Assembly: GCF_001434835.1 (NCBI RefSeq)
Contig: NZ_AZDV01000005.1
Location: 248,001 to 312,000 of the forward strand
DNA from: Levilactobacillus acidifarinae DSM 19394 = JCM 15949
Lineage (GTDB): Bacteria; Bacillota; Bacilli; Lactobacillales; Lactobacillaceae
Direction of reading: 5' to 3'
Length of the DNA: 64,000 nt
Every line of letters begins with the position of its first letter. The first letter of the stretch is position 1. The notes under the pieces were generated by a model that saw only the letters and a list, made by a program, of their open reading frames with translations, was not told the DNA's origin and searched no databases. The translations under genes were made by a program, and so were the position numbers. Below are positions 1 to 64,000 of the stretch, in pieces.

Positions 1-1
1 C

Positions 2-793
2 TACACCGGGATGGAAATTTCCTCCGTCTTCATTCCCCGGTTACACGATGCCAAGAAGACCTACACGCGCGGGATTTTCGTTGCGCTGATTGGGTTAGTT
101 TTGATGAACTTGTTAAACGCGATGCTAGTCGCGAACGTTGTTCCTAATGGTAAGATTCAGTTGTCCAATATTACCCAACCAATCTTACTGTGGTGCCAAA
201 TTCTAGGTTGGCCAACGATTATTGCGAACATCTTCAGCTTCATGGTTGTAATTGGCGTCTTAATCCAATTATCTGCCTGGGTAACCGGGCCTTCCAAGAC
301 GATGACGCAGGTTGCGCGGGATGGTCAACTACCGGCAAGCTTTGGTTACCACAAGGTCAACAAGTATGGGGTTTCTAAAAACGTTGTTTTGACGCAAAGT
401 GTCTGCATTTCACTGTTTGCCTTACTCTATGGCGTCATGAAAAACGTGAACGGGGTCTTCTTGACGCTGACTAACGCGACCACGGTTATTTATGCCTTAG
501 TCTACATTTTGATTGCCATTGCGATTATGCGCTTGCGGCAGACACAACCGGATTTGGAACGGCCGTACCGACTAGGAAAATCGGGTAACGGTGTGGCTTA
601 CGGCGTTGCTTTCCTCCTGTTGTTTGGGATCTTAGTGATTATCGCCGCCACGTTATTCGCTAGCGATTTAACTCAGGCCATCTTTGTTCTGGTGATTACT
701 GCGGTTCTCTTCATCATTCCGTTAATTATCGACAAGAACAAGAATGCTGAGTGGGCTAAACAAGTTAACATTGATTTAGCGCTCAACAAATAG
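2..793 (+). CDS. GadC-like APC amino-acid antiporter, C-terminal part (cut by window edge)
   Basis: The reading frame is open to the left edge, so the N-terminal part lies outside the window; the first in-frame ATG at 11 is internal (Tyr-Thr-Gly precede it). About 263 residues remain, with some seven hydrophobic segments. The motif GPSKTM about 100 residues in is typical of the glutamate:GABA/amino-acid antiporter branch (GadC-like) of the APC superfamily, and the tail is charged and cytoplasmic-looking. Such proteins exchange an imported amino acid for its decarboxylated or deaminated product across the membrane. The substrate cannot be assigned without the missing half. An intrinsic terminator follows directly, so this is the last gene of its transcript. 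Confidence 0.8.
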   Translation, partial: YTGMEISSVFIPRLHDAKKTYTRGIFVALIGLVLMNLLNAMLVANVVPNGKIQLSNITQPILLWCQILGWPTIIANIFSFMVVIGVLIQLSAWVTGPSKTMTQVARDGQLPASFGYHKVNKYGVSKNVVLTQSVCISLFALLYGVMKNVNGVFLTLTNATTVIYALVYILIAIAIMRLRQTQPDLERPYRLGKSGNGVAYGVAFLLLFGILVIIAATLFASDLTQAIFVLVITAVLFIIPLIIDKNKNAEWAKQVNIDLALNK

Positions 794-808
794 TAGCTTA
801 GACGCGTG

Positions 809-838
809 AAAGGAGCTTACTTGTGGGTAAGCTCCTTT
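809..838 (+). terminator. Intrinsic terminator after the antiporter gene
   Basis: A 12-bp stem (AAAGGAGCTTAC pairing with GTAAGCTCCTTT) with a 5-nt loop ends in a short T run, right after the stop at 793. Confidence 0.85.
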
Positions 839-845
839 TGCTTAG

Positions 846-883
846 GTTCGGTTGAATACTGGCCATCCCGGGCGCAACCGAAC
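846..883. promoter_or_regulatory. Inverted repeat upstream of nhaC
   Basis: GTTCGGTTG (846-854) is perfectly repeated in inverse as CAACCGAAC (875-883) around a 20-nt loop, between the preceding terminator and the nhaC start. It could be an operator or a 5'-leader hairpin; nothing in the sequence decides. Confidence 0.4.
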
Positions 884-931
884 GACCTTAACTAACGCAG
901 TGCGTTTCTTAATGAAAAAGGGGTGCTTATT

Positions 932-2377
932 ATGGAAGAAAAAGAACCAGAAATTCAATTTACCTTGGTGGAATCCGTCCTAATCATGGTCATCATGTTC
1001 GCCATTCTAGGGGGCATGATTATCGGACTGGAGATGGCACCGCAAGTCCCAATTCTTTTCGTGTTTACGTTACTGATGTTTTACGGCCGGTTGCGTAAAG
1101 TAACCTGGGATCAGGTGTTTGACGGCATCGTCGAGGGCATCAAGCCGGGGATTATTCCCATCATGATTTTCTTGATGATCGGGTTGTTAGTGTCGAGCTG
1201 GTTACGTTCCGGAACCATCGCGACCATTATGGTGATTGGGTTTCATATTCTTTCCGCCCAGTTCTTCTTGCCCACAGTCTTTATTATTTGCTGTTTGATT
1301 GGGATTACGGTGGGGAGTGCCTTTACTACCATCTCAACCATGGGCATTGCCTTCATGGGTATCGGACACATTTTGGGATTTAGCGATGCCGTCACGGCGG
1401 GCGCCATCGTGTCCGGGGCCTTTTTCGGCAATAATATGTCACCCCTGTCGGATACGTCTAATTTGACGACGGGGTTAGCCAAGGTCAACCTTTACGACCA
1501 TTTGAAAAATATGGGAGCAACGGCGATTCCTTCCGCGATGATTGCCCTGATTTTATTCTTCATCGTGGGTCAGTCTTCGGGAACGGCTAATCTCGCCCAG
1601 ATTCAGTTGATCTCGCAACATCTTCAGCAGAACTTCACGGTATCGGCGTGGTCGTTGCTGCCCATATTAGTCTTACTATTGATGGCGTGGCGCCAGGTCC
1701 CCGCAATTCCCACGTTACTCGTGGGCTCGCTAACGGCACTGATTATGATTATCGTGGAAACCCCGGGTTATCGGGTGGCTAGCGTGGGGGACTTGTTAAT
1801 GAATGGGAACGATGCTAAGACGTCCTCGGCAACCGTTAACCGGTTGATGAGCGGTGGGGGCATCAACAATATGTTGGGCTCCGTTTCTCTAATCATTGTC
1901 GCGCTGGCGTTAGGCGGCCTGCTGATTAAATTTGGGGTCGTGCACACGTTGATTAATAGCATCAAGCAGTACGTAAACGCCCCGGGAAAGTTGATTCTTT
2001 TGACTATGTTGAGTGGAATTGGGGTTAATTTCTTGGTGGGAGAACAGTACCTTTCCATCATTCTACCTGGGACCACGTTCATGTCTTCATATGATCGGTT
2101 GGGATTGAACCGCAAATATTTAACCCGGACGCTGGCTAGTGGTGGGGCCGACGTCAACGCCTTAGTTCCTTGGGGCGTAAGTGGAGTTTTCGTTGCGGGG
2201 ACCTTGGGCGTCAACCCACTCGATTACGTGCCACTGGCGTTTTACGCCTACATTGATCCGTTGGTTACGATCCTTTTCGGGTTTACCGTAGTGACCTGGA
2301 AATATCGGCGTCAACGAAAAACGGCGGTAACTACGCCGACGGAATTGGCGCCGCAAGTGGCTAAGGATCACCGGTAA
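932..2377 (+). CDS. nhaC: Na+/H+ antiporter, NhaC family
   Basis: 481-residue integral membrane protein with about a dozen hydrophobic segments. It belongs to the NhaC family, which exchanges cytoplasmic Na+ (or, in some members, malate/lactate) for H+ or Na+. The family-typical stretch FFGNNMSPLSDTSN sits near residue 166 between transmembrane helices. The GTG at 923 is part of the ribosome site (AAAAAGGGGT), so I take ATG 932, 7 nt downstream of it, as start. It is monocistronic: a terminator precedes the gene and another follows it. Substrate (Na+/H+ versus malate-H+/Na+-lactate, MleN-like) cannot be settled from sequence alone; with the antiporter upstream, a role in pH or ion balance is an inference. 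Confidence 0.85.
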   Translation: MEEKEPEIQFTLVESVLIMVIMFAILGGMIIGLEMAPQVPILFVFTLLMFYGRLRKVTWDQVFDGIVEGIKPGIIPIMIFLMIGLLVSSWLRSGTIATIMVIGFHILSAQFFLPTVFIICCLIGITVGSAFTTISTMGIAFMGIGHILGFSDAVTAGAIVSGAFFGNNMSPLSDTSNLTTGLAKVNLYDHLKNMGATAIPSAMIALILFFIVGQSSGTANLAQIQLISQHLQQNFTVSAWSLLPILVLLLMAWRQVPAIPTLLVGSLTALIMIIVETPGYRVASVGDLLMNGNDAKTSSATVNRLMSGGGINNMLGSVSLIIVALALGGLLIKFGVVHTLINSIKQYVNAPGKLILLTMLSGIGVNFLVGEQYLSIILPGTTFMSSYDRLGLNRKYLTRTLASGGADVNALVPWGVSGVFVAGTLGVNPLDYVPLAFYAYIDPLVTILFGFTVVTWKYRRQRKTAVTTPTELAPQVAKDHR

Positions 2378-2434
2378 TTGTAAAGGCTAAGCGATTTTAG
2401 ATGGATTAATTAGGGAATCAATTAGTTAAACTTG

Positions 2435-2468
2435 ACCAGCGACGGGAACCACCGTCGCTGGTTTTTTT
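2435..2468 (+). terminator. Intrinsic terminator after nhaC
   Basis: ACCAGCGACGG pairs with CCGTCGCTGGT across a 6-nt loop, followed by seven Ts. Confidence 0.9.
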
Positions 2469-2630
2469 GCGGTATAGGGTAGCCACATACGGTATTTCCC
2501 GAAATGCTCGTATCATTTGTTTATTAATATTTACCATGCTATAGTTAGCTGAGGTATAGTGTTATCGGTTTCCACTATGAAACATTGACTGAAAGTGAAC
2601 AAGATGATGGTTAACGCGGGAGGGGTTGTC

Positions 2631-4829
2631 ATGCGATTAAAACGATTGAAATGGCTGGGATTGTTAGGCGTGTTGGGCGCGTTTCTTGGCGGTAGTATGA
2701 TGACCGCTCATGCGACGGATACCAACGCGACTGCGGCGATGCCCCAAGGGGTAGGGTCGCTGGAAAACATCTTCACGATGCCTAGCCTTTCGGGAAAGTT
2801 AAGCAATAGTGCTAAATTGATTACGTCAACGAATAGCGAAAACGCGGGGCAACCAGCCGTGCAAATCACGGATGCGAAGAATCAGGTGGGAGCCGTGTGG
2901 TCCACGACCGATAACCTGTTGGACCTGAGCAAGGACGAGACGGCCTCGATGTGGTTGTACTTCGGGGGTAATGCTGACACACCACTCAACGGGACTGGTG
3001 ATGGAATGGCGTTTGTGTTGCAAAACGTGGGACCATCCGCGATTACCAGCGGAATCAGTAGTAAGGTCTCCCCCGGACAAACTCTGGGGGTTTGGGGGCT
3101 GGATAACGATAATACGGCTAGCAATGCCACAACCATTGCGGCGAAAGCCATTCAAAAGAGTTGGGCCCTGGAGTTCGACGAATACGATAACGGTAGTCGA
3201 CAAGGAAACGATAACGGTGGGTTTGACGGCTCTAACGGGGTCGACGGGTCCCACATCGCATCCAATTACCCCGGGGAAGCTAGCAGTTACACGCGGCATG
3301 GTACGACTAATAATAGTAATAAATATTATTACACCTTAAATCATCAAGGAATTATTGGTGCGCAACTCTCCGATGGGGCTTGGCATCACGTGACGTTGAC
3401 TTGGCAAGCCCCTGCGGTCGGTGAGACGGCAGGACGCATGACTTACACCTTTAACGATAAGAATCCTACAACGGGACTGAGTCAAACTGCAACGGCAACC
3501 AAGACCGAAACCGTAGACATTGCCAAGCTGGGACTGGCCCCAATTGCGACCACGACTAGCGCCCGCGAGGTTTACTGGGGCTTCACCGGGTCTACCGGTG
3601 GCGCTTACGCCAACAACGTGGTGGCCTTTGATCAGGTGCCCGGATTGGTGGACGCGTCCGCGGACATGACCATTAAGGACGAAACGTTAGATAAGACGTT
3701 GAAAACAAGTGACGACTACGTCAACGGAAACGATGATCTCACGTATCAATATAATTTAACTTATAATGGCGGCAAGCAGGATTGGACCAACCTTGTGACC
3801 AGTTTGCCGAAACCCGCTGACGTAACCTTCTCCGGCGGGACCATTACCTACGCGGATAAGACTCAGGAAGACTTTACCGCCGCCGAACTTAACAGTGCGA
3901 CGATCACCCACAAGCTCGGCAAGGCCCTATCCGCGACGAACAAGACGGCGACCGTGAAGTTGACCGGGAAGGCTAAGGCGGTCACGACGAATACGCCCGT
4001 CGCTGCGGCCAATCAGTCGTTTAACGGGTCGAATAGCGTGGTGGCAACCGAGTCGCCAGCCTACACTATTTACCCAGCCCGTAGCCTGTATCTGCGGATG
4101 GCGTCGACTAACGGCAGCACGGTCAAAACCGGTGAAAGCCTGCCGTTATCCGGAACCGTGTCGGTCGATAGTTCCGAAAAGCCGGATGATCCCATTGAAA
4201 ATAAAGACGTGACGTTACACACGACGTTATCCAACGGCAACACCATCGATAACTTTACTTTGAACGGGACCACCAGCAATGCTGACGAGGAAGGGGCGTT
4301 CAACTTTCAATTGCCGGCCAGCAAATTGTCGCCGGGGGTCAACCAGGTAACCATGTACGCCACCGACGACCGGGGACATCGGTCCAATACGGTCACGTTT
4401 GATATCGTGTTGAACGGTGAATTGAAGTTTGGGACCGTTAGCCAGAAGAGTTCGTTTAAAGACACCGTGCTGACCGGGAATACCCAGGAGGTTCTCCGAC
4501 AAAACGATTGGCAAGTTGAGGTGGACAACACACTGGGGAGCGGGACGTCCTGGACGCTCCAGGCGGCGGCTAGCCAGTTTACGGACGATCTGGGACGATC
4601 ATTAAGGGGCCAAGTCATTTACGTCGACAATGCGGATCAGACCCATACGTTATCGACGACGCCGACGACCATCATGAAAAAAACGGCGACGCAGGCCAGT
4701 GAAACCACCGACGTGGCGGCCGATTGGACCGATAAGACCGGCCTCATGTTGAAGGTTAACGGCGACGCAATGGCGGGGAGTTATTCCGGTGAGATCACCT
4801 GGACGTTAACGAACAGTGTCCCCTCCTAA
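2631..4829 (+). CDS. Exported WxL-domain surface protein with L-type lectin domain
   Basis: 732 residues. An N-terminal signal peptide (basic start, hydrophobic core, Ala-His-Ala cleavage near residue 28) is followed by a legume/L-type lectin-like module at about residues 40-255; LGVWGLDNDN (about 152) and the acidic ALEFDEYDN stretch (about 179) resemble its carbohydrate/metal site. A long beta-rich region follows, then a C-terminal WxL domain with the two hallmark Trp-x-Leu motifs, SWTLQAA near 640 and ITWTL near 723, ending almost at the C-terminus. WxL domains attach non-covalently to peptidoglycan. The upstream GTG at 2595 lacks a ribosome site; GGGAGGGG lies just ahead of ATG 2631. No other csc-cluster gene (DUF916, LPxTG partner) is adjacent, so this copy is an orphan. 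Likely role: sugar binding or adhesion at the cell surface (inference). Confidence 0.85.
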   Translation: MRLKRLKWLGLLGVLGAFLGGSMMTAHATDTNATAAMPQGVGSLENIFTMPSLSGKLSNSAKLITSTNSENAGQPAVQITDAKNQVGAVWSTTDNLLDLSKDETASMWLYFGGNADTPLNGTGDGMAFVLQNVGPSAITSGISSKVSPGQTLGVWGLDNDNTASNATTIAAKAIQKSWALEFDEYDNGSRQGNDNGGFDGSNGVDGSHIASNYPGEASSYTRHGTTNNSNKYYYTLNHQGIIGAQLSDGAWHHVTLTWQAPAVGETAGRMTYTFNDKNPTTGLSQTATATKTETVDIAKLGLAPIATTTSAREVYWGFTGSTGGAYANNVVAFDQVPGLVDASADMTIKDETLDKTLKTSDDYVNGNDDLTYQYNLTYNGGKQDWTNLVTSLPKPADVTFSGGTITYADKTQEDFTAAELNSATITHKLGKALSATNKTATVKLTGKAKAVTTNTPVAAANQSFNGSNSVVATESPAYTIYPARSLYLRMASTNGSTVKTGESLPLSGTVSVDSSEKPDDPIENKDVTLHTTLSNGNTIDNFTLNGTTSNADEEGAFNFQLPASKLSPGVNQVTMYATDDRGHRSNTVTFDIVLNGELKFGTVSQKSSFKDTVLTGNTQEVLRQNDWQVEVDNTLGSGTSWTLQAAASQFTDDLGRSLRGQVIYVDNADQTHTLSTTPTTIMKKTATQASETTDVAADWTDKTGLMLKVNGDAMAGSYSGEITWTLTNSVPS

Positions 4830-4848
4830 CGACTAATTGAGCACCTTG

Positions 4849-4881
4849 AAGGGATTGAAACGAAATGTTTCAATCCCTTTT
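4849..4881 (+). terminator. Intrinsic terminator after the WxL gene
   Basis: AAGGGATTGAAAC pairs with GTTTCAATCCCTT over a 5-nt loop, followed by TTTCATTTT. Confidence 0.9.
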
Positions 4882-5083
4882 CATTTTCGACCGAGACAGG
4901 AAAACGTGAGAAACTCGTGGTTTCATTCTGGCCGTCGTCTTGGTAAACTAGGAGCGGTCTTTAGTGCTCGAGTTAAATTGTTTATATCGCGTAAGATGTT
5001 CAGCGGGTTTCCTAAATGTGGTACGAAGACCAACCACTGACCACCTTACAGGCAACCATTACTGGAGGGTTCAAGCAGAAGTT

Positions 5084-5923
5084 ATGCGAAACGTTAAGCG
5101 ACAATTGGGGTTATTGATACTATCATTAGTGAGTCTCTGGGGACTTTGGGGAACGGTCCCGGCTCACGCGGCGACGACATTAGCGGCGCAACAACCGACG
5201 TTATTTTTCCACGGCTCAAGCAGCAGTTACAAGGCCGAGGTGCACATGGTCGGGGCCATTAAGAAGGCGGGAATTACCAACAAAAAGTCGGTGATCCGCG
5301 CCAACGTGTCGTCGAAGGGGAAGGTCAAGTTAATCGGCAAGTTGCCGGCAACGGCGAAGAACCCAATTGTGGAAGTTAACTATCTCAATAGTAATAATCA
5401 TTACTACCAAACTTGGGGGCGTTGGGCGAAAAATGTGGTGGTGAAACTCCAGAAAACCTATCATTTCAAGAAGATGAACATGGTGGGGCATTCAATGGGG
5501 AACATGGCCATCATGTACTATCTAATTGCCAACGCCAAGAACAAAAAATTACCGCAGTTACAAAAGCAGGTCGCCTTGGGCGGTCACTTCGACGGGGTGT
5601 TGGGGGAAGACGATTACGCCCACTACATCAAACTGTCGAAGTCGGGCAAACCCAACCACATGGATACGGCTTACCGCTACATGTTGCGGTTACGTAAACT
5701 GTACCCTAAGTCGGCGAAGGTCCTAAACGTTTACGGGGATCTGCACAACGGCACGGATTCGGACGGCCGGGTCAGCAACAACTCGTCCCGGTCGATGAAG
5801 TACCTGGTCGCCGGACGGGCGAAGAGCTACCGAACAAAGCAACTCTTTGGTGCGAGCGCCCAACATAGCCGCTTACACAATAACGCGCACGTCGATAAAT
5901 TACTGATTAGTTTTTTGTGGTAA
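5084..5923 (+). CDS. Secreted alpha/beta hydrolase, DUF915 family
   Basis: 279 residues with a signal peptide ending in Ala-His-Ala (about residue 29). The nucleophile elbow GHSMGN places the catalytic Ser at 137. FFHGSSSSY near the mature N-terminus provides the oxyanion-type HG motif. The acidic residue is probably in GTDSDGR (about 224) and the His in the QHSRLHNNAHVD tail. This is the DUF915 group of exported serine hydrolases common in lactobacilli; the natural substrate is unknown. The longer frame starting at 4964 lacks a ribosome site, whereas TGGAGGG lies 14 nt before ATG 5084. The gene is followed by a terminator shared with the convergent matrixin gene. Confidence 0.85.
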   Translation: MRNVKRQLGLLILSLVSLWGLWGTVPAHAATTLAAQQPTLFFHGSSSSYKAEVHMVGAIKKAGITNKKSVIRANVSSKGKVKLIGKLPATAKNPIVEVNYLNSNNHYYQTWGRWAKNVVVKLQKTYHFKKMNMVGHSMGNMAIMYYLIANAKNKKLPQLQKQVALGGHFDGVLGEDDYAHYIKLSKSGKPNHMDTAYRYMLRLRKLYPKSAKVLNVYGDLHNGTDSDGRVSNNSSRSMKYLVAGRAKSYRTKQLFGASAQHSRLHNNAHVDKLLISFLW

Positions 5924-5929
5924 GTAAAA

Positions 5930-5973
5930 AAACGGACGTCTCCTTTGCCGATTGGTAAGGGGGACGTCCGTTT
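5930..5973. terminator. Bidirectional terminator between convergent genes
   Basis: AAACGGACGTCTCC pairs with GGGGGACGTCCGTTT; A-rich on the left and T-rich on the right, so it can serve both the hydrolase (+) and matrixin (-) genes. Confidence 0.8.
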
Positions 5974-5977
5974 GAAT

Positions 5978-6664
5978 TTAATGGGAATAGATGGCCTTGA
6001 GACTGGTGAGATCCGCTTGCGACAGCTGGGTGCGCCCCTCACTGTACGGGTACATCACGGATTGGTGCGACTTACTGTGGTCCAACCCCAGGGCGTGACC
6101 GAGTTCGTGGATGGCCACCGTATCCGTGTAGGCCTTATCGTAATCGCCGTTGAGGCTGGCGGTGGCGTGGTTCCAGGTAGCCGATGCACCTAGCGTACTG
6201 GTCTCCTCGATAATTTCCGGGCCCCCGTGGCCGAGTTCGACCAGCCGCTGATTCTTCGGCATCTTTTTGTAGTAGACCGAAAAGGTGATCTGGTTATCCC
6301 GTTTAGCGGCCGACCCCTCAACGAGATGCACGATACCGGTATGGTTGTAGGTGTCGACGGCGTCGTTGAAGACGCGCATCCCGGCGGCCGGTAGCTTGGA
6401 ACTAAAATGATAATAGTAGGTTTTGCTCAGGCTGGTGCCTTGCACGACGCTTTCGATGGGCGTGCTCCCCTTAGGTGTGGTGGTGTGGGATTTCGGGGCC
6501 GCGGCCGGCACGTCAGTCTGAGTCCCCAGCGTTTGACTAACCGCCGTTTGCAACGCCGTGACCCGTTTGGTGAGGGCGGGGAACTGGCCACTCCGATAGG
6601 CCACCCCAATCCCCAATAGAATTAACAGGATGACGACCAAAGTCACCCGACGTCCGTGATACAT
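5978..6664 (-). CDS. Membrane-anchored matrixin-type zinc metalloprotease
   Basis: 228 residues. One N-terminal hydrophobic segment (about 8-25) without a clear cleavage site, then a Thr/Pro/Lys-rich linker, then a catalytic domain. The zinc site HELGHALGLDH is at residues 186-196 (His186, His190, His196 ligands, Glu187 catalytic), followed by SVMYPY, the Met-turn expected for metzincins. This is the matrixin/peptidase M10-like family, so a cell-surface protease facing outward is expected. It is preceded by a strong GGGGAAGGGG ribosome site and transcribed divergently from the permease at 6890. Possible targets are surface or extracellular proteins (inference). Confidence 0.85.
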   Translation of the reverse strand: MYHGRRVTLVVILLILLGIGVAYRSGQFPALTKRVTALQTAVSQTLGTQTDVPAAAPKSHTTTPKGSTPIESVVQGTSLSKTYYYHFSSKLPAAGMRVFNDAVDTYNHTGIVHLVEGSAAKRDNQITFSVYYKKMPKNQRLVELGHGGPEIIEETSTLGASATWNHATASLNGDYDKAYTDTVAIHELGHALGLDHSKSHQSVMYPYSEGRTQLSQADLTSLKAIYSH

Positions 6665-6736
6665 GTAACTTCCCCTTCCCCGGTTACCATAATTGTATGA
6701 CTAGTTATACCACAGCCGGCGATGACCGCCTACCGC

Positions 6737-6758
6737 ATAATGAGAAATCTCTCATTAT
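6737..6758. promoter_or_regulatory. Perfect 9-bp inverted repeat in a divergent promoter region
   Basis: ATAATGAGA, 4-nt spacer AATC, TCTCATTAT. TATAAT hexamers occur on both strands at its right edge (6756-6761 on +, 6759-6754 on -), so a bound repressor would block both the matrixin and permease directions. Confidence 0.45.
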
Positions 6759-6889
6759 AATTCGCTTTCACGACCGAAATTAGCGTTACAAAGCGAGTTA
6801 AAACGTGAATTACCTTGAAATTTTCGTTAAATTAGATTAAGGTTAGAAAATTGGAGCAAAAATGAAATTTTCGGTAAAGGGAGTATTAG

Positions 6890-8311
6890 ATGGCAGATAT
6901 ATTTAAGAAAGAATCAGTGAGCACTTATTTGAAAGCCGACGCGCGGTTGACCAAGACCTTACGTGCGCGTGATTTAGTCGCCTTGGGAATTGGCGCCGTG
7001 ATTGGGACCGGGATCTTTATCCTTCCCGGCCACGAGGCCGCGTTACACGCGGGGCCGGCGGTGTCCATCGCCTTTTTACTGGCCGCGTTAGTGTCCGGAA
7101 TCGTGGGGATGGCCTACGCCGAGTTCTCCTCGGCCATGCCGGTGGCCGGTTCTGCGTATTCCTTCGGGTCCGTGGTCTACGGTGAAATCGTCGGCTGGAT
7201 TCTGGGGTGGGCGTTGATCCTGGAGTACTTCTTGGCGGTGTCCGCCGAAGCGACCGGGTTCGCTTCGTACTTTAACAACAATATTTTAGATGCCATTGGG
7301 ATTCATCTGCCGAAGGCTTTACAAGCCGGGCCGATGGAGGGGGGCGTCATCAACCTCTCGGCAACCATCATCGTGTTGGTGATTGCGTTGATTATTTCTC
7401 AGGGCGCTAACCTCTCGAAACGGGTGGAAAACGTGGCGGTGGTGATCAAGGTGGCCATCATCATCTTGTTCATTATCGTGGGAGTTTTCTACATTAAAAC
7501 TAGCAATTATACGCCGTTTTATCCTAAGCAATTCCAGACCACGCCGTTTGGTTTGGGCGGGATTTCCACGGCGGCGGCCACGGTCTTCTTCGCCTTCATC
7601 GGGTTTGACGCCTTGGCGGCGAACTCCGCCGAAACGATTCATCCGGAGAAAAACGTGGTCCGCGGGATCCTGGGAACGGTTCTGGTTTCCGTGGTCCTGT
7701 ACGTGGCCTTCTCGTTCGTCTTGACCGGGATCGTTAACTACAAGCAGTTGAATGTGGATGACCCGGCGGCTTACGCGTTGAAGCTCATTCACCTCAATAC
7801 TTGGAACAAACTGATTACCATTGGCGCATTAATTGGAATCTTCACCGCCATGATCACCATGTTCTTCGGGGGATCACGGTTGGTTTACGCGTTGGGACGT
7901 GATGGCTTGTTACCCGCTAAGATGGGAGAAATCAGTTACAAGCACACGGTACCTAAGAACGCGATTATTGTGGCGACCGTGGTTCAAGCCTTCTTTGCCG
8001 GTCTGGTCCCGTTGACCGAATTGGCGTCGTTGATCAACGCCGGAACGTTACTGGCCTTTGCGTTTATCTCGTTTGGAGTTATCCCGTTGCGGCACCGCAA
8101 GGACATCGTCAACACCGGGTTCAAGATGCCATTGTACCCGTTCTTGCCGATTCTGGCGGGGCTGTCCAGCGTGTACTTCATCATCATGCTGCCAAACATC
8201 ACCAAGGTGTCGGTGGGATTATGGCTGGTCTTAGGCGTCGTGATCTACTTCGTTTACGGGATTCGGCACTCAAAGCTACAACATCCGGAAGCTACGGATT
8301 CTGAGGACTAA
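6890..8311 (+). CDS. APC-family amino-acid permease (YfnA/CAT-like)
   Basis: 473 residues with about 12 transmembrane segments. The APC signature near the N-terminus (ALGIGAVIGTGIFILPG, about residues 32-48) and the region ending in a short cytoplasmic tail match the cationic-amino-acid-transporter-like branch (YfnA). Such proteins import amino acids by proton symport in the cytoplasmic membrane. Substrate not assignable. AAAGGGAG lies just before ATG 6890. The gene stands alone between a divergent promoter region and a strong terminator. Confidence 0.88.
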   Translation: MADIFKKESVSTYLKADARLTKTLRARDLVALGIGAVIGTGIFILPGHEAALHAGPAVSIAFLLAALVSGIVGMAYAEFSSAMPVAGSAYSFGSVVYGEIVGWILGWALILEYFLAVSAEATGFASYFNNNILDAIGIHLPKALQAGPMEGGVINLSATIIVLVIALIISQGANLSKRVENVAVVIKVAIIILFIIVGVFYIKTSNYTPFYPKQFQTTPFGLGGISTAAATVFFAFIGFDALAANSAETIHPEKNVVRGILGTVLVSVVLYVAFSFVLTGIVNYKQLNVDDPAAYALKLIHLNTWNKLITIGALIGIFTAMITMFFGGSRLVYALGRDGLLPAKMGEISYKHTVPKNAIIVATVVQAFFAGLVPLTELASLINAGTLLAFAFISFGVIPLRHRKDIVNTGFKMPLYPFLPILAGLSSVYFIIMLPNITKVSVGLWLVLGVVIYFVYGIRHSKLQHPEATDSED

Positions 8312-8350
8312 GGGATTACTGCTAAATGCAGCGATTATCCTGACATAGTT

Positions 8351-8391
8351 AAGCTCCGAAAAATCATGACGATTTTTCGGAGCTTTTTTAA
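8351..8391 (+). terminator. Intrinsic terminator after the permease gene
   Basis: AAGCTCCGAAAAATC pairs with GATTTTTCGGAGCTT, followed by TTTTTAATT. Confidence 0.92.
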
Positions 8392-8510
8392 TTGAAATCA
8401 GCTTTGAACTTTAATCATTGATTGAACAGGGAATATTGAATTAGCCATGATGGTTAACGTCAGCTGGAAGGTCCGTCAGAAATGGGCTCAGGGGCGAAAT
8501 TTGCTAAAAC

Positions 8511-8645
8511 AAAAAAGTCCTCCGCGTAAACGGAGGACTCAGTGGTGAGGTGCGGCGACCTTCGGAACGCTTGCGCGCCGATCGCGTACCCCCACCGTGG
8601 TTTGGCACCAGGAGCTAGTATCGCACGGTGGCCCCGGGAAGTCAA
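8511..8645 (-). ncRNA. Candidate ~100-nt structured small RNA with own promoter and terminator
   Basis: On the minus strand a promoter TTGACT (8645-8640), 17-nt spacer, GATACT (8622-8617) predicts a start near 8610. The transcript would end at an intrinsic terminator (GTCCTCCG/CGGAGGAC stem, 8538-8517, then six U). Between them a nested fold can be drawn: GUGGGG with CCUCAC, inside it GCGAUC with GGUCGC, inside that a hairpin CGC-GCAA-GCG capped by a GNRA tetraloop. No gene lies downstream on that strand before 8311 (convergent), so it is not a leader. It is not SRP RNA (no GGAAGGxAGCA apical loop). I do not recognise the family. This RNA fills most of the 422-nt gap between the permease and the TVP38 gene. 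Confidence 0.5.
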
Positions 8646-8733
8646 CCCAAAGTTCGACGAGACTTTTCGACCCCTAACGGATTACTTTTGGCCCCAACTG
8701 TGGTAAGTTGAGCTTAGCAACGCAGAAGGGACG

Positions 8734-9441
8734 GTGTCGCCGGTGAAACCGTGGCTCAAAATTCTATTGATTACGCTGGGTATCGTGGGCCTAGTTGGCC
8801 TGCTGGCCCTATTGTGGGTCAATTACCGCCACGTGATCCAGACCTTTATCGCGCAGGCTTTCGACCGGCAACGGTTGATTGATCTGTTGCGTCATCAGGG
8901 AAAACATAACATTCCGTTGTTCATGGCCGTGATTGCGATTGGTTCGGCGATCCCGGGGATGCCGATTGCCGCCGTGGCGGTACTTTCGGGGGTCTGCTTC
9001 GGGCAATGGCTAGGCTTTGGCATTAACGTGGTTGGCATCGTGCTGGGCAACTTGTTAGCCATCTACATTCTGGGAAAGTTTCCCCACCGGGCGCGGCCGA
9101 GTCGGTTTCGGTTCATCACCAACCGGCTCAACGCCATGCGTCATCCGCGGTTAGGTCTCAGTATCGGGTACGCGGTGCCGATGTTGCCCACGTTACTGGT
9201 CAACTACGCCGCGCTGGAATTGAACTTCTCGTTAGAAAATAAGGCCCTGTGCATCTTCATCGGGTCGTTGCCGGTTTCGTACCTCTACGCGTTTGGCGGG
9301 AACGCCTTACTCTTCGGGAATACTAAGACGGCGATTGTGGCGATTGGCTTGACTCTGTTGATGATCGGGTTATACGAAGTCATTCGGCGCGACCAACGCC
9401 TTAAGGCAACTAAGCAAAATAACGTGACTAATGAAAATTGA
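8734..9441 (+). CDS. TVP38/TMEM64-family (VTT domain) membrane protein
   Basis: 235 residues, about six hydrophobic segments. The central part (AIPGMPIAAVAVLSGVCFG, about residues 72-90, then a second re-entrant-like half) fits the VTT/DedA-like TVP38 family, membrane proteins linked to lipid or membrane homeostasis with unsettled activity. Start is ambiguous: GTG 8734 is only 3 nt after AGAAGGG, while in-frame GTG 8743 is 12 nt away; either would give nearly the same protein. Its TGA stop is embedded in a bidirectional terminator. Confidence 0.75.
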   Translation: MSPVKPWLKILLITLGIVGLVGLLALLWVNYRHVIQTFIAQAFDRQRLIDLLRHQGKHNIPLFMAVIAIGSAIPGMPIAAVAVLSGVCFGQWLGFGINVVGIVLGNLLAIYILGKFPHRARPSRFRFITNRLNAMRHPRLGLSIGYAVPMLPTLLVNYAALELNFSLENKALCIFIGSLPVSYLYAFGGNALLFGNTKTAIVAIGLTLLMIGLYEVIRRDQRLKATKQNNVTNEN

Positions 9442-9470
9442 GCATCGCCATGGTGGCGGTGCTCAATTTT
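9435..9470. terminator. Bidirectional terminator overlapping the TVP38 stop codon
   Basis: TTGAGCATCGCC pairs with GGCGGTGCTCAA, flanked by AAAA on the left and TTTTT on the right. It serves both the + gene and the convergent SDR gene. Confidence 0.88.
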
Positions 9471-9474
9471 TAAA

Positions 9475-10269
9475 TTACATAATCGTTGGGACTAACCCAC
9501 CATCGAGGCGTAAGGCCTCACCGGAGAACGACGAGGCGTCGGGACTCGCCACGAAGGCGGTGAAGCGGCCGATTTCTTCCGGTCGAATCAGTCGTTGAAT
9601 CTGGGACCGGGAGCGGTGATTCTTCATGAAATCGGCTTCCCACTGGTCCTTAGGTAGGTCGCTATCGGCATACATGTTGTTGAGCATGGTTTGGACGCCT
9701 TCGGTCAGCGTGGAGCCCGGCATGATGGTGTTGACCGTCACGTGAGTGGCTACCGTGAGCTTCGAAAGGCTCTTAGCCAACGACAGGTTCATGGTTTTGG
9801 TCATGCTGTACTGCGGCATCTCCCCGGACGGCATCACGGCTTCTTCGCTGGCGATGAAGATGACGCGGCCGAAGTCTTGCTTGAGCATGTGCGGGAGGTA
9901 GAATTTCGCCAAGGCGTTGCCGGCCAGCACGTTAACGTCGAAGAACCGTTTCCAGGTGGTGTCGTCGATGTCCCAGTAATCCATGGGTTTAAAAATCCCC
10001 ATGTTGTTGACCAGAATGTCGACCCTAGGCACCTGCGCGAACAGTTTTTGTTGTTCAGCTGGCTGGGCGATGTCGGCCACGACCCCCTGGGGCTGAGTCG
10101 CCGGAAAGGCGGCCGCTAGTTCGGCGACGACCTGGTCGACACTGGCCTGCTGCCGGCCGTTCACGATGACGTTGACGCCTTCGCGGGCTAGTTCGGTGGC
10201 GATGGCCTTACCGATACCCTTAGTTGACCCCGTGATCAGCGCTGTTTTTGCCGTTAAATGTAAATCCAT
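9475..10269 (-). CDS. Short-chain dehydrogenase/reductase
   Basis: 264 residues, classical SDR length. NAD(P)-binding TGSTKGIG at 13-20, NNMG at 88-91 (usual NNAG), catalytic Ser141, Tyr154 and Lys158 (YSMTK) are all in place. It should be a cytoplasmic NAD(P)H-dependent oxidoreductase; the substrate is not predictable. It lies 102 nt downstream of the DJ-1 gene on the same strand, with a palindrome ACCAATTGGT in the gap, so cotranscription is possible but not shown. Confidence 0.88.
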   Translation of the reverse strand: MDLHLTAKTALITGSTKGIGKAIATELAREGVNVIVNGRQQASVDQVVAELAAAFPATQPQGVVADIAQPAEQQKLFAQVPRVDILVNNMGIFKPMDYWDIDDTTWKRFFDVNVLAGNALAKFYLPHMLKQDFGRVIFIASEEAVMPSGEMPQYSMTKTMNLSLAKSLSKLTVATHVTVNTIMPGSTLTEGVQTMLNNMYADSDLPKDQWEADFMKNHRSRSQIQRLIRPEEIGRFTAFVASPDASSFSGEALRLDGGLVPTIM

Positions 10270-10357
10270 TGGTGAATCCCTCCCGTAAGTTATTGATAGG
10301 ACCAGCTTACCCGGAAACGGGCTAAAAAGCTAGTCGGCACTTTCGGGTGGGATAGGC

Positions 10358-10367
10358 ACCAATTGGT
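10358..10367. promoter_or_regulatory. ACCAATTGGT palindrome between the DJ-1 and SDR genes
   Basis: A perfect 10-bp palindrome 5 nt after the DJ-1 stop codon and upstream of the SDR start; a possible operator, weak evidence. Confidence 0.25.
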
Positions 10368-10371
10368 AAGT

Positions 10372-11049
10372 TTAGAGGAGTTCGTTGATCAGTTTCTTGG
10401 CGACGGCCCGCGCGGAGAAGGGGTTCTGCCCCGTGATCAGATGACCATCTTCCACGGCAAATTCACTGTAGGCCCGTTTCTTCTGGAAGTTGGCACCGTG
10501 TTGGCGGGCCAGGGTTTCGTTGAGAAAGGGGACGACCTTTTTCTTGCCGGCCAAGACTTCTTCGGCGGTCGTGAAACCGGTGATCTTTTTCCCGGCGACA
10601 AGGTATTTCCCGGCGGCGTCCTTGACGTTGAGTAATCCGGCGATACCGTGACACACGGACGTTAACCAGCCACCATTGTCGGCGATGGCCAGGGTAATTT
10701 TCTGCAGATCGGCGTTTTCGGGAAAGTCCCACATCACGCCGTGGCCGCCGGCAAAGTAGATGGCGGCGTAGTCTTTAGGATTAATGGCGTTGGGGGTTAA
10801 GGAATTACAGAGCGCGCGTTTCTGAAAATCTTCGGTCTCGTACCAGGACATGATGGCTTCGTCGACGTACTTCATACCGCGCGGGTCGAGGGGCACAAAA
10901 CCACCCAGCGGGCTCATGTAGTCCACGGCGATGTCGGCTTGGTGCATCTCCTCGGCGAATTCGGTGGCTTCGCCCAACCACAACCCCGTGGCGTCGGTGG
11001 TGCCGTAGTAGCGCGTTGTATTAGTTAAAACGATTAAAACTTTAGTCAT
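10372..11049 (-). CDS. DJ-1/PfpI superfamily protein (Hsp31-like)
   Basis: 225 residues. The nucleophile elbow SVCHGIAGLL has Cys133 and His134, and Glu27 (GEATEF) is the acidic partner typical of DJ-1/Hsp31 proteins. The YFAGGHGVMWD stretch (98-108) is the oxyanion region. Hsp31-like members act as glyoxalase III, deglycase or holdase chaperones in the cytoplasm; which applies here is unknown. An AGGAGGG ribosome site precedes the ATG. It lies next to an SDR gene, which fits a carbonyl-stress context (inference). Confidence 0.85.
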   Translation of the reverse strand: MTKVLIVLTNTTRYYGTTDATGLWLGEATEFAEEMHQADIAVDYMSPLGGFVPLDPRGMKYVDEAIMSWYETEDFQKRALCNSLTPNAINPKDYAAIYFAGGHGVMWDFPENADLQKITLAIADNGGWLTSVCHGIAGLLNVKDAAGKYLVAGKKITGFTTAEEVLAGKKKVVPFLNETLARQHGANFQKKRAYSEFAVEDGHLITGQNPFSARAVAKKLINELL

Positions 11050-11163
11050 GAAAAGCCCTCCTAACGAAAACTTAGCTGCCTTAAACTTACCACACGCAAC
11101 GGTTGAGGCCAGAGCGGACGACTTGTGACCCGGGCGAAAGTTACCCGACTTTAATTTTTATCT

Positions 11164-11198
11164 GAACACTTGTTCCCCTAACGAAAAGTCGGTATAAT
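11164..11198 (+). promoter_or_regulatory. LexA (DinR) box within the Y-family polymerase promoter
   Basis: GAACACTTGTTC (11164-11175) matches the Gram-positive LexA half-site arrangement GAAC-N4-GTTC. Its right half (TTGTTC) occupies the -35 position, 17 nt before a perfect TATAAT (11193-11198). LexA binding would block the polymerase until DNA damage. Confidence 0.8.
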
Positions 11199-11229
11199 GA
11201 GTTTAGTTCTGTCGAAAGAGGGGAAATTC

Positions 11230-12729
11230 ATGACCAAGCAGCGGGTGTACATTGCCATTGATTTGAAGTCGTTTTACGCTTCGGCGGAGTGTGCGGCCAA
11301 GGGCTGGGACCCCCTCAACGTTAATCTGGTCGTGGCCGATCGCAGTCGGACCAACAAGACGATTTGTCTGGCGGTTTCCCCGGCCCTCAAAAGCTTCGGG
11401 CTAGCCGGGCGGCCCCGGTTATTTGAAGTGGAACAGCAAGTGGCTGACCTGAACCGCGACCGCTACTTGGCCTACCATCACCGACTACACGGTGAGTCCG
11501 ACTATCGGGATGAATTGTTGCGCAATCCCAGCTTGAAGCTGACTTACCGGGTGGCCAAGCCGCGGATGGCCTACTACCTGCAGGTCAGTAACCAAATCTA
11601 TCAAATCTACTTAAAATACGTGGCGGCCGAGCAGATTCACGTCTACTCGATCGACGAAGTCATGATGGACGTCACCGAGTACCTCGATCTCTACCAGATT
11701 TCGGCACACGGACTGGCCAAAAAGATCATCCAAGACGTTCAGCAACAGACCGGTATCACCGCGACGGCGGGCATCGGCACTAACTTGTACCTGGCCAAGG
11801 TAGCGATGGACATCGTCGCCAAGAAGATTCCCGCCGACCAAGACGGGGTCCGCATCGCTAAACTAAATGAACATAGTTACCGTAAATACCTGTGGGCCCA
11901 CCAACCGTTGACCGACTTTTGGCGAATTGGCCGGGGTTACGCGAAGCGATTAGAGCAGTTAGGACTGCACACCATGGGCGACATTGCGCGTTGTTCGCTG
12001 GGAAAATCCACGGACGTCCGGAACGAGGAAACCCTGTACCGCGAATTTGGGGTGGTGGCTGAACTGATCATCGACCACGCTTGGGGGTATGAATCTGCGA
12101 CCCTCCACGACATTAAAAGTTATCGACCCGCCGCCCATAGTGTTGGTTCGGGTCAGGTCCTGCCCACGCCGTACGACTTTGCGCACGGTGAGTTGGTCGC
12201 CCGGGAAATGATTGACGGGTTGGCCCTCGACCTGGTGCGTAAACGGCTGGTGTGTGACCAGGTGGTGTTGCACATTGCCTACGATATTAAGAGTTTGAAA
12301 AATCAGACGGTGGCGATTACCACCCACGATTACTACGGGCGTAAAACGCCAAAACCGGCCCACGGAAGTTACGATTTTCAAGCCCCAACGTCGTTGACCA
12401 CCGAGCTGAAGCGCGCGGTATCGGCCATTTATCAACGTAAGGTGAACCCACACTACCTGATTCGGAAAATCACGGTCAGCGTGAATCACGTGATCACCGA
12501 GGCCGAAGCCCAGACCACCGAATACAGTGAACAGCTAGACTTGTTCGGCCGGGCTACGGGCCCCACGCCAAAGGAACAACGTGCGCGGCGACAAGAGCGC
12601 AAGGTTCAGGAGTCTATCTTGCAGGTCCAGGACCGCTTCGGCCGTGACGCCATTATGCGCGCGGCCGACTTGTTAGACGGGGCAACGTTTAAGAAACGCA
12701 ATCACGAGATTGGGGGCCACCAAGCATGA
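11230..12729 (+). CDS. Y-family (UmuC/DinB-type) translesion DNA polymerase
   Basis: 499 residues. Palm-domain acidic residues are visible: Asp11 in AIDLKSFYASAEC and Asp142-Glu143 in YSIDEVMMD. It is of the Gram-positive UvrX/UmuC-like group, longer than DinB (~350-ish) because of the C-terminal extension, and ends in a charged region with a QLDLF motif (about 436-440) that resembles a beta-clamp-binding peptide. It copies past lesions at the cost of errors. GAGGGG lies 7 nt before ATG 11230; the in-frame ATG at 11197 overlaps the promoter and cannot be the start. LexA box upstream, and it overlaps the YolD gene by 4 nt (ATGA). Confidence 0.9.
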   Translation: MTKQRVYIAIDLKSFYASAECAAKGWDPLNVNLVVADRSRTNKTICLAVSPALKSFGLAGRPRLFEVEQQVADLNRDRYLAYHHRLHGESDYRDELLRNPSLKLTYRVAKPRMAYYLQVSNQIYQIYLKYVAAEQIHVYSIDEVMMDVTEYLDLYQISAHGLAKKIIQDVQQQTGITATAGIGTNLYLAKVAMDIVAKKIPADQDGVRIAKLNEHSYRKYLWAHQPLTDFWRIGRGYAKRLEQLGLHTMGDIARCSLGKSTDVRNEETLYREFGVVAELIIDHAWGYESATLHDIKSYRPAAHSVGSGQVLPTPYDFAHGELVAREMIDGLALDLVRKRLVCDQVVLHIAYDIKSLKNQTVAITTHDYYGRKTPKPAHGSYDFQAPTSLTTELKRAVSAIYQRKVNPHYLIRKITVSVNHVITEAEAQTTEYSEQLDLFGRATGPTPKEQRARRQERKVQESILQVQDRFGRDAIMRAADLLDGATFKKRNHEIGGHQA

Positions 12730-13178
12730 GTCGGGAAACGAAACGGCAGATTGCCGAGCAGCTATTTAACGATACCAGCGCCTATGCCGACATCATGGCT
12801 CTACCGCACCACGTGTCTACGCGCCACTTGGCCATGCTGCAGGGGGACCGCGCGGCCCAGTTCGCGCCGTTTGCGGCGTTAACGGGTTACGACGACTTGC
12901 TGGCTAGTAGCGCGCAGGCCTTACGCCAGCAAGCGGATCTGCCGTTCGAGGCGTTAGCCAAATGCCGGCAAAATTTGCGGGCCGTGCGCGCGGTCATCGC
13001 CACTAAGCCGCGTGTTGAGCTCACGGCCTTTGACCCGGAGACCGGGGAGTGCCAGACTGTTCGAACGCGGTTGCGGGCGGTCGATGATCACCAGGTGACG
13101 TTACTGAACGGTCAGGTGATTTTAGTGGAAAATTTACAGGCGATTAACCGGTTACCGAAAGGAACGACTAGAGATTGA
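12726..13178 (+). CDS. YolD-like protein, translationally coupled to the Y-polymerase
   Basis: 150 residues, soluble. The start ATGA overlaps the stop of the polymerase gene, the usual arrangement of YolD-like genes behind UvrX/UmuC-type polymerases on chromosomes and mobile elements. The segment DRAAQFAPFAALTGYDDLL (about 40-58) is the family core. It is thought to accompany the polymerase, loosely analogous to UmuD, but the mechanism is not established. Same LexA control is expected through cotranscription. Confidence 0.85.
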   Translation: MSRETKRQIAEQLFNDTSAYADIMALPHHVSTRHLAMLQGDRAAQFAPFAALTGYDDLLASSAQALRQQADLPFEALAKCRQNLRAVRAVIATKPRVELTAFDPETGECQTVRTRLRAVDDHQVTLLNGQVILVENLQAINRLPKGTTRD

Positions 13179-13201
13179 TCTAATTTTAAACGAAACCCCT
13201 T

Positions 13202-13257
13202 ACATCTAAGAGAAGTTATTGACAAGTAATTGCTTGTCGGCCTAACATTTTAGATGT
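13202..13257 (+). promoter_or_regulatory. Promoter with nested, co-centred inverted repeats for the MFS exporter
   Basis: Promoter TTGACA (13219-13224), 18-nt spacer, TAACAT (13243-13248). Inner repeat GACAAG/CTTGTC (13221-13226, 13233-13238) and outer repeat ACATCTAA/TTAGATGT (13202-13209, 13250-13257) share the same centre (13229.5), so the whole 56-bp element is palindromic. A repressor operator is likely. Confidence 0.55.
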
Positions 13258-13310
13258 TGTATTTTTTTGCACTTATTCTGGCATTAATTTAATTGAGGGG
13301 AAGAAGATCA

Positions 13311-14804
13311 GTGAGCCGAAATCGAAAAATCTTAATCACGTTTGCCTTACTTTTATCCAACGCGATGGCGGGTCTAGACGCCACCATCGTGAACACCGCC
13401 TTACCGGCCATCGTCAGTGATCTGCACGGAATCCAGTACATGGGCTGGATCGTCGCCATCTTCCTATTAGGAATGGCCGTGGCCACACCGTTGTGGAGTA
13501 AATTTGGGGAGCGCAAGGGTAACAAATGTGCCTACATTACGGCCACCACGGTCTTTGCCGTGGGCGCCCTATTTCAAGGGCTAGCTAGCAACATTACCTG
13601 GTTTATTATTGCCCGGGGAATAATGGGGCTAGGGGCCGGCGGGATGAGCACGATTCCGTTCATTATTTACGCGCAGTTATTTGAGAATCTGAAACGCCGG
13701 GCGCAGGTGATTGGGATTACCTCCGCCAGCTTCAGCACCGCGTCCATCATTGGGCCGCTCTTCGGGGGCTGGATCGTCGACACATTTAGTTGGCACTGGG
13801 TGTTCTACATTAACTTACCGTTAGCGTTAGTGTCCGTTGCCATCGTAGCCGCCTTCTTTAAGTCGACGCGGGAACGGAACCATCAACCGGTCGACTATCA
13901 GGGCTCTGCCTTAATGGTTCTGGGGTTGGTGTCCATCCTGGTCGGGATTCAATTACTGGGAACCCAACCCATCGGCTGGACGATTGGTTTAGTCCTGATC
14001 GGACTGGCCCTGTTAGGTTGGATGCACCGGGTGGAAAACCGGGTGACGGACCCCATCGTTCCGAACCGCCTCTTTCAAAATTCTAAACTCGTGATTGACT
14101 TGATCATCTTCGCTTTCCTCTGGGGGGCCTTCGTGGCCTTTAACATTTACGTGCCGATGTGGGCGCAGGGCATCATGGGACTGAGTGCGTTAATCGGGGG
14201 CATGACCCAGATTCCCGGCTCAATTGCCAATTTTATCGGGTCCGAACTGGCACCGTCCGTGCAGCCCAAGATTGGGCGGTACTGGGTACTCGCACTAGGG
14301 ACCCTGACCTTCTTGATCACCTTTATCGGGATGAGCTGGGTGGCGCAAACCGCCAGTTACACCTTCCTGTTGGTGATGGGCGCCTTTAACGGGTTTGGGA
14401 TTGGGGTCTGCTTCACCACCCTGCAGGTCGCCGTCCAAAGTGACGTGGCCGTCAACGATGTGCCGATTGCCACGTCGTTTGCCTACCTGGTCCGTATTCT
14501 GAGTCAGACTTTCATGTCTTCAATCTATGGGGTAATTCTGAGTAAAGCCTTAGCCGCCGGGGTACAGGCCAACCACGGCCGGATCACCATGGGGATGCTC
14601 AATAAATTGAGTAATTCTCAAACCGCTAGTGGGCTGCCCCAACATCTCTTGCCGGCCATGCGAACCATCCTGTATCAGGGGATGCACAACATCATGGTCA
14701 TGGCGTTGATCCTGGTTTTGGTCATCGTCGTCTTGATTGGCGGATTGTTAGGCCGTCAACATAAAGCCGCATTACTGGCGAAACGCCAACGCAAAGCCGT
14801 TTAA
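13311..14804 (+). CDS. MFS multidrug exporter, DHA2 (14-TMS) type
   Basis: 497 residues. It begins with the DHA2 signature MAGLDATIVNTALPAI (about 18-33), has motif A-like sequence WSKFGERKGNK between helices 2 and 3, and motif C-like GPLFGGWIVD in helix 5. Fourteen hydrophobic segments fit the EmrB/QacA subfamily of drug:H+ antiporters. Start chosen as GTG 13311, 10 nt after GAGGGG; the TTG at 13293 lies within the ribosome site. Monocistronic, with a palindromic promoter and no regulator gene adjacent. The exported compound is unknown. Confidence 0.88.
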   Translation: MSRNRKILITFALLLSNAMAGLDATIVNTALPAIVSDLHGIQYMGWIVAIFLLGMAVATPLWSKFGERKGNKCAYITATTVFAVGALFQGLASNITWFIIARGIMGLGAGGMSTIPFIIYAQLFENLKRRAQVIGITSASFSTASIIGPLFGGWIVDTFSWHWVFYINLPLALVSVAIVAAFFKSTRERNHQPVDYQGSALMVLGLVSILVGIQLLGTQPIGWTIGLVLIGLALLGWMHRVENRVTDPIVPNRLFQNSKLVIDLIIFAFLWGAFVAFNIYVPMWAQGIMGLSALIGGMTQIPGSIANFIGSELAPSVQPKIGRYWVLALGTLTFLITFIGMSWVAQTASYTFLLVMGAFNGFGIGVCFTTLQVAVQSDVAVNDVPIATSFAYLVRILSQTFMSSIYGVILSKALAAGVQANHGRITMGMLNKLSNSQTASGLPQHLLPAMRTILYQGMHNIMVMALILVLVIVVLIGGLLGRQHKAALLAKRQRKAV

Positions 14805-14842
14805 AAATAGCCATCAAGTTCATACTGAACTTGGTGGCTATT
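14804..14842 (-). terminator. Minus-strand terminator between the MFS gene and a gene remnant
   Basis: AATAGCCATCAAGTTCA pairs with TGAACTTGGTGGCTATT. The U-rich run (ATTTTTAA) follows only on the minus strand, so it terminates leftward transcription; it could slow the MFS transcript as well. Confidence 0.6.
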
Positions 14843-14859
14843 GTCGTAATGATCACCGG

Positions 14860-15064
14860 TTAATCGACGACGCGAGTCTTACCCACCGCGCCGGCAACAC
14901 TCGCGGGTAAGGTTATGTCCTGGGAAATACCGTGGATGCAAGTCATGCGCTTGGCGAGGTCGAGGTCTCTGGTGACAAATCCGGCGTGAAACGGCCGCGG
15001 TTTCGGGAAGATCGACAAGTCCATCGCGTCCGTTCTGGTAATAGGCAATCGAAAGCGGTTGCAA
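14860..15064 (-). pseudogene. Probable gene remnant or small unknown gene
   Basis: A leftward stretch ending in TAA at 14860, 18 nt ahead of a minus-strand terminator. Coding-like sequence appears to switch frame: one frame gives MQPLSIAYYQNGRDG from 15064, the other a 62-residue ORF from 15048 ending AGAVGKTRVVD. No ribosome site precedes either. It looks like the 3' end of a decayed gene; I cannot name the family. Confidence 0.3.
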
Positions 15065-15115
15065 TTATCGCTTGATTACCGCTACACTGAAAATAGTGTC
15101 AAAGGAGGAATGATC

Positions 15116-15424
15116 GTGCCCCAATTAATTAAATTAGTAGATGAGATTCAGTACCGCGATCATCAAATTGCCAGCAAGTCGTTTACCCACAAACTGGGAA
15201 TCGTCTTACCGTTTGTCCTATACGCGTTGGATGCGGGAGAAAGCATTAGTAACGAACAGTCGACGCTAACCCGGTTGTTCGAAGTAGTTGACGGCACGCT
15301 GACGGTCGTCACGGATCACCCCATCCAGGTCCAAACGGGTGAGGTCTTGGTGATTCCGGCCAACACGTTGCACGAAATCCGGGCGGACCAGCGTTGTAAG
15401 TTTGTCCAACTCGAAACCAAATAA
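15116..15424 (+). CDS. Small cupin protein
   Basis: 102 residues, a single cupin barrel. The second cupin motif is recognisable as HPIQVQTGEVLVIPANTLHE (G-x5-7-P-x-N-x-x-H), but the first motif lacks the usual HxH pair, so metal binding is doubtful. Start chosen as GTG 15116, 7 nt after AAAGGAGG; ATG 15110 sits only 1 nt after the ribosome site. It is followed after 19 nt by a second cupin gene, with a second ribosome site, so the two are likely cotranscribed. Confidence 0.7.
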   Translation: MPQLIKLVDEIQYRDHQIASKSFTHKLGIVLPFVLYALDAGESISNEQSTLTRLFEVVDGTLTVVTDHPIQVQTGEVLVIPANTLHEIRADQRCKFVQLETK

Positions 15425-15443
15425 CCCACAGGAGGCGCTCAAC

Positions 15444-15782
15444 ATGGCTTATATTCAAAAGATTGATCAAGAAACGGTGTTGAATTTACGGCAACAAATT
15501 CCGGTGGACGAGGACCAGGTCAACAGCCGGACATTGGTTCAGCGAGACGACCTGGGGATGACCCTCTTCTCCGTGGCCACCGATCAAGAGATTGGCGGGC
15601 ATTCCGCCACGGGAGACGCCATGGTGAATATCTTGAGTGGTGAGGCTGAAATCACCATTGAGTCGCAGACCTATACCGTTAAGGCGGGCGAATCCATCGT
15701 AATCCCCGCTAACGCCCGGCATTCCCTGTATGCGGTCAAAGGATTTCAAATGTTATTGGTGGTCGTCAAGCCGGAGAAGTAG
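15444..15782 (+). CDS. Small cupin protein (second of pair)
   Basis: 112 residues. Cupin motif 1 appears as GGHSATGDAMVNILSGEAE (one of the usual two His replaced) and motif 2 as KAGESIVIPANARHSL. AGGAGG lies 8 nt before ATG 15444; the in-frame GTG-type start inside the previous gene is not needed. It resembles stress- or redox-related small cupins of lactobacilli; function unknown. A terminator follows. Confidence 0.7.
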   Translation: MAYIQKIDQETVLNLRQQIPVDEDQVNSRTLVQRDDLGMTLFSVATDQEIGGHSATGDAMVNILSGEAEITIESQTYTVKAGESIVIPANARHSLYAVKGFQMLLVVVKPEK

Positions 15783-15811
15783 ACGCCGCTAAAACGACAT
15801 GGTTTTTAATT

Positions 15812-15855
15812 AAAAGAGGTGCTGGTTGATCGTTAACTGACACCTCTTTTAATTT
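15812..15855 (+). terminator. Terminator after the cupin pair
   Basis: AAAAGAGGTG pairs with CACCTCTTTT over a 19-nt loop, followed by AATTT. Confidence 0.75.
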
Positions 15856-16169
15856 ATCAAAAGATGGCGTGAATATAATTAAATAAATAATGATTACCCT
15901 TAAATAATTATCCAAATTAGCTAGTCTGTAACCTGACATAATAAGGCGAATTAGTAAGCCTAATTTACCATAAACTCTTGTTAATAAAGCGATTAGTTCA
16001 ACAATCGTTAAAGCCAGAAATACCTTTTTAGGGTTATAAGGTTCAGTATGTAGCTAAGCTTTAAGAACGGTGCTATACTGAAGCCAATTACATGACTAAT
16101 TCTTTTATATTCGGATAAAACTGGCTGAGTTTGATATCTGACTAGGCCAGACTTGAGGGGGAACTCATT
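15856..16169 (+). other. AT-rich intergenic region upstream of the MucBP gene
   Basis: No gene seen. It contains an extended -10 promoter element TGC-TATACT (16071-16079) and an 8-bp inverted repeat TTCAGTAT (16042-16049)/ATACTGAA (16075-16082) whose right arm overlaps that -10, then a roughly 85-nt leader. Confidence 0.6.
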
Positions 16170-19100
16170 TTGACTACGAAAAAGTTATTATCCAAAAAGA
16201 TGCGGCAGAATCGTTGGGTTCTGACCAGTGCTGCGGCCATGACGTTAGCCCTTATGAGTTTAGGGGGCACGGTCGCTCATGCGGAGACGACCGGAAATGA
16301 TAGCGATGTCAACGAGACGACCACCGCTACCACGACATCAGCGGCGAAAGTTGCCTTAACAGCGGCGGCGAAAACGACGACCGAGTCAACGCAGGAGTCG
16401 ACCGCAACGTCGACGGCAACCTCAACTGGCACGTCCACGACGAGTGAGCCAACAACGACCGAAAAATCGGATACTGAGTCAACGTCGACAGAATCGGCGA
16501 CCACTGAATCAACGCCAGATACTACGGTAAATGAATCAACGACCGAATCGACGCCGGACGCGACGGTGAATGAATCAACGACTGAATCAACACCGGACGC
16601 TACGGGCAACGAGTCAACGACCGAATCAACGCCGGATACTACGACGGACAAGCCAACCACTGAAACGCCAGCAACGGCCGAATCGAAGACACCGGCGACT
16701 ACCCAGTCAGCGACAGATCAAGCAACCACCACGCAACCTGAACAGAACGGGCAATCGACGGATACCGGCAACCAGGCGACCACGGACGTGAAGACCGCTG
16801 CCGCGGCTAAGGCAGTGGTGGCACCCGTTGCCGAATCAGCGACGTTAACGGATGCGGCCCAAACCATCGACGACTGGATGCCTAATAAGAAGTTACAGGA
16901 GCTAGTTTTACAGACGTTGCGGCAGAATAACCCGGGTCGGACTTGGAATAGTGCCGCGGACATTACGCAGGAAGATATGGCACTGCTCACAAGGTTGAGT
17001 GGCGATGATGAAACCTATCTGGGCGAGGGAATTGATTACTCCTTAGAGGGGTTACAGTACGCAACTAACCTTAAGGAACTATTGCTACAATCGAATGTAA
17101 CCACGGCTTATTACGGCGGGATCGTCGACTTATCACCACTTGCGGGTCTTCAAAATTTGACGGACCTACAATTAACGGGTAACCGAATTAAAGATGTTAC
17201 GCCGATTGCGGGGTTGAAGAACCTGAAGTCTTTGGGCCTAACGTTAAACGAAATTGCGGATTTCTCCCCCCTGAAGGATAATCAGTACACCTCCTTTTAC
17301 GGGGGGCAACAGGTTATCTATTTACCGTCAATTCTGGTGAACAGTGTGACCAGAACGGCTCATCTTGATGGGGGTTATAAGCTTCCAGACGGCACGACGG
17401 TAGCACTAACTGGTAGGTCAATTCTGGTGCCAGTTAAATTTGACAGCGACACAAATCAATTCACTTACAAAGTTTATTACATCGGGGGTAATGCCGCTCA
17501 GACCAGTGATGGGGGGTTAGACTATAGCTTTATTCAAGATCCGGATGCTTTCCCACCAGCCACGTCACTTCCGGGAGCGCCTAATGTGACGATAGATCCC
17601 GTTGACCATTACTATTACCTCACCGGGGCTTTCATCGAGGGCGGCAGTCCGTACTTCTACGTCATTCAACCGTACGAATTGGCCGATCCGGCTGCGACCG
17701 TGACGGCGAAATACCAAGACGAACAGGGTAACGAGATTGCGCCGAGCGTCGTTTTGAACCAGGATAAACAACAACTCGTGGGGGCGACCTACACCACGAC
17801 GCAAGCGGCTATTGACGGCTATACCTTTAAGGAAACGACGGGGGCCCCGGTCACCGGGACTTACGCGGCAACCGCCCAAACGGTTATTTACGTTTACACG
17901 CGCGATCAAGGAACGGTAACGGTCCACTACGTTGATGATCAGGGCAACGCGCTAAAAGATCCCGAAACAGTGACGGGAAATCAGGGTGATCCGTACACGA
18001 CGACCGCCGCTGAGATTCCGTACTACACGCTGACCACGACGCCGGCGAACGCAACGGGCGTTTATGGCAAGGAAAACGTGAACGTGACCTACGTTTACAC
18101 GCGGGACCAAGGAACTGTAACCACGCACTACGTCGATGACCAAGGCAACGTCTTACAAACGCCACTGACGGTGACGGGGAACCAGGGTGATCCGTACACG
18201 ACGACGGCCGCTGAAATTCCGTATTACACGTTAACCACGACGCCGGCGAACGCCACCGGGGTTTATGGTAAGGACGCTGTGAACGTGACCTACGTTTACA
18301 CGCGGGATCAGGGAACTGTAACCACGCACTACGTCGACGATCAAGGGAACGTCTTACAAACGCCACTAACGGTGACGGGGAATCAGGGCGATCCGTACAC
18401 GACGACGGCCATCGATATTCCGCACTACACGTTAACCACGACGCCAACGAACGCCACCGGGGTTTACGGTAAGGACGCCGTGAACGTGACCTACGTTTAC
18501 ACGCGGGACCAGGGAACCGTTACGGTGCACTACGTTGATGCACAAGGGAACGCCTTAAAGACACCGGTAACTTTGACCGGTAATCAGGGTGACGCCTACA
18601 CCACCGAAGCCGCTGAGATTCCGTACTATACGCTGACCACGACGCCGGCCAATGCCACGGGAACTTACGGTTCGGCCGCGATTGATGTGACCTACGTTTA
18701 CACGCAGGATCAAGGGACGGTCACCGTCCACTACGTCGATGACCAGGGCAACATCTTGAAGGACGCCGTCACGACGACGGGAAACCAGGGCGACACTTAC
18801 ACCACCGAAGCCGCTGAGATTCCGCACTACACGTTAACTACGACGCCAGCCAACGCGACCGGGGTTTACGGTCAAGAGGCCGTGAACGTGACTTACGTTT
18901 ACACCCGCGATCAAGGAACCGTGACCACGCACTACGTCGACGAGGACGGCAACGTCTTACAGGCCGCTACGACCATGACGGGGAATCAGGGTGACACGTA
19001 CACCACGACCGCCGCTGAAATCTCCGGGTACACGTTGACCACGACGCCAGCGAATGCCACCGGGACGTACGGGGCCACCGCCATCGACGTCACCTACGTT

Positions 19101-19742
19101 TACCGTAAGGACGCCACCACGCCGGTGACGCCACCCGTGACGACCGGCACCGTGACGGTGCACTACGTTGATGCACAAGGGAACGTGCTGCAACCGGCCA
19201 CCACGCAAACGGGGACCGTGGGCGATACCTACACCACCACGGCCGCCACGATTACCGGATACCGGCTGACCACGACGCCAGCGAACGCCAATGGGACCTA
19301 TACGGCGGGCAACCAGGACGTGACCTACGTTTACACCAAGCTTGACGAAGAAGGGGGCGGCGGGGATACCGTTGATCCGGAACGGCCAACCCCACCAACT
19401 AACCCGACTGAACCAACGACGCCGACGAAACCCACCACACCAACCCCAACGCAACCGGATCAAGTAACGAACGGAAGCGCTGCGGATGCAGCGGCGGGGA
19501 ACCAACGACCGACTGCTGTGGCCACGCCAACCATGGCAACTGGCCATCAAGCCAACCAAGCGGCGCGGAACACTGGGACGGTCACCCCACAGACGCACGA
19601 GGCCACGGGTCAAACCCCAACGGCAACGACCAAGTTACCACAAACTAACGAGCAAACCGCACCGAACGGTTGGTTAGCCGGAGCAGTAGGATTACTGCTC
19701 AGCTTGCTAGGCTTAGCCGGTTGGCGGAAAAAATCTGAATAA
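16170..19742 (+). CDS. LPxTG-anchored MucBP-repeat adhesin with LRR segment
   Basis: 1190 residues. Signal peptide cleaved after Ala-His-Ala (about residue 38). Residues 40-220 are Ser/Thr-rich low complexity with ESTPDAT-type repeats. About 225-380 contain internalin-like leucine-rich repeats (NLTDLQLTGNRIKDVTPIAG). Then come eight MucBP repeats: a diverged first copy (about 510), six near-identical 67-residue units starting DQGTVT (from residue 579), and one more after a short linker. A Pro/Thr spacer leads to LPQTN, a hydrophobic helix and a KKS tail, the sortase anchor. TTG 16170 is the start, with GAGGGGG 8 nt upstream. Expected to bind mucin or other glycans on the cell surface. Confidence 0.9.
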   Translation: MTTKKLLSKKMRQNRWVLTSAAAMTLALMSLGGTVAHAETTGNDSDVNETTTATTTSAAKVALTAAAKTTTESTQESTATSTATSTGTSTTSEPTTTEKSDTESTSTESATTESTPDTTVNESTTESTPDATVNESTTESTPDATGNESTTESTPDTTTDKPTTETPATAESKTPATTQSATDQATTTQPEQNGQSTDTGNQATTDVKTAAAAKAVVAPVAESATLTDAAQTIDDWMPNKKLQELVLQTLRQNNPGRTWNSAADITQEDMALLTRLSGDDETYLGEGIDYSLEGLQYATNLKELLLQSNVTTAYYGGIVDLSPLAGLQNLTDLQLTGNRIKDVTPIAGLKNLKSLGLTLNEIADFSPLKDNQYTSFYGGQQVIYLPSILVNSVTRTAHLDGGYKLPDGTTVALTGRSILVPVKFDSDTNQFTYKVYYIGGNAAQTSDGGLDYSFIQDPDAFPPATSLPGAPNVTIDPVDHYYYLTGAFIEGGSPYFYVIQPYELADPAATVTAKYQDEQGNEIAPSVVLNQDKQQLVGATYTTTQAAIDGYTFKETTGAPVTGTYAATAQTVIYVYTRDQGTVTVHYVDDQGNALKDPETVTGNQGDPYTTTAAEIPYYTLTTTPANATGVYGKENVNVTYVYTRDQGTVTTHYVDDQGNVLQTPLTVTGNQGDPYTTTAAEIPYYTLTTTPANATGVYGKDAVNVTYVYTRDQGTVTTHYVDDQGNVLQTPLTVTGNQGDPYTTTAIDIPHYTLTTTPTNATGVYGKDAVNVTYVYTRDQGTVTVHYVDAQGNALKTPVTLTGNQGDAYTTEAAEIPYYTLTTTPANATGTYGSAAIDVTYVYTQDQGTVTVHYVDDQGNILKDAVTTTGNQGDTYTTEAAEIPHYTLTTTPANATGVYGQEAVNVTYVYTRDQGTVTTHYVDEDGNVLQAATTMTGNQGDTYTTTAAEISGYTLTTTPANATGTYGATAIDVTYVYRKDATTPVTPPVTTGTVTVHYVDAQGNVLQPATTQTGTVGDTYTTTAATITGYRLTTTPANANGTYTAGNQDVTYVYTKLDEEGGGGDTVDPERPTPPTNPTEPTTPTKPTTPTPTQPDQVTNGSAADAAAGNQRPTAVATPTMATGHQANQAARNTGTVTPQTHEATGQTPTATTKLPQTNEQTAPNGWLAGAVGLLLSLLGLAGWRKKSE
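16520..16660 (+). repeat. Short tandem repeats coding ESTPDAT-type units
   Basis: A run of 42-nt-scale units coding NESTTESTPDATV-like peptides, differing mostly at third codon positions; low-complexity stalk region of the adhesin. Confidence 0.7.
17904..19109 (+). repeat. Six tandem 201-bp MucBP repeats
   Basis: Copies begin at 17904, 18105, 18306, 18507, 18708 and 18909 with exact 201-bp spacing and high nucleotide similarity (the second and third are nearly identical). Such arrays can expand or contract by recombination. Confidence 0.92.
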
Positions 19743-19766
19743 CGGTTTTTAGACCGAAGACGACTT

Positions 19767-19806
19767 AAAAACGCGCCTCACGAAAAATATCGTGAGGCGC
19801 GTTTTG
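19767..19806. terminator. Bidirectional terminator between the adhesin and choloylglycine hydrolase genes
   Basis: AAAACGCGCCTCACGA pairs with TCGTGAGGCGCGTTTT across a 6-nt loop. Confidence 0.9.
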
Positions 19807-19819
19807 GGTTGGCACAGAC

Positions 19820-20821
19820 TTAATCGGAAACGGTGTCTGGCGTTAAATCCTGAACGTAAACCTGATGGTGAATGGGATATTCCCGGGGTTCTGCTAAGTG
19901 GTCTAACAGATCGTCGGTCAGGGCCACGCGTTGGAGGACTTGGTTGTCGTAGGGTTCCATGTAGTACGCCCGTTCGTCTAGACTCATGTACCCACGGTAT
20001 TCGGTGTAGTCGCTTTGGCCGTTTGCCTTGAGCTTAACGCCCTTAGGAATCGTGACCGAGTTTAAAATGTGTTGGATCATATTCAGCGCGTCCGGAATAG
20101 TCGTCGTTTCGGCGGCGTAATTCTTTAAAAAGGTCGTGCGGACAAAGCGCGACGGCGACGTGAAGTCACCCGGTAAGCCTAGCGCACCAGTCCCGGGGCC
20201 TTGAGTGGCTAACGGTTGACCCATCAGCGGCGTTAACGGTCGTTCCTGGTTAGTTAAGGTACCATAGGTGCTGAGATTTTGCAGTTGCCAGGCCAAATCC
20301 GGTGAATTGGTCATCACGCCCACAGGATCGTCAATTAAGGCAAGTTCGCCGCCCTGCGGTTCCAGTAACATAGTTTTGCCGGTGGTATCGCTAATGATGA
20401 AGTGGAGTGGTGGGACCGCCCCAATGAAGTTGGCCGCTTTGTTGATCAGGGCGATCTGTTCGACCTTGTTGGCCAGATCGTCGACACTAGCGGCGTTACC
20501 TAACGCCCAGGCCACGAAGTCTTGGGGGGCGATGCCGAGTTTATCGGCGGGCGTGTCATCGTAATAATAAACATTTCCTGGGAAATACAGGGTGGCGATC
20601 CCAACGCCGCATTCGTTGACCCCGTCGGTGTACATCTCATGGTCGAGCAAACGCCCGGCGCCCACGAAACCGTACTGAGTGGTGTAATCGCCGGCATCAC
20701 CGGCCACGACGCGGTTGCGGGGCATGACCATGATGCGAGCGCCAAAGTCGATGTCGAAGTCCATGGTCCGAGCCAAGAAATGATCCCCACGACTGTTTTC
20801 ATAAGTTAAACTGGTACACAT
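19820..20821 (-). CDS. Choloylglycine hydrolase family (bile salt hydrolase / penicillin V acylase-like)
   Basis: 333 residues, Ntn-hydrolase of the linear-amide C-N hydrolase type. The start must be ATG 20821, because catalysis needs Cys at position 2 exposed by Met removal (MCTSLTYEN); the longer frame to 20857 would bury it. Arg18 and Asp21 (ARTMDFD) are the next expected active-site residues. No signal peptide: cytoplasmic. Members hydrolyse conjugated bile salts, penicillin V or acyl-homoserine lactones; specificity cannot be read reliably here. The ribosome site is weak (GAGATGG). Monocistronic. Confidence 0.88.
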   Translation of the reverse strand: MCTSLTYENSRGDHFLARTMDFDIDFGARIMVMPRNRVVAGDAGDYTTQYGFVGAGRLLDHEMYTDGVNECGVGIATLYFPGNVYYYDDTPADKLGIAPQDFVAWALGNAASVDDLANKVEQIALINKAANFIGAVPPLHFIISDTTGKTMLLEPQGGELALIDDPVGVMTNSPDLAWQLQNLSTYGTLTNQERPLTPLMGQPLATQGPGTGALGLPGDFTSPSRFVRTTFLKNYAAETTTIPDALNMIQHILNSVTIPKGVKLKANGQSDYTEYRGYMSLDERAYYMEPYDNQVLQRVALTDDLLDHLAEPREYPIHHQVYVQDLTPDTVSD

Positions 20822-21021
20822 CAAAACCATCTCATTTCTTTTAGTAGTTGCCCCCATTCTAAGGCCAGCGGGGAAAAATGATGGTTGATTGGCTAATTAA
20901 TTGTGGTAATAGTAAGTCGATTATTTGAACTGGTGTGCCAAGCAGTGGTTGTGGGGACTAAAGAGCGTTAATGCCGGTAAATTCAAGATTAAGTGAGGAC
21001 CTAGGTTTCTGGCATAACGCA

Positions 21022-21049
21022 AACAGGCAGCCGAATGGGCTGCCTGCAA
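21022..21049 (-). terminator. Terminator of the GH20 gene
   Basis: CAGGCAGCC pairs with GGCTGCCTG over GAATG or its complement; on the minus strand a short T run (TTTGCG) follows. Confidence 0.6.
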
Positions 21050-21051
21050 GG

Positions 21052-22152
21052 TCATTTTAATTGAAAATAGGTGGTTAAAAAGGGCCGGGTCTTTTGATAA
21101 ACCTGGGCTTGTGAGTAGGTCTTCTTGCCGTCACCCCAGATGGAGATGGCTGAGCCGACGTTCTTGGGACTAGTGGCCAGGTCTTGGCGACTGGTCTTAT
21201 CCCAAACTTGTACGGTCCAGTTACGCCGTAAGTCTTGTTGCCAGTAGGCCACATTGGCCTTGGTGAAGGTCTTAGGTCGGGTGATCACGTAGAGGTACCA
21301 GAGGTTAGCGTTGATGGTTTGAAAACCAGCGGCGTTGAGTTGCGGGAGCGTGGCGCGAACCTGGCGGTGTTCCTGAATCAAGTTGGCGTTGTTGGTTTCG
21401 CCATCGTAACTCCAGTAGGTGACCAGGATGTTGTGGTCGATTTTGGGCAGGTCGGCGCGCATCAGTCCGTCGTTCCACATGCTGGTTTTCAGTCCCTTGC
21501 CGTTCAGGTAGCGGTTCAGGTAGTTGGTGTAGCTGACCGCCGTGGGCTGGGTCGCCTTGGTGGTGCCACTGTACTCGTCACCCCCGATGGCTAAATGTTG
21601 GCCCCGGTAGAGGAGACCAACGTATTCGCTGAGTAGGGACTTGACGAAGCCCCTGGTCTGGCTGGCATGCAAGTTGAGTTCGTTACCGTGGGCAATTTGC
21701 TGCGCCAGTTTACGGTTAGCCGAACTAGACGTTTTGAGTAGTTTGATCAGGGCGGTGGTGTGCCCCGGGGTGTCAATCTCCGGAATCACCTCGACCTGGC
21801 GTTGGTGCCCGTAGACCACTAAGGCCCGCAACTGCTTCTTACTCAGGAAGGCCAGCTTGGTCTTGCGGTTGTAGTACACGTCGCCCTTCTTTTGAGCGGC
21901 CTTAACGGTCTGGCCGAGCTTGGCGCTTTCCACGCCGTAGCGACTGTCATCGGTTAAGTGCAGTTGTAAAAAGGTGCCCCCGCCCGCGTGAACTTCCCGA
22001 ATGAACTTTTTAATGGTGGTCACGGAATAGTACTGTCGTGCGTTGTCCAGGATCAGTCCCTTGGACTTGGTGGCGGCCTGAGCGGTCGAAGCGCCCAAGC
22101 TAAGCGTGAGTGCTAGTGTGATGATGCCGAGCCAAATGTGCCAATGGCGCAT
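21052..22152 (-). CDS. Secreted GH20-family beta-N-acetylhexosaminidase-like protein
   Basis: 366 residues with a signal peptide ending Ala-Gln-Ala (about residue 26). The barrel starts at KGLILDNARQYYS, has LQLHLTDD (63-69), and the catalytic Asp-Glu pair is visible as IGGDEYSG (Asp192, Glu193), as in GH20 enzymes. It lacks the separate N-terminal GH20b domain, so it is a minimal catalytic module. Expected to release terminal GlcNAc/GalNAc from glycans outside the cell. The neighbouring adhesin and amidases make a glycan- or wall-related role plausible (inference). Confidence 0.85.
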   Translation of the reverse strand: MRHWHIWLGIITLALTLSLGASTAQAATKSKGLILDNARQYYSVTTIKKFIREVHAGGGTFLQLHLTDDSRYGVESAKLGQTVKAAQKKGDVYYNRKTKLAFLSKKQLRALVVYGHQRQVEVIPEIDTPGHTTALIKLLKTSSSANRKLAQQIAHGNELNLHASQTRGFVKSLLSEYVGLLYRGQHLAIGGDEYSGTTKATQPTAVSYTNYLNRYLNGKGLKTSMWNDGLMRADLPKIDHNILVTYWSYDGETNNANLIQEHRQVRATLPQLNAAGFQTINANLWYLYVITRPKTFTKANVAYWQQDLRRNWTVQVWDKTSRQDLATSPKNVGSAISIWGDGKKTYSQAQVYQKTRPFLTTYFQLK

Positions 22153-22263
22153 GTCAATCCCCTCATTTCATAGTGTTTACTGTTCAATATACGAGTTTCG
22201 GGGCGGTTTGAACATGAATTAGCTCACAAGGACGCAAAAGTAACGGGGAATGGGACCGGAAAC

Positions 22264-22313
22264 GGCAACGCCCCAATCGTCAGGGACGGCTGACGGGTGG
22301 GGTGTGCCGGATT
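22264..22313. other. Large imperfect hairpin between the GH20 and epimerase genes
   Basis: CCCCA and GTCAG arms pair with CTGAC and TGGGG, ending at the epimerase stop region. No U-run follows on either strand, so a terminator is uncertain. Confidence 0.3.
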
Positions 22314-23343
22314 ATTTGACGATACCCAGATCAATCATGGATTGGGCCGTGGCTAAGATGGCGGTCTTAGCGGAACGGGGCTGCCAGTTGAGGAGCGTTT
22401 GGGCCTTGTGGTTGCTGGTCCCGGCGTATTGGCCGACGATGGACGCAATCATTCGGAGTTGTGGGTTGGTGACGGCCGCGGCCTTGACCGCTAAGTTGGG
22501 GATGGTCTTGGTCGGTAGGTTCGCCGCGTATTGGGGAAGGGCGGCGCGTAAAAGGTTGGCAACGTCGAGCATCGACAGCGTTTCACCGGTCGTGGCCAGA
22601 AAACGTTGACCGTTGGCTTGCGGGCTGGTCATGGCCAAGAGATGTAGGCGGGCAACGTCGCGCACGTCGACGTAACCGGAGTCCACGTGTGGCACGGCCT
22701 TGACCTGACCTTCCAAGAGTTGTTGAATCTGGACGTTGGAGTGCGAGTACTTCGCCGATAAAACGGGCCCCATCACGCCGACCGGGTTCACGGCGGCTAA
22801 TTCGAGGCCTTGGCCTTCTTCTTTAATAAATTGCCAGGCGGCTTGTTCGGCTAACGTTTTGGACTTTTGGTAGGGGTGGATATTTTTGGCGGATAGGTCG
22901 GACCAGTCCTCCTCGGTGTAGGGGGTGGTTCGGTGCGGATGACCGGCGAAGATGGCGCCGTAAGCCGAGGTTAAGACCACGCGCTTAACGTCGGCATCAC
23001 GGGCGGCCCGGAGGACGCGGCGCACGCCGTCGACGGCCGGCCGAATCATCTCGGCTTCGTTTTTGAAGTTGAGTTTGGGTGTGGGCGAGGCCACGTGGAT
23101 TGCGTAGGTGGCGCCGGCCATGACCTGGTCCCAGTGGGCGTCACTACCCAGGTCGGCTTCAATCACGTCGAGGTCGCTAAAGTCGGTGAGGCCCCCGTTG
23201 GTTAACATGTCTTCGATCACGGCGCGTTTGGCCAAGTTACGGACCGTGGCCCGGACCGCGTAGCCCTGCTGTAGAAGTTGTAAGATGATGTGGATGGCGA
23301 TGAAGCCGCTGCCGCCGGTAACGCTCACGAGTTGTTTTTGCAT
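22312..23343 (-). CDS. NAD(P)-dependent epimerase/aldehyde reductase (extended SDR)
   Basis: 343 residues. The Rossmann motif TGGSGFIA (9-16), catalytic Ser126 and YQKSK (Tyr158, Lys162) are intact. The overall layout matches the dihydroflavonol-4-reductase-like or aldehyde-reductase branch of extended SDRs, cytoplasmic enzymes reducing carbonyls with NADPH. It is transcribed divergently from the TetR gene at 23482, a common arrangement of regulator and target. Confidence 0.85.
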   Translation of the reverse strand: MQKQLVSVTGGSGFIAIHIILQLLQQGYAVRATVRNLAKRAVIEDMLTNGGLTDFSDLDVIEADLGSDAHWDQVMAGATYAIHVASPTPKLNFKNEAEMIRPAVDGVRRVLRAARDADVKRVVLTSAYGAIFAGHPHRTTPYTEEDWSDLSAKNIHPYQKSKTLAEQAAWQFIKEEGQGLELAAVNPVGVMGPVLSAKYSHSNVQIQQLLEGQVKAVPHVDSGYVDVRDVARLHLLAMTSPQANGQRFLATTGETLSMLDVANLLRAALPQYAANLPTKTIPNLAVKAAAVTNPQLRMIASIVGQYAGTSNHKAQTLLNWQPRSAKTAILATAQSMIDLGIVK

Positions 23344-23394
23344 GATAAATGCCTCCAGTTTGAAATTTAATCAGAATTAGGTTTTACGTGACAC

Positions 23395-23464
23395 TTGTAA
23401 CGTCTGTGACCAGACTATACAATGGACTTAGACGCAACACAAGCCCTTAACCGGCATCTGTGAC
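23395..23464 (+). promoter_or_regulatory. Divergent promoter region with TCTGTGAC direct repeats
   Basis: For the tetR direction: TTGTAA (23395-23400), 17 nt, TACAAT (23418-23423). The octamer TCTGTGAC occurs at 23403-23410 (inside the spacer) and again at 23457-23464 near the ribosome site. Candidate operator for the TetR protein. Confidence 0.45.
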
Positions 23465-23481
23465 AGAACGGAGGAATTGTT

Positions 23482-24039
23482 ATGGCAGCGACCCAACACG
23501 CCCAACAGATTAAACAAGATTCGCAAACGTATCTGACTACGGCGCTCTTACAATTATTGGAAACCCACGATCTAAACACTCTCAGCGTTACCCAGGTGGT
23601 CAAACGCGCGGGGGTTAGTCGGATGGCCTTCTACCGGAACTTCGACACGCTCGCCGATTTATTGACGGCGTATTTTCAACCCAAATTGACGGCTCGATTC
23701 AACGACATCGTGACCGGCGTACCCCAGGCCGAAAAATTGACGGCGATCGGGCAGTTTTTTCAGGAGCTGGCGCCGACCTTAAAACTCGCCGAACGGCGTG
23801 GGTTTGAGGGGATTATTCAACAAATTTTTAACCAGAATATGGAAGATTTTTACCAGACGATTTTGGCGGAAACGCCACTCACCTCGGTTCAGCAACGCTA
23901 CTGGACCAAGTTCATGAGCGCCGGAGTGTACGCCATCTGGCGCGAGTGGCTATTGACCGGACAACGCGAGTCGTTGTCCACGATCCACGACTTGATTGCG
24001 GGCTTTCAGAGGCAGACCATGGCGAGTTTGCAGGGCTGA
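23482..24039 (+). CDS. TetR/AcrR-family transcriptional regulator
   Basis: 185 residues. The N-terminal helix-turn-helix is clear: LNTLSVTQVVKRAGVSRMAFYRNF (about 33-56 in this family's layout), followed by a helical ligand domain. AACGGAGGAA precedes ATG 23482. It lies between a divergently transcribed epimerase gene and a downstream ABC exporter whose promoter carries a perfect dyad, so it may control either or both; the dyad makes the ABC operon the stronger candidate (inference). Confidence 0.85.
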   Translation: MAATQHAQQIKQDSQTYLTTALLQLLETHDLNTLSVTQVVKRAGVSRMAFYRNFDTLADLLTAYFQPKLTARFNDIVTGVPQAEKLTAIGQFFQELAPTLKLAERRGFEGIIQQIFNQNMEDFYQTILAETPLTSVQQRYWTKFMSAGVYAIWREWLLTGQRESLSTIHDLIAGFQRQTMASLQG

Positions 24040-24046
24040 AAAGTTT

Positions 24047-24088
24047 AAAAAACGGTGACCGGGATCGATAGCCAGTCACCGGGTTTTA
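24047..24088 (+). terminator. Terminator between tetR and the ABC genes
   Basis: CGGTGAC pairs with GTCACCG, extended by flanking AAAA and TTTT runs. Confidence 0.6.
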
Positions 24089-24100
24089 ACGGGAACGTGC

Positions 24101-24131
24101 TAAAATGAATTTATGTAACCGGATACATAAA
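24101..24131 (+). promoter_or_regulatory. Promoter with a perfect TTTATGTA dyad before the ABC exporter
   Basis: A -10-like TAAAAT (24101-24106) is followed by TTTATGTA (24110-24117), a 6-nt spacer, and TACATAAA (24124-24131), an exact inverted repeat of TetR-operator size that covers the expected transcription start. Confidence 0.6.
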
Positions 24132-24142
24132 GGAGGTAAAAC

Positions 24143-24844
24143 ATGGCCTATATCGAAGTGCAACACGCGACCCGCGAGTTTCGTAACGGGGAGCAGACCA
24201 CGGTGGCCAACCGCGACATCTCGTTTACCGTGGCTCAGGGCGCCGTGGTGACCATCCTGGGGCCCAGTGGTGCCGGGAAATCCACGTTACTGAACATTTT
24301 AGGCGGGATGGATTCGCCCACCAGTGGTCGCGTTCTGATCGACGGGGTGGATATTGCCCAATTCTCCGCTAAACAACTCACGACCTATCGACGTCAGGCC
24401 GTCGGGTTCGTTTTTCAGTTTTATAACCTGATTCCTAACCTGACCGCCCGCGAAAACGTCGAACTGGCCTCGCAAATCACCCAGGATGCCCGCAATGTGG
24501 ACGAAACGTTGGCGTTAGTGGGCCTTCAGGACCGGGCGCAAAACTTCCCCGCCCAATTGTCCGGTGGGGAGCAACAGCGCGTGGCGATTGCCCGGGCCGT
24601 CGCCAAAAATCCGAAGTTATTGTTGTGCGACGAACCCACGGGGGCGTTGGATTACCAGACCGGTAAGCAGGTCTTACAGGTGATTCAAGACGCCGCTAAG
24701 CAGACTGCGACCACGGTGATCATCGTGACCCACAACAGTGCCATCGCGCAGATGGGCGACTTGGTGATTCGGATCAACGATGCGCAGATTCAGTCGGTCA
24801 CGCCCAACGCCCACCCGACGCCGCTGGCCGACATTGAATGGTAG
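24143..24844 (+). CDS. ABC transporter ATP-binding protein (MacB/LolD-like)
   Basis: 233 residues. Walker A GPSGAGKS at 40-47, signature LSGGEQQR at 139-146, Walker B ending in DEP at 163-165. Belongs to the MacB/LolD-like group that pairs with FtsX-type permeases. It runs directly into the permease gene (stop at 24844, permease ATG at 24854), so both form one operon. AAAGGAGG precedes ATG 24143. Substrate unknown; drug, peptide or lipid export is typical. Confidence 0.9.
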
Positions 24845-24853
24845 GTGATGGGG

Positions 24854-27427
24854 ATGACGCCAGCTTATTTTAAAACGATTTTACGGGAGATTTGGCGGTC
24901 GAAGGCCCGGTTCTTCTCGATTTTGATTATTATCTTTCTGGGGGTGGCCTTCTATACCGGTATCCGGGCGACCGGGCCGGACATGTCGCAGGCCGCGACG
25001 CGTTACTACCGGACCCAGCACCTTGCGACCAACAGCGTGCAATCGACACTGGGACTGACCAGAGCCGACGTCAGCGCCGTTAACCGGCACGCCGGGGTCA
25101 CCGCCCAGCCCGTCCGGTACTTAGACATCAACCAATTAAACAATAACCGGGTGGTTCGGGTGACCGAGTTGCCGACCACTCAAAAGTTGGACCGCTTAAC
25201 GGTGACCCAGGGCCGTTTGCCGCGGCACGCCAACGAAATCGTGTTAGACGCCCAGGCTCAACGCCTCCAACCGAGTTTAAAGGTGGGTGGAACTTACCAT
25301 ATCGTCAGTACGGCGAGCCGTAACCGGCAATTGACCCGACGGACATTTACCATCGTCGGTTTCGTCAACGCCCCGCGCTACGTGGAAAACGTTGACCGCG
25401 GCGTCACCACGGTGGGCAAGGGGACGCTGGACTATCTGGCCTACGTGCGACCGGGCACGCTGAAATCGCGGGTGATTTCCCGTTTGGACGTCAGTTTCCA
25501 TAACCTGCGGGCCGTCACGCCCTATTCGGCGACGTATAACCGGTTGAACCGGGCCAATACGCGGCAATTGAAACGGTGGCTAGCCCCACAAGCGCAACAA
25601 CGGCAAATCGCTCTGCGGAAACAGGCGACGGCTAAACTGGCCCCGCTGAAACGCCAGGTCGCCGCGTTAAGCCAACAGTTACCGGCAACCAGCCCGGTCC
25701 TAACCAAGTTAACGGCGCAACTACGAGCCGCTCAAGCCCAGGTCACCGCGATTCCGCGGCCGACCTACCTGTATACGGACCGCACCGATAATCCGGGTTA
25801 CAGTGAATATCACGAAAACACACAACGGGTGGTGGCCTTAGCCACCGTCTTCCCGTTATTCTTCATCGCGATTGCCGCGCTGATTTGTCTGACCACCATG
25901 ACCCGGATGGTCGAGGAACTGCGGTTACAAATGGGGACACTGAAGGCGTTAGGCTACAGTAACGTTGCGGTCGGCAGCGAGTTTATGGTTTACGGCGGCT
26001 TGGCGGCGTTATTGGGAACCGCCTTTGGCGTGATATTTGGCGTGAACTTCTTCCCCCGGTTTATCGCTCAGGCTTACGGCAGCATGTACAACTTGCCGAC
26101 GATTGAGGTTAAATACCTCTGGGGCGACATTGGGATTGCGTTATTGATTGCGTTGGCCTGCACGCTGGGGAGTGCGTGGGTGGTCTTACGCGTTGATTTG
26201 CGTAGTCTACCGACGCAGTTACTCCAACCTAAGGCGCCCAAGGCCGGCAAGACCCTGTGGCTAGAACGCTGGACCGGGTTGTGGCGGCGCTTGAGCTTTA
26301 ACCACAAAATTACGTTGCGTAACCTCTTGCGCTATAAGCAACGCCTGTTCATGACGGTTCTGGGCATCGCCGGCTGCATGGCGATGATGATCACCGGTTT
26401 TGGCCTGAAGGACTCCATCGGCGATATCAGTACCAAGCAGTTCAACGACCTGTGGCACTACGACGCCATCGTGACCCGTAGCGGCGCGGAAACGGCCGGG
26501 CAGCGGCGAGCCTTACGGCAGTCGGCCAACTACCGGCGGAGCCTGACGTTGAAATCCAGTCAGGTGACGGTCAAACAAGCCGGCGTGGCGGAACAAACCG
26601 TAACCCTGGGCGTCCCGCAAACGCCGCGGCAACTGAATCGGTTTGTCACCTTGCGTGACCGCCAAACGCAGCACGCTTATCGGTTGACCGATCACGGCGC
26701 AATCATCGACGAAAAGTTGGCCAAGCTGACCCACGTCAAGGTCGGTGACACCCTAGCCCTAAAGGCGGCGGGACAGGCTACCCGGCACGTGAAGATTGCG
26801 GCGATTGCCGAAAACTACATCAACCACTTTGTCTATCTGAGTCCTAGTTATTACCGGCAGGTCTTTCACGCGACACCGACCTATAATAGTAATCTGGTTC
26901 AGTTAGTCCATTCTAATGAGAAGGCCGGTAACGCCTACGCCAATCAGCTGTTGAAGCAGACGGGGATCGTTAACGTGACGTTGATGCAGACCGAACGGCA
27001 GACCAACTTTAAGATGTTCGACAGCATGAACCTAGTGGTCCTGATCTTCGTCATTTCGGCCGGAGCGCTGGCGTTGGTGGTGCTCTACAACCTCACCAAC
27101 ATCAACGTGTCCGAACGGATTCGCGAGTTGTCGACCATCAAGGTGTTAGGGTTTTACGACAACGAGGTCACCCTTTACATCTTCCGGGAGAACCTGATTC
27201 TGACGGTCCTTGGTATCCTGGTGGGGTGCCTGTTGGGCGACTGGCTGCACGCCTACATTCTGCAAACGGCGGAGACCAACGCGTTGATGTTCTCGCCGGG
27301 GATTCATCCGGTCAGCTACCTCTACGCGGCGGCCTTAACGCTGATCTTTAGTTTGTTAGTGATGGGCATCATGCATTTGAAATTAAAGCACGTTAACATG
27401 TTAGACGCCCTGCAATCGGTGGACTAA
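24854..27427 (+). CDS. ABC transporter permease with two FtsX domains
   Basis: 857 residues. An N-terminal transmembrane helix, a large extracellular part with a coiled-coil-like stretch (about 245-300), a first FtsX block of three helices (about 325-450), a second extracellular domain, and a second FtsX block at the C-terminus. The pattern matches large single-chain permeases of the MacB-like superfamily that pair with the ATPase upstream. ATG 24854 with AGGTG 6 nt before it is preferred over GTG 24845. No terminator is obvious after the stop; the next promoter begins within a few bases. Confidence 0.87.
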   Translation: MTPAYFKTILREIWRSKARFFSILIIIFLGVAFYTGIRATGPDMSQAATRYYRTQHLATNSVQSTLGLTRADVSAVNRHAGVTAQPVRYLDINQLNNNRVVRVTELPTTQKLDRLTVTQGRLPRHANEIVLDAQAQRLQPSLKVGGTYHIVSTASRNRQLTRRTFTIVGFVNAPRYVENVDRGVTTVGKGTLDYLAYVRPGTLKSRVISRLDVSFHNLRAVTPYSATYNRLNRANTRQLKRWLAPQAQQRQIALRKQATAKLAPLKRQVAALSQQLPATSPVLTKLTAQLRAAQAQVTAIPRPTYLYTDRTDNPGYSEYHENTQRVVALATVFPLFFIAIAALICLTTMTRMVEELRLQMGTLKALGYSNVAVGSEFMVYGGLAALLGTAFGVIFGVNFFPRFIAQAYGSMYNLPTIEVKYLWGDIGIALLIALACTLGSAWVVLRVDLRSLPTQLLQPKAPKAGKTLWLERWTGLWRRLSFNHKITLRNLLRYKQRLFMTVLGIAGCMAMMITGFGLKDSIGDISTKQFNDLWHYDAIVTRSGAETAGQRRALRQSANYRRSLTLKSSQVTVKQAGVAEQTVTLGVPQTPRQLNRFVTLRDRQTQHAYRLTDHGAIIDEKLAKLTHVKVGDTLALKAAGQATRHVKIAAIAENYINHFVYLSPSYYRQVFHATPTYNSNLVQLVHSNEKAGNAYANQLLKQTGIVNVTLMQTERQTNFKMFDSMNLVVLIFVISAGALALVVLYNLTNINVSERIRELSTIKVLGFYDNEVTLYIFRENLILTVLGILVGCLLGDWLHAYILQTAETNALMFSPGIHPVSYLYAAALTLIFSLLVMGIMHLKLKHVNMLDALQSVD

Positions 27428-27432
27428 ATCCC

Positions 27433-27463
27433 TTGACTTAGAGGCGGCTCTAACTTGTACACT
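27433..27463 (+). promoter_or_regulatory. MerR-type promoter (19-bp spacer with dyad) of the aldo/keto reductase
   Basis: TTGACT (27433-27438), 19-nt spacer, TACACT (27458-27463). The spacer holds the perfect dyad TTAGAG-GCGG-CTCTAA (27438-27453). An over-long spacer with a central dyad is the hallmark of promoters activated by MerR-family proteins (AdhR/NmlR type). Confidence 0.65.
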
Positions 27464-27526
27464 TGGGTCAATCATTTAGATGACGGTTTAAATAAATAGA
27501 ACTTAATCATGAAAGGAAGAAAACAT

Positions 27527-28504
27527 ATGGAATACCGACAATTTGGGAAGACCGGTTTCAACATTAGCGAAGTGTCGTTGGGCACTTGGCAACTCGGTGG
27601 TAAGTGGGGCGCTGAATTTAGTGAAAAGGACGCCCTGGACACTTTGGCCGAAGCCTACGACCGCGGCGTGAATTTCTTTGACACCGCCGACGGTTACCAG
27701 GGCGGCTTGAGTGAAAAGGCCGTGGGGACGTTCATCAAGACGCATCCCGACGTGCATTTCACCACCAAGCTGGGACGGAAGGAAGAACCACTATCCTTAG
27801 AACACTTCAACCCGGCCCACGTGGACCGCTACGTCGATGAATCGTTGACTAACATGGGGGTCGACGCGTTGGACATGGTCCTGTTACACTGCCCGCCAAC
27901 CGACATCTACTACACGCCGGAAACCTTCTTCGAGCTGGACAAACTGAAAAAGGCCGGCAAGATTCGCAACTACGGGGTCAGCGTGGAAAAGGTCGAACAG
28001 GCGATCAAGGCCATGGACTACGACATTTCTGCGGTGGAAATCATCTTCAACATGTTCCGCTTGCGGCCGGCAAACCTGTTCTTCGACTTAGCGAAGCAAA
28101 ATAACATTGGCGTCCTGGCTCGTGTGCCGCTGGCCAGTGGCCTGTTAACCGGGAAATTTACCGCCGACACCAAGTTCTCGGCAGCTGATCACCGAAACAA
28201 CAACCGGGACGGCCAACACTTCGATAAGGGCGAAACCTTCTCCGGCGTGGATTACCTCACCGGAGTCAAGGCGGCGGCCGAACTCAAGGAACGCTTGGGG
28301 ACGGATAACTTGGCGGCGACGGCGTTACGGTACATCTTGATGTACGATGCCGTTTCTGCGGTCATTCCGGGCGCTAGCAACCCAACCCAGATCGAACGCA
28401 ACACCAGCGCGGCCGAGTTACCGGCGCTGACGGCCGATCAGATGACCATCGTGCGTGACGTTTACGACAAATACATTAAGAACCCCGTGGATTACCTCTG
28501 GTAG
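27527..28504 (+). CDS. Aldo/keto reductase
   Basis: 325 residues, TIM-barrel AKR. The catalytic tetrad can be placed: Asp52 (FFDTADGY), Tyr57, Lys81 (TTKLGRK) and His121 (LLHCPP). NADPH-binding region near SAVIPGASNPTQIERN in the last third. Cytoplasmic reductase of aldehydes or ketones; substrate unknown. GAAAGGAAG precedes ATG 27527; the ATG at 27509 overlaps it and is rejected. The MerR-type promoter suggests induction by reactive carbonyls or electrophiles (inference). Confidence 0.88.
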   Translation: MEYRQFGKTGFNISEVSLGTWQLGGKWGAEFSEKDALDTLAEAYDRGVNFFDTADGYQGGLSEKAVGTFIKTHPDVHFTTKLGRKEEPLSLEHFNPAHVDRYVDESLTNMGVDALDMVLLHCPPTDIYYTPETFFELDKLKKAGKIRNYGVSVEKVEQAIKAMDYDISAVEIIFNMFRLRPANLFFDLAKQNNIGVLARVPLASGLLTGKFTADTKFSAADHRNNNRDGQHFDKGETFSGVDYLTGVKAAAELKERLGTDNLAATALRYILMYDAVSAVIPGASNPTQIERNTSAAELPALTADQMTIVRDVYDKYIKNPVDYLW

Positions 28505-28517
28505 CCCACGACAATTA

Positions 28518-28554
28518 AAAAAGGCGTTGCTCTTCTAGCGAGCAACGCCTTTAT
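28518..28554. terminator. Bidirectional terminator between the AKR and map genes
   Basis: AAAGGCGTTGCTC pairs with GAGCAACGCCTTT; A-run to the left and T-run to the right. Confidence 0.9.
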
Positions 28555-28570
28555 TGTGGGGTTAAATAAT

Positions 28571-29365
28571 TTATTTCAACAGGTACTTGGCGTCAAATTC
28601 GGGATCTTGGGACGTCAAAATCTTAGGACCGTCCTTGGTGATGGCCAGGGTGTGTTCATACTGGCATGACAGGGAACCGTCGGCGGACACGTAGTATTCC
28701 CAGTTATCCTTGTCGAGCTTGTCGGTCAGTTCGAAGGTGCCCAGGTTAACCATGGGTTCGATGGTGATGACCATGCCTTCGCGTAACCGAATACCGTGGC
28801 CGGCTTCACCGTAAGCGGGGACGTCGGGTTCTTCGTGCATTTCGGTGCCGATACCGTGGCCAATCAGGTCGCGGACGTCGCCCATGTGGTTCTGGGTTTC
28901 GACGTAGTCTTGGATGACGGCGCCGATGTCCCCGATCCGGTTACCGATGACGGATTGGTCGATGCCCAGGTACAGGGCCTTCTTGGTAACGTCCATGATG
29001 TGCTTGACGTCGTCGCTTACATCGCCGACCGCGTAAGCCCAGCAAGAGTCGGCCTGGTAGCCGTCTAAGGAAACGGTCATGTCGACCTTGACCAGGTCAC
29101 CGTTCTTTAACAGACGGCCCTTTTGTGGGGCCATGTGGGCGACTTCATCGTTGATGCTGATGCAGGTGGCGTAGTGGTAGCCGTCGACGTCTTTTTCGGA
29201 CGGGATGGCGCCGTGATCGGCACAGTATTGCGTGGTAAACTTTTCAATTTCCCAGCTATCGATGCCCGGCTTGATTAAATCGCGTAGGCCGATGTGGATG
29301 TTGGCTAACAGGGTCCCCGCTTCGTTCATCTTTTCGATTTCACGTGGTGACTTAATGGTAATCAA
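28571..29365 (-). CDS. map: Type I methionine aminopeptidase
   Basis: 264 residues. The five metal ligands of the pita-bread fold are visible: Asp95, Asp106, His170 (GHGIGTEMHEEP), Glu203 (TIEPM) and Glu237 (YEHTL), with substrate-binding His77. Removes the initiator Met from nascent proteins in the cytoplasm; an essential function. AGGGAGG-type ribosome site before the ATG. Monocistronic here, not in the ribosomal-protein operon where many bacteria place map. Confidence 0.93.
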   Translation of the reverse strand: MITIKSPREIEKMNEAGTLLANIHIGLRDLIKPGIDSWEIEKFTTQYCADHGAIPSEKDVDGYHYATCISINDEVAHMAPQKGRLLKNGDLVKVDMTVSLDGYQADSCWAYAVGDVSDDVKHIMDVTKKALYLGIDQSVIGNRIGDIGAVIQDYVETQNHMGDVRDLIGHGIGTEMHEEPDVPAYGEAGHGIRLREGMVITIEPMVNLGTFELTDKLDKDNWEYYVSADGSLSCQYEHTLAITKDGPKILTSQDPEFDAKYLLK

Positions 29366-29492
29366 TGGAAAACCTCCCTAAAATATTCTCTACGAGTTCA
29401 AATGTACACTACTTGTGGCCGGATATCCAGATAACGGTTGGACGAAAATTGGAGAGTGTGAGGAGTTAGCCAACTGTTTTAAGGGGTGAATT

Positions 29493-29514
29493 GTCCACTT
29501 TACGCAAAGTGGAC
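29493..29514. promoter_or_regulatory. Perfect 9-bp inverted repeat GTCCACTTT
   Basis: GTCCACTTT-ACGC-AAAGTGGAC, in the gap between the divergent map and small membrane protein genes; operator or hairpin. Confidence 0.4.
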
Positions 29515-29596
29515 GTTGTTGGCCCTCGACGAAGGGGATAAACTTAGACAATTGACCCGTAATGATGAGTTCGCAATTTAGGAGAAAAAAACCTTA

Positions 29597-29878
29597 ATGA
29601 AAAGAATCATAGAATACGCTTTGATTTTAGTGACACTGCTGGGGATTTTAGTCTTTGCGATGCAGAGAACCTCCACGACGCAATCGTCGTCACAACCGGT
29701 AACGGCCCAGAATAATCCAAACATCAGTAATTATTCGCCCGATAAAACGTACCATCGGGGCGATTTGGTCGTTTCAAGTGGGACGGTCTACCGGGTATTG
29801 ACCAAGATTGGCCCGGCAAATACTCAGAAAAATCTAGATCGGTTAGATCCACATTACTTTCAAAAAATACGAGATTAA
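29597..29878 (+). CDS. Small membrane-anchored protein of unknown function
   Basis: 93 residues: an N-terminal transmembrane segment (about 5-22), a Ser/Gln-rich linker, and an outside domain of about 45 residues whose pattern Y-x-x-G-D-x-V-x-x-x-G-x-x-Y-R-V faintly resembles a chitin-binding type 5/12 module. AGGAG lies 11-12 nt before ATG 29597. I do not recognise the family; a role at the cell envelope is the most that can be said. Followed by its own terminator. Confidence 0.65.
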   Translation: MKRIIEYALILVTLLGILVFAMQRTSTTQSSSQPVTAQNNPNISNYSPDKTYHRGDLVVSSGTVYRVLTKIGPANTQKNLDRLDPHYFQKIRD

Positions 29879-29888
29879 ACAGGCAGTC

Positions 29889-29917
29889 GCCCTTTCACTA
29901 TCGAAGGGTGATTTTTT
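29889..29917 (+). terminator. Terminator after the small membrane protein
   Basis: CGCCCTTT pairs with GAAGGGTG (one G-U), followed by ATTTTTT. Confidence 0.75.
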
Positions 29918-29970
29918 ATTATCAACGTTTATTAATAATAAAACTGATAATTAATCTGGCTGATTCGGGG

Positions 29971-29999
29971 TTGCGTTTAAAAAACATCTGCGGTAATCT
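29971..29999 (+). promoter_or_regulatory. Promoter of the riboflavin operon
   Basis: TTGCGT (29971-29976), 17-nt spacer, TAATCT (29994-29999), about 20 nt before the FMN aptamer. Confidence 0.55.
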
Positions 30000-30020
30000 G
30001 ACACTAACAACTTAATAGAT

Positions 30021-30262
30021 TTCTTCGGGGCAGGGTGCAATTCCCGACCGACGGTGACAACGCTTTGTGGCGTTGAAGTCCGTGACCCGCGTTTAGCGGT
30101 GGACCCAGTGTGAGTCTGGGACCGACAGTATAGTCTGGATGGGAGAAGAAAAAAATCGATTTTCGACCTGATGGGGGCAGTCTCGCGATTGCCGCCACCT
30201 CGGATGAAGTCTTATTTAGCTTTTAATCATGGCCCCGCAAATTATTTTGCGGGGCCTTTTTT
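30021..30262 (+). promoter_or_regulatory. FMN riboswitch (RFN element) with transcription terminator
   Basis: The aptamer runs about 30021-30150: TTCTTCGGGGCAGGGTG at the 5' side, the CCCGACCGACGGTGAC core, and GACAGTATAGTCTGGATGGG before the closing GAGAAGA. The expression platform is the terminator GGCCCCGCAA/TTGCGGGGCC (30231-30256) plus six U, ending 15 nt before ribD. FMN binding should stop transcription of the rib operon. Confidence 0.95.
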
Positions 30263-30277
30263 AACGAGGTGAATGGG

Positions 30278-31324
30278 ATGACGGATCAAGATTATTTAGA
30301 TTTAGCGGTGGCCCAGGCCCGCCGGGGAACCGGCCAGACTTGGACTAATCCCCTGGTGGGCGCCGTACTGGTGAAGGACGGGCAGATTCTAGCTAAGGGG
30401 TACCATCACCGGTTCGGCCAGGATCACGCCGAGGTGAACGCGTTAAAGCAGCTCGCCGACGAGCGTCAGGCGCGGGGCACCACCCTGTACGTGACCCTCG
30501 AACCGTGCAGCCACTACGGCAAGACCCCACCGTGTGCCCGGAAGTTGGTGACGGTGGGCGTCACTCGCGTGGTTATCGGCCAACGCGACCCCAATCCGCT
30601 GGTGAGTGGTAAGGGCATTGCCATTTTACGGGCCGCCGGGATTGCCGTGACGGTGCTGGAAACGACCAAGGCTTTAAACCCGGCGTACAACTTCTTTTAT
30701 CACCACCACCGGCCGTTGGTGACCCTGAAAATGGCGGTCAGTGTCGACGGTAAGCTTAACGCGACGACCGGTCAGCGAACCGAGCTGACCGGACCCGAAG
30801 CCAATCACGACAGCCAACGGTTGCGGGCGACCCAGCAGGCCATTTTAATTGGCGAGCGCACCCTTACGGTGGACCAACCGGCCCTGACCGTGCGCGAAAC
30901 GACCGTGGCGGTGCCGCCCCGACGAGTCGTGGTGGTCAATGCGGCCGACAAGCTCGACCGGGACAATCGACTGTTTCAAACGCCGGAACCGGTGTGGCTA
31001 TTGAGTCGCCAACCCAGCCACCAGCCGTGGCCCGCCAGCGTGACCGTGGTGGCGGGACGGCCCTGGACGCCGGACCAAATCGTCCAGTATCTCGCCGAAC
31101 AGGGGCTTCAATCCTTGCTAGTTGAAGGCGGCAGTCACCTGCACGCCCAGTTTGTGGCGGCGGGGGTGGTCGACCGGGTCGTCACCTACGTGGCCCCACT
31201 ATTATTGGGCGGCCAAGCGTTACCCGCCGTGTTGGGACCGGCGAGTCAGCGACTGACGTTAAGCCTGACGGGGGTCCAGCCCTTGGGCGCTGATGTGCGT
31301 TTGACGTTTAGGAGGCGAGGATAA
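30278..31324 (+). CDS. ribD: Bifunctional diaminohydroxyphosphoribosylaminopyrimidine deaminase / reductase
   Basis: 348 residues in two domains. The N-terminal deaminase has the zinc motif HAE (50-52) and PCSHYGKTPPC (Cys77, Cys86); the C-terminal reductase starts near residue 145 (VTLKMAVSVDGK). Carries out the second and third steps from GTP toward riboflavin. Start ATG 30278 has GAGGTG 6 nt upstream; GTG 30269 lies inside that site. First gene of the operon; the stop and the next start share an A (TAATG). Confidence 0.94.
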   Translation: MTDQDYLDLAVAQARRGTGQTWTNPLVGAVLVKDGQILAKGYHHRFGQDHAEVNALKQLADERQARGTTLYVTLEPCSHYGKTPPCARKLVTVGVTRVVIGQRDPNPLVSGKGIAILRAAGIAVTVLETTKALNPAYNFFYHHHRPLVTLKMAVSVDGKLNATTGQRTELTGPEANHDSQRLRATQQAILIGERTLTVDQPALTVRETTVAVPPRRVVVVNAADKLDRDNRLFQTPEPVWLLSRQPSHQPWPASVTVVAGRPWTPDQIVQYLAEQGLQSLLVEGGSHLHAQFVAAGVVDRVVTYVAPLLLGGQALPAVLGPASQRLTLSLTGVQPLGADVRLTFRRRG

Positions 31325-31941
31325 TGTTTACCGGAATTATTCAAGGGCGCGGGACCGTGACGGCCATCGACCACACGGCGACCCACGCCACGCTCACCAT
31401 TGACACGCCGTTACCGGCGAAAATTCACAGCCGAATCGGTGATAGCCTGGCGGTTAACGGCGTGTGTTTAACGGTGACGCAACTACAAGCCACCGGCTTT
31501 ACCACCACGTTGATGCCGGAGACCAGTCGCCGCACCGCGTTGGCACAACTGAAAGTGGGAACTGGAGTGAACTTGGAACCGGCGTTACGCGCCGATGCCC
31601 GGTTAGACGGTCACTTCGTCCTCGGTCACGTGGATACCACCACGACCCTGGTTCAGCGCCGCCGCGACGAAAATGCGGTAGTGTTGACCTTCGCTTTGCC
31701 GGCGGCTTACCGCGGTGAGCTGGTCGAAAAGGGCTCGGTGGCCCTCGACGGGGTCAGTCTGACGCTGACCGCGGTCACGGCGACCACGTTTAGCGTGAGT
31801 TTGATTCCCCATACGTTGGCCCAGACCGGCTTGGGCCAACTGCAAACTGGTGATTTAGTGAATCTAGAAACGGATATTTTAGGCAAATACTTAACGAAAT
31901 TGGAGGCGATGCGCCATGACGACAGTGACGCAACGAATTGA
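31324..31941 (+). CDS. ribE: Riboflavin synthase alpha chain
   Basis: 205 residues made of two lumazine-binding repeats: the first begins MFTGIIQGRG, and the second follows DGHFVLGHVDTT (about 99-110). Dismutates two 6,7-dimethyl-8-ribityllumazine molecules to riboflavin. Overlaps ribD by one base and ribBA by 26 bases, so translation is probably coupled. Confidence 0.94.
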   Translation: MFTGIIQGRGTVTAIDHTATHATLTIDTPLPAKIHSRIGDSLAVNGVCLTVTQLQATGFTTTLMPETSRRTALAQLKVGTGVNLEPALRADARLDGHFVLGHVDTTTTLVQRRRDENAVVLTFALPAAYRGELVEKGSVALDGVSLTLTAVTATTFSVSLIPHTLAQTGLGQLQTGDLVNLETDILGKYLTKLEAMRHDDSDATN

Positions 31942-33121
31942 AACGGCCCTCACCACGTTAAAGGCCGGGGGCTTAGTGATTGTGACCGACGATGATCACC
32001 GCGAGGCCGAAGGGGACATGCTCGGGCTAGCCGAATTTGTGACGCCGGCGACCGTGAATAAAATGGTGACCAACGCGCGGGGTCTACTGTGCGTGCCCAT
32101 GAGTGCTGAGATTGCGACCAATCTGGGGTTACAGCCGATGGTTGCTAACGCGACCGATGCGTTCGGGACGGCCTTTATCGTCAGTGCCGATGCCCAAACG
32201 ACCACCACGGGGATTTCGGCGGTCGACCGGGCGGCTACGATTCGCCGGCTCGCGGAACCGACTGCGCGGCCCGGTGACTTCTACCATCCCGGCCACGTCT
32301 TTCCGTTGATTGCGCGCGAACACGGTACCTTAGCCCGGGGTGGCCATACCGAAGCGGCGGTCGATTTAGCCCGTTTGGCGGGTGTCCGGCCGGTGGCTTA
32401 CATCTGTGAAATTTTGAAACGCGATGGGCACATGGCCCGGCGCCGCCAGCTCAAGTCCTTCGCCGAGGGTGTACAAATGCCGTTGCTATCGATTCAAGAT
32501 ATTCAAACCTACCGCTACCAACATAACGTGGATGTGGCTCAGTCCATTACTCAGGTGCACCTGCCCACCAAGTACGGCGATTTTCAGCTGGAAGCCTTTG
32601 CGACGACGGATGGCCGCGAACCAACCTTACTGATTTCCAAGGGCCCCATCCAACCAAACGAACCGTTACTATTGCGGGTGCATTCCGAATGTCTGACGGG
32701 CGATCTGCTGGGGTCACAACGCTGTGACTGCGGCGAACAGTTAGCCCTAGCCCTGAAGACCATTGAACGGGCGGGCCACGGGGCCGTCCTCTATTTGCGG
32801 CAAGAAGGCCGTGGCATCGGTCTGGTCAATAAACTACGGGCTTATCAGCTACAAGAAACGGGCCTCGATACGGTAGAAGCTAACCAGAAATTAGGCTTTC
32901 GACCGGATGAACGCCACTACGGTTTAGTCGCGGCGATTCTCCACCAGAAGCACGTCCAACGGGTGACGCTCCTGACCAATAATCCCGATAAGGTGACCCA
33001 ATTGGAAGCCCTGGGACTCCAAGTGACCCGTCAGGCCTTAGAGGTGGCGCCTCAAGCGGCGGACCGCGCGTACTTAGAGACCAAAAAATTAAAGTTTCAC
33101 CATTTATTGAAGGAGGTTTAA
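31916..33121 (+). CDS. ribBA: Bifunctional 3,4-dihydroxy-2-butanone 4-phosphate synthase / GTP cyclohydrolase II
   Basis: 401 residues. N-terminal half: DHBP synthase with REAEGD (usual RENEGD, near residue 24) and GHVFPL. C-terminal half: GTP cyclohydrolase II with zinc ligands Cys259, Cys270 and Cys272 (QRCDC) and catalytic GRGIGL near 300. Supplies both precursors of the pathway, from ribulose-5-phosphate and GTP. The start lies within ribE (26-nt overlap) behind GGAGGCG. Confidence 0.94.
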   Translation: MTTVTQRIETALTTLKAGGLVIVTDDDHREAEGDMLGLAEFVTPATVNKMVTNARGLLCVPMSAEIATNLGLQPMVANATDAFGTAFIVSADAQTTTTGISAVDRAATIRRLAEPTARPGDFYHPGHVFPLIAREHGTLARGGHTEAAVDLARLAGVRPVAYICEILKRDGHMARRRQLKSFAEGVQMPLLSIQDIQTYRYQHNVDVAQSITQVHLPTKYGDFQLEAFATTDGREPTLLISKGPIQPNEPLLLRVHSECLTGDLLGSQRCDCGEQLALALKTIERAGHGAVLYLRQEGRGIGLVNKLRAYQLQETGLDTVEANQKLGFRPDERHYGLVAAILHQKHVQRVTLLTNNPDKVTQLEALGLQVTRQALEVAPQAADRAYLETKKLKFHHLLKEV

Positions 33122-33125
33122 CCCC

Positions 33126-33599
33126 ATGACGATTTTAGCAACTTCCCGCCAAACTGCGGGATACCGGATTGGCATCGTAACGGCACAATTTAACCAGGTG
33201 ATTACCCAGAAACTAGAGACGGGGGCCATGTCGACGCTCCAAGGGTTGGGCGTAGCCGCCGACAATATTTTGGTGGCGCACGTGCCCGGTGCGCTAGAGT
33301 TGACCCGCGCCTCCCGGTTGATGGCCGACAGTGGCCGCGTCGACGGCATCCTCGCTTTGGGCAGCGTAATTCGCGGTGAGACCAGTCACTACGATTACGT
33401 CTGTGCCGAAACGGCCCGCAGCCTCGCCAACCTTTCGGCGACCGGCCCGGTACCCGTGATGTTTGGGGTGTTGACCACCGACGATTTAGCCCAAGCGTTC
33501 AACCGTGCGGGTGGTAAGGCCGGCAACAAAGGCAGCGACTGTGCCGCGGGCGTGCTGACTATGTTGAACTTGCAGATGCAACTAACGCCAACCACCTAA
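33126..33599 (+). CDS. ribH: 6,7-dimethyl-8-ribityllumazine synthase
   Basis: 157 residues. Family motifs VPGALEL (about 58-64), GSVIRGETSHYDYVC (about 80-94) and GVLTTDD are present, with the conserved catalytic His in the SHYDYV stretch. Makes lumazine for RibE and normally forms a 60-mer capsid. Last gene of the rib operon, 4 nt after ribBA, with AAGGAGG ahead. No classical U-tract terminator follows at once. Confidence 0.94.
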   Translation: MTILATSRQTAGYRIGIVTAQFNQVITQKLETGAMSTLQGLGVAADNILVAHVPGALELTRASRLMADSGRVDGILALGSVIRGETSHYDYVCAETARSLANLSATGPVPVMFGVLTTDDLAQAFNRAGGKAGNKGSDCAAGVLTMLNLQMQLTPTT

Positions 33600-33606
33600 A
33601 ATTGAA

Positions 33607-33622
33607 TGTTTCACGTGAAACA
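33607..33622. promoter_or_regulatory. parS: parS site (ParB/Spo0J binding sequence)
   Basis: TGTTTCACGTGAAACA, a perfect 16-bp palindrome matching the Firmicutes parS consensus TGTTNCACGTGAAACA, in the intergenic space 7 nt after ribH. ParB nucleates here to organise and segregate the origin region. Confidence 0.85.
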
Positions 33623-33756
33623 ACGGCGTGTTAGGTGACGGCTTTTGGAAAGTCCTTGCCGGCAATTTGATATCGCGGGGTAAACTCAGAACTGAGCTTA
33701 GAGATGGGGACTCACCCGTGACCCTAAGATATGTTGGAAAAATTAATCAGTTCACT

Positions 33757-33795
33757 TAAAGGGCCGGACGATTTTTAAAAAAGTCAGGCCCTTTA
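33757..33795. other. Long hairpin abutting the SDR promoter
   Basis: TAAAGGGCC pairs with GGCCCTTTA, plus GAC/GTC inside one mismatch. No U-run after it on the + strand. It may end rib-operon read-through or form part of the promoter region. Confidence 0.45.
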
Positions 33796-33796
33796 G

Positions 33797-33827
33797 TTGA
33801 CCTCGAGTCGGCTTTAGGTTGTAAGCT
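33797..33827 (+). promoter_or_regulatory. MerR-type promoter of the SDR gene
   Basis: TTGACC (33797-33802), 19-nt spacer, TAAGCT (33822-33827); the spacer carries the dyad ACCTCGAG-TCGG-CTTTAGGT (6 of 8 paired). Same register as the promoter at 27433. Confidence 0.5.
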
Positions 33828-33862
33828 AGTCAGTAGCTTAAAGAATAGGAGTGTGTTGATAG

Positions 33863-34705
33863 ATGACAAAAACATGGTTAATTACGGGAACTTCTACGGG
33901 CTTTGGTAAGTCCTTAGCCACTTTCTTGGCCCAAAAGGATGACGTGAACCTGGTCGCCACGGCGCGTCACACCGACCAACTGGGCTATTTGGACCAGTAC
34001 GATCACGGTCAAATTTTGAAGGCCACGCTGGACGTGACCAACCGCGACGAAATTGCCGCCGTGGTCAAAGCCACGACCGCTAAGTTTAACGGCATCGACG
34101 TGTTGATCAATAACGCCGGGTTAGGCTACTTCGGGACCTTCGAAGAAAGCGACCGGGACGCCGTGCGGTACATGTTTGACGTGAACGTCTGGGGCTTGAT
34201 CGACATGACCCGGGCGGTCTTACCGACCATGCGGGCGCAAAAGAGTGGGATTGTGGTCAACTTCTCATCCATCGCCGGGCTGGCGTCCTTCCCAACGCTG
34301 TCCTTCTACAATAGTAGTAAGTACGCGGTCGAAGGTGCGACCGAAGCCGCGGCACAAGAAGTGGCCGGTTTGGGTATCAAGTTCATGCTGATCGAACCCA
34401 GTGGCTTCCGGACCGACTGGGCAGGGCGTTCGTCACAAAAGACCATGCCGAAACTGGCCGACTATCAACAATTCGCTAGCCGGATTGAAGGCAGTGAAGA
34501 GGGCGCCCACCACGAGGCCGGCGATCCCGACAAGGCCGCGGCCATCATTTACGACCAAGTCACCAACCACGCGGCGGACTTACCGTTGCGCTTGCCTCTA
34601 GGTCAATGGTCAACGGACACGGCCATCGATAAGTACACCAAGAACTTGGCGAACTTTAAGGCCTTACACGACCTGTCGGTATCGGCGGACCAACCGGAAA
34701 AGTAA
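33863..34705 (+). CDS. Short-chain dehydrogenase/reductase (classical, elongated)
   Basis: 280 residues. TGTSTGFG (9-15 region), NNAG (83-86), Ser136, Tyr149 and Lys153 (YNSSK) give a complete SDR active site. The C-terminal extension and EPSGFRTDWAG (about 178-188) match oxidoreductases related to 17-beta-HSD-type SDRs. Cytoplasmic, NADP-dependent; substrate unknown. Monocistronic, with a MerR-type promoter like that of the AKR at 27527. Confidence 0.88.
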   Translation: MTKTWLITGTSTGFGKSLATFLAQKDDVNLVATARHTDQLGYLDQYDHGQILKATLDVTNRDEIAAVVKATTAKFNGIDVLINNAGLGYFGTFEESDRDAVRYMFDVNVWGLIDMTRAVLPTMRAQKSGIVVNFSSIAGLASFPTLSFYNSSKYAVEGATEAAAQEVAGLGIKFMLIEPSGFRTDWAGRSSQKTMPKLADYQQFASRIEGSEEGAHHEAGDPDKAAAIIYDQVTNHAADLPLRLPLGQWSTDTAIDKYTKNLANFKALHDLSVSADQPEK

Positions 34706-34727
34706 CGGTTAATTTCAATCGTGATTA

Positions 34728-34770
34728 AAATCCGTAATGGGACAGTGTTGCCCGGTTACGGATTTTTTTT
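34728..34770 (+). terminator. Terminator after the SDR gene
   Basis: AAATCCGTAA pairs with TTACGGATTT; the stem is extended by TGGG/CCCG, and eight Ts follow. Confidence 0.9.
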
Positions 34771-34882
34771 GAGCATTATGACGAAACAGGACGGTAAATC
34801 TCCGGTGAATGACCAGAAACTTACCGCCCAGAAAAAATAAAATTGTCCAATTATAAGGTTTCACTTCACATTGGGGTTTTGT

Positions 34883-35353
34883 TTATTTGTCGCGATAAAA
34901 GGTGCCGTAAGTGTGATAGGGCGTAAACGTGACGCTGGTCGAATGCAACAGAACCATTTTGCGGTTATGGTGCGAGAAGTCGGCGACCTGATATTCGGTG
35001 TAGCCATGGGCGTTCTTGCCGTACAGGTAAACGCCGTTATCCACTAACGGCGCGTAGTGGACGTGCTCGACGATACCGTTAGTCTGGTGACTCACGGTGA
35101 ATTTCTTTTGCCGGGTGTAGTCCAGGCGGTTGACCCGCGATTGTCCCGCAAACTTGGTGGTGTAGCGAACGCGCCAATAGTAGTGGCGCGCCGTGGGGTG
35201 GGCGTAACGGTGATAAACGGTGTGCCAGGTGCCCCGCAGCATCGTGGGCGTCCCGGCGTGGGTGGCCGCTTGGGCCGAGGTGGTGCCTAGTCCCAATAAA
35301 CCACCTACCGTGAGGACAATGAGCCCCAAACCAATCTTTTTAATGAATCTCAA
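34883..35353 (-). CDS. Small secreted protein of unknown function
   Basis: 156 residues. Start is TTG 35353, 9 nt after AAGGAGG; the longer frame to 35491 overlaps the murI gene and is rejected. Signal peptide ends Thr-Ser-Ala-Gln-Ala (about residue 29). The mature part is rich in Tyr, His and Thr and begins with PTMLRGTWHTVY, a pattern seen in small exported lactobacillus proteins of unknown role. Possibly cell-surface associated. Not related by eye to the other small exported protein at 49624 except in size and composition. Confidence 0.7.
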   Translation of the reverse strand: MRFIKKIGLGLIVLTVGGLLGLGTTSAQAATHAGTPTMLRGTWHTVYHRYAHPTARHYYWRVRYTTKFAGQSRVNRLDYTRQKKFTVSHQTNGIVEHVHYAPLVDNGVYLYGKNAHGYTEYQVADFSHHNRKMVLLHSTSVTFTPYHTYGTFYRDK

Positions 35354-35406
35354 AATAATCCGCCTCCTTAAGGCCTTCAGTATACCGCAGGGGCTCCGAA
35401 ACCACG

Positions 35407-35437
35407 TAAAAACGCCACCGCAACGGGTGACGTTTTT
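35407..35437. terminator. Terminator after murI
   Basis: AAAAACGCCACC-type arm pairs with GGGTGACGTTTTT (one bulge), T-rich on both strands. Confidence 0.75.
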
Positions 35438-35441
35438 GGTT

Positions 35442-36224
35442 TTATTTAGCAATGCCGTGTTCGTAAAGGTGTTGGTACAGGGCCAATTCATCCGGCGTAT
35501 CGCGACTACTGTAGAACTCGATTTGCCGGTGAGTGTTTTCTGGGCGCAACAACCCCTGTTGCTTGAGATGGGTGGCGAGGTTGTTCGCCAAGCCCTCGTA
35601 GCCGGTATAGATAGTCACGGGGTGGTCGTATTTGCGCCGAATCATGTCAGTGATGAATGGGTAGTGCGTGCAGCCCAAAACAATTGCGTCGATTGGATCG
35701 TCGAGGACCGGGGCCATCAACTGGTCGACCAGTGTCTGCGTCTGGGCGATGCCGGCGTACCCCTTTTCAATGTGGTCCGCTAACCCGGGACAAGGTAACG
35801 ACTCGATGTGGGTCCGCTCCTGGAACCGCGCCACCTGAGCGTTGTATTTGGGCAGGCCGATGGTCAGCGGTGTGGCCATCACTAAGATGTGCTGCTTACC
35901 GGCGTCAACCGCTTGTTTTAAAGCGGGTTCGATCCCCAAGATGGTCATCTCGGGGTTGGCTGCCATGAGGTCCCGTTTGGCCGCGCTGGTTGCCGTGTTG
36001 CAGGCAATCACGACAGCTTTGACTTGGTGCAGTTTAAGTTGCGCCATGACGTTGGTGGCTAGACGCCGAACCTCCGCAGAACTTTTTTCACCGTATGGGG
36101 CGTTGGCGGAATCCCCGTAAAACACAAAGTCTTCGTTTGGGAGCACTTTGGCGAGGGTGCGCAAGGTGCTGATGCCCCCGACGCCAGAATCGAACACGCC
36201 GATGGGTGCTTGTTGCTTTGACAT
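35442..36224 (-). CDS. murI: Glutamate racemase
   Basis: 260 residues. DSGVGG at 12-17 region, catalytic Cys75 (ACNTATS) and Cys185 (GCTHYP) are present, with GLPKYN and substrate-binding GYEG-type loops. Makes D-glutamate for peptidoglycan in the cytoplasm. ATG 36224 is preceded by TTAGGAGGCG. Its 5' leader holds an 11-bp inverted repeat (36260-36299). Confidence 0.94.
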   Translation of the reverse strand: MSKQQAPIGVFDSGVGGISTLRTLAKVLPNEDFVFYGDSANAPYGEKSSAEVRRLATNVMAQLKLHQVKAVVIACNTATSAAKRDLMAANPEMTILGIEPALKQAVDAGKQHILVMATPLTIGLPKYNAQVARFQERTHIESLPCPGLADHIEKGYAGIAQTQTLVDQLMAPVLDDPIDAIVLGCTHYPFITDMIRRKYDHPVTIYTGYEGLANNLATHLKQQGLLRPENTHRQIEFYSSRDTPDELALYQHLYEHGIAK

Positions 36225-36259
36225 ACGAAACGCCTCCTAAGCTTCCATTAAAGTCCCTT

Positions 36260-36299
36260 TTGGCGTTTTCTGCAAGACCTGAGTCCGCGAAAACGCCAA
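36260..36299. other. 11-bp perfect inverted repeat upstream of murI
   Basis: TTGGCGTTTTC (36260-36270) and GAAAACGCCAA (36289-36299), 18-nt loop, between the membrane-protein gene and murI. No U-run follows on the minus strand, so it is not a standard terminator. Confidence 0.45.
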
Positions 36300-36326
36300 G
36301 AAAAATCAACTGGAAGGCGGGAATCC

Positions 36327-36767
36327 TTAACGAGAACGGTGGGCGCGCCGCCACCAGATCACGCTGGTGAGGAGTGGCGCTAGGAGAATCAAGAGGATGC
36401 GCACTAACTGTCGGCTGACGAAGTTCAAGAGGTCGGCCAGCGGGTTATCGGCAAAGGGTAGTAGTGTAGCTTTGGTATGGGCGACGCGCCACAGGGAGCC
36501 CTGATCGGCGTTCACGATATCGGCACCGTGCAACTTGGTGACCAGTTGACGGGGCGTTTGGTTGGCGAGGTGGGTCGTGTATCGCTTCTCCAGAGGTGCC
36601 ACGACCGGGTAAAAGCCCAGAACGGCAATCAGAAAGTAGGTATCAAAGGACGTCCAGTCGAGATGAACGGCCAGCCCCACCGTGCGCGCCGTAAACAGCA
36701 GGATGAGACTTAGGGGAAAGAGACCCTTGAGGTAGATTTTGAATAGAGACGTTAACTTTGTGAGCAT
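36327..36767 (-). CDS. Hypothetical membrane protein (divergent pair, left)
   Basis: 146 residues, start ATG 36767 after AGGTGAT; the longer frame to 36860 is rejected. Two hydrophobic segments near the N-terminus (about 13-30 and 42-58), a polar middle with charged loop, and a C-terminal hydrophobic segment (about 115-135) ending WWRRAHRSR. Not recognised. Its arrangement (two helices, an acidic-to-basic loop, one helix with Leu-Leu-x-x-Leu-x-x-Pro) resembles that of the gene at 37106 transcribed the other way. Confidence 0.6.
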   Translation of the reverse strand: MLTKLTSLFKIYLKGLFPLSLILLFTARTVGLAVHLDWTSFDTYFLIAVLGFYPVVAPLEKRYTTHLANQTPRQLVTKLHGADIVNADQGSLWRVAHTKATLLPFADNPLADLLNFVSRQLVRILLILLAPLLTSVIWWRRAHRSR

Positions 36768-37105
36768 TCGAATCACCTGGTTAGATTGAATTAGATTTTC
36801 GTGGGGCAAGTGGAACCCGTGGATTGGCTCTATTATTGGGTGATTGGAGGGGAGCGTCAACGCTAAAGTTCCATTTAGTTGGGACTTGATAAGGTCAATT
36901 GTAGTTGGGCTGGTTGTACGCTAATGATGGTTCGTAAAACTGGCAAAGCGACCGCTGAACCGGTAATACCGGCTTAAGTCGGTAAACTGATTAGCGGCTA
37001 TTTTCGTAGATAATTACCTAACCACTCGCGGTGAATGACCCCCAGCTAGTCGTTGCGCTAGGTCGGCCTATACTAGGGCTAATTTTCGAGGCAGGTGAGG
37101 ACAAG
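36768..37105. other. Divergent intergenic region of the membrane-protein pair
   Basis: 338 nt, no gene. Leftward promoter TTGACG (36860-36855), 17-nt spacer, AATAAT (36837-36832). A rightward -10-like TATACT is at 37069-37074. A small repeat CCGGT-AAT-ACCGG lies at 36960-36972. Confidence 0.5.
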
Positions 37106-37570
37106 TTGAAACGGTTGAAGAAGTTTCTGAAGACGCCGGTGGGGGTCAGTCCCGACTTTCACCGACTTACCAATTATCTCGTGGTCTACTGCTTAGGACT
37201 GCCCGGTTATCTGGTGCTGATTGTCCTTAATTGCCGGTTCATCCGGGGCACGTTCATCTTCAACTGGGATTGGGCGTCGTGGTACGTCACGGGCTGCTAC
37301 CTGCTGTTACCGGTGGCACGAATTTTTGGCGCGGTTTTGAGCCGGTCCAGGCGTTTCTCGGCCGCTGTGCAACGCCGTGGTCCCGCTGATCAGCCCGATA
37401 CCGTGGCGCGGACGTCGACTCTTCTGCGACAACTGCCACTTAACTTACGGTTGCTCGGACCCGGCGATGTGCCGCTGATTCGGCTGGTCCTGCTCGTTTT
37501 AGGGTTGATTTTTACGCCGTTCGTTTTGCTGGGGATGCTCCTACTTTATGGTTGGCGCAAGCGATTGTAG
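37106..37570 (+). CDS. Hypothetical membrane protein (divergent pair, right)
   Basis: 154 residues, start TTG 37106, 5 nt after GGTGAGG; the earlier GTG 37031 lacks a site. N-terminal basic segment, two hydrophobic segments (about 25-45 and 58-75), a long basic loop, and a C-terminal hydrophobic segment (about 128-148). FNWDWASWYVTGCYLLLPVAR here and the corresponding DWTSFDTYFLIAVLGFYPVVA region in the left gene have a similar look, which suggests distant paralogy. Function unknown. Confidence 0.6.
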   Translation: MKRLKKFLKTPVGVSPDFHRLTNYLVVYCLGLPGYLVLIVLNCRFIRGTFIFNWDWASWYVTGCYLLLPVARIFGAVLSRSRRFSAAVQRRGPADQPDTVARTSTLLRQLPLNLRLLGPGDVPLIRLVLLVLGLIFTPFVLLGMLLLYGWRKRL

Positions 37571-37576
37571 CGGTCA

Positions 37577-37616
37577 TAAAACGCCGCCATCATCCAGTCA
37601 GGGTGACGGCGGCGTT
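37577..37616. terminator. Convergent terminator between the membrane protein and brnQ genes
   Basis: AAACGCCGCC pairs with GGCGGCGTTT over a 20-nt loop that itself contains an ATC...GGT-type short stem. Confidence 0.75.
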
Positions 37617-37628
37617 TCGGATTGGCGC

Positions 37629-39002
37629 TTATTTTTTAGATAAATCGGCCGCGGGTGTCCGGCGTTTCAGAAGCACGGTCAGGGCCCAACTCCCACCCAG
37701 GCCGACCAGGACGAACGGGAAGAAATCTAAACCGACGTTAAACAATGGAATCGTGTTACCCGCCCAGGCATCAATGGTTTTAAAGAACCCGAGGTTGGCG
37801 AAGAACGGCGGTAAGTTGTGGATGGCGTCCAGGATGGCTGGAATCAAGGTGAAGGCCACCGTGGTTTTGTAGATGATCGGATTTTGGCCAATCAGGGGAT
37901 GCAGCACGCCCAAGAAGATCAGCGCCATGGCAAACGGGTAGATGAAACTTAATAGCGGCGTGGAGTAGAGGATGATCTGCGTCAGGCCAAAGTTGGCGAT
38001 GATGAAGGCCCCCAGACAGCTAACGGTCAAGAAGAAGTGGTAGCCCAGCTTGGGGAACCGTTCGCCCCAGTCCTGCGACAGGGCGGCCATCATGCCGATA
38101 CATGAGGTAATGCAGGCCAGGAAGGTAACGGCGCCCAGGATGGCGGTGCCGGCCAGGCCGGTGTAGTGGGTCATGATTTGGGTAAAGGCGGTGCCGCCTT
38201 CGGACGAGAGGTGCAGGTAGTTTAAGCTGGAAGCGCCCAGGGCAATCAGGAAGATGTAGATGATGGCCTCGAGGCTCATGCTGATGGCACCGACTTTCGC
38301 CACGGCCCGGGAACGTTGCCGACTATCGGTGAGACCAAATAATTTAAGCGCAGCGATGATGGTGACCCCAAAGCCCAGACCGGCCAGGGCGTCCATGGTG
38401 TTGTAACCCTGCAAGAACCCGTTGATTAGGTTGCTGCCGGCGCCGGTCGAGGTGGGGAAGAGACTGATGTGGCGCAGGTCACCCTTGATGACGAAGGCCA
38501 TGAAGAAGATGAAGGCCAGTAAAGTGAGCAGAATTGGGTTTAGGAACTTGCCCACGTAATCGGCGATTTTATTTTGGTTGTAGGCCATCAGGTAGGCGAT
38601 GCCGAAGAACAACGCGGAGAAAATCAAGAGACCGAGATGGTCGTAGCGTTGCGGCAAGAAGGGCTGAATCCCGATGGCAAAGGTCGTGGTCGCGGTCCGG
38701 GGGGAAGCGACTAAGATCCCCAGCGTCAGATGAATCAGAATCAAGAAGAAGAGCGCGAACTTTTTACCGGCGGGCGCGGCCAGGTCGTAGGCACTGTTGC
38801 TGCGCGTCAGGCTGATGGCCAGAATGGACAAGAGGGGCAACAGAATGGCCGTCAGCAGAAAGCCGATGGTGGCGGGTCCCCAGTTGCCGGCGCTGAGTTG
38901 ACCCAGGTGGATCGGGAAAATCAGGTTGCCGGCCCCGAAGAACAGACCGAAGAGTAGGGACCCTAAAATTAAGTATTGCCGCTTGGTTAATGATTTATTC
39001 AT
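37629..39002 (-). CDS. brnQ: Branched-chain amino acid carrier BrnQ (LIVCS family)
   Basis: 457 residues, about 12 transmembrane segments. The N-terminal LLFGLFFGAGNLIFPIHLG stretch (about 16-34) is the LIVCS signature. Imports Leu, Ile and Val with Na+ or H+ across the membrane. Start ATG 39002 follows AGGAGGT. Controlled by a T-box leader immediately upstream whose specifier reads GUA (valine), which fits the transported substrates. Confidence 0.92.
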   Translation of the reverse strand: MNKSLTKRQYLILGSLLFGLFFGAGNLIFPIHLGQLSAGNWGPATIGFLLTAILLPLLSILAISLTRSNSAYDLAAPAGKKFALFFLILIHLTLGILVASPRTATTTFAIGIQPFLPQRYDHLGLLIFSALFFGIAYLMAYNQNKIADYVGKFLNPILLTLLAFIFFMAFVIKGDLRHISLFPTSTGAGSNLINGFLQGYNTMDALAGLGFGVTIIAALKLFGLTDSRQRSRAVAKVGAISMSLEAIIYIFLIALGASSLNYLHLSSEGGTAFTQIMTHYTGLAGTAILGAVTFLACITSCIGMMAALSQDWGERFPKLGYHFFLTVSCLGAFIIANFGLTQIILYSTPLLSFIYPFAMALIFLGVLHPLIGQNPIIYKTTVAFTLIPAILDAIHNLPPFFANLGFFKTIDAWAGNTIPLFNVGLDFFPFVLVGLGGSWALTVLLKRRTPAADLSKK

Positions 39003-39031
39003 AAAAATGACCTCCTGTGTAGGTGTGGTGG

Positions 39032-39371
39032 GACGAAAAAAACGCCCTTAGCAAGAATTGCTAAGGACGTGACTGAACGTGAACCACCTTAATTTCTGAC
39101 CACCTCACGATGATCAGCTCGACAAGTACCACCACCGCCTGCGCAGACCGGTGATGAGACTTCATTGCTGTAATGGGCGCATTCCCAGTGACCACTTCGG
39201 CTGTGCCGTCGCGGTCACGACTTGTAGATTACTTTCGTTCGGTGCGGGGCTGACCTCGTTGCACTAACCCGGGGCTCCCTGAGCAGCTGCGCACCGACTA
39301 CTCTTCTACGCGTTGTCGTTAAAAATATTTAACTATGCTGTTTATCATAGTCGGATTTCACGAGAAGTCAA
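39032..39371 (-). promoter_or_regulatory. T-box leader of brnQ, apparent valine specifier
   Basis: Promoter TTGACT (39371-39366), 16 nt, TATGAT (39349-39344). Stem I follows; by alignment with the known glyQS leader layout (lower helix GUAGA/UCUAC, loop GAACGAAA-codon-A) the specifier is GUA at 39232-39230. The T-box sequence AAGGTGGTTCACG (39090-39078) departs from the usual GGTGGTACCGCG but keeps the UGGU bulge. Terminator CCTTAGC/GCTAAGG with seven U ends near 39034. This fills most of the 605-nt gap before dsdA. Confidence 0.85.
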
Positions 39372-39568
39372 TAGTGAATATGAGAAAACTCTAATTATAT
39401 TTAAGCTGATTTTAACGCTTGTTAACTAATTATTTCTGGTTAAATGCTGATATGTCAAAGATTATTCTAGTTAAATTAAATGATACTAAAACGGGTAATT
39501 TAGTTATCTGTTAATTTGATGAGAAAAATAAAGCGGGCCAGTTAATTAATCAATTATTGATAAAATAA

Positions 39569-39581
39569 TATCATCATGATA
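39569..39581. promoter_or_regulatory. TATCAT-C-ATGATA repeat before dsdA
   Basis: A perfect 6-bp inverted repeat 12 nt ahead of the dsdA ribosome site, embedded in an AT-rich stretch with flanking AATAATA and TATTATT; possible operator. Confidence 0.35.
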
Positions 39582-39607
39582 AAATATTATTGAAAGGATG
39601 GTGCCAT

Positions 39608-40897
39608 ATGTTAAAGAATGATCGCTTCATCGATTCACTTAAAGACTATGACGAAGTTTGCTGGCGCAACCCGGATTATCTGCCCAATCCGCAGACGCCC
39701 TTTGACTTGTCCGATATTCAGGATGCCGCTGACCGGTTAGAACGTTTTGCACCCTACATAATGAAAGCGTTTCCGGAAACGACTAAATCACACGGAATCA
39801 TTGAATCCGAACTGAAGGCCATTCCGCAAATGCTGAGTGCTTTGCAGCAGAAAGAATCCCTGGACACTGCCGCTAAGCTTTATCTGAAATGCGATAACGC
39901 ACTCCCCATCTCCGGATCGATCAAGGCCCGGGGCGGGATTTATGAAGTTTTGAAATTCGCCGAAACGGTGGCCCTCGAATCCGGTAAGTTAAGCTTAACC
40001 GATGATTACAGTCGCTTAGCCGATCCGGAATTTATTCAGCTGTTCTCGCAGTATAGCGTGGCGGTGGGGTCGACCGGGAACCTGGGCTTAAGCATTGGGA
40101 TCATTGGGGCCAAACTGGGCTTCCATACCACCGTGCATATGTCGCACGATGCTAAACAATGGAAGAAGGATCTCCTGCGAAAACGCGGAGTTACCGTGGT
40201 GGAATACGCGGGCGACTTTAGTAAGGCCGTCGCCAAGGGCCGGCAAGACGCCGAGAGTGACCCGATGTGTCATTTCGTGGACGACGAAGGGTCCACGGAT
40301 CTCTTCTTTGGTTATTCGGTGGCGGCATTGCGCTTAGCTAAGCAGTTCGACCAACAAGGCATTCACATCTCAAAGGATAATCCGTTGTTCGTTTACCTGC
40401 CGTGTGGCGTTGGTGGAAGTCCCGGTGGGGTGGCATTCGGTCTGCACACGGTCTTCAAAGAAAACGTCAAGGTGATCTTTGTGGAACCGACTCATGCGCC
40501 GGCGATGTTGCTGGGGATGTACACCCACTTAAACGACCAGATTGCGGTCAACGACATTGAAATCGACGGGAAAACGGCGGCGGATGGGTTAGCCGTCGGG
40601 AAGCCTTCTCGGTTAGTCGGAAAGATCATGAAGAACATTTTGTACGCCGAAACCACGGTCGACGACGACCGGCTTTACGAGTACCTGACGATGTTAGCGG
40701 ACAGTGAAGGCGTCTATCTCGAACCGTCGTCGACGGCTGGATTTGCGGCCTTTGTCGACGTTAACCGGAAGCTAGGGGATCAGGAACCGAGCCTCAAGCA
40801 CGGCGTCCACATTGTGTGGGGAACCGGCGGCAACATGGTACCACCAGAAGAAATGCAATCCTATTACCAAAAGGGGCAAAGTCTCCTACAACGCTAA
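39608..40897 (+). CDS. dsdA: D-serine ammonia-lyase
   Basis: 429 residues, PLP enzyme of the serine/threonine dehydratase fold. The PLP lysine is Lys106 in GSIKARGG, and the glycine loop VGSTGNLGLSIG (about 149-160) follows. Length and C-terminal GTGGNMVP motif match DsdA rather than biosynthetic threonine deaminase. Converts D-serine to pyruvate and ammonia in the cytoplasm. ATG 39608 lies 7 nt after AAAGGATGG. Upstream is an AT-rich region with a small inverted repeat at 39569-39581. Confidence 0.92.
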   Translation: MLKNDRFIDSLKDYDEVCWRNPDYLPNPQTPFDLSDIQDAADRLERFAPYIMKAFPETTKSHGIIESELKAIPQMLSALQQKESLDTAAKLYLKCDNALPISGSIKARGGIYEVLKFAETVALESGKLSLTDDYSRLADPEFIQLFSQYSVAVGSTGNLGLSIGIIGAKLGFHTTVHMSHDAKQWKKDLLRKRGVTVVEYAGDFSKAVAKGRQDAESDPMCHFVDDEGSTDLFFGYSVAALRLAKQFDQQGIHISKDNPLFVYLPCGVGGSPGGVAFGLHTVFKENVKVIFVEPTHAPAMLLGMYTHLNDQIAVNDIEIDGKTAADGLAVGKPSRLVGKIMKNILYAETTVDDDRLYEYLTMLADSEGVYLEPSSTAGFAAFVDVNRKLGDQEPSLKHGVHIVWGTGGNMVPPEEMQSYYQKGQSLLQR

Positions 40898-40900
40898 TTA

Positions 40901-40935
40901 AAAATGCGATCTGCCAGCCGGCGGATCGCATTTTG
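40901..40935. terminator. Terminator between dsdA and the hydroxyacyl-CoA dehydrogenase gene
   Basis: AAAATGCGATC pairs with GATCGCATTTT; A-run left, T-run right. Confidence 0.85.
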
Positions 40936-40974
40936 CGTGGTTTAATCATAAATCGGTTAGCGGATTACGAACAG

Positions 40975-41922
40975 TTAGTGATGTTCCTGATCTGTTTTAA
41001 GCAGGTTAAGTAAATCCCGGTCACGTTGGGCCACGACCTGCTTGCCAGCATCACCAGTCCAATTATAGAATCCCTGGCCGGTCTTCAACCCTAATTGATT
41101 GGCGGCCACCTTCTTGGTGAGGGCGGGGTCGGTTCCCGTATCGTTGGCCAAGTCGGCGTACAAGTAGGCACTAATGTTTTTGAAAATATCTAAGCCTCCG
41201 AGATCGGCACTGGCCACGGGTCCGACCAGGCTCCATCGTCGTCCGAGACTGTATTTGATGATGTCGTCGACGGCCTCAGGCGTGGCAATGCCGTCGTCAA
41301 TGATGTGTAGGGCTTCGCGCAAGACGGCCAGCTGAATCCGGTTACCCACGAATCCCAGCGATTCTTTTTGCAGCGGGACCGCGTGTTTACCGATATGGTT
41401 CATCAAGGCCACGGTGGTATCAACGGTGGCCTTACTAGTGTGTTCTCCGGGGACCACTTCAACCAGCGGCATCAGTTGGGCGGGGTTCCAGAAGTGGGCC
41501 ACGACAAAGCGTTCGGGGTGGGTCAATGTTTCTTGAATGGCGGTGGGGCTGAGACCCGAGGTATTGGTGGCACACAGGACTTCTGGACCCACAAACTGTT
41601 CAACGGTTTGCCAAACCTGTTGTTTGACGGTCAGATCTTCGACGACCGATTCGATCACAAAATCGGCCGACGTCAGGGCCGTGGCGTTGTCGGTGGTCGG
41701 CTGGATGCGCGCTAGGATGACGGCCGGGTCTTCGGTCAATAAATCGGTTTCCTGAAACGTGGTTAGGTCGTGCTGAATGGCGGCCATCCCCCGTTGCAGA
41801 GCGGTTGAGTCGGTATCTAACAGGTAAACGGGATAACCATGTAAAGCAAATTGCAGGGCGGTGGCGTGACCCATGGTGCCGGCACCCAGGTTGGCAATGG
41901 TGTGAATCGAACTAAGGGACAT
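40975..41922 (-). CDS. 3-hydroxyacyl-CoA dehydrogenase family protein
   Basis: 315 residues. N-terminal Rossmann domain with GAGTMGHA (13-20) and the acidic residue in LLDTDS; C-terminal domain with the family region NRIQLAVLREALHIIDDG. Resembles the short 3-hydroxybutyryl-CoA dehydrogenase or lambda-crystallin/gulonate dehydrogenase type. Lactobacilli usually lack beta-oxidation and no partner genes are adjacent, so the substrate may be a free hydroxy acid (inference). AAGGAAG ribosome site. Confidence 0.82.
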   Translation of the reverse strand: MSLSSIHTIANLGAGTMGHATALQFALHGYPVYLLDTDSTALQRGMAAIQHDLTTFQETDLLTEDPAVILARIQPTTDNATALTSADFVIESVVEDLTVKQQVWQTVEQFVGPEVLCATNTSGLSPTAIQETLTHPERFVVAHFWNPAQLMPLVEVVPGEHTSKATVDTTVALMNHIGKHAVPLQKESLGFVGNRIQLAVLREALHIIDDGIATPEAVDDIIKYSLGRRWSLVGPVASADLGGLDIFKNISAYLYADLANDTGTDPALTKKVAANQLGLKTGQGFYNWTGDAGKQVVAQRDRDLLNLLKTDQEHH

Positions 41923-42013
41923 GACGTAACTTCCTTTCTGTGACCAGGGGAATCAACGCGTGACGCACTTAATTATTGCCATTATAGCACGTCACTAAAT
42001 GGTCCCAGGCCAG

Positions 42014-42050
42014 AGAAAAAGGCCCCGATTTCTAAGTAGAAATCGAAGCC
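42014..42050 (-). terminator. Terminator of the secreted-protein gene
   Basis: Stem GATTTCT/AGAAATC extended by AGGC/GCCT, with a U run (TTTTTC) on the minus strand. Confidence 0.75.
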
Positions 42051-42062
42051 TGAATGAAAAGG

Positions 42063-42956
42063 TTAGTTGCTAGCCCCGTCAAACCCAATAAAGGTGTAAT
42101 ACGGGACGCCGCTGACGAGGTAGAGACTGTCGAAGGTCCCGGCCACGCCCTTGAGCGGGTTGCCTAAGATGTGCTGTGGGTTGTGCAAGTTCTCAATGGT
42201 TAACTTGTACTGTTGCAAGCCGGTTCGGCTGACCCGTTTCAAATTAAACCCGCGCAGGTCGTGGGCGAAGTACAGGTCGCGGTACGGGTCGTGAAAGGTA
42301 GTCCGGGTGATCTTGGCCTGCGTGTCAGGCCGTTGGTAGAAGCCTAAATTAGCGTTGGCGTTGGCGTCATAACTCAGAAGCTCGACGACGCCGTCCGGGG
42401 TGATTCGCAGGCTAGTTTGCGTGGGCTCGGCCGGACTCAGTGCCGCCGCGATGCCCCCGGCATACAGGTCACCGTGACTGTAGGCCACCATGTACTTGGG
42501 ACAGGCCACCCGTTTGAAGGCCGTGAGTTGGGTGCCGCTGATTACCGTGGGCGTGGCGTCCGTGTCGGCAATCGGGTCGACCGTGTAGCCCTTGGGTTGA
42601 ACGCGACTCAGTAAGGCGTAGCTTAACCGCGAACTGTAGAGTAGTAGGGCTTGTTGGAGGTGGTTACCGACCTTTTGGGTGGTCAGGTAACCGGCCACCG
42701 TGGTGCCCTGGGGTAACGTGAGTTGGCGTTGCTTCGTGTGACCGTCGTGGTAGGTCGGCCGGTACTGGACCGTAACCGTGGTCGGGCGAGTCGTTTGGTA
42801 ATACTCGCTGAGGTTGAGGTAGTCGGTGCTGGCCGTGTAGTGGCCGACTTTGACCAGCGACCCCGGTAGTTCGGTTTGGGCGTGGGCGATAGTCCCCCCA
42901 CCGCAAACGCTGCTGCCTAGAAGCAGGGCCAAGCCCCATTTTAAAATTGTTCGCAT
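42063..42956 (-). CDS. Secreted protein of unknown function
   Basis: 297 residues after choosing ATG 42956, 10 nt downstream of GAGGAGGT; the longer frame to 43094 contains the parS region and is rejected. Signal peptide ends Ala-His-Ala (about residue 26). The mature part is beta-rich, with YYQTTRPTTVTVQYRPTYHDG near the start and no recognised motif. It is one of several orphan exported proteins in this window. Function unknown. Confidence 0.7.
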   Translation of the reverse strand: MRTILKWGLALLLGSSVCGGGTIAHAQTELPGSLVKVGHYTASTDYLNLSEYYQTTRPTTVTVQYRPTYHDGHTKQRQLTLPQGTTVAGYLTTQKVGNHLQQALLLYSSRLSYALLSRVQPKGYTVDPIADTDATPTVISGTQLTAFKRVACPKYMVAYSHGDLYAGGIAAALSPAEPTQTSLRITPDGVVELLSYDANANANLGFYQRPDTQAKITRTTFHDPYRDLYFAHDLRGFNLKRVSRTGLQQYKLTIENLHNPQHILGNPLKGVAGTFDSLYLVSGVPYYTFIGFDGASN

Positions 42957-43037
42957 ACCGTGACGGACCTCCTCAAAAAGTTCAATAGCGTTATTATACG
43001 TCAAATGAGGGTGAGAAAGGCCGAACTTGTTAGAGAT

Positions 43038-43053
43038 TGTTTCACGTGGAACA
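43038..43053. promoter_or_regulatory. parS: parS site (second)
   Basis: TGTTTCACGTGGAACA fits the parS consensus with one change in the right half, a variant also used by Bacillus Spo0J. It lies in the intergenic space beside the terminator of the MFS gene, 9.4 kb from the first site. Confidence 0.82.
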
Positions 43054-43086
43054 AAAAACGTCCGTTGGTAAGTGCCAACGAACGTG
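43053..43086 (-). terminator. Terminator of the first MFS gene
   Basis: ACGTTCGTTGG pairs with CCAACGGACGT, followed by TTTTTTG on the minus strand. Confidence 0.85.
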
Positions 43087-43099
43087 ATTAACAAGTTAA

Positions 43100-44317
43100 T
43101 TACCGGGTGACCGGGGCTAAGCGGCGCAGGTTAGGGATGGAGAGCATGGCGGCCAGACTGATGAGGTAGAGAATTGCTAAAAAACTCATGACCATCAAGA
43201 GGGTTCCGTGATCCATCAAAAAGCCGATGACCACCGACGAGAAGCCACCAATCAACCGACCCACGTTAACGATAAAGTTATTGGCCGTGGTCCGAATCTC
43301 GGTGGGATACAGGCGGCTGACGATGGCACCGTAACCGCCGTACATCCCGTCGGAGAAGAACCCCAACGTGGCGCCCGCCAGAAACAGGGTGAGCCGGTTA
43401 GTCGTGAGAAGAATGCCAAACAAGGCGACCGCCGCGGCCAGGAGAAAGAGCCCAAAGGCTAATCGCGGACCGAAGTGATCCAGAACGTGGCCGAAGACCA
43501 ACATCCCCAAACTCATACCGAGAATCGTGACAATCATCCAGCCGGACGACCCCGCGACGGTCAGACCCAACCGTTTTTGCATGATCGACGGTAACCAGTT
43601 CATCAGGCCGTAATACCCGGCAATCTGCACGGTGGTCATGACCATCAGCGCACAGGTCTGGTGGGTTAACCGGGGCGTGGCGAATAACCGTCGGAGTTGC
43701 ACGGGTTTGCGGGCGCGCTGGGCGGACTTAAAGGCGTCACTTTCGTGGAGGTGGCGGCGAATAAAGTAGATTAAGGCGACCGGAACCAGGCCGAAGACAA
43801 ATAGGGCGTGCCAGCCCAACGACGGGATGATTAACGCCGCGGCAATCGCGGCGAGAATGGCCCCGCACTGGCCACCGATTGCGGCTAATGACGAGAGCTT
43901 GCCCAGCTGACGGGCCGGAAAGTTTTCAGCAATCAGGGTAATCCCCACGCCGTATTCGCCACCGGACCCCACCCCGGATAGGAAGCGGAAGAGGTACAGG
44001 AGCGCCAGGTTATTGGCCACGGCCATGGCCGCCGTGGCGAACGCGAAGATGAAGATGGTGTAGGTGAAGACCTTGATCCGGCCGTAGTGGTCGGCAATTA
44101 GGCCGAACCCGAGGCCCCCGATTAAGGTGCCCAGGTTACTGATCGACGAAATCAACCCGGCCTGCGCCCCGGTAATATGTAGGGTCGCGATGATGGACGC
44201 TAGGGCAAACGAGAGAAACATGACGTCCATGTGTTCCAACGCAAAGCCCGCCGACGTGGACGCTAACGTCCATTTTTGTGACGCGGTAAAACGAGAATGT
44301 GATGATGTGGTTTCCAT
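43100..44317 (-). CDS. MFS transporter, metabolite:H+ symporter type (paralogue 2)
   Basis: 405 residues, 12 transmembrane segments. The loop 2-3 motif FGLIADHYGRIKVF and GGEYGVGITLIAE mark the aromatic-acid/sugar-acid:H+ symporter branch of the MFS. Start ATG 44317 after TTTTGGAGG. Very similar along its whole length to the gene at 44484, which suggests tandem duplication. Each has its own terminator and a matching 5' leader hairpin. Substrate unknown. Confidence 0.86.
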   Translation of the reverse strand: METTSSHSRFTASQKWTLASTSAGFALEHMDVMFLSFALASIIATLHITGAQAGLISSISNLGTLIGGLGFGLIADHYGRIKVFTYTIFIFAFATAAMAVANNLALLYLFRFLSGVGSGGEYGVGITLIAENFPARQLGKLSSLAAIGGQCGAILAAIAAALIIPSLGWHALFVFGLVPVALIYFIRRHLHESDAFKSAQRARKPVQLRRLFATPRLTHQTCALMVMTTVQIAGYYGLMNWLPSIMQKRLGLTVAGSSGWMIVTILGMSLGMLVFGHVLDHFGPRLAFGLFLLAAAVALFGILLTTNRLTLFLAGATLGFFSDGMYGGYGAIVSRLYPTEIRTTANNFIVNVGRLIGGFSSVVIGFLMDHGTLLMVMSFLAILYLISLAAMLSIPNLRRLAPVTR

Positions 44318-44441
44318 AGAATCGACCTCCAAAAGAAGCGCTCACGGGCGCTTTTTATTTTGCGGACAAACTTAGTCTTGAAACCAGTCTGGGCCGGTCG
44401 CCCGCCGTCTGTCACGGGCTTAGCCTGGAAACGCAGGTTAA

Positions 44442-44472
44442 CAAAAAAAGTCCCACCACGGTTGGCAGGACT
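44442..44472 (-). terminator. Terminator of the second MFS gene
   Basis: AGTCCTGCC pairs with TGGGACT, followed by seven U on the minus strand. Confidence 0.8.
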
Positions 44473-44483
44473 AAATATTGAGA

Positions 44484-45722
44484 TTAAGCACGACCGTTGC
44501 TGGGGGCCAGACGTCGGAGGGCCGGAATGGTGAGCATGATGGTCAGGCTGAGAAGGTACAACAGGGAGAGAAACCCCATGACCACCAGTAAGTTGTAGTG
44601 GTCCATCAAAAAGCCGATGACCACCGACGAGAAGCCCCCCACGGCCCGCCCCACGTTGACAATCAGGTTATTAGCCGTTGAGCGAATCTCGGTGGGGTAC
44701 AGGCGGCTGATGACGGCCCCGTACCCGCCGAACATCCCGTTAGAAAAGAAACCCAGCACGGCACCGGCCAGTAGGAGGGTCGCCTGATTGGTGGCTAGCG
44801 TGATCCCGAAGACGGCGATCGCGGCGGCCAGTAAGAAGAGGCCGAACGCCCGTCGGGGACCAAAGTAGTCCAGGATACTCCCGAAAGTGAGCATCCCCAG
44901 GCTCATCCCGAAGATGGTCGCAATCATCCAGACGGCCGAACCAGAAACACTGAGGCCTAACTTTTGTTGCATGATTGCCGGTAGCCAGTTCATCAAGCCG
45001 AAGTACCCGGCGATTTGAACCACGACCATCACCATCAGGGCGACCGTTTGGTAGGCGAGTTGTGGGGTTTTAAATAAGGCACTGAGACGGACCGGTTGCC
45101 GGTTGCGGGACCGGTGTTTCGCTTGGGTAAACTCGGCACTTTCGTGGAGGTGTCGGCGGATAAAGTAGGTCAGGGCCACGGGGACTAGGCCGAAGACAAA
45201 CAGGGCCTGCCAGCCCAACTTGGGGATGATCAGGGCCGCGGCAATCGCAGCTAGAACGGCACCCAACTGCCCGCCGATTGCGGCCAGCGAAGTCATTTTC
45301 CCAATCTTGTCGTGGTCAAAGCTTTCGGCAATCAGCGTGATGCCCACGCCGTACTCGCCCCCGGCGCCGACGCCGGCCAGAAAGCGGAAGACGTAAACGG
45401 CCGTAAGACTGTGGGCGAACGCCATGGCCGCCGTGGCGATGGCGAAGATGAAGACGGTATGCGAGAAGACCTTGACCCGGCCGAACCGATCGGCCAAGAT
45501 GCCAAACAAAAGGCCACCCGCTAACATGCCCAGGTTGGTGACGGAAGCAATCAAGCCGGCTTGGGTCCCGCTGAGGTGTAAATCAGCGATGATCGACGAC
45601 AACGCGAAGGAGAGAAACATGACGTCCATGTTCTCCAAGGCAAAGCCGGCCGAGGTTGAAGCAATCGTCCACTTCTGGGGCGTAGTTAGCGCGTGGCGCG
45701 CAGGGGTAGTGCGAGTTTCCAT
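44484..45722 (-). CDS. MFS transporter, metabolite:H+ symporter type (paralogue 1)
   Basis: 412 residues, same architecture as its neighbour: FGILADRFGRVKVF between helices 2 and 3, GGEYGVGITLIAE in helix 5. Start ATG 45722 with TTTTGGAGGA upstream. The two genes run head to tail on the same strand, separated by a terminator and a leader, so they are probably expressed independently. Substrate unknown; differences are concentrated in helices 4-6 and the central loop. Confidence 0.86.
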   Translation of the reverse strand: METRTTPARHALTTPQKWTIASTSAGFALENMDVMFLSFALSSIIADLHLSGTQAGLIASVTNLGMLAGGLLFGILADRFGRVKVFSHTVFIFAIATAAMAFAHSLTAVYVFRFLAGVGAGGEYGVGITLIAESFDHDKIGKMTSLAAIGGQLGAVLAAIAAALIIPKLGWQALFVFGLVPVALTYFIRRHLHESAEFTQAKHRSRNRQPVRLSALFKTPQLAYQTVALMVMVVVQIAGYFGLMNWLPAIMQQKLGLSVSGSAVWMIATIFGMSLGMLTFGSILDYFGPRRAFGLFLLAAAIAVFGITLATNQATLLLAGAVLGFFSNGMFGGYGAVISRLYPTEIRSTANNLIVNVGRAVGGFSSVVIGFLMDHYNLLVVMGFLSLLYLLSLTIMLTIPALRRLAPSNGRA

Positions 45723-45826
45723 ATCGAGTTCCTCCAAAATTGATGCTCACGGGCACCGTTTATTTTGTTGCATTGCTCATTATTCTGCCACGAATGTTGA
45801 GCGAACGCAAGGGGGAATTTTACGGG

Positions 45827-45855
45827 TTGACGGCTACACTTTTTCCGCGTAAACT
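45827..45855 (+). promoter_or_regulatory. Promoter of pyrF-pyrE
   Basis: TTGACG (45827-45832), 17-nt spacer, TAAACT (45850-45855), ahead of the PyrR leader. Confidence 0.7.
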
Positions 45856-45879
45856 CAACGGCAATTAAAACTTTAAACT

Positions 45880-45964
45880 AGTCCTGTGAGGCTAATAAGG
45901 GGATCGGTGACCCGTTTTTTGACGGGCGAAGACCGCTTAGCCACGGGGCTGGGCGGTCTTTTTT
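45880..45964 (+). promoter_or_regulatory. PyrR-binding attenuator of the pyrF-pyrE operon
   Basis: AGTCCTGTGAGGCT (45880-45893) matches the PyrR anti-antiterminator consensus ARUCCNGNGAGGYU exactly. It is followed by a competing CCCGT/ACGGG helix (45911-45925) and the terminator AAGACCGC/GCGGTCTT with a T run to 45964. UMP-bound PyrR should favour termination. Confidence 0.88.
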
Positions 45965-45984
45965 GGACCAGAAAGGGGCGCACC

Positions 45985-46695
45985 ATGCGACCAGTGATTA
46001 TCGCACTCGATTTTCCCAGTCAGGCCACGGCCTTGGACTTCTTGACGCCGTTTGCCCAGACACCTAACCTGTTTGTGAAGGTGGGAATGGAGCTCTTTTA
46101 CACGGCGGGGCCGGAGATCCTAAAAGCTTTACGGCAGCGCGGAATTCAGGTGTTTTTGGATCTGAAATGTTACGACATTCCCCACACGGTTGAACAGACC
46201 ATGGCTCAGCTGGGGCGGCAGGGCGTGGCGCTGGTCACGATTCACGCGGCGGGCGGCGCGGCCATGATAAACGCGGCGAAACGCGGCCTGGTGACGGGGG
46301 CTCAAGCCGCGGGCGTGACGCCAGCGAAGTTACTGGCGGTCACCCAACTGACCTCGACCACGGAAACGCAGATGCAAACCGAACAATTAGTTCAGGCGGA
46401 TATGCCGACGGCGGTGCAGCACCTCGCTCGGCTAGCGTGGCAGAACGGCGCGGACGGCGTGATTGCCGCGGCGCCGGAAGACCCGGTGATTCACGCGGCC
46501 ACGGCCCCCGACTTTCTGTGCATCAACCCGGGAATCCGGTTGGCGGCTGACGCGGTCGACGACCAAAAGCGGGTGGTAACGCCCGGTCGGGCCGCCGAGT
46601 TAGGCAGTAACGGGTTGGTGGTTGGCCGGTCGATCACGCGGGCCCAAGACCCGGTGGCGGCGTATCAACGGATTTTACAAGAATGGGGAGACTAA
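45985..46695 (+). CDS. pyrF: Orotidine 5'-phosphate decarboxylase
   Basis: 236 residues. The active-site DxKxxD is Asp59-Leu-Lys61-Cys-Tyr-Asp64, and the phosphate-binding loop LVVGRSITRA is near the C-terminus. Last step of UMP synthesis, cytoplasmic. GAAAGGGG lies 6 nt before ATG 45985; the longer frame from 45886 runs through the attenuator and is rejected. Cotranscribed with pyrE (3-nt gap). Confidence 0.94.
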   Translation: MRPVIIALDFPSQATALDFLTPFAQTPNLFVKVGMELFYTAGPEILKALRQRGIQVFLDLKCYDIPHTVEQTMAQLGRQGVALVTIHAAGGAAMINAAKRGLVTGAQAAGVTPAKLLAVTQLTSTTETQMQTEQLVQADMPTAVQHLARLAWQNGADGVIAAAPEDPVIHAATAPDFLCINPGIRLAADAVDDQKRVVTPGRAAELGSNGLVVGRSITRAQDPVAAYQRILQEWGD

Positions 46696-46698
46696 AGG

Positions 46699-47334
46699 AT
46701 GACGACACGAGCAGCACAAATTGCAACGGACTTGTTACGGATTCAGGCGGTCACGTTACGGCCCAGCCAGCCGTTTCTGTGGGCCAGTGGGATGCACGCG
46801 CCCATTTACACGGATAACCGCCGGACCATCGCCTTTCCGGCGGTCCGGACGCATATTGCGGACGGTTTGACGACGATGATCACCGAGTTGTATCCCAACG
46901 CGACGGTGATTGGGGGCGTGGCGACGGCGGGCATTCCCCACGCGGCACTGGTGGCCGATCGGTTGGGGTTGCCGATGAACTACGTACGGTCCAAGCCCAA
47001 GGACCACGGCACCGGCAAGCAGATTGAAGGCGAGCTAGCGACCAGCGATCAGGTCGTGTTGATTGACGACCTGATTTCGACCGGGGGCAGCGTCTTGAGT
47101 GCCGCCAAGGCCGTTCAGGCGGCGGGGGCGACGGTTTTGGGCATCGTGGCCATCTTCTCCTACGAATTACCCGATAGTAGGGCCAATTTTGCGGCGGCTG
47201 GCCTGTCGTTACATACGCTGACCACTTACAGCGCCTTAATTGCGGCGGCCGAGGCGGCGGGCGACGTGACTTCGGCCGAAAAAGCGTCTTTGCAGGCGTG
47301 GCGCCAGGATCCTTGGCATTGGCAGGGCGTTTAA
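46699..47334 (+). CDS. pyrE: Orotate phosphoribosyltransferase
   Basis: 211 residues. PRPP-binding motif VVLIDDLISTGGS at 119-131, and the flexible catalytic loop RSKPKDHGTG (about 97-106). Joins orotate with PRPP to make OMP, the substrate of PyrF. GGGAG upstream with 8-nt spacing, next to the pyrF stop. No other pyr genes are nearby, so the rest of the pathway must lie elsewhere or be absent. Confidence 0.94.
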   Translation: MTTRAAQIATDLLRIQAVTLRPSQPFLWASGMHAPIYTDNRRTIAFPAVRTHIADGLTTMITELYPNATVIGGVATAGIPHAALVADRLGLPMNYVRSKPKDHGTGKQIEGELATSDQVVLIDDLISTGGSVLSAAKAVQAAGATVLGIVAIFSYELPDSRANFAAAGLSLHTLTTYSALIAAAEAAGDVTSAEKASLQAWRQDPWHWQGV

Positions 47335-47361
47335 CATTTGTTATCAATGATTATTAATAAT

Positions 47362-47399
47362 AAAAAGGCTACCAGTTTAATTAAACTGGTAGCCTTTTT
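47362..47399. terminator. Bidirectional terminator between pyrE and marR
   Basis: AAAAAGGCTACCAGTTTA pairs with TAAACTGGTAGCCTTTTT; nearly perfect 18-bp stem. Confidence 0.92.
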
Positions 47400-47402
47400 G
47401 CT

Positions 47403-47885
47403 TTAAGATAACTGTTCCTCAAATTGGGTGAGATCGGTCAAAAAGCGCAGGACCACAGAGAGTTCTTCTGGGCTGTAGTGGCCCTTCAGTTGGGTAATCA
47501 ATTGCTGATTGAGGACCCGATGCATGGCATCATGCTGTTGAGCAATTGTACGACCGGTCGGGGTAAGTTGATAGAATATTTTTTTATGATCGGTTGGTTT
47601 TTGAAAGGTTTGGAGAAGTCCCTGAGTGACCAATTTCTTGGCTGCCCGGGTCACGCCACCGCGAGTCACCCCTAATTGTTGTGCCAGTACGATCCCGGTT
47701 AACGGTTCAGTTTGTAGGGCGGATAGCAGATGCAGTCCTACAATCGAAATGTCAGGAAGCTTAACCTTTAATTGTGGGTCGGTCAGGCGCTGAATAATCC
47801 AATTTTGCTCAGCCGTAGTCGATTCACGACTTGTACGAATGGCTTTGATTTGGTCTAAGATGGCCTGTTCAGTGTGGACGTTCAT
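47403..47885 (-). CDS. MarR-family transcriptional regulator
   Basis: 160 residues. Winged helix-turn-helix: LTGIVLAQQLGVTRGGVTRAAKKLVTQGLL (about 62-91) followed by the wing KPTDHKKIFYQLTP. It lies 39 nt downstream of the azoreductase gene and is probably cotranscribed with it. The promoter of that operon carries two GTTG-N5-CAAC dyads placed exactly for repression, so autoregulation is likely. Confidence 0.88.
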   Translation of the reverse strand: MNVHTEQAILDQIKAIRTSRESTTAEQNWIIQRLTDPQLKVKLPDISIVGLHLLSALQTEPLTGIVLAQQLGVTRGGVTRAAKKLVTQGLLQTFQKPTDHKKIFYQLTPTGRTIAQQHDAMHRVLNQQLITQLKGHYSPEELSVVLRFLTDLTQFEEQLS

Positions 47886-47924
47886 CGAACCACTCCTTTC
47901 TACAGTAAGTCCATTATACCGAAA

Positions 47925-48566
47925 TTAGAAAGTGTCTGCGAGAACCCGTGCCTGATGTTGAGCGTCAGTTACCAATTGTGGCCGTTGACTGGCTAATTGA
48001 TCAAGGCCTTCGATAAATAGGGATTGGTAAGCGGTAATGCCGTAAAGTTGGGTGATATCTTGTAAGTAGGCGTCGCCGAATTCAGTCTGGTTGAGTTCAG
48101 GATGGGCGGAACTGTGATAGAAGCCGCCGGCAGATTGAATGTGGAGAACCTTGGTATTCGGGAGTAAGCCCACGGGGCCTTGGGGGGTGTACTTGAAAGT
48201 TTGCCGAGCCACAGCAGTCAGATCAATGTATTGTTTGAGTTCGGCGGGTAAAAAGTGGTTGTACATTGGGTTAACGAAAACGACTTTATCGGCGTGCATA
48301 AATTCGGCTAACCAGGCTTGGTGCCGTGTCAGCGTTTGAGATTCAGTCGTAGTTAATGGCTCACCAAGTTTTTGTTTGCGCCAGGCCTCAAAGACCGTAT
48401 TACCTAAAGCTGGAACGGGATCGTTAGTGGCGTAGAGATCCCGGACGGTTACGGTGTCGGTCGGATGGGCTTGTTGATAGGCAGTCCGAAAGGTTGTGGC
48501 AACGGTTAATGCGACACTAGCGGCTGGGGTGTGGGGGTGAGCGAGAATCATTAATAAATTAGTCAT
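47925..48566 (-). CDS. FMN-dependent NADH-azoreductase / NAD(P)H oxidoreductase (flavodoxin-like fold)
   Basis: 213 residues. Flavodoxin-like start (LLMILAHPHTPAAS), FMN-phosphate loop near residues 10-18, NPMYNHFLPAELKQYIDL (about 99-116) and QSAGGFYHSS (about 144-153), all typical of the AzoR/acyl-carrier phosphodiesterase family. Reduces quinones or azo compounds with NADH, cytoplasmic. First gene of the azoR-marR pair. Confidence 0.87.
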   Translation of the reverse strand: MTNLLMILAHPHTPAASVALTVATTFRTAYQQAHPTDTVTVRDLYATNDPVPALGNTVFEAWRKQKLGEPLTTTESQTLTRHQAWLAEFMHADKVVFVNPMYNHFLPAELKQYIDLTAVARQTFKYTPQGPVGLLPNTKVLHIQSAGGFYHSSAHPELNQTEFGDAYLQDITQLYGITAYQSLFIEGLDQLASQRPQLVTDAQHQARVLADTF

Positions 48567-48588
48567 AAGAAAAACTCCTTTATATTTT

Positions 48589-48631
48589 GTTGATGAGCAA
48601 CATTATAGAATTCGTATTGTTGCTTGTCAAC
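48589..48631 (-). promoter_or_regulatory. Consensus promoter with two MarR-type operators
   Basis: TTGACA (48630-48625), 17 nt, TATAAT (48607-48602) on the minus strand. Dyad GTTG-N5-CAAC at 48619-48631 covers the -35, and a second copy at 48589-48601 covers the start site; centres are 30 bp apart (three helical turns). Confidence 0.75.
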
Positions 48632-48640
48632 AAAAATGAT

Positions 48641-48678
48641 AAAAATAAAAACGACTACCTAAATAGGCAGTCGTCATT
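48641..48678 (-). terminator. Terminator of the TPM-domain gene
   Basis: ACGACT-A-CCT pairs with AGG-C-AGTCGT, U-rich on the minus strand. Confidence 0.78.
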
Positions 48679-48731
48679 TTTGGCTTTTGTGAAGCTAAAT
48701 TCAGGGCTAAATAAAAAGTTATAAGAAGTCG

Positions 48732-49511
48732 TTAGAAATGGTCCCACGGGTCATGGTCGCCGCCCATCCAGCGGCCCCACATGTAACCACTGTACATATC
48801 GGCGCCCGCGTGGGGATCGCCCACGAAGGTCGGGTGGCGAAAGGCCTTGAGAATTTTGAGCAGGACCCAGAGCAAAAACGGGGAAAGAATCCAAAAACTG
48901 ACCCAACCCCAGCCTAACCCGGGGGTGATCTTGGCGGGTTTGGCGATGTGCCTGGTAATAAACTTCTGGTAACGGTTGAAGAAGGTCATGGCGGACTGCG
49001 CCGTTCCCTGTTTGTTTGAGAGCCGACGCGTCAACTGCCACTTCTGAAAGTCGGAAACGCCCTTGGTCAGGTTATCGGACGGATCAATCACCGTGTGCCA
49101 CCCGTTGTCGGGATAAATAATAATGACCGAAACCTTGTCGTGGAGCCGTTTAGTGGCTTGAGCCGCGGCGTATTCCTGGTCCCCGGTCGAGGCGGTCGGG
49201 TCCACGGCTTGTTGGCCCAGTTGTTGGAAGTGCTGGTCTACCAGGGCGTTGCCCGGCGTATCGAAGGGATTACTATAATCGAAGCCTAGCGTGGCAGATG
49301 CGGGCAGTTGGGCGTAGGTGTACACCCACAGTTGCGGGCGGTTGCGTGTCCGTTGCCAGCGTTGGTTGGTTTGAATGATTTGTTGACGTTGCTGGGGCGA
49401 AAGAATCCCCAACTGGTCGTGAATATAGGGGGAGGCGTGGGCGGTCATTGACAGGCCGAGGCTTCCTAATAAGCAGATTCCCATGACGAGTAGCAGTCTT
49501 TTCCAGGACAT
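48732..49511 (-). CDS. Exported TPM-domain protein
   Basis: 259 residues. Signal peptide ends Ala-His-Ala (about residue 26); then a TPM domain (PF04536 type; begins YIHDQLGILSPQQRQQIIQ), a C-terminal transmembrane helix near 205-225 and a short acidic tail. Family members are linked to membrane protein quality control or phosphatase-like folds. Start ATG 49511 follows GAAGGGAG. Role in this organism unknown. Confidence 0.75.
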   Translation of the reverse strand: MSWKRLLLVMGICLLGSLGLSMTAHASPYIHDQLGILSPQQRQQIIQTNQRWQRTRNRPQLWVYTYAQLPASATLGFDYSNPFDTPGNALVDQHFQQLGQQAVDPTASTGDQEYAAAQATKRLHDKVSVIIIYPDNGWHTVIDPSDNLTKGVSDFQKWQLTRRLSNKQGTAQSAMTFFNRYQKFITRHIAKPAKITPGLGWGWVSFWILSPFLLWVLLKILKAFRHPTFVGDPHAGADMYSGYMWGRWMGGDHDPWDHF

Positions 49512-49585
49512 AAGTGGCACTCCCTTCACTGATGAATGGTGCGGTTACCTTCATTATACTAAAGTCGTGATGGGGTGGATGAACA

Positions 49586-49619
49586 AAATACGCGCGGCCG
49601 TCGTTGGTCGCGCGTATTT
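49586..49619 (-). terminator. Terminator of the small lipoprotein-like gene
   Basis: AAATACGCGCG pairs with CGCGCGTATTT. Confidence 0.85.
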
Positions 49620-49623
49620 GTGA

Positions 49624-50046
49624 TTAGCGTTTAAAAATGGTGGCACCGAACGACTCGTCACCGGTGTAGTTGCCTTTCAGTTGTCCGATGTGTTTTGGAA
49701 TGAAGTCGAAATGCTTCTTATTAAAAATCTTGATTTTAATTGGTGCAGAGCTCTTTTTGGAATAGTGTATCCGGCCGTAATACACTTTGGAACTATGCTT
49801 CTTCAGACCGGATAACCGCCAAGTGTAGTGACCTAAAGCGCTGCTATGTAGGGACATGTGGTTGCCCTTAAACGTGGTCTTGTCGTGGTAACCGCCCTGG
49901 GAGCCGTCAGTCAGCCGATAAAAGGTGTGGTGGCGAATGTAGCTGGGTAGGTAGGTGGTTTTAGCGCTGGCCGATGGGGTAGACATTAGGCAGCCGGTTA
50001 AGCCTAAGGCGAACGCTGCGGCCGTTACAATAAGTTGTTTTTTCAT
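49624..50046 (-). CDS. Small exported, possibly lipid-anchored protein
   Basis: 140 residues. The N-terminal hydrophobic part contains LTGC, a plausible lipobox (Cys at about 19), followed by Ser-Ala-Ser-Ala that could also serve signal peptidase I; which one is used is open. The mature part is Lys/His/Tyr-rich and basic, with the core LRLTDGSQGGYHDKTTFKG and FIPKHIGQLKGNYTG. Function unknown. Monocistronic with its own terminator. Confidence 0.7.
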   Translation of the reverse strand: MKKQLIVTAAAFALGLTGCLMSTPSASAKTTYLPSYIRHHTFYRLTDGSQGGYHDKTTFKGNHMSLHSSALGHYTWRLSGLKKHSSKVYYGRIHYSKKSSAPIKIKIFNKKHFDFIPKHIGQLKGNYTGDESFGATIFKR

Positions 50047-50139
50047 GAATTGACCTCCTCATAGTCTGCCTCTAGTATGCGAACTTGAAGGGGGAAAAGC
50101 AATGGCTGTTGTACCAATTAATCTATTAATAATTACGCC

Positions 50140-50170
50140 AAAAAAGGAGCCCGTTCGGTTGAACGGCTCC
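50140..50170 (-). terminator. Terminator of the small membrane-protein gene
   Basis: GGAGCCCGTTC pairs with GAACGGCTCC, six U on the minus strand. Confidence 0.82.
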
Positions 50171-50180
50171 CATAGATCCG

Positions 50181-50453
50181 TTAAATGAATTTTTTGATGA
50201 GCGCCACGCCGAATAAAATCACCGGTAGAGCTAGCGTGAGTTCTCTAAGGCCCCAAGATAAACGGTAATAAACATTGGCAGTTCGATGTTGAGGTAAGAA
50301 ACGGTGAAACCAGTAGTAAGTAACCCCCAGAATCACCACGTCATTGATCAATTGAACTGGTAGACTGCTAGTCAAGAACACGTCGATGGCAATCCAGATG
50401 GCGACGACGCACCAGAGATCGAAAAGCGTGATTAACGTTGCAACGTTGCGCAT
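50181..50453 (-). CDS. Small integral membrane protein of unknown function
   Basis: 90 residues with three hydrophobic segments (about 4-26, 32-48, 68-84) and hardly any soluble part. GAGGAGG lies 6 nt before ATG 50453. Not recognised. Bounded by its own terminator. Confidence 0.6.
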   Translation of the reverse strand: MRNVATLITLFDLWCVVAIWIAIDVFLTSSLPVQLINDVVILGVTYYWFHRFLPQHRTANVYYRLSWGLRELTLALPVILFGVALIKKFI

Positions 50454-50725
50454 GGTAATTCCTCCTCGAAATAGTATTCCCCATAGGTCTATTTTAACTC
50501 ACGGTTTAAAAAATACCATGAGTTTCCCGCTTAGGGGGAGCTTTCCAAACCGGAGACCGGGGTGTTTAAACCGGAACTGGGAGCCTATCCGCTTAACCGT
50601 AGAGATTAAACCCCTTTCATAGCGAAACTTATTTTTGCGTTTACTAAATTATTACATCCTCTTTATCATTTCTCGACATTCCTCCGCTATGCTGGGAATA
50701 ACTAATTAACCAGGAGGCAATATTA

Positions 50726-52069
50726 ATGAATTCAAGATTGACCCGGACTTTGAGCTTAGCGGCTTTGGTCCTGACGCTGACCGGAGTGACCACACCAACG
50801 GTCTCAGCCCTAGCCGATGGCGGACCTACGACGACGGCGACAACCCAAAAACCAGTCGCCCAAAAGCCAGTAACGACACCGACACCCAGCAAACCGGCGC
50901 CAGCTTTACCGACGGAGCCTGCTGCGGGTCAACCCGGATCACGGATTAAATTGGAATCTAATTACACCGACAACACTCGTGATTTGGGTGGTTACGTGAC
51001 GGCGGATGGTAAATGGAAAATTGCTGATCATCGTTTATTACGGTCCAATAACTTATCTAAGTTGACGGTAAATGATGCCAAGCTATTAGCAGACACATAT
51101 GATGTTAAAAAAGTTATTGATATGCGAACGAATGGTCAAATTAAAAAGTCCCCGGATAAGCCGATTCCGGGCGCTGACTGGCAACAAATTTCAATTTTAG
51201 GTAAGTTAGCCGACGTTCCACACGTGCCAAACCGCCCAGCCGACGATTTATCCGGGGATGGGGCCTTCTATGATCACCGGTTAGAGTTTGCCTATTCGGC
51301 CGTGACGGGATACCGTCAGTTCTTATCGGGGCTCCTCACGCAAAAGGGTGCGACCTTGTTCCATTGTTCTTCGGGTAAAGACCGAACGGGAATTGGCGCG
51401 GTCCTAATCATGTCAGCCTTAGGGATGGATCGGAAGACAATCTATACGGATTATCTGCTATCAGAAACTTATAAGCATCACGTTAATAAATACTGGTTAG
51501 ATGAATATTACCGTGAAGTTTTGAGTCATTATCAGACGATGGACAACTATTTAACGACTTTAATGCAGTTTGGTCCTTATCAACGCGAGCTGTTAAAGTC
51601 TAAGTACTTAGTTTCTACGGATGGCAAAGAGACACCTTATCCAGCACCAGCTGCGCCTAGTACTCCGGCACCAGTCCCTGTCCCGCAGCCAGCAACACCG
51701 GTGGAGAAACCGGAAGTTAAACCAACTCCCGACCCGGTAAAGCCTAAACCAGAAGTCATGACACCTCAACAGCCGGAAAAGCCAGTCAACCATAAGCCGG
51801 CAAAGAAGGCTAAAACGGTCAAGGTCCTTTCGGTTAAGAAGGTTAAGGGTGTACGGTACGTTCACACCAAGGCTAAACGGGCCTACTTCTATGACCTGAA
51901 GCTGAAGCATCAAGTCGGTAAGACGGCCAAGCATTCAACAACCAAGTGGAAAGTGGTTAAAGAAGCTAAGCTCAAGGTCAACGGCAAGACGGTTAAGTAC
52001 CTACAAATCAAGAGCCCCCACGGCTATCATCGTTGGATCCAAGCAAATTTTGTCACGACGAGTCGTTAG
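50726..52069 (+). CDS. Secreted protein tyrosine phosphatase with C-terminal SH3/SLAP-like wall-binding domain
   Basis: 447 residues. Signal peptide (about 1-30), Thr/Pro/Lys linker (33-70), catalytic domain with NTRDLGGY (83-90) and the P-loop HCSSGKDRTG (Cys214, Arg220), a Pro-rich linker (303-360), and a basic C-terminal domain (about 365-447; VRYVHTKAKRAYFYDLKLKH) like the cell-wall-binding modules of lactobacilli. Belongs to the LipA-like/Y_phosphatase3 group. The gene is clearly more AT-rich than its neighbours. Possible targets: phosphorylated surface or host molecules (inference). Confidence 0.85.
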   Translation: MNSRLTRTLSLAALVLTLTGVTTPTVSALADGGPTTTATTQKPVAQKPVTTPTPSKPAPALPTEPAAGQPGSRIKLESNYTDNTRDLGGYVTADGKWKIADHRLLRSNNLSKLTVNDAKLLADTYDVKKVIDMRTNGQIKKSPDKPIPGADWQQISILGKLADVPHVPNRPADDLSGDGAFYDHRLEFAYSAVTGYRQFLSGLLTQKGATLFHCSSGKDRTGIGAVLIMSALGMDRKTIYTDYLLSETYKHHVNKYWLDEYYREVLSHYQTMDNYLTTLMQFGPYQRELLKSKYLVSTDGKETPYPAPAAPSTPAPVPVPQPATPVEKPEVKPTPDPVKPKPEVMTPQQPEKPVNHKPAKKAKTVKVLSVKKVKGVRYVHTKAKRAYFYDLKLKHQVGKTAKHSTTKWKVVKEAKLKVNGKTVKYLQIKSPHGYHRWIQANFVTTSR

Positions 52070-52120
52070 ATCGTATTTTAAAAACGTTTTTCGAGATCCC
52101 AATTTGATGAGGATTATCGC

Positions 52121-52161
52121 AAAAGACCGTTCCTCGCAATACGCGAGAAACGGTCTTTTTT
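52121..52161. terminator. Terminator between the phosphatase and oppA genes
   Basis: AAAAGACCGTTCCTCGC-type arm pairs with GCGAGAAACGGTCTTTT; serves both convergent genes. Confidence 0.85.
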
Positions 52162-52177
52162 AATCCGGTGTGTTCGT

Positions 52178-53818
52178 TTATTTCACGTAAGCCGTTCGGT
52201 AATCAGCGGCCCCGTCGAACTGGTTGTACACGACGCCCTTGACCTTGGGGTTGACCAAGATGTTGGTTCGCGCGTCGTAGAGTGGCGTGACGGCTTGATC
52301 GGTCATGGCCGTCTTGGCGGCTTTGACCAGGTCTTGGTACCGTTGCGTTGGCTTCAAGGCGTCCTTGCCTTCAGCCGCAGCTAAGGCGTTATCGTAGGCC
52401 TTACTGTCGTAGTGGCCCATGTTAGAATTGTTGGTCGATCCCAGAATCTGTAATGATTCGATGGGGTCGGCGTAATCCATGCTCCAGCCGGTCAGGTTCA
52501 TCTGGAAGTTGCCCTTAGAAACGGCACTCAACATCGATGGGAACGGCACGGCCTTCACGTCAATGGTCAGGCCCTTGAGCTTACTGTTCAACGTGCTTTG
52601 GATGTATTCGGCCGCTTGTTTCGTGGTGTCATCGTCGGCACAGATCATGGTGATGGTCAGCTTAGACTGGTGCAGTTGTTTCAGAGCGGACTGGAACAGT
52701 TTGTTAGCCTGGGTTGGGTTGTAATCGGCGGTCCCGGCGACCGTGGCGTTCTTGGTAAAGTCGGCCTTAGTTTGGGGGTTCTTCTTCATGTTCCGTACGG
52801 CGAAGGTCGTAGCGGGCAGTGAGCCGTTTTGAAGGACCTTCTTGGTTAATTGTTCCCGATTAATGGCTAACGATAAGGCGGTCCGTAAGTCGCGGTTAGC
52901 GGTCGTGGCGTCCTTTTCGTTGTACTGAATGAAGCCGATTCGCCCGGAAGCCAGGGTCTTTAATTCGGAATTGTTCTTGTTTTGCTGGGTTTGTTCACCG
53001 TCCAGGGTGACCGCGTCGAGCTTCTTAGATTGATATAAGTTGTAGGACGTGGCACTGGACTTGATGACCCGGTAGTTGATGTGTTGTAGCTTGATGGCCT
53101 GCTTGTCGCGGTAGGTGGGGTTCTTCTTTAACGTCCAGCTATCACTAGTCCCGTTCCACTTGGTCAGCGTGTAAGGGCCGTTGTAGACTGTGGTGCTGGC
53201 CGAGGAACCGTACTTGCTGCCGTATTTTTGAACGGCTTTTTGGTTCAACGGGAAGAAGGTTGAGCTGGCGAGAACCACCTTGAAGTACGAGGTCGGTTGG
53301 GCCAACTTAATCTGCAACTGGTACTTGCCCGTGGCCTTGACGCCCAGCTTGCTCGGGGCTAATTTGCCGGCCGCCACCGCGTTAGCGTTCTTAATCTTAG
53401 CGAATTGGTAGGTAAATTCGGATTTGGACTTGGGGTTTAACGTCCGCTCCCAGGAATAAACGAAATCCTGAGCGGTTACCGGATCGCCGTTGCTCCATTT
53501 ACCGTTGTGGTGTAGGTCGATCGTGTAGACGGAACCGTCTTTAGATACGGTGGTCTTCTGGGCCAAGGCGTTGACGGCTTCGCTCTTGGCGTTCAACCGG
53601 AACAGACCTTCGCCAACCTGACTCAGTTGGCTACTGGAAACGCTGTCGGTAATTTTAGCGACGTCCATGCTGGTGATGGGTGAGGCTTCGTAAAGGTTGA
53701 TGTTTTGGGGAACGGCGGCCGATGTAGTTTTTGAGTGGGCCTTAACGGCGAAGAAGCCGCCGAGAACGACAACAACGCCGCAAAGTAATAACGTGGTTTT
53801 CTTGTTTAAAATGCTCAT
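52178..53818 (-). CDS. oppA: Oligopeptide ABC transporter substrate-binding protein (orphan)
   Basis: 546 residues, SBP family 5. The signature EASPITSMDVAKITDSVSS and the WSNGDPVTAQDFVYSWERTL stretch (about 107-126) are characteristic. The N-terminus has a hydrophobic anchor but no clear lipobox (Cys at about 13 sits in LLLC-Gly-Val, without a small residue before it), so it may be membrane-anchored rather than lipidated. Start ATG 53818 follows TTTGGAGG. No permease or ATPase gene is adjacent; it must use a transporter encoded elsewhere. Preceded by a T-box leader and an out-of-frame upstream ORF. Confidence 0.88.
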   Translation of the reverse strand: MSILNKKTTLLLCGVVVVLGGFFAVKAHSKTTSAAVPQNINLYEASPITSMDVAKITDSVSSSQLSQVGEGLFRLNAKSEAVNALAQKTTVSKDGSVYTIDLHHNGKWSNGDPVTAQDFVYSWERTLNPKSKSEFTYQFAKIKNANAVAAGKLAPSKLGVKATGKYQLQIKLAQPTSYFKVVLASSTFFPLNQKAVQKYGSKYGSSASTTVYNGPYTLTKWNGTSDSWTLKKNPTYRDKQAIKLQHINYRVIKSSATSYNLYQSKKLDAVTLDGEQTQQNKNNSELKTLASGRIGFIQYNEKDATTANRDLRTALSLAINREQLTKKVLQNGSLPATTFAVRNMKKNPQTKADFTKNATVAGTADYNPTQANKLFQSALKQLHQSKLTITMICADDDTTKQAAEYIQSTLNSKLKGLTIDVKAVPFPSMLSAVSKGNFQMNLTGWSMDYADPIESLQILGSTNNSNMGHYDSKAYDNALAAAEGKDALKPTQRYQDLVKAAKTAMTDQAVTPLYDARTNILVNPKVKGVVYNQFDGAADYRTAYVK

Positions 53819-53894
53819 TATGAATTCCTCCAAATAGGTGATTAGTCGTTTGGGTTGTCAACATAGCTGAGCTTTGCCATCGAATCAACATCAT
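53742..53894 (-). CDS. Upstream ORF overlapping the oppA start (50 codons)
   Basis: Starts at ATG 53894, 6 nt after a perfect GAGGAGG, and runs out of frame into oppA, ending with TAA at 53744-53742. It begins MMLIRWQSS and is otherwise unlike a known protein; the later part is forced by the oppA frame. It sits between the T-box terminator and the oppA ribosome site, so it may couple or tune oppA translation. Whether it is translated is unknown. Confidence 0.35.
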   Translation of the reverse strand: MMLIRWQSSAMLTTQTTNHLFGGIHNEHFKQENHVITLRRCCRSRRLLRR

Positions 53895-53921
53895 GTAATT
53901 CCTCCTCGATTAACTGTAAAC

Positions 53922-54250
53922 AAAAACCGCCCTTAACAGCCAATGCGTTAAGGACGGTTAAATTAACCGCGGTACCACCTTAATTGGACGCGTGACGCAA
54001 AACTAGTCACCGCGCCCCCCTCACAGGAGACCAACATCTCCCTGACAACTGACGTATGTCACACGTCTTTCCGTACTTGAATTCTTTCGGGAAAGCCCTC
54101 GGTGGTCCATTTACTTACCTGCGTTCGGCCGTACTCTCAGCAACGACGGCTCTCTTGACGGGCATAATAAGCTTGATCTCCACTTCAATGGTTTGTTTCG
54201 GATGATTCTTGAATTGAGACTAGTGTACGTCCGGGCATTGGGGATGTCAA
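53922..54250 (-). promoter_or_regulatory. T-box leader of oppA
   Basis: Promoter TTGACA (54250-54245), 17 nt, TACACT (54227-54222). The canonical T-box AAGGTGGTACCGCG is at 53981-53968; the terminator AACCGTCCTTAAC/GTTAAGGGCGGTT plus U run is at 53959-53922. Stem I lies about 54200-54050, with an AGAGAGCCG bulge-type segment. I could not place the specifier codon with confidence; AUG or UGG can be read. Confidence 0.88.
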
Positions 54251-54367
54251 CTATAAAAATTAAAAAGAGATGAGAATTTAGCGTAACTTATATAGTAAGA
54301 ACGGGGTGAAAAATATTTTTACGTGGGCGTCCGGCCAAGCGTTCACCCACGGAATCAGGGGGGAGCT

Positions 54368-54376
54368 TGCTATAAT
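54368..54376 (+). promoter_or_regulatory. Extended -10 promoter element of the PrsW gene
   Basis: TTGC-TATAAT (TATAAT at 54371-54376 with TG at 54368-54369); the -35 region is poor, as usual for extended -10 promoters. It lies 54 nt ahead of the PrsW start. Confidence 0.5.
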
Positions 54377-54429
54377 GAAAGACGTGAGAAACGACCGTTT
54401 ATCTGGCGGTCAAAAAGAAGGGGATTAGT

Positions 54430-55551
54430 ATGCAAGTTTGTCCACACTGCGGTCACTCGGTGCCAGCGACCGCGAAGTTTTGTCCGGTTTGTGGGAAACC
54501 GTTACCCGAGACGGCTCAGACGACCCAGTCCACCGATGCAACTGCTAAGAAGCACCCGCGACGGCAGTCACTATACGACGACGCCACGGCGCGGTTAAAC
54601 CACTATGCCGGTGAGGAGGGGGCCGTGAAGGTCAATCTCAAAGATTTGTTTTCGGCGGTCTTTCAACACCATACCAAGGCGGAGGCCGAGTCCATCTTTA
54701 TCGCGGGAACGGAGACCACAACGCCGCGCTTGGCGTCCCTTTCCGCGGCTTGGGTGAAACCGTGGTTGTTTTCGCGGATTCTTTTGGGGTTCTTGTTGGC
54801 CTTTATCGCGCTGTTGTTTATGGCCGTCGAGTTTCAGAACCCCAACGCAATTCCCGGATTGATTCTGGTCGGCGCGTTTGCGGTGCCCGTTTCCGGGCTG
54901 GTCTTTTTCTTTGAGGCCAACGCGTTTCAGGATATCAGCCTGTACGAAGTGATGCGCGTCTTCTTCATTGGCGGCATCTTCGCGTTGGTGACGACGGTCT
55001 TCTTGTACCAGTTCGTCAGCTTCAGTCAGACCAACCAGATGACGGGGATGTTAACGCTGGGCGATTCGTTGGTGATCGGGATCGTCGAGGAAGTCGGAAA
55101 ATTAGTGATTACCTGCTACTTCATCAACCAGCTACGCATCAAACATATCTTAGGGGGCTTGTTGATTGGGGCTGCGGTGGGCGCCGGGTTTGCCGCGTTT
55201 GAAACGGCCGGGTACATCTATCGGGCTGGCAACCTCCTGGTAGAAGTGGCCGTCTTGCGGGGCTGGTCAGCGATTGGGGGTCACCTGGTCTGGGCGGCCA
55301 TCGCCGGCGGGGCCGTGATGGTGGTCAAGCGAACCAAGCCGTTACGGTTAACGGATCTGTTCGACACGCGGTTCCTGGTGTTTTTCGGGTTAGCGATTCT
55401 GTTGCACGCTGCTTGGGATTGGGACATCGGCATCATCGGTCCTTATCTGAAATTGCTCTTATTAATCATTATTGCCTGGGTCGTCGTGTTCGTCCTGATG
55501 AGCGCGGGGCTCAAGGAGGTCACGCACTTGCAGCAACAAGCGCGGGCTTGA
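54430..55551 (+). CDS. PrsW-family intramembrane protease with N-terminal zinc ribbon
   Basis: 373 residues. Zinc ribbon at the N-terminus: CPHC (Cys4, Cys7) and CPVC (Cys18, Cys21). A linker and soluble part to about 110 are followed by about eight transmembrane segments carrying PrsW motifs: EEVGK (Glu220-Glu221), FAAFETAGY (Glu258), and His326 near the end. Predicted to cut transmembrane substrates such as anti-sigma factors. The ribbon could recruit a partner. AGAAGGGG lies before ATG 54430. Confidence 0.85.
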   Translation: MQVCPHCGHSVPATAKFCPVCGKPLPETAQTTQSTDATAKKHPRRQSLYDDATARLNHYAGEEGAVKVNLKDLFSAVFQHHTKAEAESIFIAGTETTTPRLASLSAAWVKPWLFSRILLGFLLAFIALLFMAVEFQNPNAIPGLILVGAFAVPVSGLVFFFEANAFQDISLYEVMRVFFIGGIFALVTTVFLYQFVSFSQTNQMTGMLTLGDSLVIGIVEEVGKLVITCYFINQLRIKHILGGLLIGAAVGAGFAAFETAGYIYRAGNLLVEVAVLRGWSAIGGHLVWAAIAGGAVMVVKRTKPLRLTDLFDTRFLVFFGLAILLHAAWDWDIGIIGPYLKLLLLIIIAWVVVFVLMSAGLKEVTHLQQQARA

Positions 55552-55569
55552 CGGCATTCAATCAACGCA

Positions 55570-55607
55570 AAAATCTCGTCCTAACCAGCCGTTAGAACGA
55601 GGTTTTT
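55570..55607. terminator. Terminator between the PrsW and amidase genes
   Basis: CTCGTCCTAAC pairs with GTTAGAACGAG, flanked by AAAAA and TTTTTT. Confidence 0.85.
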
Positions 55608-55613
55608 TCATGC

Positions 55614-56309
55614 CTATTTTTTGTTCGTTAATGTTTCGTGAGTGATGGCTTCGATGTCGGCCTTGGCAATCTGGGCCCGGTACTTTTTGAGGTGTTGAAA
55701 ATCGTGTTTGTTCGTGATGAAACCCGATTCGACCAAGCTGTAATCGATGCCCCGGTGACGTAGGACGTTGCAGTTGTGCAGGTCCGTCCGGTAACTATAG
55801 CCGCGGTAAGCGCGGTTCAAACCGATGTATTTCTGGATCACCTTAGCTAACCGTTGATCTCGTTTCGTGGGGTGCGCCTTGTGAATAATCACGTGGCCGC
55901 CCTGACCGCTGGGTGCATCGAGGTGAAACATGATGACCGTGGTGTGTTTATTCAATTTGTACGATCCCTGGTGGTGGAATAAGGTATCGGATACCAGGTT
56001 ACGCTTAGGGTTGTAGAAGGTCACCTTGCTGTGCTTGACCTGCTTAGCGTACTTGCGTAGTTGTGGCAGTAAAATCTTGCGTAACGCCGTGGCTTCGGTG
56101 GTGCCGTTGCCCCGAGCACCAGGGTCGCCAGCGCCGTGGCCCATCACGATGAGGTAGTGATGGGGGGCCTTCTTGGTGACGGTTTTGGTCACCTGCTTCG
56201 TGGTGGTCTTAGGACGCGTGGCGGCTTGGGCTGGGGTGACGAGAGCTAATCCCGCGATTAGGGGAATTAAGAGACTCCCCCAAACGATGAAACGATGCCA
56301 TTTTTGCAT
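55614..56309 (-). CDS. Secreted N-acetylmuramoyl-L-alanine amidase (Amidase_3 type)
   Basis: 231 residues. Signal peptide ends Ala-Gln-Ala (about residue 29), then a Thr/Lys-rich linker. Zinc ligands are His58 (GHGAGDPG), Glu72 and His129 (IMFHLDAPSG), with catalytic Glu194 (SLVESGFITN). It should cleave the stem peptide from MurNAc outside the cell. Start ATG 56309, 10 nt after TAAGGAG; GTG 56321 is too close to the site. No cell-wall-binding module is present. Confidence 0.85.
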   Translation of the reverse strand: MQKWHRFIVWGSLLIPLIAGLALVTPAQAATRPKTTTKQVTKTVTKKAPHHYLIVMGHGAGDPGARGNGTTEATALRKILLPQLRKYAKQVKHSKVTFYNPKRNLVSDTLFHHQGSYKLNKHTTVIMFHLDAPSGQGGHVIIHKAHPTKRDQRLAKVIQKYIGLNRAYRGYSYRTDLHNCNVLRHRGIDYSLVESGFITNKHDFQHLKKYRAQIAKADIEAITHETLTNKK

Positions 56310-56459
56310 ATGTAGAAACACTCCTTAGGGGTCCCATCCAGTTTAGTGCGGGGCTAAAATAATGGTACTGCTTAAGGATAGCGCGGATTGATGAAAACGG
56401 CAAAGAATCGTCAACCCTATGGCCCCTCCCAAAAAAACGATGACCATGATTGCGGCGAG

Positions 56460-58013
56460 TTAAGCGTGGACGGTGAGGTTGTGGGGCGTGACCCCCGTAA
56501 CGACCGGGTGGGCTTGGAAATATTGCTGAACCAAGTCAACCATGTCGCTGTCGATTGCGCGGATAATCTTGGCCGACTGAAACATCGGGTAGTCACCGCC
56601 CCCGTGTCCACGGTACTGGTTCATAACGATGGTCAGTTGCTGATCTGGTCGTACGGGGTCGTCGTGGTAACGGAGCCGGACTAACCGGTGACCCACGGGT
56701 TGGTGCAGATCAAAGGTGTAGTCGATGCCAGCGTAGACGTCGTAGTTGTAGAGTTGGACCTTCGGCGTGGTGAAGGCGGCGGCCACTTGGATCTGACCGT
56801 CGTTGGTGAGCGTAAAGAAACTGGCGCAGCGTTCCAAAGCTGCCCGGAGCTCTTGCCCCGTGATGCGTTCGACCACCAGGGTATTGGGATAGGGGTAGCT
56901 ATTGAGAAGTTGACGGCGGGTGACGGTCGGTTGAAAACCCAGGACCTGATCGTTAAACAGGGCGGTGGCGGCGATGTCCGCGTGACCGGCCGTCATCTCG
57001 ACTCGGTTAATGAACTCCAGATAAGGGTGCCCGTGGAGGCGCGCAGCTAAAGGATCGTTAACCGCCATGCTGGCACCGGTCAGGTGACCGATTGGCTGGT
57101 CGAGCCAGGTTTGAACGCGGGCCTCTAGTCGACTCGTTTGGGCGTGGAGCTGGGGGTCGGGGGGTGTCGTGGCCGTTTTGAGTAACTGAGCGCGGTGAGC
57201 AATCACGTGATGGTCCGCAACGTCCAGGTCAATCACCCCTACGGCTAGTCCCTTTTCTCCCGGCTGGGTGACGGGGACGTCGTGATAGACGCCGGCAATT
57301 TGGCGGTGTTGGTGGCCGGTAATTAACGCGTCAATCCCGGGGACCTGAGCAAGGAGTTGGCTACCCTCGTTTTCACCCGTAGCGGGTTCGGTGGCGGTCC
57401 CACTAACGAGGTCGGCTTCAAAGCCACCGTGGTAGGCGACTACCACGATATCGGCCAGTTGATGGAGCTGCGGGACCCAAGTTTGCGCCGTGGCAAGGGC
57501 CGTTTGAAACGTTAAACCGGTGAGGTGGTCGGCGGCTTCCCAGTGGGGCACGTAGGCCGTGGTAAGCCCCAAAACGGCAATTGTTAACCCACCCTTTTCT
57601 AAGATGGTATAGGGACCGTCACTGATGCCTTGGGCCTGGGCTCCCGCAATGTTGGCCGCCAAAACGGGATAGTGCCGCTCGGCTAGACTGGCGCGCAGGT
57701 AGGGTAACCCGTAGTTAAAGTCGTGGTTGCCGAGAACGCCGACGTCGTAATGTCCGGCGTTCAATAATTGTGACCACAGAGCGGCCTGCGTGGGAACTTG
57801 GGTGGCTAAATAACTGGCTAGTGGGGACCCCTCTAACCAATCGCCGTTATCAATGGTGACGATGACGGTATCCGGTGTGGGGGCCTGTAACTGACGGAGA
57901 AGCGCTGCGGCACGTAACCAACCGTAGGGTTGGTGATCGTGCCGACTGCTATAGTTGGTGGGAAACAGGTAACCGTGAACGTCACTGGTCGACACGATTT
58001 TAATGTGGGTCAT
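56460..58013 (-). CDS. Bifunctional metallophosphatase / 5'-nucleotidase (UshA/CpdB-like)
   Basis: 517 residues, no signal peptide. N-terminal calcineurin-like domain with motifs STSDVHGY, IDNGDWLEGS, GNHDFNYG and GHQH; C-terminal 5'-nucleotidase domain from about residue 330 (NRVEMTAGHADIAATALF). Hydrolyses nucleotides or cyclic nucleotides; here the product could be phosphate, or an organophosphonate-like substrate. The start shares one base with the stop of the upstream permease (TAATG), so it is the last gene of the phn operon. Cytoplasmic location is unusual for this family. Confidence 0.83.
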   Translation of the reverse strand: MTHIKIVSTSDVHGYLFPTNYSSRHDHQPYGWLRAAALLRQLQAPTPDTVIVTIDNGDWLEGSPLASYLATQVPTQAALWSQLLNAGHYDVGVLGNHDFNYGLPYLRASLAERHYPVLAANIAGAQAQGISDGPYTILEKGGLTIAVLGLTTAYVPHWEAADHLTGLTFQTALATAQTWVPQLHQLADIVVVAYHGGFEADLVSGTATEPATGENEGSQLLAQVPGIDALITGHQHRQIAGVYHDVPVTQPGEKGLAVGVIDLDVADHHVIAHRAQLLKTATTPPDPQLHAQTSRLEARVQTWLDQPIGHLTGASMAVNDPLAARLHGHPYLEFINRVEMTAGHADIAATALFNDQVLGFQPTVTRRQLLNSYPYPNTLVVERITGQELRAALERCASFFTLTNDGQIQVAAAFTTPKVQLYNYDVYAGIDYTFDLHQPVGHRLVRLRYHDDPVRPDQQLTIVMNQYRGHGGGDYPMFQSAKIIRAIDSDMVDLVQQYFQAHPVVTGVTPHNLTVHA

Positions 58014-58825
58014 TAGATCAACTTCTTTCGTAACCGTTCGGAGAGTGAATCGATGGCTAAGACCATCACGATGATGCCCAGTAGAATGATGCCGACCCGT
58101 GACCAACTCCGAGTTTGAATCGCAAAGATGAGGGGCGTCCCGATTCCGCCGGCGCCGACCATCCCCAGAATTGAGGCCGACCGGACGGCGATTTCAAAGC
58201 GGTAAAGGGTGTACGAAATGAATTCGGGAAAGATCGTGGGCAGGGTGGCCAGGGTCAGAATTTCGCTCCGATTACCCCCGGCACTACGAATCGCTTCTTC
58301 CGCCCCGCGGTCCATGTTTTCTAGGGATTCACTGAATAATTTTCCCAGCATCCCAATCGAGTGAATGCTGACGGCCAAGACCCCGGCGTAAGAACCTGGC
58401 CCCACCGCCTTAATGAACATGATTGCCAGGACGATTTCGGGAAAGGTTCGAATCAGCGTCAAGACGACCTTGCCGCTACCGGAGCGGAGGTGGGCCCAGT
58501 GCTGATCCGTCCGGGCGGCCCAAAAGGCGAAGGGGACACTGATCAGAGCGGACACGAAAGTTCCCAAAAAGGCGATAGCGAGGGTTTGGAGAATTAGTGA
58601 TGAGAGGTCCTCACCACTGCCGTTATAGACGTAGGCCCAGTCGGGATGCAGCAGGCCTTTGAGGATCGACCGCGAGACGCTCCCCGCGGATTCTTGAATG
58701 CCGGTAAAGTGCAGTCCGCCGATGGCCCAACTGTAGACGCCGGCCACGACGACGACCCAGAGTAGCCAGTGCCAGCGGCGCCAGAAGAGGTGCGGTAGGG
58801 GATGGTTTTCAAGCGTTGTTTGCAT
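58013..58825 (-). CDS. phnE: Phosphonate-type ABC transporter permease (second)
   Basis: 270 residues, about six transmembrane segments. The EAA loop region AEEAIRSAGGNRSEILTLATLP (about 152-173) couples to the ATPase. Its start overlaps the stop of the other permease by one base (TAATG). Two permease genes form a heterodimer in this transporter type. Confidence 0.87.
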   Translation of the reverse strand: MQTTLENHPLPHLFWRRWHWLLWVVVVAGVYSWAIGGLHFTGIQESAGSVSRSILKGLLHPDWAYVYNGSGEDLSSLILQTLAIAFLGTFVSALISVPFAFWAARTDQHWAHLRSGSGKVVLTLIRTFPEIVLAIMFIKAVGPGSYAGVLAVSIHSIGMLGKLFSESLENMDRGAEEAIRSAGGNRSEILTLATLPTIFPEFISYTLYRFEIAVRSASILGMVGAGGIGTPLIFAIQTRSWSRVGIILLGIIVMVLAIDSLSERLRKKLI

Positions 58826-59625
58826 TACAGAAGCACCCTCCTTAGATGGTTACTGATCCCGTCAATCACTAAAACCACGACTAGGGTCGCCAGGATGATC
58901 ACGGCGGTGGCGCTGTAGTTGAATTCACCCAGTGACCGCTGGAGGTAGACCCCGATACCCCCAGCCCCCAGGTAACCTAAAACGGTGGAAGCCCGGACGT
59001 TAATTTCCAGTGTGTAGAGAAAGTAGCTGACGAACTGGTTAAGAATCTGGGGTAAAACGGCGTACCAGATGATGGTGACCTTGGTGGCCCCTACGGATTT
59101 AAGGGCCTCCAGGGGACCCATGTCGATGGTTTCGATGACTTCATAAAAAAGTTTTGACACCATGCCGAACGAAAAAATGGCTAAGGTAATCACGCCGGCC
59201 GTCGAGCCGATCCCGAAAATGGCGACGAAAATGGCAGCGAGCAACAGGTCGGGAAGCGTGCGGACCAAATCTAAGAAGAAGCGAATGAGTCCCCGTAATA
59301 GGCGGTTACCGACCAGATTGCTGGCGGCTAGTAGGGCGAACGGGACCGCCAGAACGGCCCCAATCGTGGTCCCCAAGACAGCCATCTGAATAGTTTCGTA
59401 AAGTGGTTGCAGGATTACGTGGAGGTAGGACCAGGCGGGATGGGACATCTGAACCAGTAACGCCAAGAACTGATCGATATTACTGAGAAAGGTCCCGAAG
59501 TTAGCCCCGGTCATCAGGGACGATAGGACTAATAAAACGGCTAATAGTAGAGTCCAACCGATGGCCGCCACGTGATAACGTTGGCGCCAAGGACGTTGGG
59601 GTAAAGCGGGGGTGGATTCAGTCAT
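58825..59625 (-). CDS. phnE: Phosphonate-type ABC transporter permease (first)
   Basis: 266 residues, six transmembrane segments. EAA-like motif EALKSVGATKVTIIWYAVLP (about 178-197). Start ATG 59625 follows AGGAGGT, 11 nt after the ATPase stop. Forms the membrane channel with the second permease. Confidence 0.87.
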   Translation of the reverse strand: MTESTPALPQRPWRQRYHVAAIGWTLLLAVLLVLSSLMTGANFGTFLSNIDQFLALLVQMSHPAWSYLHVILQPLYETIQMAVLGTTIGAVLAVPFALLAASNLVGNRLLRGLIRFFLDLVRTLPDLLLAAIFVAIFGIGSTAGVITLAIFSFGMVSKLFYEVIETIDMGPLEALKSVGATKVTIIWYAVLPQILNQFVSYFLYTLEINVRASTVLGYLGAGGIGVYLQRSLGEFNYSATAVIILATLVVVLVIDGISNHLRRVLL

Positions 59626-59636
59626 TGGGATACCTC

Positions 59637-60398
59637 CTAGTTGGCTTGGTAGATACGATCCAGGTCCGCCGTCGTGACGTTAGCAATGGGCTGATCGTAG
59701 ACTAATTCACCGGCGCGCAGACCAATGATTCGGTCGGCGTACTGGCGGGCCAACGCGACGGAGTGTAAGTTTACGATGACCGTGATGTCGTCTTCGCGAT
59801 TCAAGCGCTGGAGGGTATCCATGACGTCCTTAGTGGTCCTAGGATCTAGCGAGGCCACGGGCTCGTCGGCCAAGATGATCTTGGGGTCCTGCATGAGGGT
59901 GCGGGCAATGGCGACCCGTTGTTGTTGGCCACCGGAGAGTTCGTCGGCGCGAGTGAAAATTTTGGGTGTTAGGCTGACACGCTTTAGCGCTTGAATCGCG
60001 CGCTGTTTATCGGCGGCACTGAAGAGCCCCAGGACACACTTCCAGGTGGGGTAGTAGCCTACGAGACCGGATAAGACGTTTCTTTCGACGCTGGCCCGGT
60101 TGACGAGGTTGAAGTTCTGAAAAATCATCCCGATGTGACACCGGAGTTGCCGCAAGGCTCGGCCTTTGTAGTCACTGATGGGTTCGTTGTCGATGCGAAT
60201 CTCTCCCGATGAGATTTCGTGCATCCGGTTAATGGTTCGAAGTAGCGTACTCTTGCCGGCGCCGGATAGGCCCACGACCACTAAAAATTGGCCGCGGGGG
60301 ATTTCAAAATTGATGTCTTTTAAGCCGACGGTCCCGTTGGCGTAAATCTTGTTAACGTGATGAAAAGCGATAATTGGCTTGGTTGATGTAGCTTGCAT
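59637..60398 (-). CDS. phnC: Phosphonate-type ABC transporter ATP-binding protein
   Basis: 253 residues. Walker A GLSGAGKS (43-50), signature LSGGQQQR and Walker B ILADEP are present. PhnC group. Start ATG 60398 behind GAGGGGG; GTG 60419 lies before that site and is rejected. Sits 99 nt downstream of phnD, with an intrinsic terminator in the gap. Confidence 0.9.
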
Positions 60399-60443
60399 GG
60401 TTGTTTTCCCCCTCGTCACCGGGCTGGGTGACTGGATTTGCCA

Positions 60444-60482
60444 AAAAAGTAGCCAAGGCCCGTGTTGTCCTTCGCTACTTTT
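60444..60482 (-). terminator. Intra-operon terminator between phnD and phnC
   Basis: AGTAGC-AAGG pairs with CCTT-GG-CTACT, followed by six U on the minus strand. Partial termination here would give more binding protein than transporter. Confidence 0.78.
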
Positions 60483-60497
60483 AGTGATGACGCGTGC

Positions 60498-61451
60498 TTA
60501 CTTGTTCAGTTGGGCGGCCTTTTTGTCGTACTGACGGATAATGTCAAAGTTGCTGTCTTTAGAGTCGGTGTAATTTTCGTGACCGTAAACGCTGGAAATG
60601 ATGGCGTGACCTTGCTTAGTTTTGGCGATGGCCTTAAAGGCAGCGGCGACCTTCTTTTGCCATTTAGCGTTCATATCCCCACGCACCGTGATGGTGTCGT
60701 TAGGAATCTTGTTGGTCGTGTAGATTGGAACGACCTTACTCATGATATCCGGTGCGTCCTTCTTCACAATGTTCCGAGCCCCTTGGAAGACGAAAGCGGC
60801 GTCGGTGTTCTTGTTGTAGACCGATAAGACCCCTTGGTCGTGACCCTTGACCTGGACCGTCTTGATGCCGTCCTTGTTGATGTTGACACCGTGTTCCATC
60901 ATTTCAACGGCGGGATAAATCCAGCCGGAGGTTGAGGTCGTGTCTTGCACGGCAATCTTCTTGCCCTTCAAGTCCTTAATCGACTTGATGCCGCTATCTT
61001 TACGGACCAGGATCTGGGAGCGGTAATAGTTAACCATTTCTTTGGTGGCTTGGTCGTTAGGCTCCTTGAGGCCGTAACGTTCGGCCTGTAACAGAACCTT
61101 ATCGTGGTACTGTTTGTGAGCTAAGACGTAGGCGTCAGGTGGCAGGAAACCCACGTCGACTTTCTTGGAGCCCATGGCTTCGACAATCGTGTTGTAGTCG
61201 GTCGAAACGCTGACTTTCACGGGAATTCCAAGTTGTTTCTTCAAAAGACCTTCCAAAGGCTTGGCCTTGGCCTCTAACGTGCTGGCGTTTTGCGAGGGAA
61301 CAAACTCAACGGTCAGCTGCTTGGGGGTGTAACCAGCGGAACTGGAAGAACTGGTCGAACTAGTAGCCTTACCGCACCCGAATAGGGTTAGGGGTAACGC
61401 AACTAGAGCGAGACCGAGTACCAGCCGTTTCGCATTGCCGTGCAAATGCAT
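60498..61451 (-). CDS. phnD: Phosphate/phosphite/phosphonate ABC substrate-binding lipoprotein
   Basis: 317 residues. Lipoprotein signal with lipobox LFGC (Cys26), then a Ser-rich linker. PhnD-like SBP family 12 pattern: LTVEFVPSQNASTLEAKAKPLEG at the mature start, DVGFLPPDAYVLAH, and AVQDTTSTSGWIYP. Start ATG 61451 follows GGAGGAG. First gene of the operon. Which ligand (phosphonate, phosphite or other) it binds is not predictable. Confidence 0.9.
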   Translation of the reverse strand: MHLHGNAKRLVLGLALVALPLTLFGCGKATSSTSSSSSAGYTPKQLTVEFVPSQNASTLEAKAKPLEGLLKKQLGIPVKVSVSTDYNTIVEAMGSKKVDVGFLPPDAYVLAHKQYHDKVLLQAERYGLKEPNDQATKEMVNYYRSQILVRKDSGIKSIKDLKGKKIAVQDTTSTSGWIYPAVEMMEHGVNINKDGIKTVQVKGHDQGVLSVYNKNTDAAFVFQGARNIVKKDAPDIMSKVVPIYTTNKIPNDTITVRGDMNAKWQKKVAAAFKAIAKTKQGHAIISSVYGHENYTDSKDSNFDIIRQYDKKAAQLNK

Positions 61452-61808
61452 ATGACTCACTCCTCCGAATATGTAATGGATAACTTGATTCCTGTTAATT
61501 CTAGCAAAAAGGCGAACGATTACAACGATATTGGCCTATAAATTAAACAATTAACGGCAATAAAAGTTTTAATAATAACGTTTCTTCAATATAATGGCCT
61601 AAAATCCGATGATTTAAAAACGCTTGATATAAAAATAATTATTTTAGAGGATAACGCAAATTTCAACTGGGTTGGGCGACAACGTGGTCTAAGTTTTGGG
61701 CCCCGAGAAACATTAATTCGTTAAACAGCAAAAACGACAATTACTCCCAGGTCGGGAATAATTGTCGCTTTTAACGTAATCAGTCTTTTCGTTTGACCTG
61801 AAAAGCGA
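61452..61808. other. AT-rich intergenic region with the phn promoter
   Basis: 357 nt, no gene. Leftward phn promoter: TTGTAA (61525-61520), 16-nt spacer, TAGAAT (61503-61498), with TGC just before the -10. The rest is AT-rich, and the terminator of the SDR gene lies at the right end (61731-61772). Confidence 0.55.
61731..61772 (-). terminator. Terminator of the degenerate SDR gene
   Basis: AAGCGACAATTATTCCC pairs with GGGAGTAATTGTCGTT, U run on the minus strand. Confidence 0.85.
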
Positions 61809-62471
61809 TCAAGTGGTTGGGATCACGAAGGCGTGACCGTTCGGATGACTAGTCTGAGTAGTTGTTGCCAAATAACGAATAGTTTGCTGAAGTGGTTTGG
61901 CTCGGGCAACGTCCGGATCTTGATGCGTCTGATCGGCGTTTAAGTGCACCTGGACCGTGTTAACGCGGACGTCGGTGCCGCGAAGCCCCTGGATGGTCGT
62001 TTGAGTCCAATCATGAAGTTGGGTGATCAGTTGCTGGTCCGGCGCATCGGGCTGAGCCGTCAAGACGTTGACGATACTTCCGTGAAATTGGTGGCGCATG
62101 ATGGCGACGGCCGCCGTGGTTCCCCAAACAACGCGGCGTTGGGTGCGTTCAAAGTAAGCCGAATAGGCGTCGGTGTGGTCCTGCCAATCCCGTGGTTGAT
62201 CGTTAATCCCCGGGATGTTAACCAGGACGTCGAGACGATTATAGGTGGTGATGACCTGGCGAATCACGCGTCGCCAGTCAGCCTGACGGGTCACGTCCAG
62301 CATCAGATGGTGAACGTTAGGCCCGAGTTCTTGGGCCAACGCGGGTCCCCGACTGACGTCCAGGTCGGCGAGAATCACAGTCGCCCCCTGAGCACTAAAG
62401 TCGGTCGCACAGACACTCCCCATGTTCTGTGTTCCGTTAGCAATTAGAATAACCGGTTGATGTTGCATCAT
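61809..62471 (-). CDS. Degenerate SDR-fold protein lacking the catalytic Tyr-Lys pair
   Basis: 220 residues. Rossmann start NGTQNMGSVCA (about 12-22) deviates from TGxxxGxG, and the position of NNAG is NIPG. No YxxxK is found at about residues 145-160; the local sequence is APDQQLITQLHDW. It may bind NAD(P) without reducing a substrate, or have another role. Start ATG 62471, 5 nt after GGGGGAGG. Confidence 0.72.
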   Translation of the reverse strand: MMQHQPVILIANGTQNMGSVCATDFSAQGATVILADLDVSRGPALAQELGPNVHHLMLDVTRQADWRRVIRQVITTYNRLDVLVNIPGINDQPRDWQDHTDAYSAYFERTQRRVVWGTTAAVAIMRHQFHGSIVNVLTAQPDAPDQQLITQLHDWTQTTIQGLRGTDVRVNTVQVHLNADQTHQDPDVARAKPLQQTIRYLATTTQTSHPNGHAFVIPTT

Positions 62472-62843
62472 AAATTCCTCCCCCACAGAAATCCAGTGAT
62501 CCAATAAGTCTAGTTTAGTGTAACGGGGAACAAAAAGGGAACCGATGACGGTCGCTTCGGTGGGTTAATTAATTAATGTTATGAGATAGAAATCATTTAT
62601 GGCCTAAAGAAGAGGTTATCTTTGGGGCCGTGACCCCGGTTGGTGTTAGGGTCACAGTGCCGCTAAAGCTCGCAACGGGTACAGATCGATGCAGTCAGGA
62701 CGATCAACCTAAAAAGGGCAGCCGCGAACTGGCGGCTGCCTGGTTATTACTAACCATTAAATTTAAGGAATATTAGGCGTCCCGGCAACGTTTAAGGCGT
62801 TAATTGTGCCTTGAGAAATTTGGCCGGGCTATCGAATGATTAA
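62472..62843. other. Intergenic region between the SDR-fold and deoR genes
   Basis: 372 nt, no gene. Contains the inverted repeat GTGACCC (62630-62636)/GGGTCAC (62649-62655) and, at 62713-62743, a GGCAGCCGC/GCGGCTGCC hairpin with a U run on the minus strand that probably terminates the regulator gene about 100 nt after its stop. Confidence 0.5.
62713..62743 (-). terminator. Probable terminator of the SorC/DeoR gene
   Basis: GGCAGCCGC and GCGGCTGCC pair across 6 nt; CTTTTTAGG follows on the minus strand. Confidence 0.65.
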
Positions 62844-63785
62844 TTATAACTTTAATAATTGTTTGGCGACCGCCTGATCGACAATCAACACGTTCGCGTA
62901 TTTTCCTAACAACGCTGCGTGGATGGCCCGCAGTTTGGGTTCGCCGCCGGCAATTAGGACCGCGTATTTTTGGGTGCCAAGATGGCTCAAGGGAAGGGCC
63001 ACGGTCCGTTGGTCGAGCTGGGGGTCGGCAATCTCACCGCTGGCGGTGATGTAGTGTGACAAGATGTCCCCCACGGCGTCGCGCTGCAGGGTGGTTATCT
63101 GGTCGGCCGTGAGGTAGCCGGAACGAAAGAGTAGGGCGTCGTTGCGCGTCGTCCCGACGGTGAATAGCGCAATGTCGGCTTGATAGCCCGTCTGCACAAC
63201 ACGCTGAATAAAGGGATCGTGTAAGGCAGCGGCCTTGACCTGCGCGTCGTCAAAGACTAAGGGGAGCGGTAATAGACGTGCTTGGGTGTGAAAGGCGTGG
63301 TTGAATTGCTGGGTAATTTCGGCGGAGTAGTTGGTTTCCGCCGAATTGGTCAAACTGCCCTTTAGTTGAACCAGTTGCACGTCTTGGGCTTGACTGGCGT
63401 GCAGGTGTTGGGCCACGGCCAGCATGGTATGGCCCCAATTAAGACCGATCGTCATCCCCGTGGTCACGATGGTGTCGAGGTAGTCGGCGGCCACCGCGCC
63501 CAGGTGGTCCCGAATCCCCGCTTCGTCATGGTTGACCTGTTGGGCGATGACCACGTCTTTTAGGTGATACTTTTCTTTGAGGGCCTGCTGTAGCTTAGCG
63601 CCATCGGTAAAGGGATCGTTGATTTGAACCGTGACGATGCCAGTGTCGCGCGCGAGTTGCAGGGATTTAGCCACCGTGGGGCGGGACAGATTCATTTTTT
63701 TAGCGATTTCAATCTGGCTGAGGTTGTCTTGGTAATAGTACCGGCTGACCGCTAGCAGTCGTTCCGTTTGTTTATGAGAGAGCAT
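62844..63785 (-). CDS. deoR: SorC-family transcriptional regulator (Bacillus DeoR type)
   Basis: 313 residues. N-terminal helix-turn-helix LSQIEIAKKMNLSRPTVAKSL (about 23-43), then a sugar-binding domain (VGTTRNDALLFRSGYLT, about 206-222; HLGTQKYAVLIAGG). Start ATG 63785, 9 nt after GGAGG. Divergent from deoC, so it is the likely repressor of the deoxyribonucleoside operon, released by deoxyribose-5-phosphate in the Bacillus model. Confidence 0.87.
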   Translation of the reverse strand: MLSHKQTERLLAVSRYYYQDNLSQIEIAKKMNLSRPTVAKSLQLARDTGIVTVQINDPFTDGAKLQQALKEKYHLKDVVIAQQVNHDEAGIRDHLGAVAADYLDTIVTTGMTIGLNWGHTMLAVAQHLHASQAQDVQLVQLKGSLTNSAETNYSAEITQQFNHAFHTQARLLPLPLVFDDAQVKAAALHDPFIQRVVQTGYQADIALFTVGTTRNDALLFRSGYLTADQITTLQRDAVGDILSHYITASGEIADPQLDQRTVALPLSHLGTQKYAVLIAGGEPKLRAIHAALLGKYANVLIVDQAVAKQLLKL

Positions 63786-63837
63786 CGCGTGATTCCTCCG
63801 TCTGTAAGTTGTCATTATTCTACCACAGAAATCTAAT

Positions 63838-63889
63838 TTTACATTTGTTATTTTTATATCTTTACATTTGTAAAAATACGTGTTAAATT
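63838..63889 (+). promoter_or_regulatory. DeoR operator repeats in the deoC promoter
   Basis: TTTACATTTGTTA (63838-63850) and the palindrome TTTACA-TT-TGTAAA (63861-63874), 23 bp apart. The second overlaps the -35 TTTACA (63861-63866), 17 nt before TAAATT (63884-63889). Confidence 0.7.
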
Positions 63890-63932
63890 AAGCGTGTTGA
63901 AAAAATCACATCATAGAAATGGGGACTTACCA

Positions 63933-64000
63933 ATGAGTTTAAACCAATACATCGATCACACCTTGTTAGCACCCGAAGCCACGCAGGCCGACGTGGACCA
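63933..64000 (+). CDS. deoC: Deoxyribose-phosphate aldolase (start only)
   Basis: The first 22 codons are in the window: MSLNQYIDHTLLAPEATQAD, the typical DeoC N-terminus. It converts deoxyribose-5-phosphate to glyceraldehyde-3-phosphate and acetaldehyde. GGGGACTTACC precedes ATG 63933. It continues beyond the right edge. Confidence 0.88.
   Translation, partial: MSLNQYIDHTLLAPEATQADVD

Follow-up and report, generated by a model that had tools for sequence, protein, structure and literature searches.

The window analysed here, a stretch of 64,000 nucleotides from the genome of Levilactobacillus acidifarinae, carries on its minus strand a predicted small RNA gene of about 100 nt (approximately 8610 to 8511), recognized from a reading of the sequence and from its fold. 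We regard it as near certain that this gene and its RNA family are real, and as far as the literature can be searched the family is described neither there nor in Rfam 15. The one invariant block of the RNA is an 11-nt stretch in its 5' hairpin that is exactly complementary to 23S rRNA. On sequence grounds, and with somewhat less than even confidence, we propose that the RNA acts in trans by pairing with 23S rRNA, probably while the 50S particle is still unfinished, and would serve there as a placeholder or brake.

Gene layout and fold of the small RNA

The RNA is preceded by a sigma-70 promoter, TTGACT and GATACT separated by 17 nt with a TG upstream of the -10 box (8645..8617), and is predicted to start about 6 nt after the -10 box; it ends in an intrinsic terminator (Table 1). 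Both elements had been proposed in a preliminary description of this DNA and both are present, the promoter being kept in relatives and the terminators of other Levilactobacillus species having the same form in different letters. That description had also placed no gene downstream on the same strand, and indeed the next gene, for an amino acid permease (Pfam PF13520; 6890..8311, plus strand), is convergent, so that only its end is met downstream. Since no gene follows the RNA, its earlier characterization as trans-acting fits, and 23S rRNA offers a candidate target, although action in trans is something we infer. Upstream of the RNA, and divergent from it, is a gene for a VTT-domain protein. 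Elsewhere in the window, positions 5978-6664 (minus strand) encode a small protein that has a metalloprotease domain of the matrixin type (PF00413), which strikes us as unusual in a lactobacillus.

Table 1. Features of the predicted small RNA gene, with positions in the window
Feature	Position	Strand	Remarks
-35 box TTGACT	8640..8645	-	TTGAC kept in the same-genus loci aligned
-10 box GATACT with upstream TGC	8617..8622	-	TGCGATACT kept in the same-genus loci aligned
Predicted small RNA	8511..8610	-	5' end at about 8610 and 3' end within the T run; core 8544-8610, which corresponds to the one R1/R2 match per matching genome
5' hairpin H1 (UGGU-GCCAA-ACCA)	8598..8610	-	outer pair 1-13 varies between species
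Invariant 11-mer GGUGCCAAACC (nt 2-12)	8599..8609	-	exact complement of 23S rRNA GGUUUGGCACC, helix 89 3' strand
Long interrupted hairpin	8544..8596	-	H2, 8596-8590 with 8550-8544; H3, 8585-8580 with 8560-8555
Apical motif	8561..8579	-	GG.UU wobble pairs, Y-R pair, GCAA tetraloop, 5-nt bulge CCGAA (consensus YNGAA)
Intrinsic terminator hairpin and T run	8511..8540	-	stem 8540-8515, 11 pairs, then TTTT

When positions 8612..8509 were folded, the structure was better than that of 200 of 200 shuffled sequences (z -3.54), and a fold that included the promoter was weaker (z -2.19, with 7 of 200 shuffles as good). From its 5' end the RNA has a short hairpin, then a long hairpin with interruptions and a GCAA loop, and finally the terminator. 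The 'three nested helices' with a GCAA loop reported earlier were therefore nearly right: three helices are stacked there, but they make up a single interrupted hairpin that stands beside the 5' hairpin and the terminator. At L037, L038, L121 and tRNA-linked loci such as L080 there is no separate terminator hairpin; the second hairpin runs directly into a T run, which gives an RNA of about 70 nt.

This structure is supported by compensatory changes. In alignment A1, with 19 distinct cores, both partners change in 10 of 21 pairs; none of 500 shuffles reached as high a value on any measure. Alignment A2 comprises 100 matches, or 79 distinct sequences, that were aligned to the covariance model, so that it leans towards the model; here both partners change in 14 of 21 pairs and in 306 cells, and 96.7% of cells pair. 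None of 500 shuffles was as high for cells and score, and 29 of 500 were as high for the number of pairs. Within A2, 12 of the 13 pairs of H2 and H3 change on both sides, the apical G.U pairs are each present in 78 of 79 sequences, and the Y-R pair is CG in 49 and UA in 30. These pair counts rest on A1 and A2, two further alignments (A3 and A4) having been left out as misaligned in H2. A conserved secondary structure with compensatory changes is what one expects of an independent small RNA gene. The covariance search suggested at the outset found compensatory changes and assigned no Rfam family.

The Rfam result is based on a cmscan search of all 4227 families of Rfam 15, in which the window RNA had no match at any family's gathering score. 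Loci of relatives scanned in the same way (sets of 20, 4 and 11) likewise gave no gathering-score match to the small RNA, and the adjoining tRNA was found in the tRNA-type loci. A suhB match over the RNA scored 12.9 bits against a gathering score of 41 and was rejected, and the best weak match in the region, an animal microRNA model over the permease terminator, was also far below its gathering score. SRP RNA (4.5S, RF00169) was considered and discarded: the genome's single SRP match sits on another contig, in agreement with the earlier statement that the window RNA is not SRP RNA. Two known regulatory RNAs occur elsewhere in the window, an FMN riboswitch at 30017-30154 on the plus strand (RF00050, 114.2 bits) and a T-box leader at 53947-54197 on the minus strand (RF00230, 100.1 bits).

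We found no description of the RNA in the literature text searched, which included passages of PMC5593968, PMC3166299, PMC13109727 and PMC9436029. In the available passages on Grad-seq in E. faecalis (PMC10117718 among them), no named RNA can be equated with it. The accessible text of PMC7724050 describes E. faecalis sRNA_112 / E. faecium sRNA_005 as a conserved RNA of unknown function; this could be the same RNA as the family studied here, its position being absent from that text. A covarying RNA of food and gut lactic acid bacteria and enterococci that is absent from Rfam 15 deserves a name.

The invariant 11-mer and 23S rRNA helix 89

Nucleotides 2-12 of the RNA are identical in all 79 distinct sequences of A2. 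Later searches with text patterns demand these 11 letters and are hence no evidence of their invariance. The pair that closes the same hairpin, 1-13, is free to vary: among 126 distinct cores it is G-C in 46, U-A in 29, U-G in 6, C-G in 5 and A-U in 3 (paired in 89 of 126), and it is unpaired in 37. Because the inner 11 nt are fixed while the outer pair changes, the fold alone does not explain the fixed letters.

The complement of the block, GGUUUGGCACC, is the 3' strand of helix 89, approximately E. coli 2489-2499, ending just before the peptidyl transferase loop; to our knowledge, this 23S site is universal. We searched for GGUUUGGCACC in 20 genomes and found more sites than for the control in three genomes of other families (G092, 7 to 0; G094, 6 to 0; G095, 6 to 1), and no excess in the genome of the window itself (5 sites against 9 for the control). 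The matches checked in four genomes (G000, G091, G094 and G096) are 23S rRNA, with RF02541 at 3 of the 4 loci and the same surroundings, ...GACGGGGAGGUUUGGCACCUCGAUGUCGGCUC, in all four. All 11 nucleotides are thus complementary to the 23S rRNA of four genomes, an exact and conserved complementarity of the kind expected of an rRNA-targeting antisense RNA. According to the accessible text of PMC4690841, a DNA oligonucleotide that holds GGTGCCAAACC, with the same 11 letters, was used to isolate the 23S stretch around C2499.

How often such complementarity arises by chance depends on what is shuffled. Only 111 of 200,000 permutations of the 11-mer are complementary to the genome's own 23S rRNA, and 43 of 2000 shuffled cores have an 11-nt 23S match somewhere. 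An 11-nt match somewhere in the core is hence not rare, and the argument draws its force from the fact that the matching stretch is the only block of the RNA that never varies. The RNA also has other matches of 8-10 nt to rRNA, and the best RNAduplex hybrid of the whole core with 23S rRNA is long, imperfect and not at helix 89. The apical motif was considered as a second 23S match and rejected: the 10-nt run of the window RNA is not in the conserved form, and the degenerate sense motif TTYNGAA occurs 3 times in the genome's own 23S rRNA against about 1 to 2 expected by rough arithmetic. A pseudoknot joining the loop GCCAA to the GG of the second hairpin was looked at by eye and is not proposed here.

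The 11-bp duplex is predicted at -19.6 kcal/mol, compared with -2.9 kcal/mol for H1. A 54-nt stretch of helix 89 folds on itself at -17.8 kcal/mol, and pairing with the mature helix is therefore not favoured. The text available from PMC11260487 describes helix 89 as a late-folding part of the 50S subunit, one of the final pieces of the peptidyl transferase centre to take shape, with the help of several assembly factors. The site is paired in the mature subunit, but an RNA on the 3' strand of helix 89 during this late folding would be a placeholder or brake at that step. Under the proposed mechanism, the loop GCCAA would first meet UUGGC in 23S rRNA that has not yet folded into helix 89, and this contact would then zip up into the 11-bp duplex on the 3' strand. 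The duplex would hold back or steer the late folding of helix 89 until it is displaced, and the second hairpin of the RNA would give stability or bind a protein. The conserved second hairpin speaks against this proposal insofar as the 23S match does not account for it.

A regulator of mRNAs, for which the 23S match would be a coincidence, is the alternative that survives best, and we consider it unlikely. The loop GCCAA, with its flanks UGCCAAA, would here be a seed for mRNA leaders; the gene layout and the exposure of the loop are as in many small RNAs, and a seed of 5-7 nt needs no match to the full 11-mer. However, 11 nt including both sides of the stem are fixed throughout A2, beyond what a loop seed would need, and the full-length complements in the genome of the window are, apart from 23S rRNA and the RNA gene itself, only three sites, all inside reading frames.

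We know of no protein partner of the small RNA. That it nevertheless works by binding protein, as a decoy or scaffold in principle like 6S or CsrB, with H1 and the GG.UU plus YNGAA bulge as two recognition sites and the 23S match again a coincidence, seems rather improbable to us. The near-invariant G.U pairs and the bulge of the second hairpin do look like a recognition motif, and RIP-seq in E. faecalis predicts, in the accessible passages of PMC10117718, that KhpB binds certain tRNAs and small RNAs. Against this stand the rarity of 23S complementarity among permutations of the 11-mer, which makes coincidence unlikely, and the recurrence of H1 without the second motif.

Distribution and genomic settings

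Searching 148 relatives at the DNA level returned 37 matched genomes, namely 33 of the 35 Levilactobacillus genomes (the one studied here included) and 4 of other genera. The two Levilactobacillus genomes without a DNA match were G003, which is 99% complete, and G006, which is 72% complete; G003 had no match by covariance model R1 either. R1 found the RNA in 125 of 397 Lactobacillaceae genomes (10 of 40 genera), in 37 of 295 genomes over the order (16 of 74 genera) and in 2 of 299 over the class, both inside the order. A second model, R2, built from 100 matches, found 43 of 151 Lactobacillaceae genomes at E 0.01 or better (12 of 40 genera), the weakest of these family matches, G160, having the 5' element only. 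Combined, the two family searches cover 14 of the 40 genera, or 15 with G160, and every matching genome listed in the R1, R2 and DNA searches had one match.

A scan of named genomes yielded at least 120 stretches, with a pattern that 4 of 101 loci do not fit. Among the 80 stretches listed, those from Lactobacillaceae belong to Levilactobacillus, Lactiplantibacillus, Lacticaseibacillus, Lentilactobacillus, Secundilactobacillus, Companilactobacillus, Liquorilactobacillus, Lapidilactobacillus and Ligilactobacillus, and the others to Enterococcus, Carnobacterium, Listeria fleischmannii, metagenome-assembled Streptococcaceae and a few further bins. Over the class, the text pattern GGGTGCCAAACCCAYG occurred in 4 of 299 genomes, and R2 at E 0.05 matched 10 of 299, of which 3 are in the order and 7 are weak. 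By eye, six of the weak matches (L138-L143) look like chance and were discarded; the seventh, L144 in G696, is the H1 element only, after a tRNA-Val. The class-wide R2 search thus found no full copy of the RNA beyond the groups named above. The preliminary description, which had assigned the RNA to this genus, was too narrow, given its presence in many Lactobacillaceae genera, Enterococcus, Carnobacterium and Listeria fleischmannii. Its suggestion of a housekeeping RNA is not established, as G003 and many other genera have no match, and the dispensability that this implies also counts against the 23S reading.

The RNA occurs in two settings. Of 196 loci, two (L128 and L315) fell outside the search expression, and merging of identical stretches left 165 distinct loci, which were classified by ad hoc text rules, the tRNA rule also accepting the 3' part of a tRNA alone. 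By these rules, 50 loci follow the 3' part of tRNA-Lys(CUU) and lack a -10 box, 111 have a -10 box and no tRNA, and 4 have neither. In 111 of the 115 non-tRNA loci a -10 hexamer lies 4-8 nt before the RNA, compared with 16 to 28 of 115 when the same rule is applied at four shifted positions. Most Lactobacillaceae loci seen are of this kind, with no tRNA and a -10 box 4-8 nt upstream. Promoter and intrinsic terminator are both kept in relatives, as expected of an independent small RNA gene.

Outside Lactobacillaceae, the loci seen (those of Enterococcus, Carnobacterium and Listeria fleischmannii among them) usually have the RNA directly 3' of tRNA-Lys(CUU), as its trailer. ARAGORN detected a whole tRNA-Lys(ctt) at 20 of 21 such loci, with a gap of 0-2 nt, the one miss (L079) being cut by a contig end, and at 23 of 25 further loci, the other two (L156 and L178) keeping the tRNA 3' part only. 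The same setting is found in Listeria fleischmannii L220, the Streptococcaceae bins L152 and L207, L137 and L206; within Lactobacillaceae a single species, Ligilactobacillus pabuli (L195), shows it. The tRNA-Lys before the RNA is reduced to its 3' part at L306-L308, which are viral contigs, and at L156, L178 and L167, the last of these being an E. caccae locus, one of the four with neither feature, where just the final tRNA bases remain; ARAGORN found no tRNA at L306, L167, L156 and L178. These truncated loci look as if elements inserted in the tRNA had severed the RNA from it, a possible route to promoter-driven copies. If the RNA starts at the usual distance from its promoter, or is cut off where the tRNA ends, both settings would place the 5' end at the foot of H1. 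At the Carnobacterium-type locus L080 the tRNA and RNA unit follows dnaB and purA, and at Lapidilactobacillus L189 a promoter-driven copy lies beside purA and dnaB; these common neighbours suggest descent at one site. The neighbouring genes are different elsewhere. The switch between tRNA trailer and own promoter is a clear record of a small RNA gene gaining independence. Outside Lactobacillaceae, origin from the tRNA-Lys transcript would tie the dose of the RNA to stable-RNA synthesis.

The RNA might also be a maturation signal, a 3' trailer hairpin that aids tRNA-Lys processing or termination and persists as a relic in Lactobacillaceae. We consider this very improbable: direct adjacency to tRNA-Lys at 50 of 165 loci, as close as 0-2 nt in the ARAGORN-checked set, would fit it, yet the 111 loci with a promoter and no tRNA retain the same 11 nt and fold, and these promoter-driven copies largely refute it. 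A tRNA search of the 64-kb window found none, so the window RNA is not in the position of a tRNA 3' trailer, and the small RNA is missing after the genome's two tRNA-Lys(CTT) genes, both of which have ordinary terminators.

In a comparison of 177 loci, the genes flanking the RNA differed between species, yet promoter, core and terminator stayed together. Conservation, covariation, an own promoter and terminator, shifting neighbours and the lack of a gathering-score match in Rfam all bear out the earlier view of an independent small RNA. The idea that there is no RNA gene, just a promoter and a terminator that happen by chance to flank GC-rich inverted repeats, could draw on a consensus scan of the region that found 2 promoter-like sites where 2.0 are expected by chance and 5 terminator-like sites where 3.4 are expected, which is not above chance, but it is refuted by the covariation, and the gene is lifted above chance by a promoter, core and terminator form that are conserved in other species at other genomic sites.

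The 5' element also occurs apart from the rest of the RNA. In two genomes of another family (f11, g99; L325 and L326), GGGTGCCAAACCCACG follows tRNA-Val(GAC) and is succeeded by a different hairpin and a terminator. In G160 (L347) and G046 (L346), GGTGCCAAACC stands where transcription from a promoter is expected to start, and unlike hairpins and a terminator come after it. Three of these loci fold far better than shuffles (L347, z -8.05; L346, z -6.20; L325, z -5.70); the z of -0.89 for L228 comes from a truncated stretch and does not count here. An H1-only search (BGGTGCCAAACC) of 33 chosen genomes found 29 sites against 21 for the reversed control; L325 and L326 among them were already known, L343 is an ordinary tRNA-Lys copy, and most of the others look coding by eye. 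L346 and L347 are likely RNA genes, and three other lineages seem to carry the 5' element on unlike 3' modules. The 11-nt element may therefore be portable, an argument that is weak in numbers.

Put together, the 23S reading would make this a naturally occurring antisense RNA, present in single copy and directed at the peptidyl transferase centre. In it H1 would pair with helix 89 in maturing or idle 50S subunits and form a portable element, found at the 5' end of several otherwise unrelated RNAs and delivered by a promoter or by cutting at a tRNA end. Bacteria would then control the final stage of building the large subunit by means of an RNA. We consider this fuller version possible but doubtful.

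Relation to known systems

Like independent bacterial small RNAs, the window RNA has its own promoter, a compact fold, an intrinsic terminator and no downstream gene on its strand; it differs from them in its wide spread and in an 11-nt block that is invariant in 79 sequences, with no Rfam family. It resembles tRNA 3'-trailer RNAs (tRF-1-like) in lying directly after tRNA-Lys(CUU) in Enterococcus, Carnobacterium and Listeria fleischmannii, whereas most Lactobacillaceae copies seen, that of the window included, lack a tRNA and are driven by a promoter of their own. Among laboratory reagents there are antisense oligonucleotides directed at the peptidyl transferase region. The window RNA has the same complementary sequence and would be a natural counterpart of them (compare the accessible text of PMC4690841). 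With ribosome-associated noncoding RNAs, such as the Haloferax RNA described in the available part of PMC6104027, it shares the proposal that a small RNA acts on the ribosome; the difference is that the contact proposed here is an exact antisense match to 23S helix 89.
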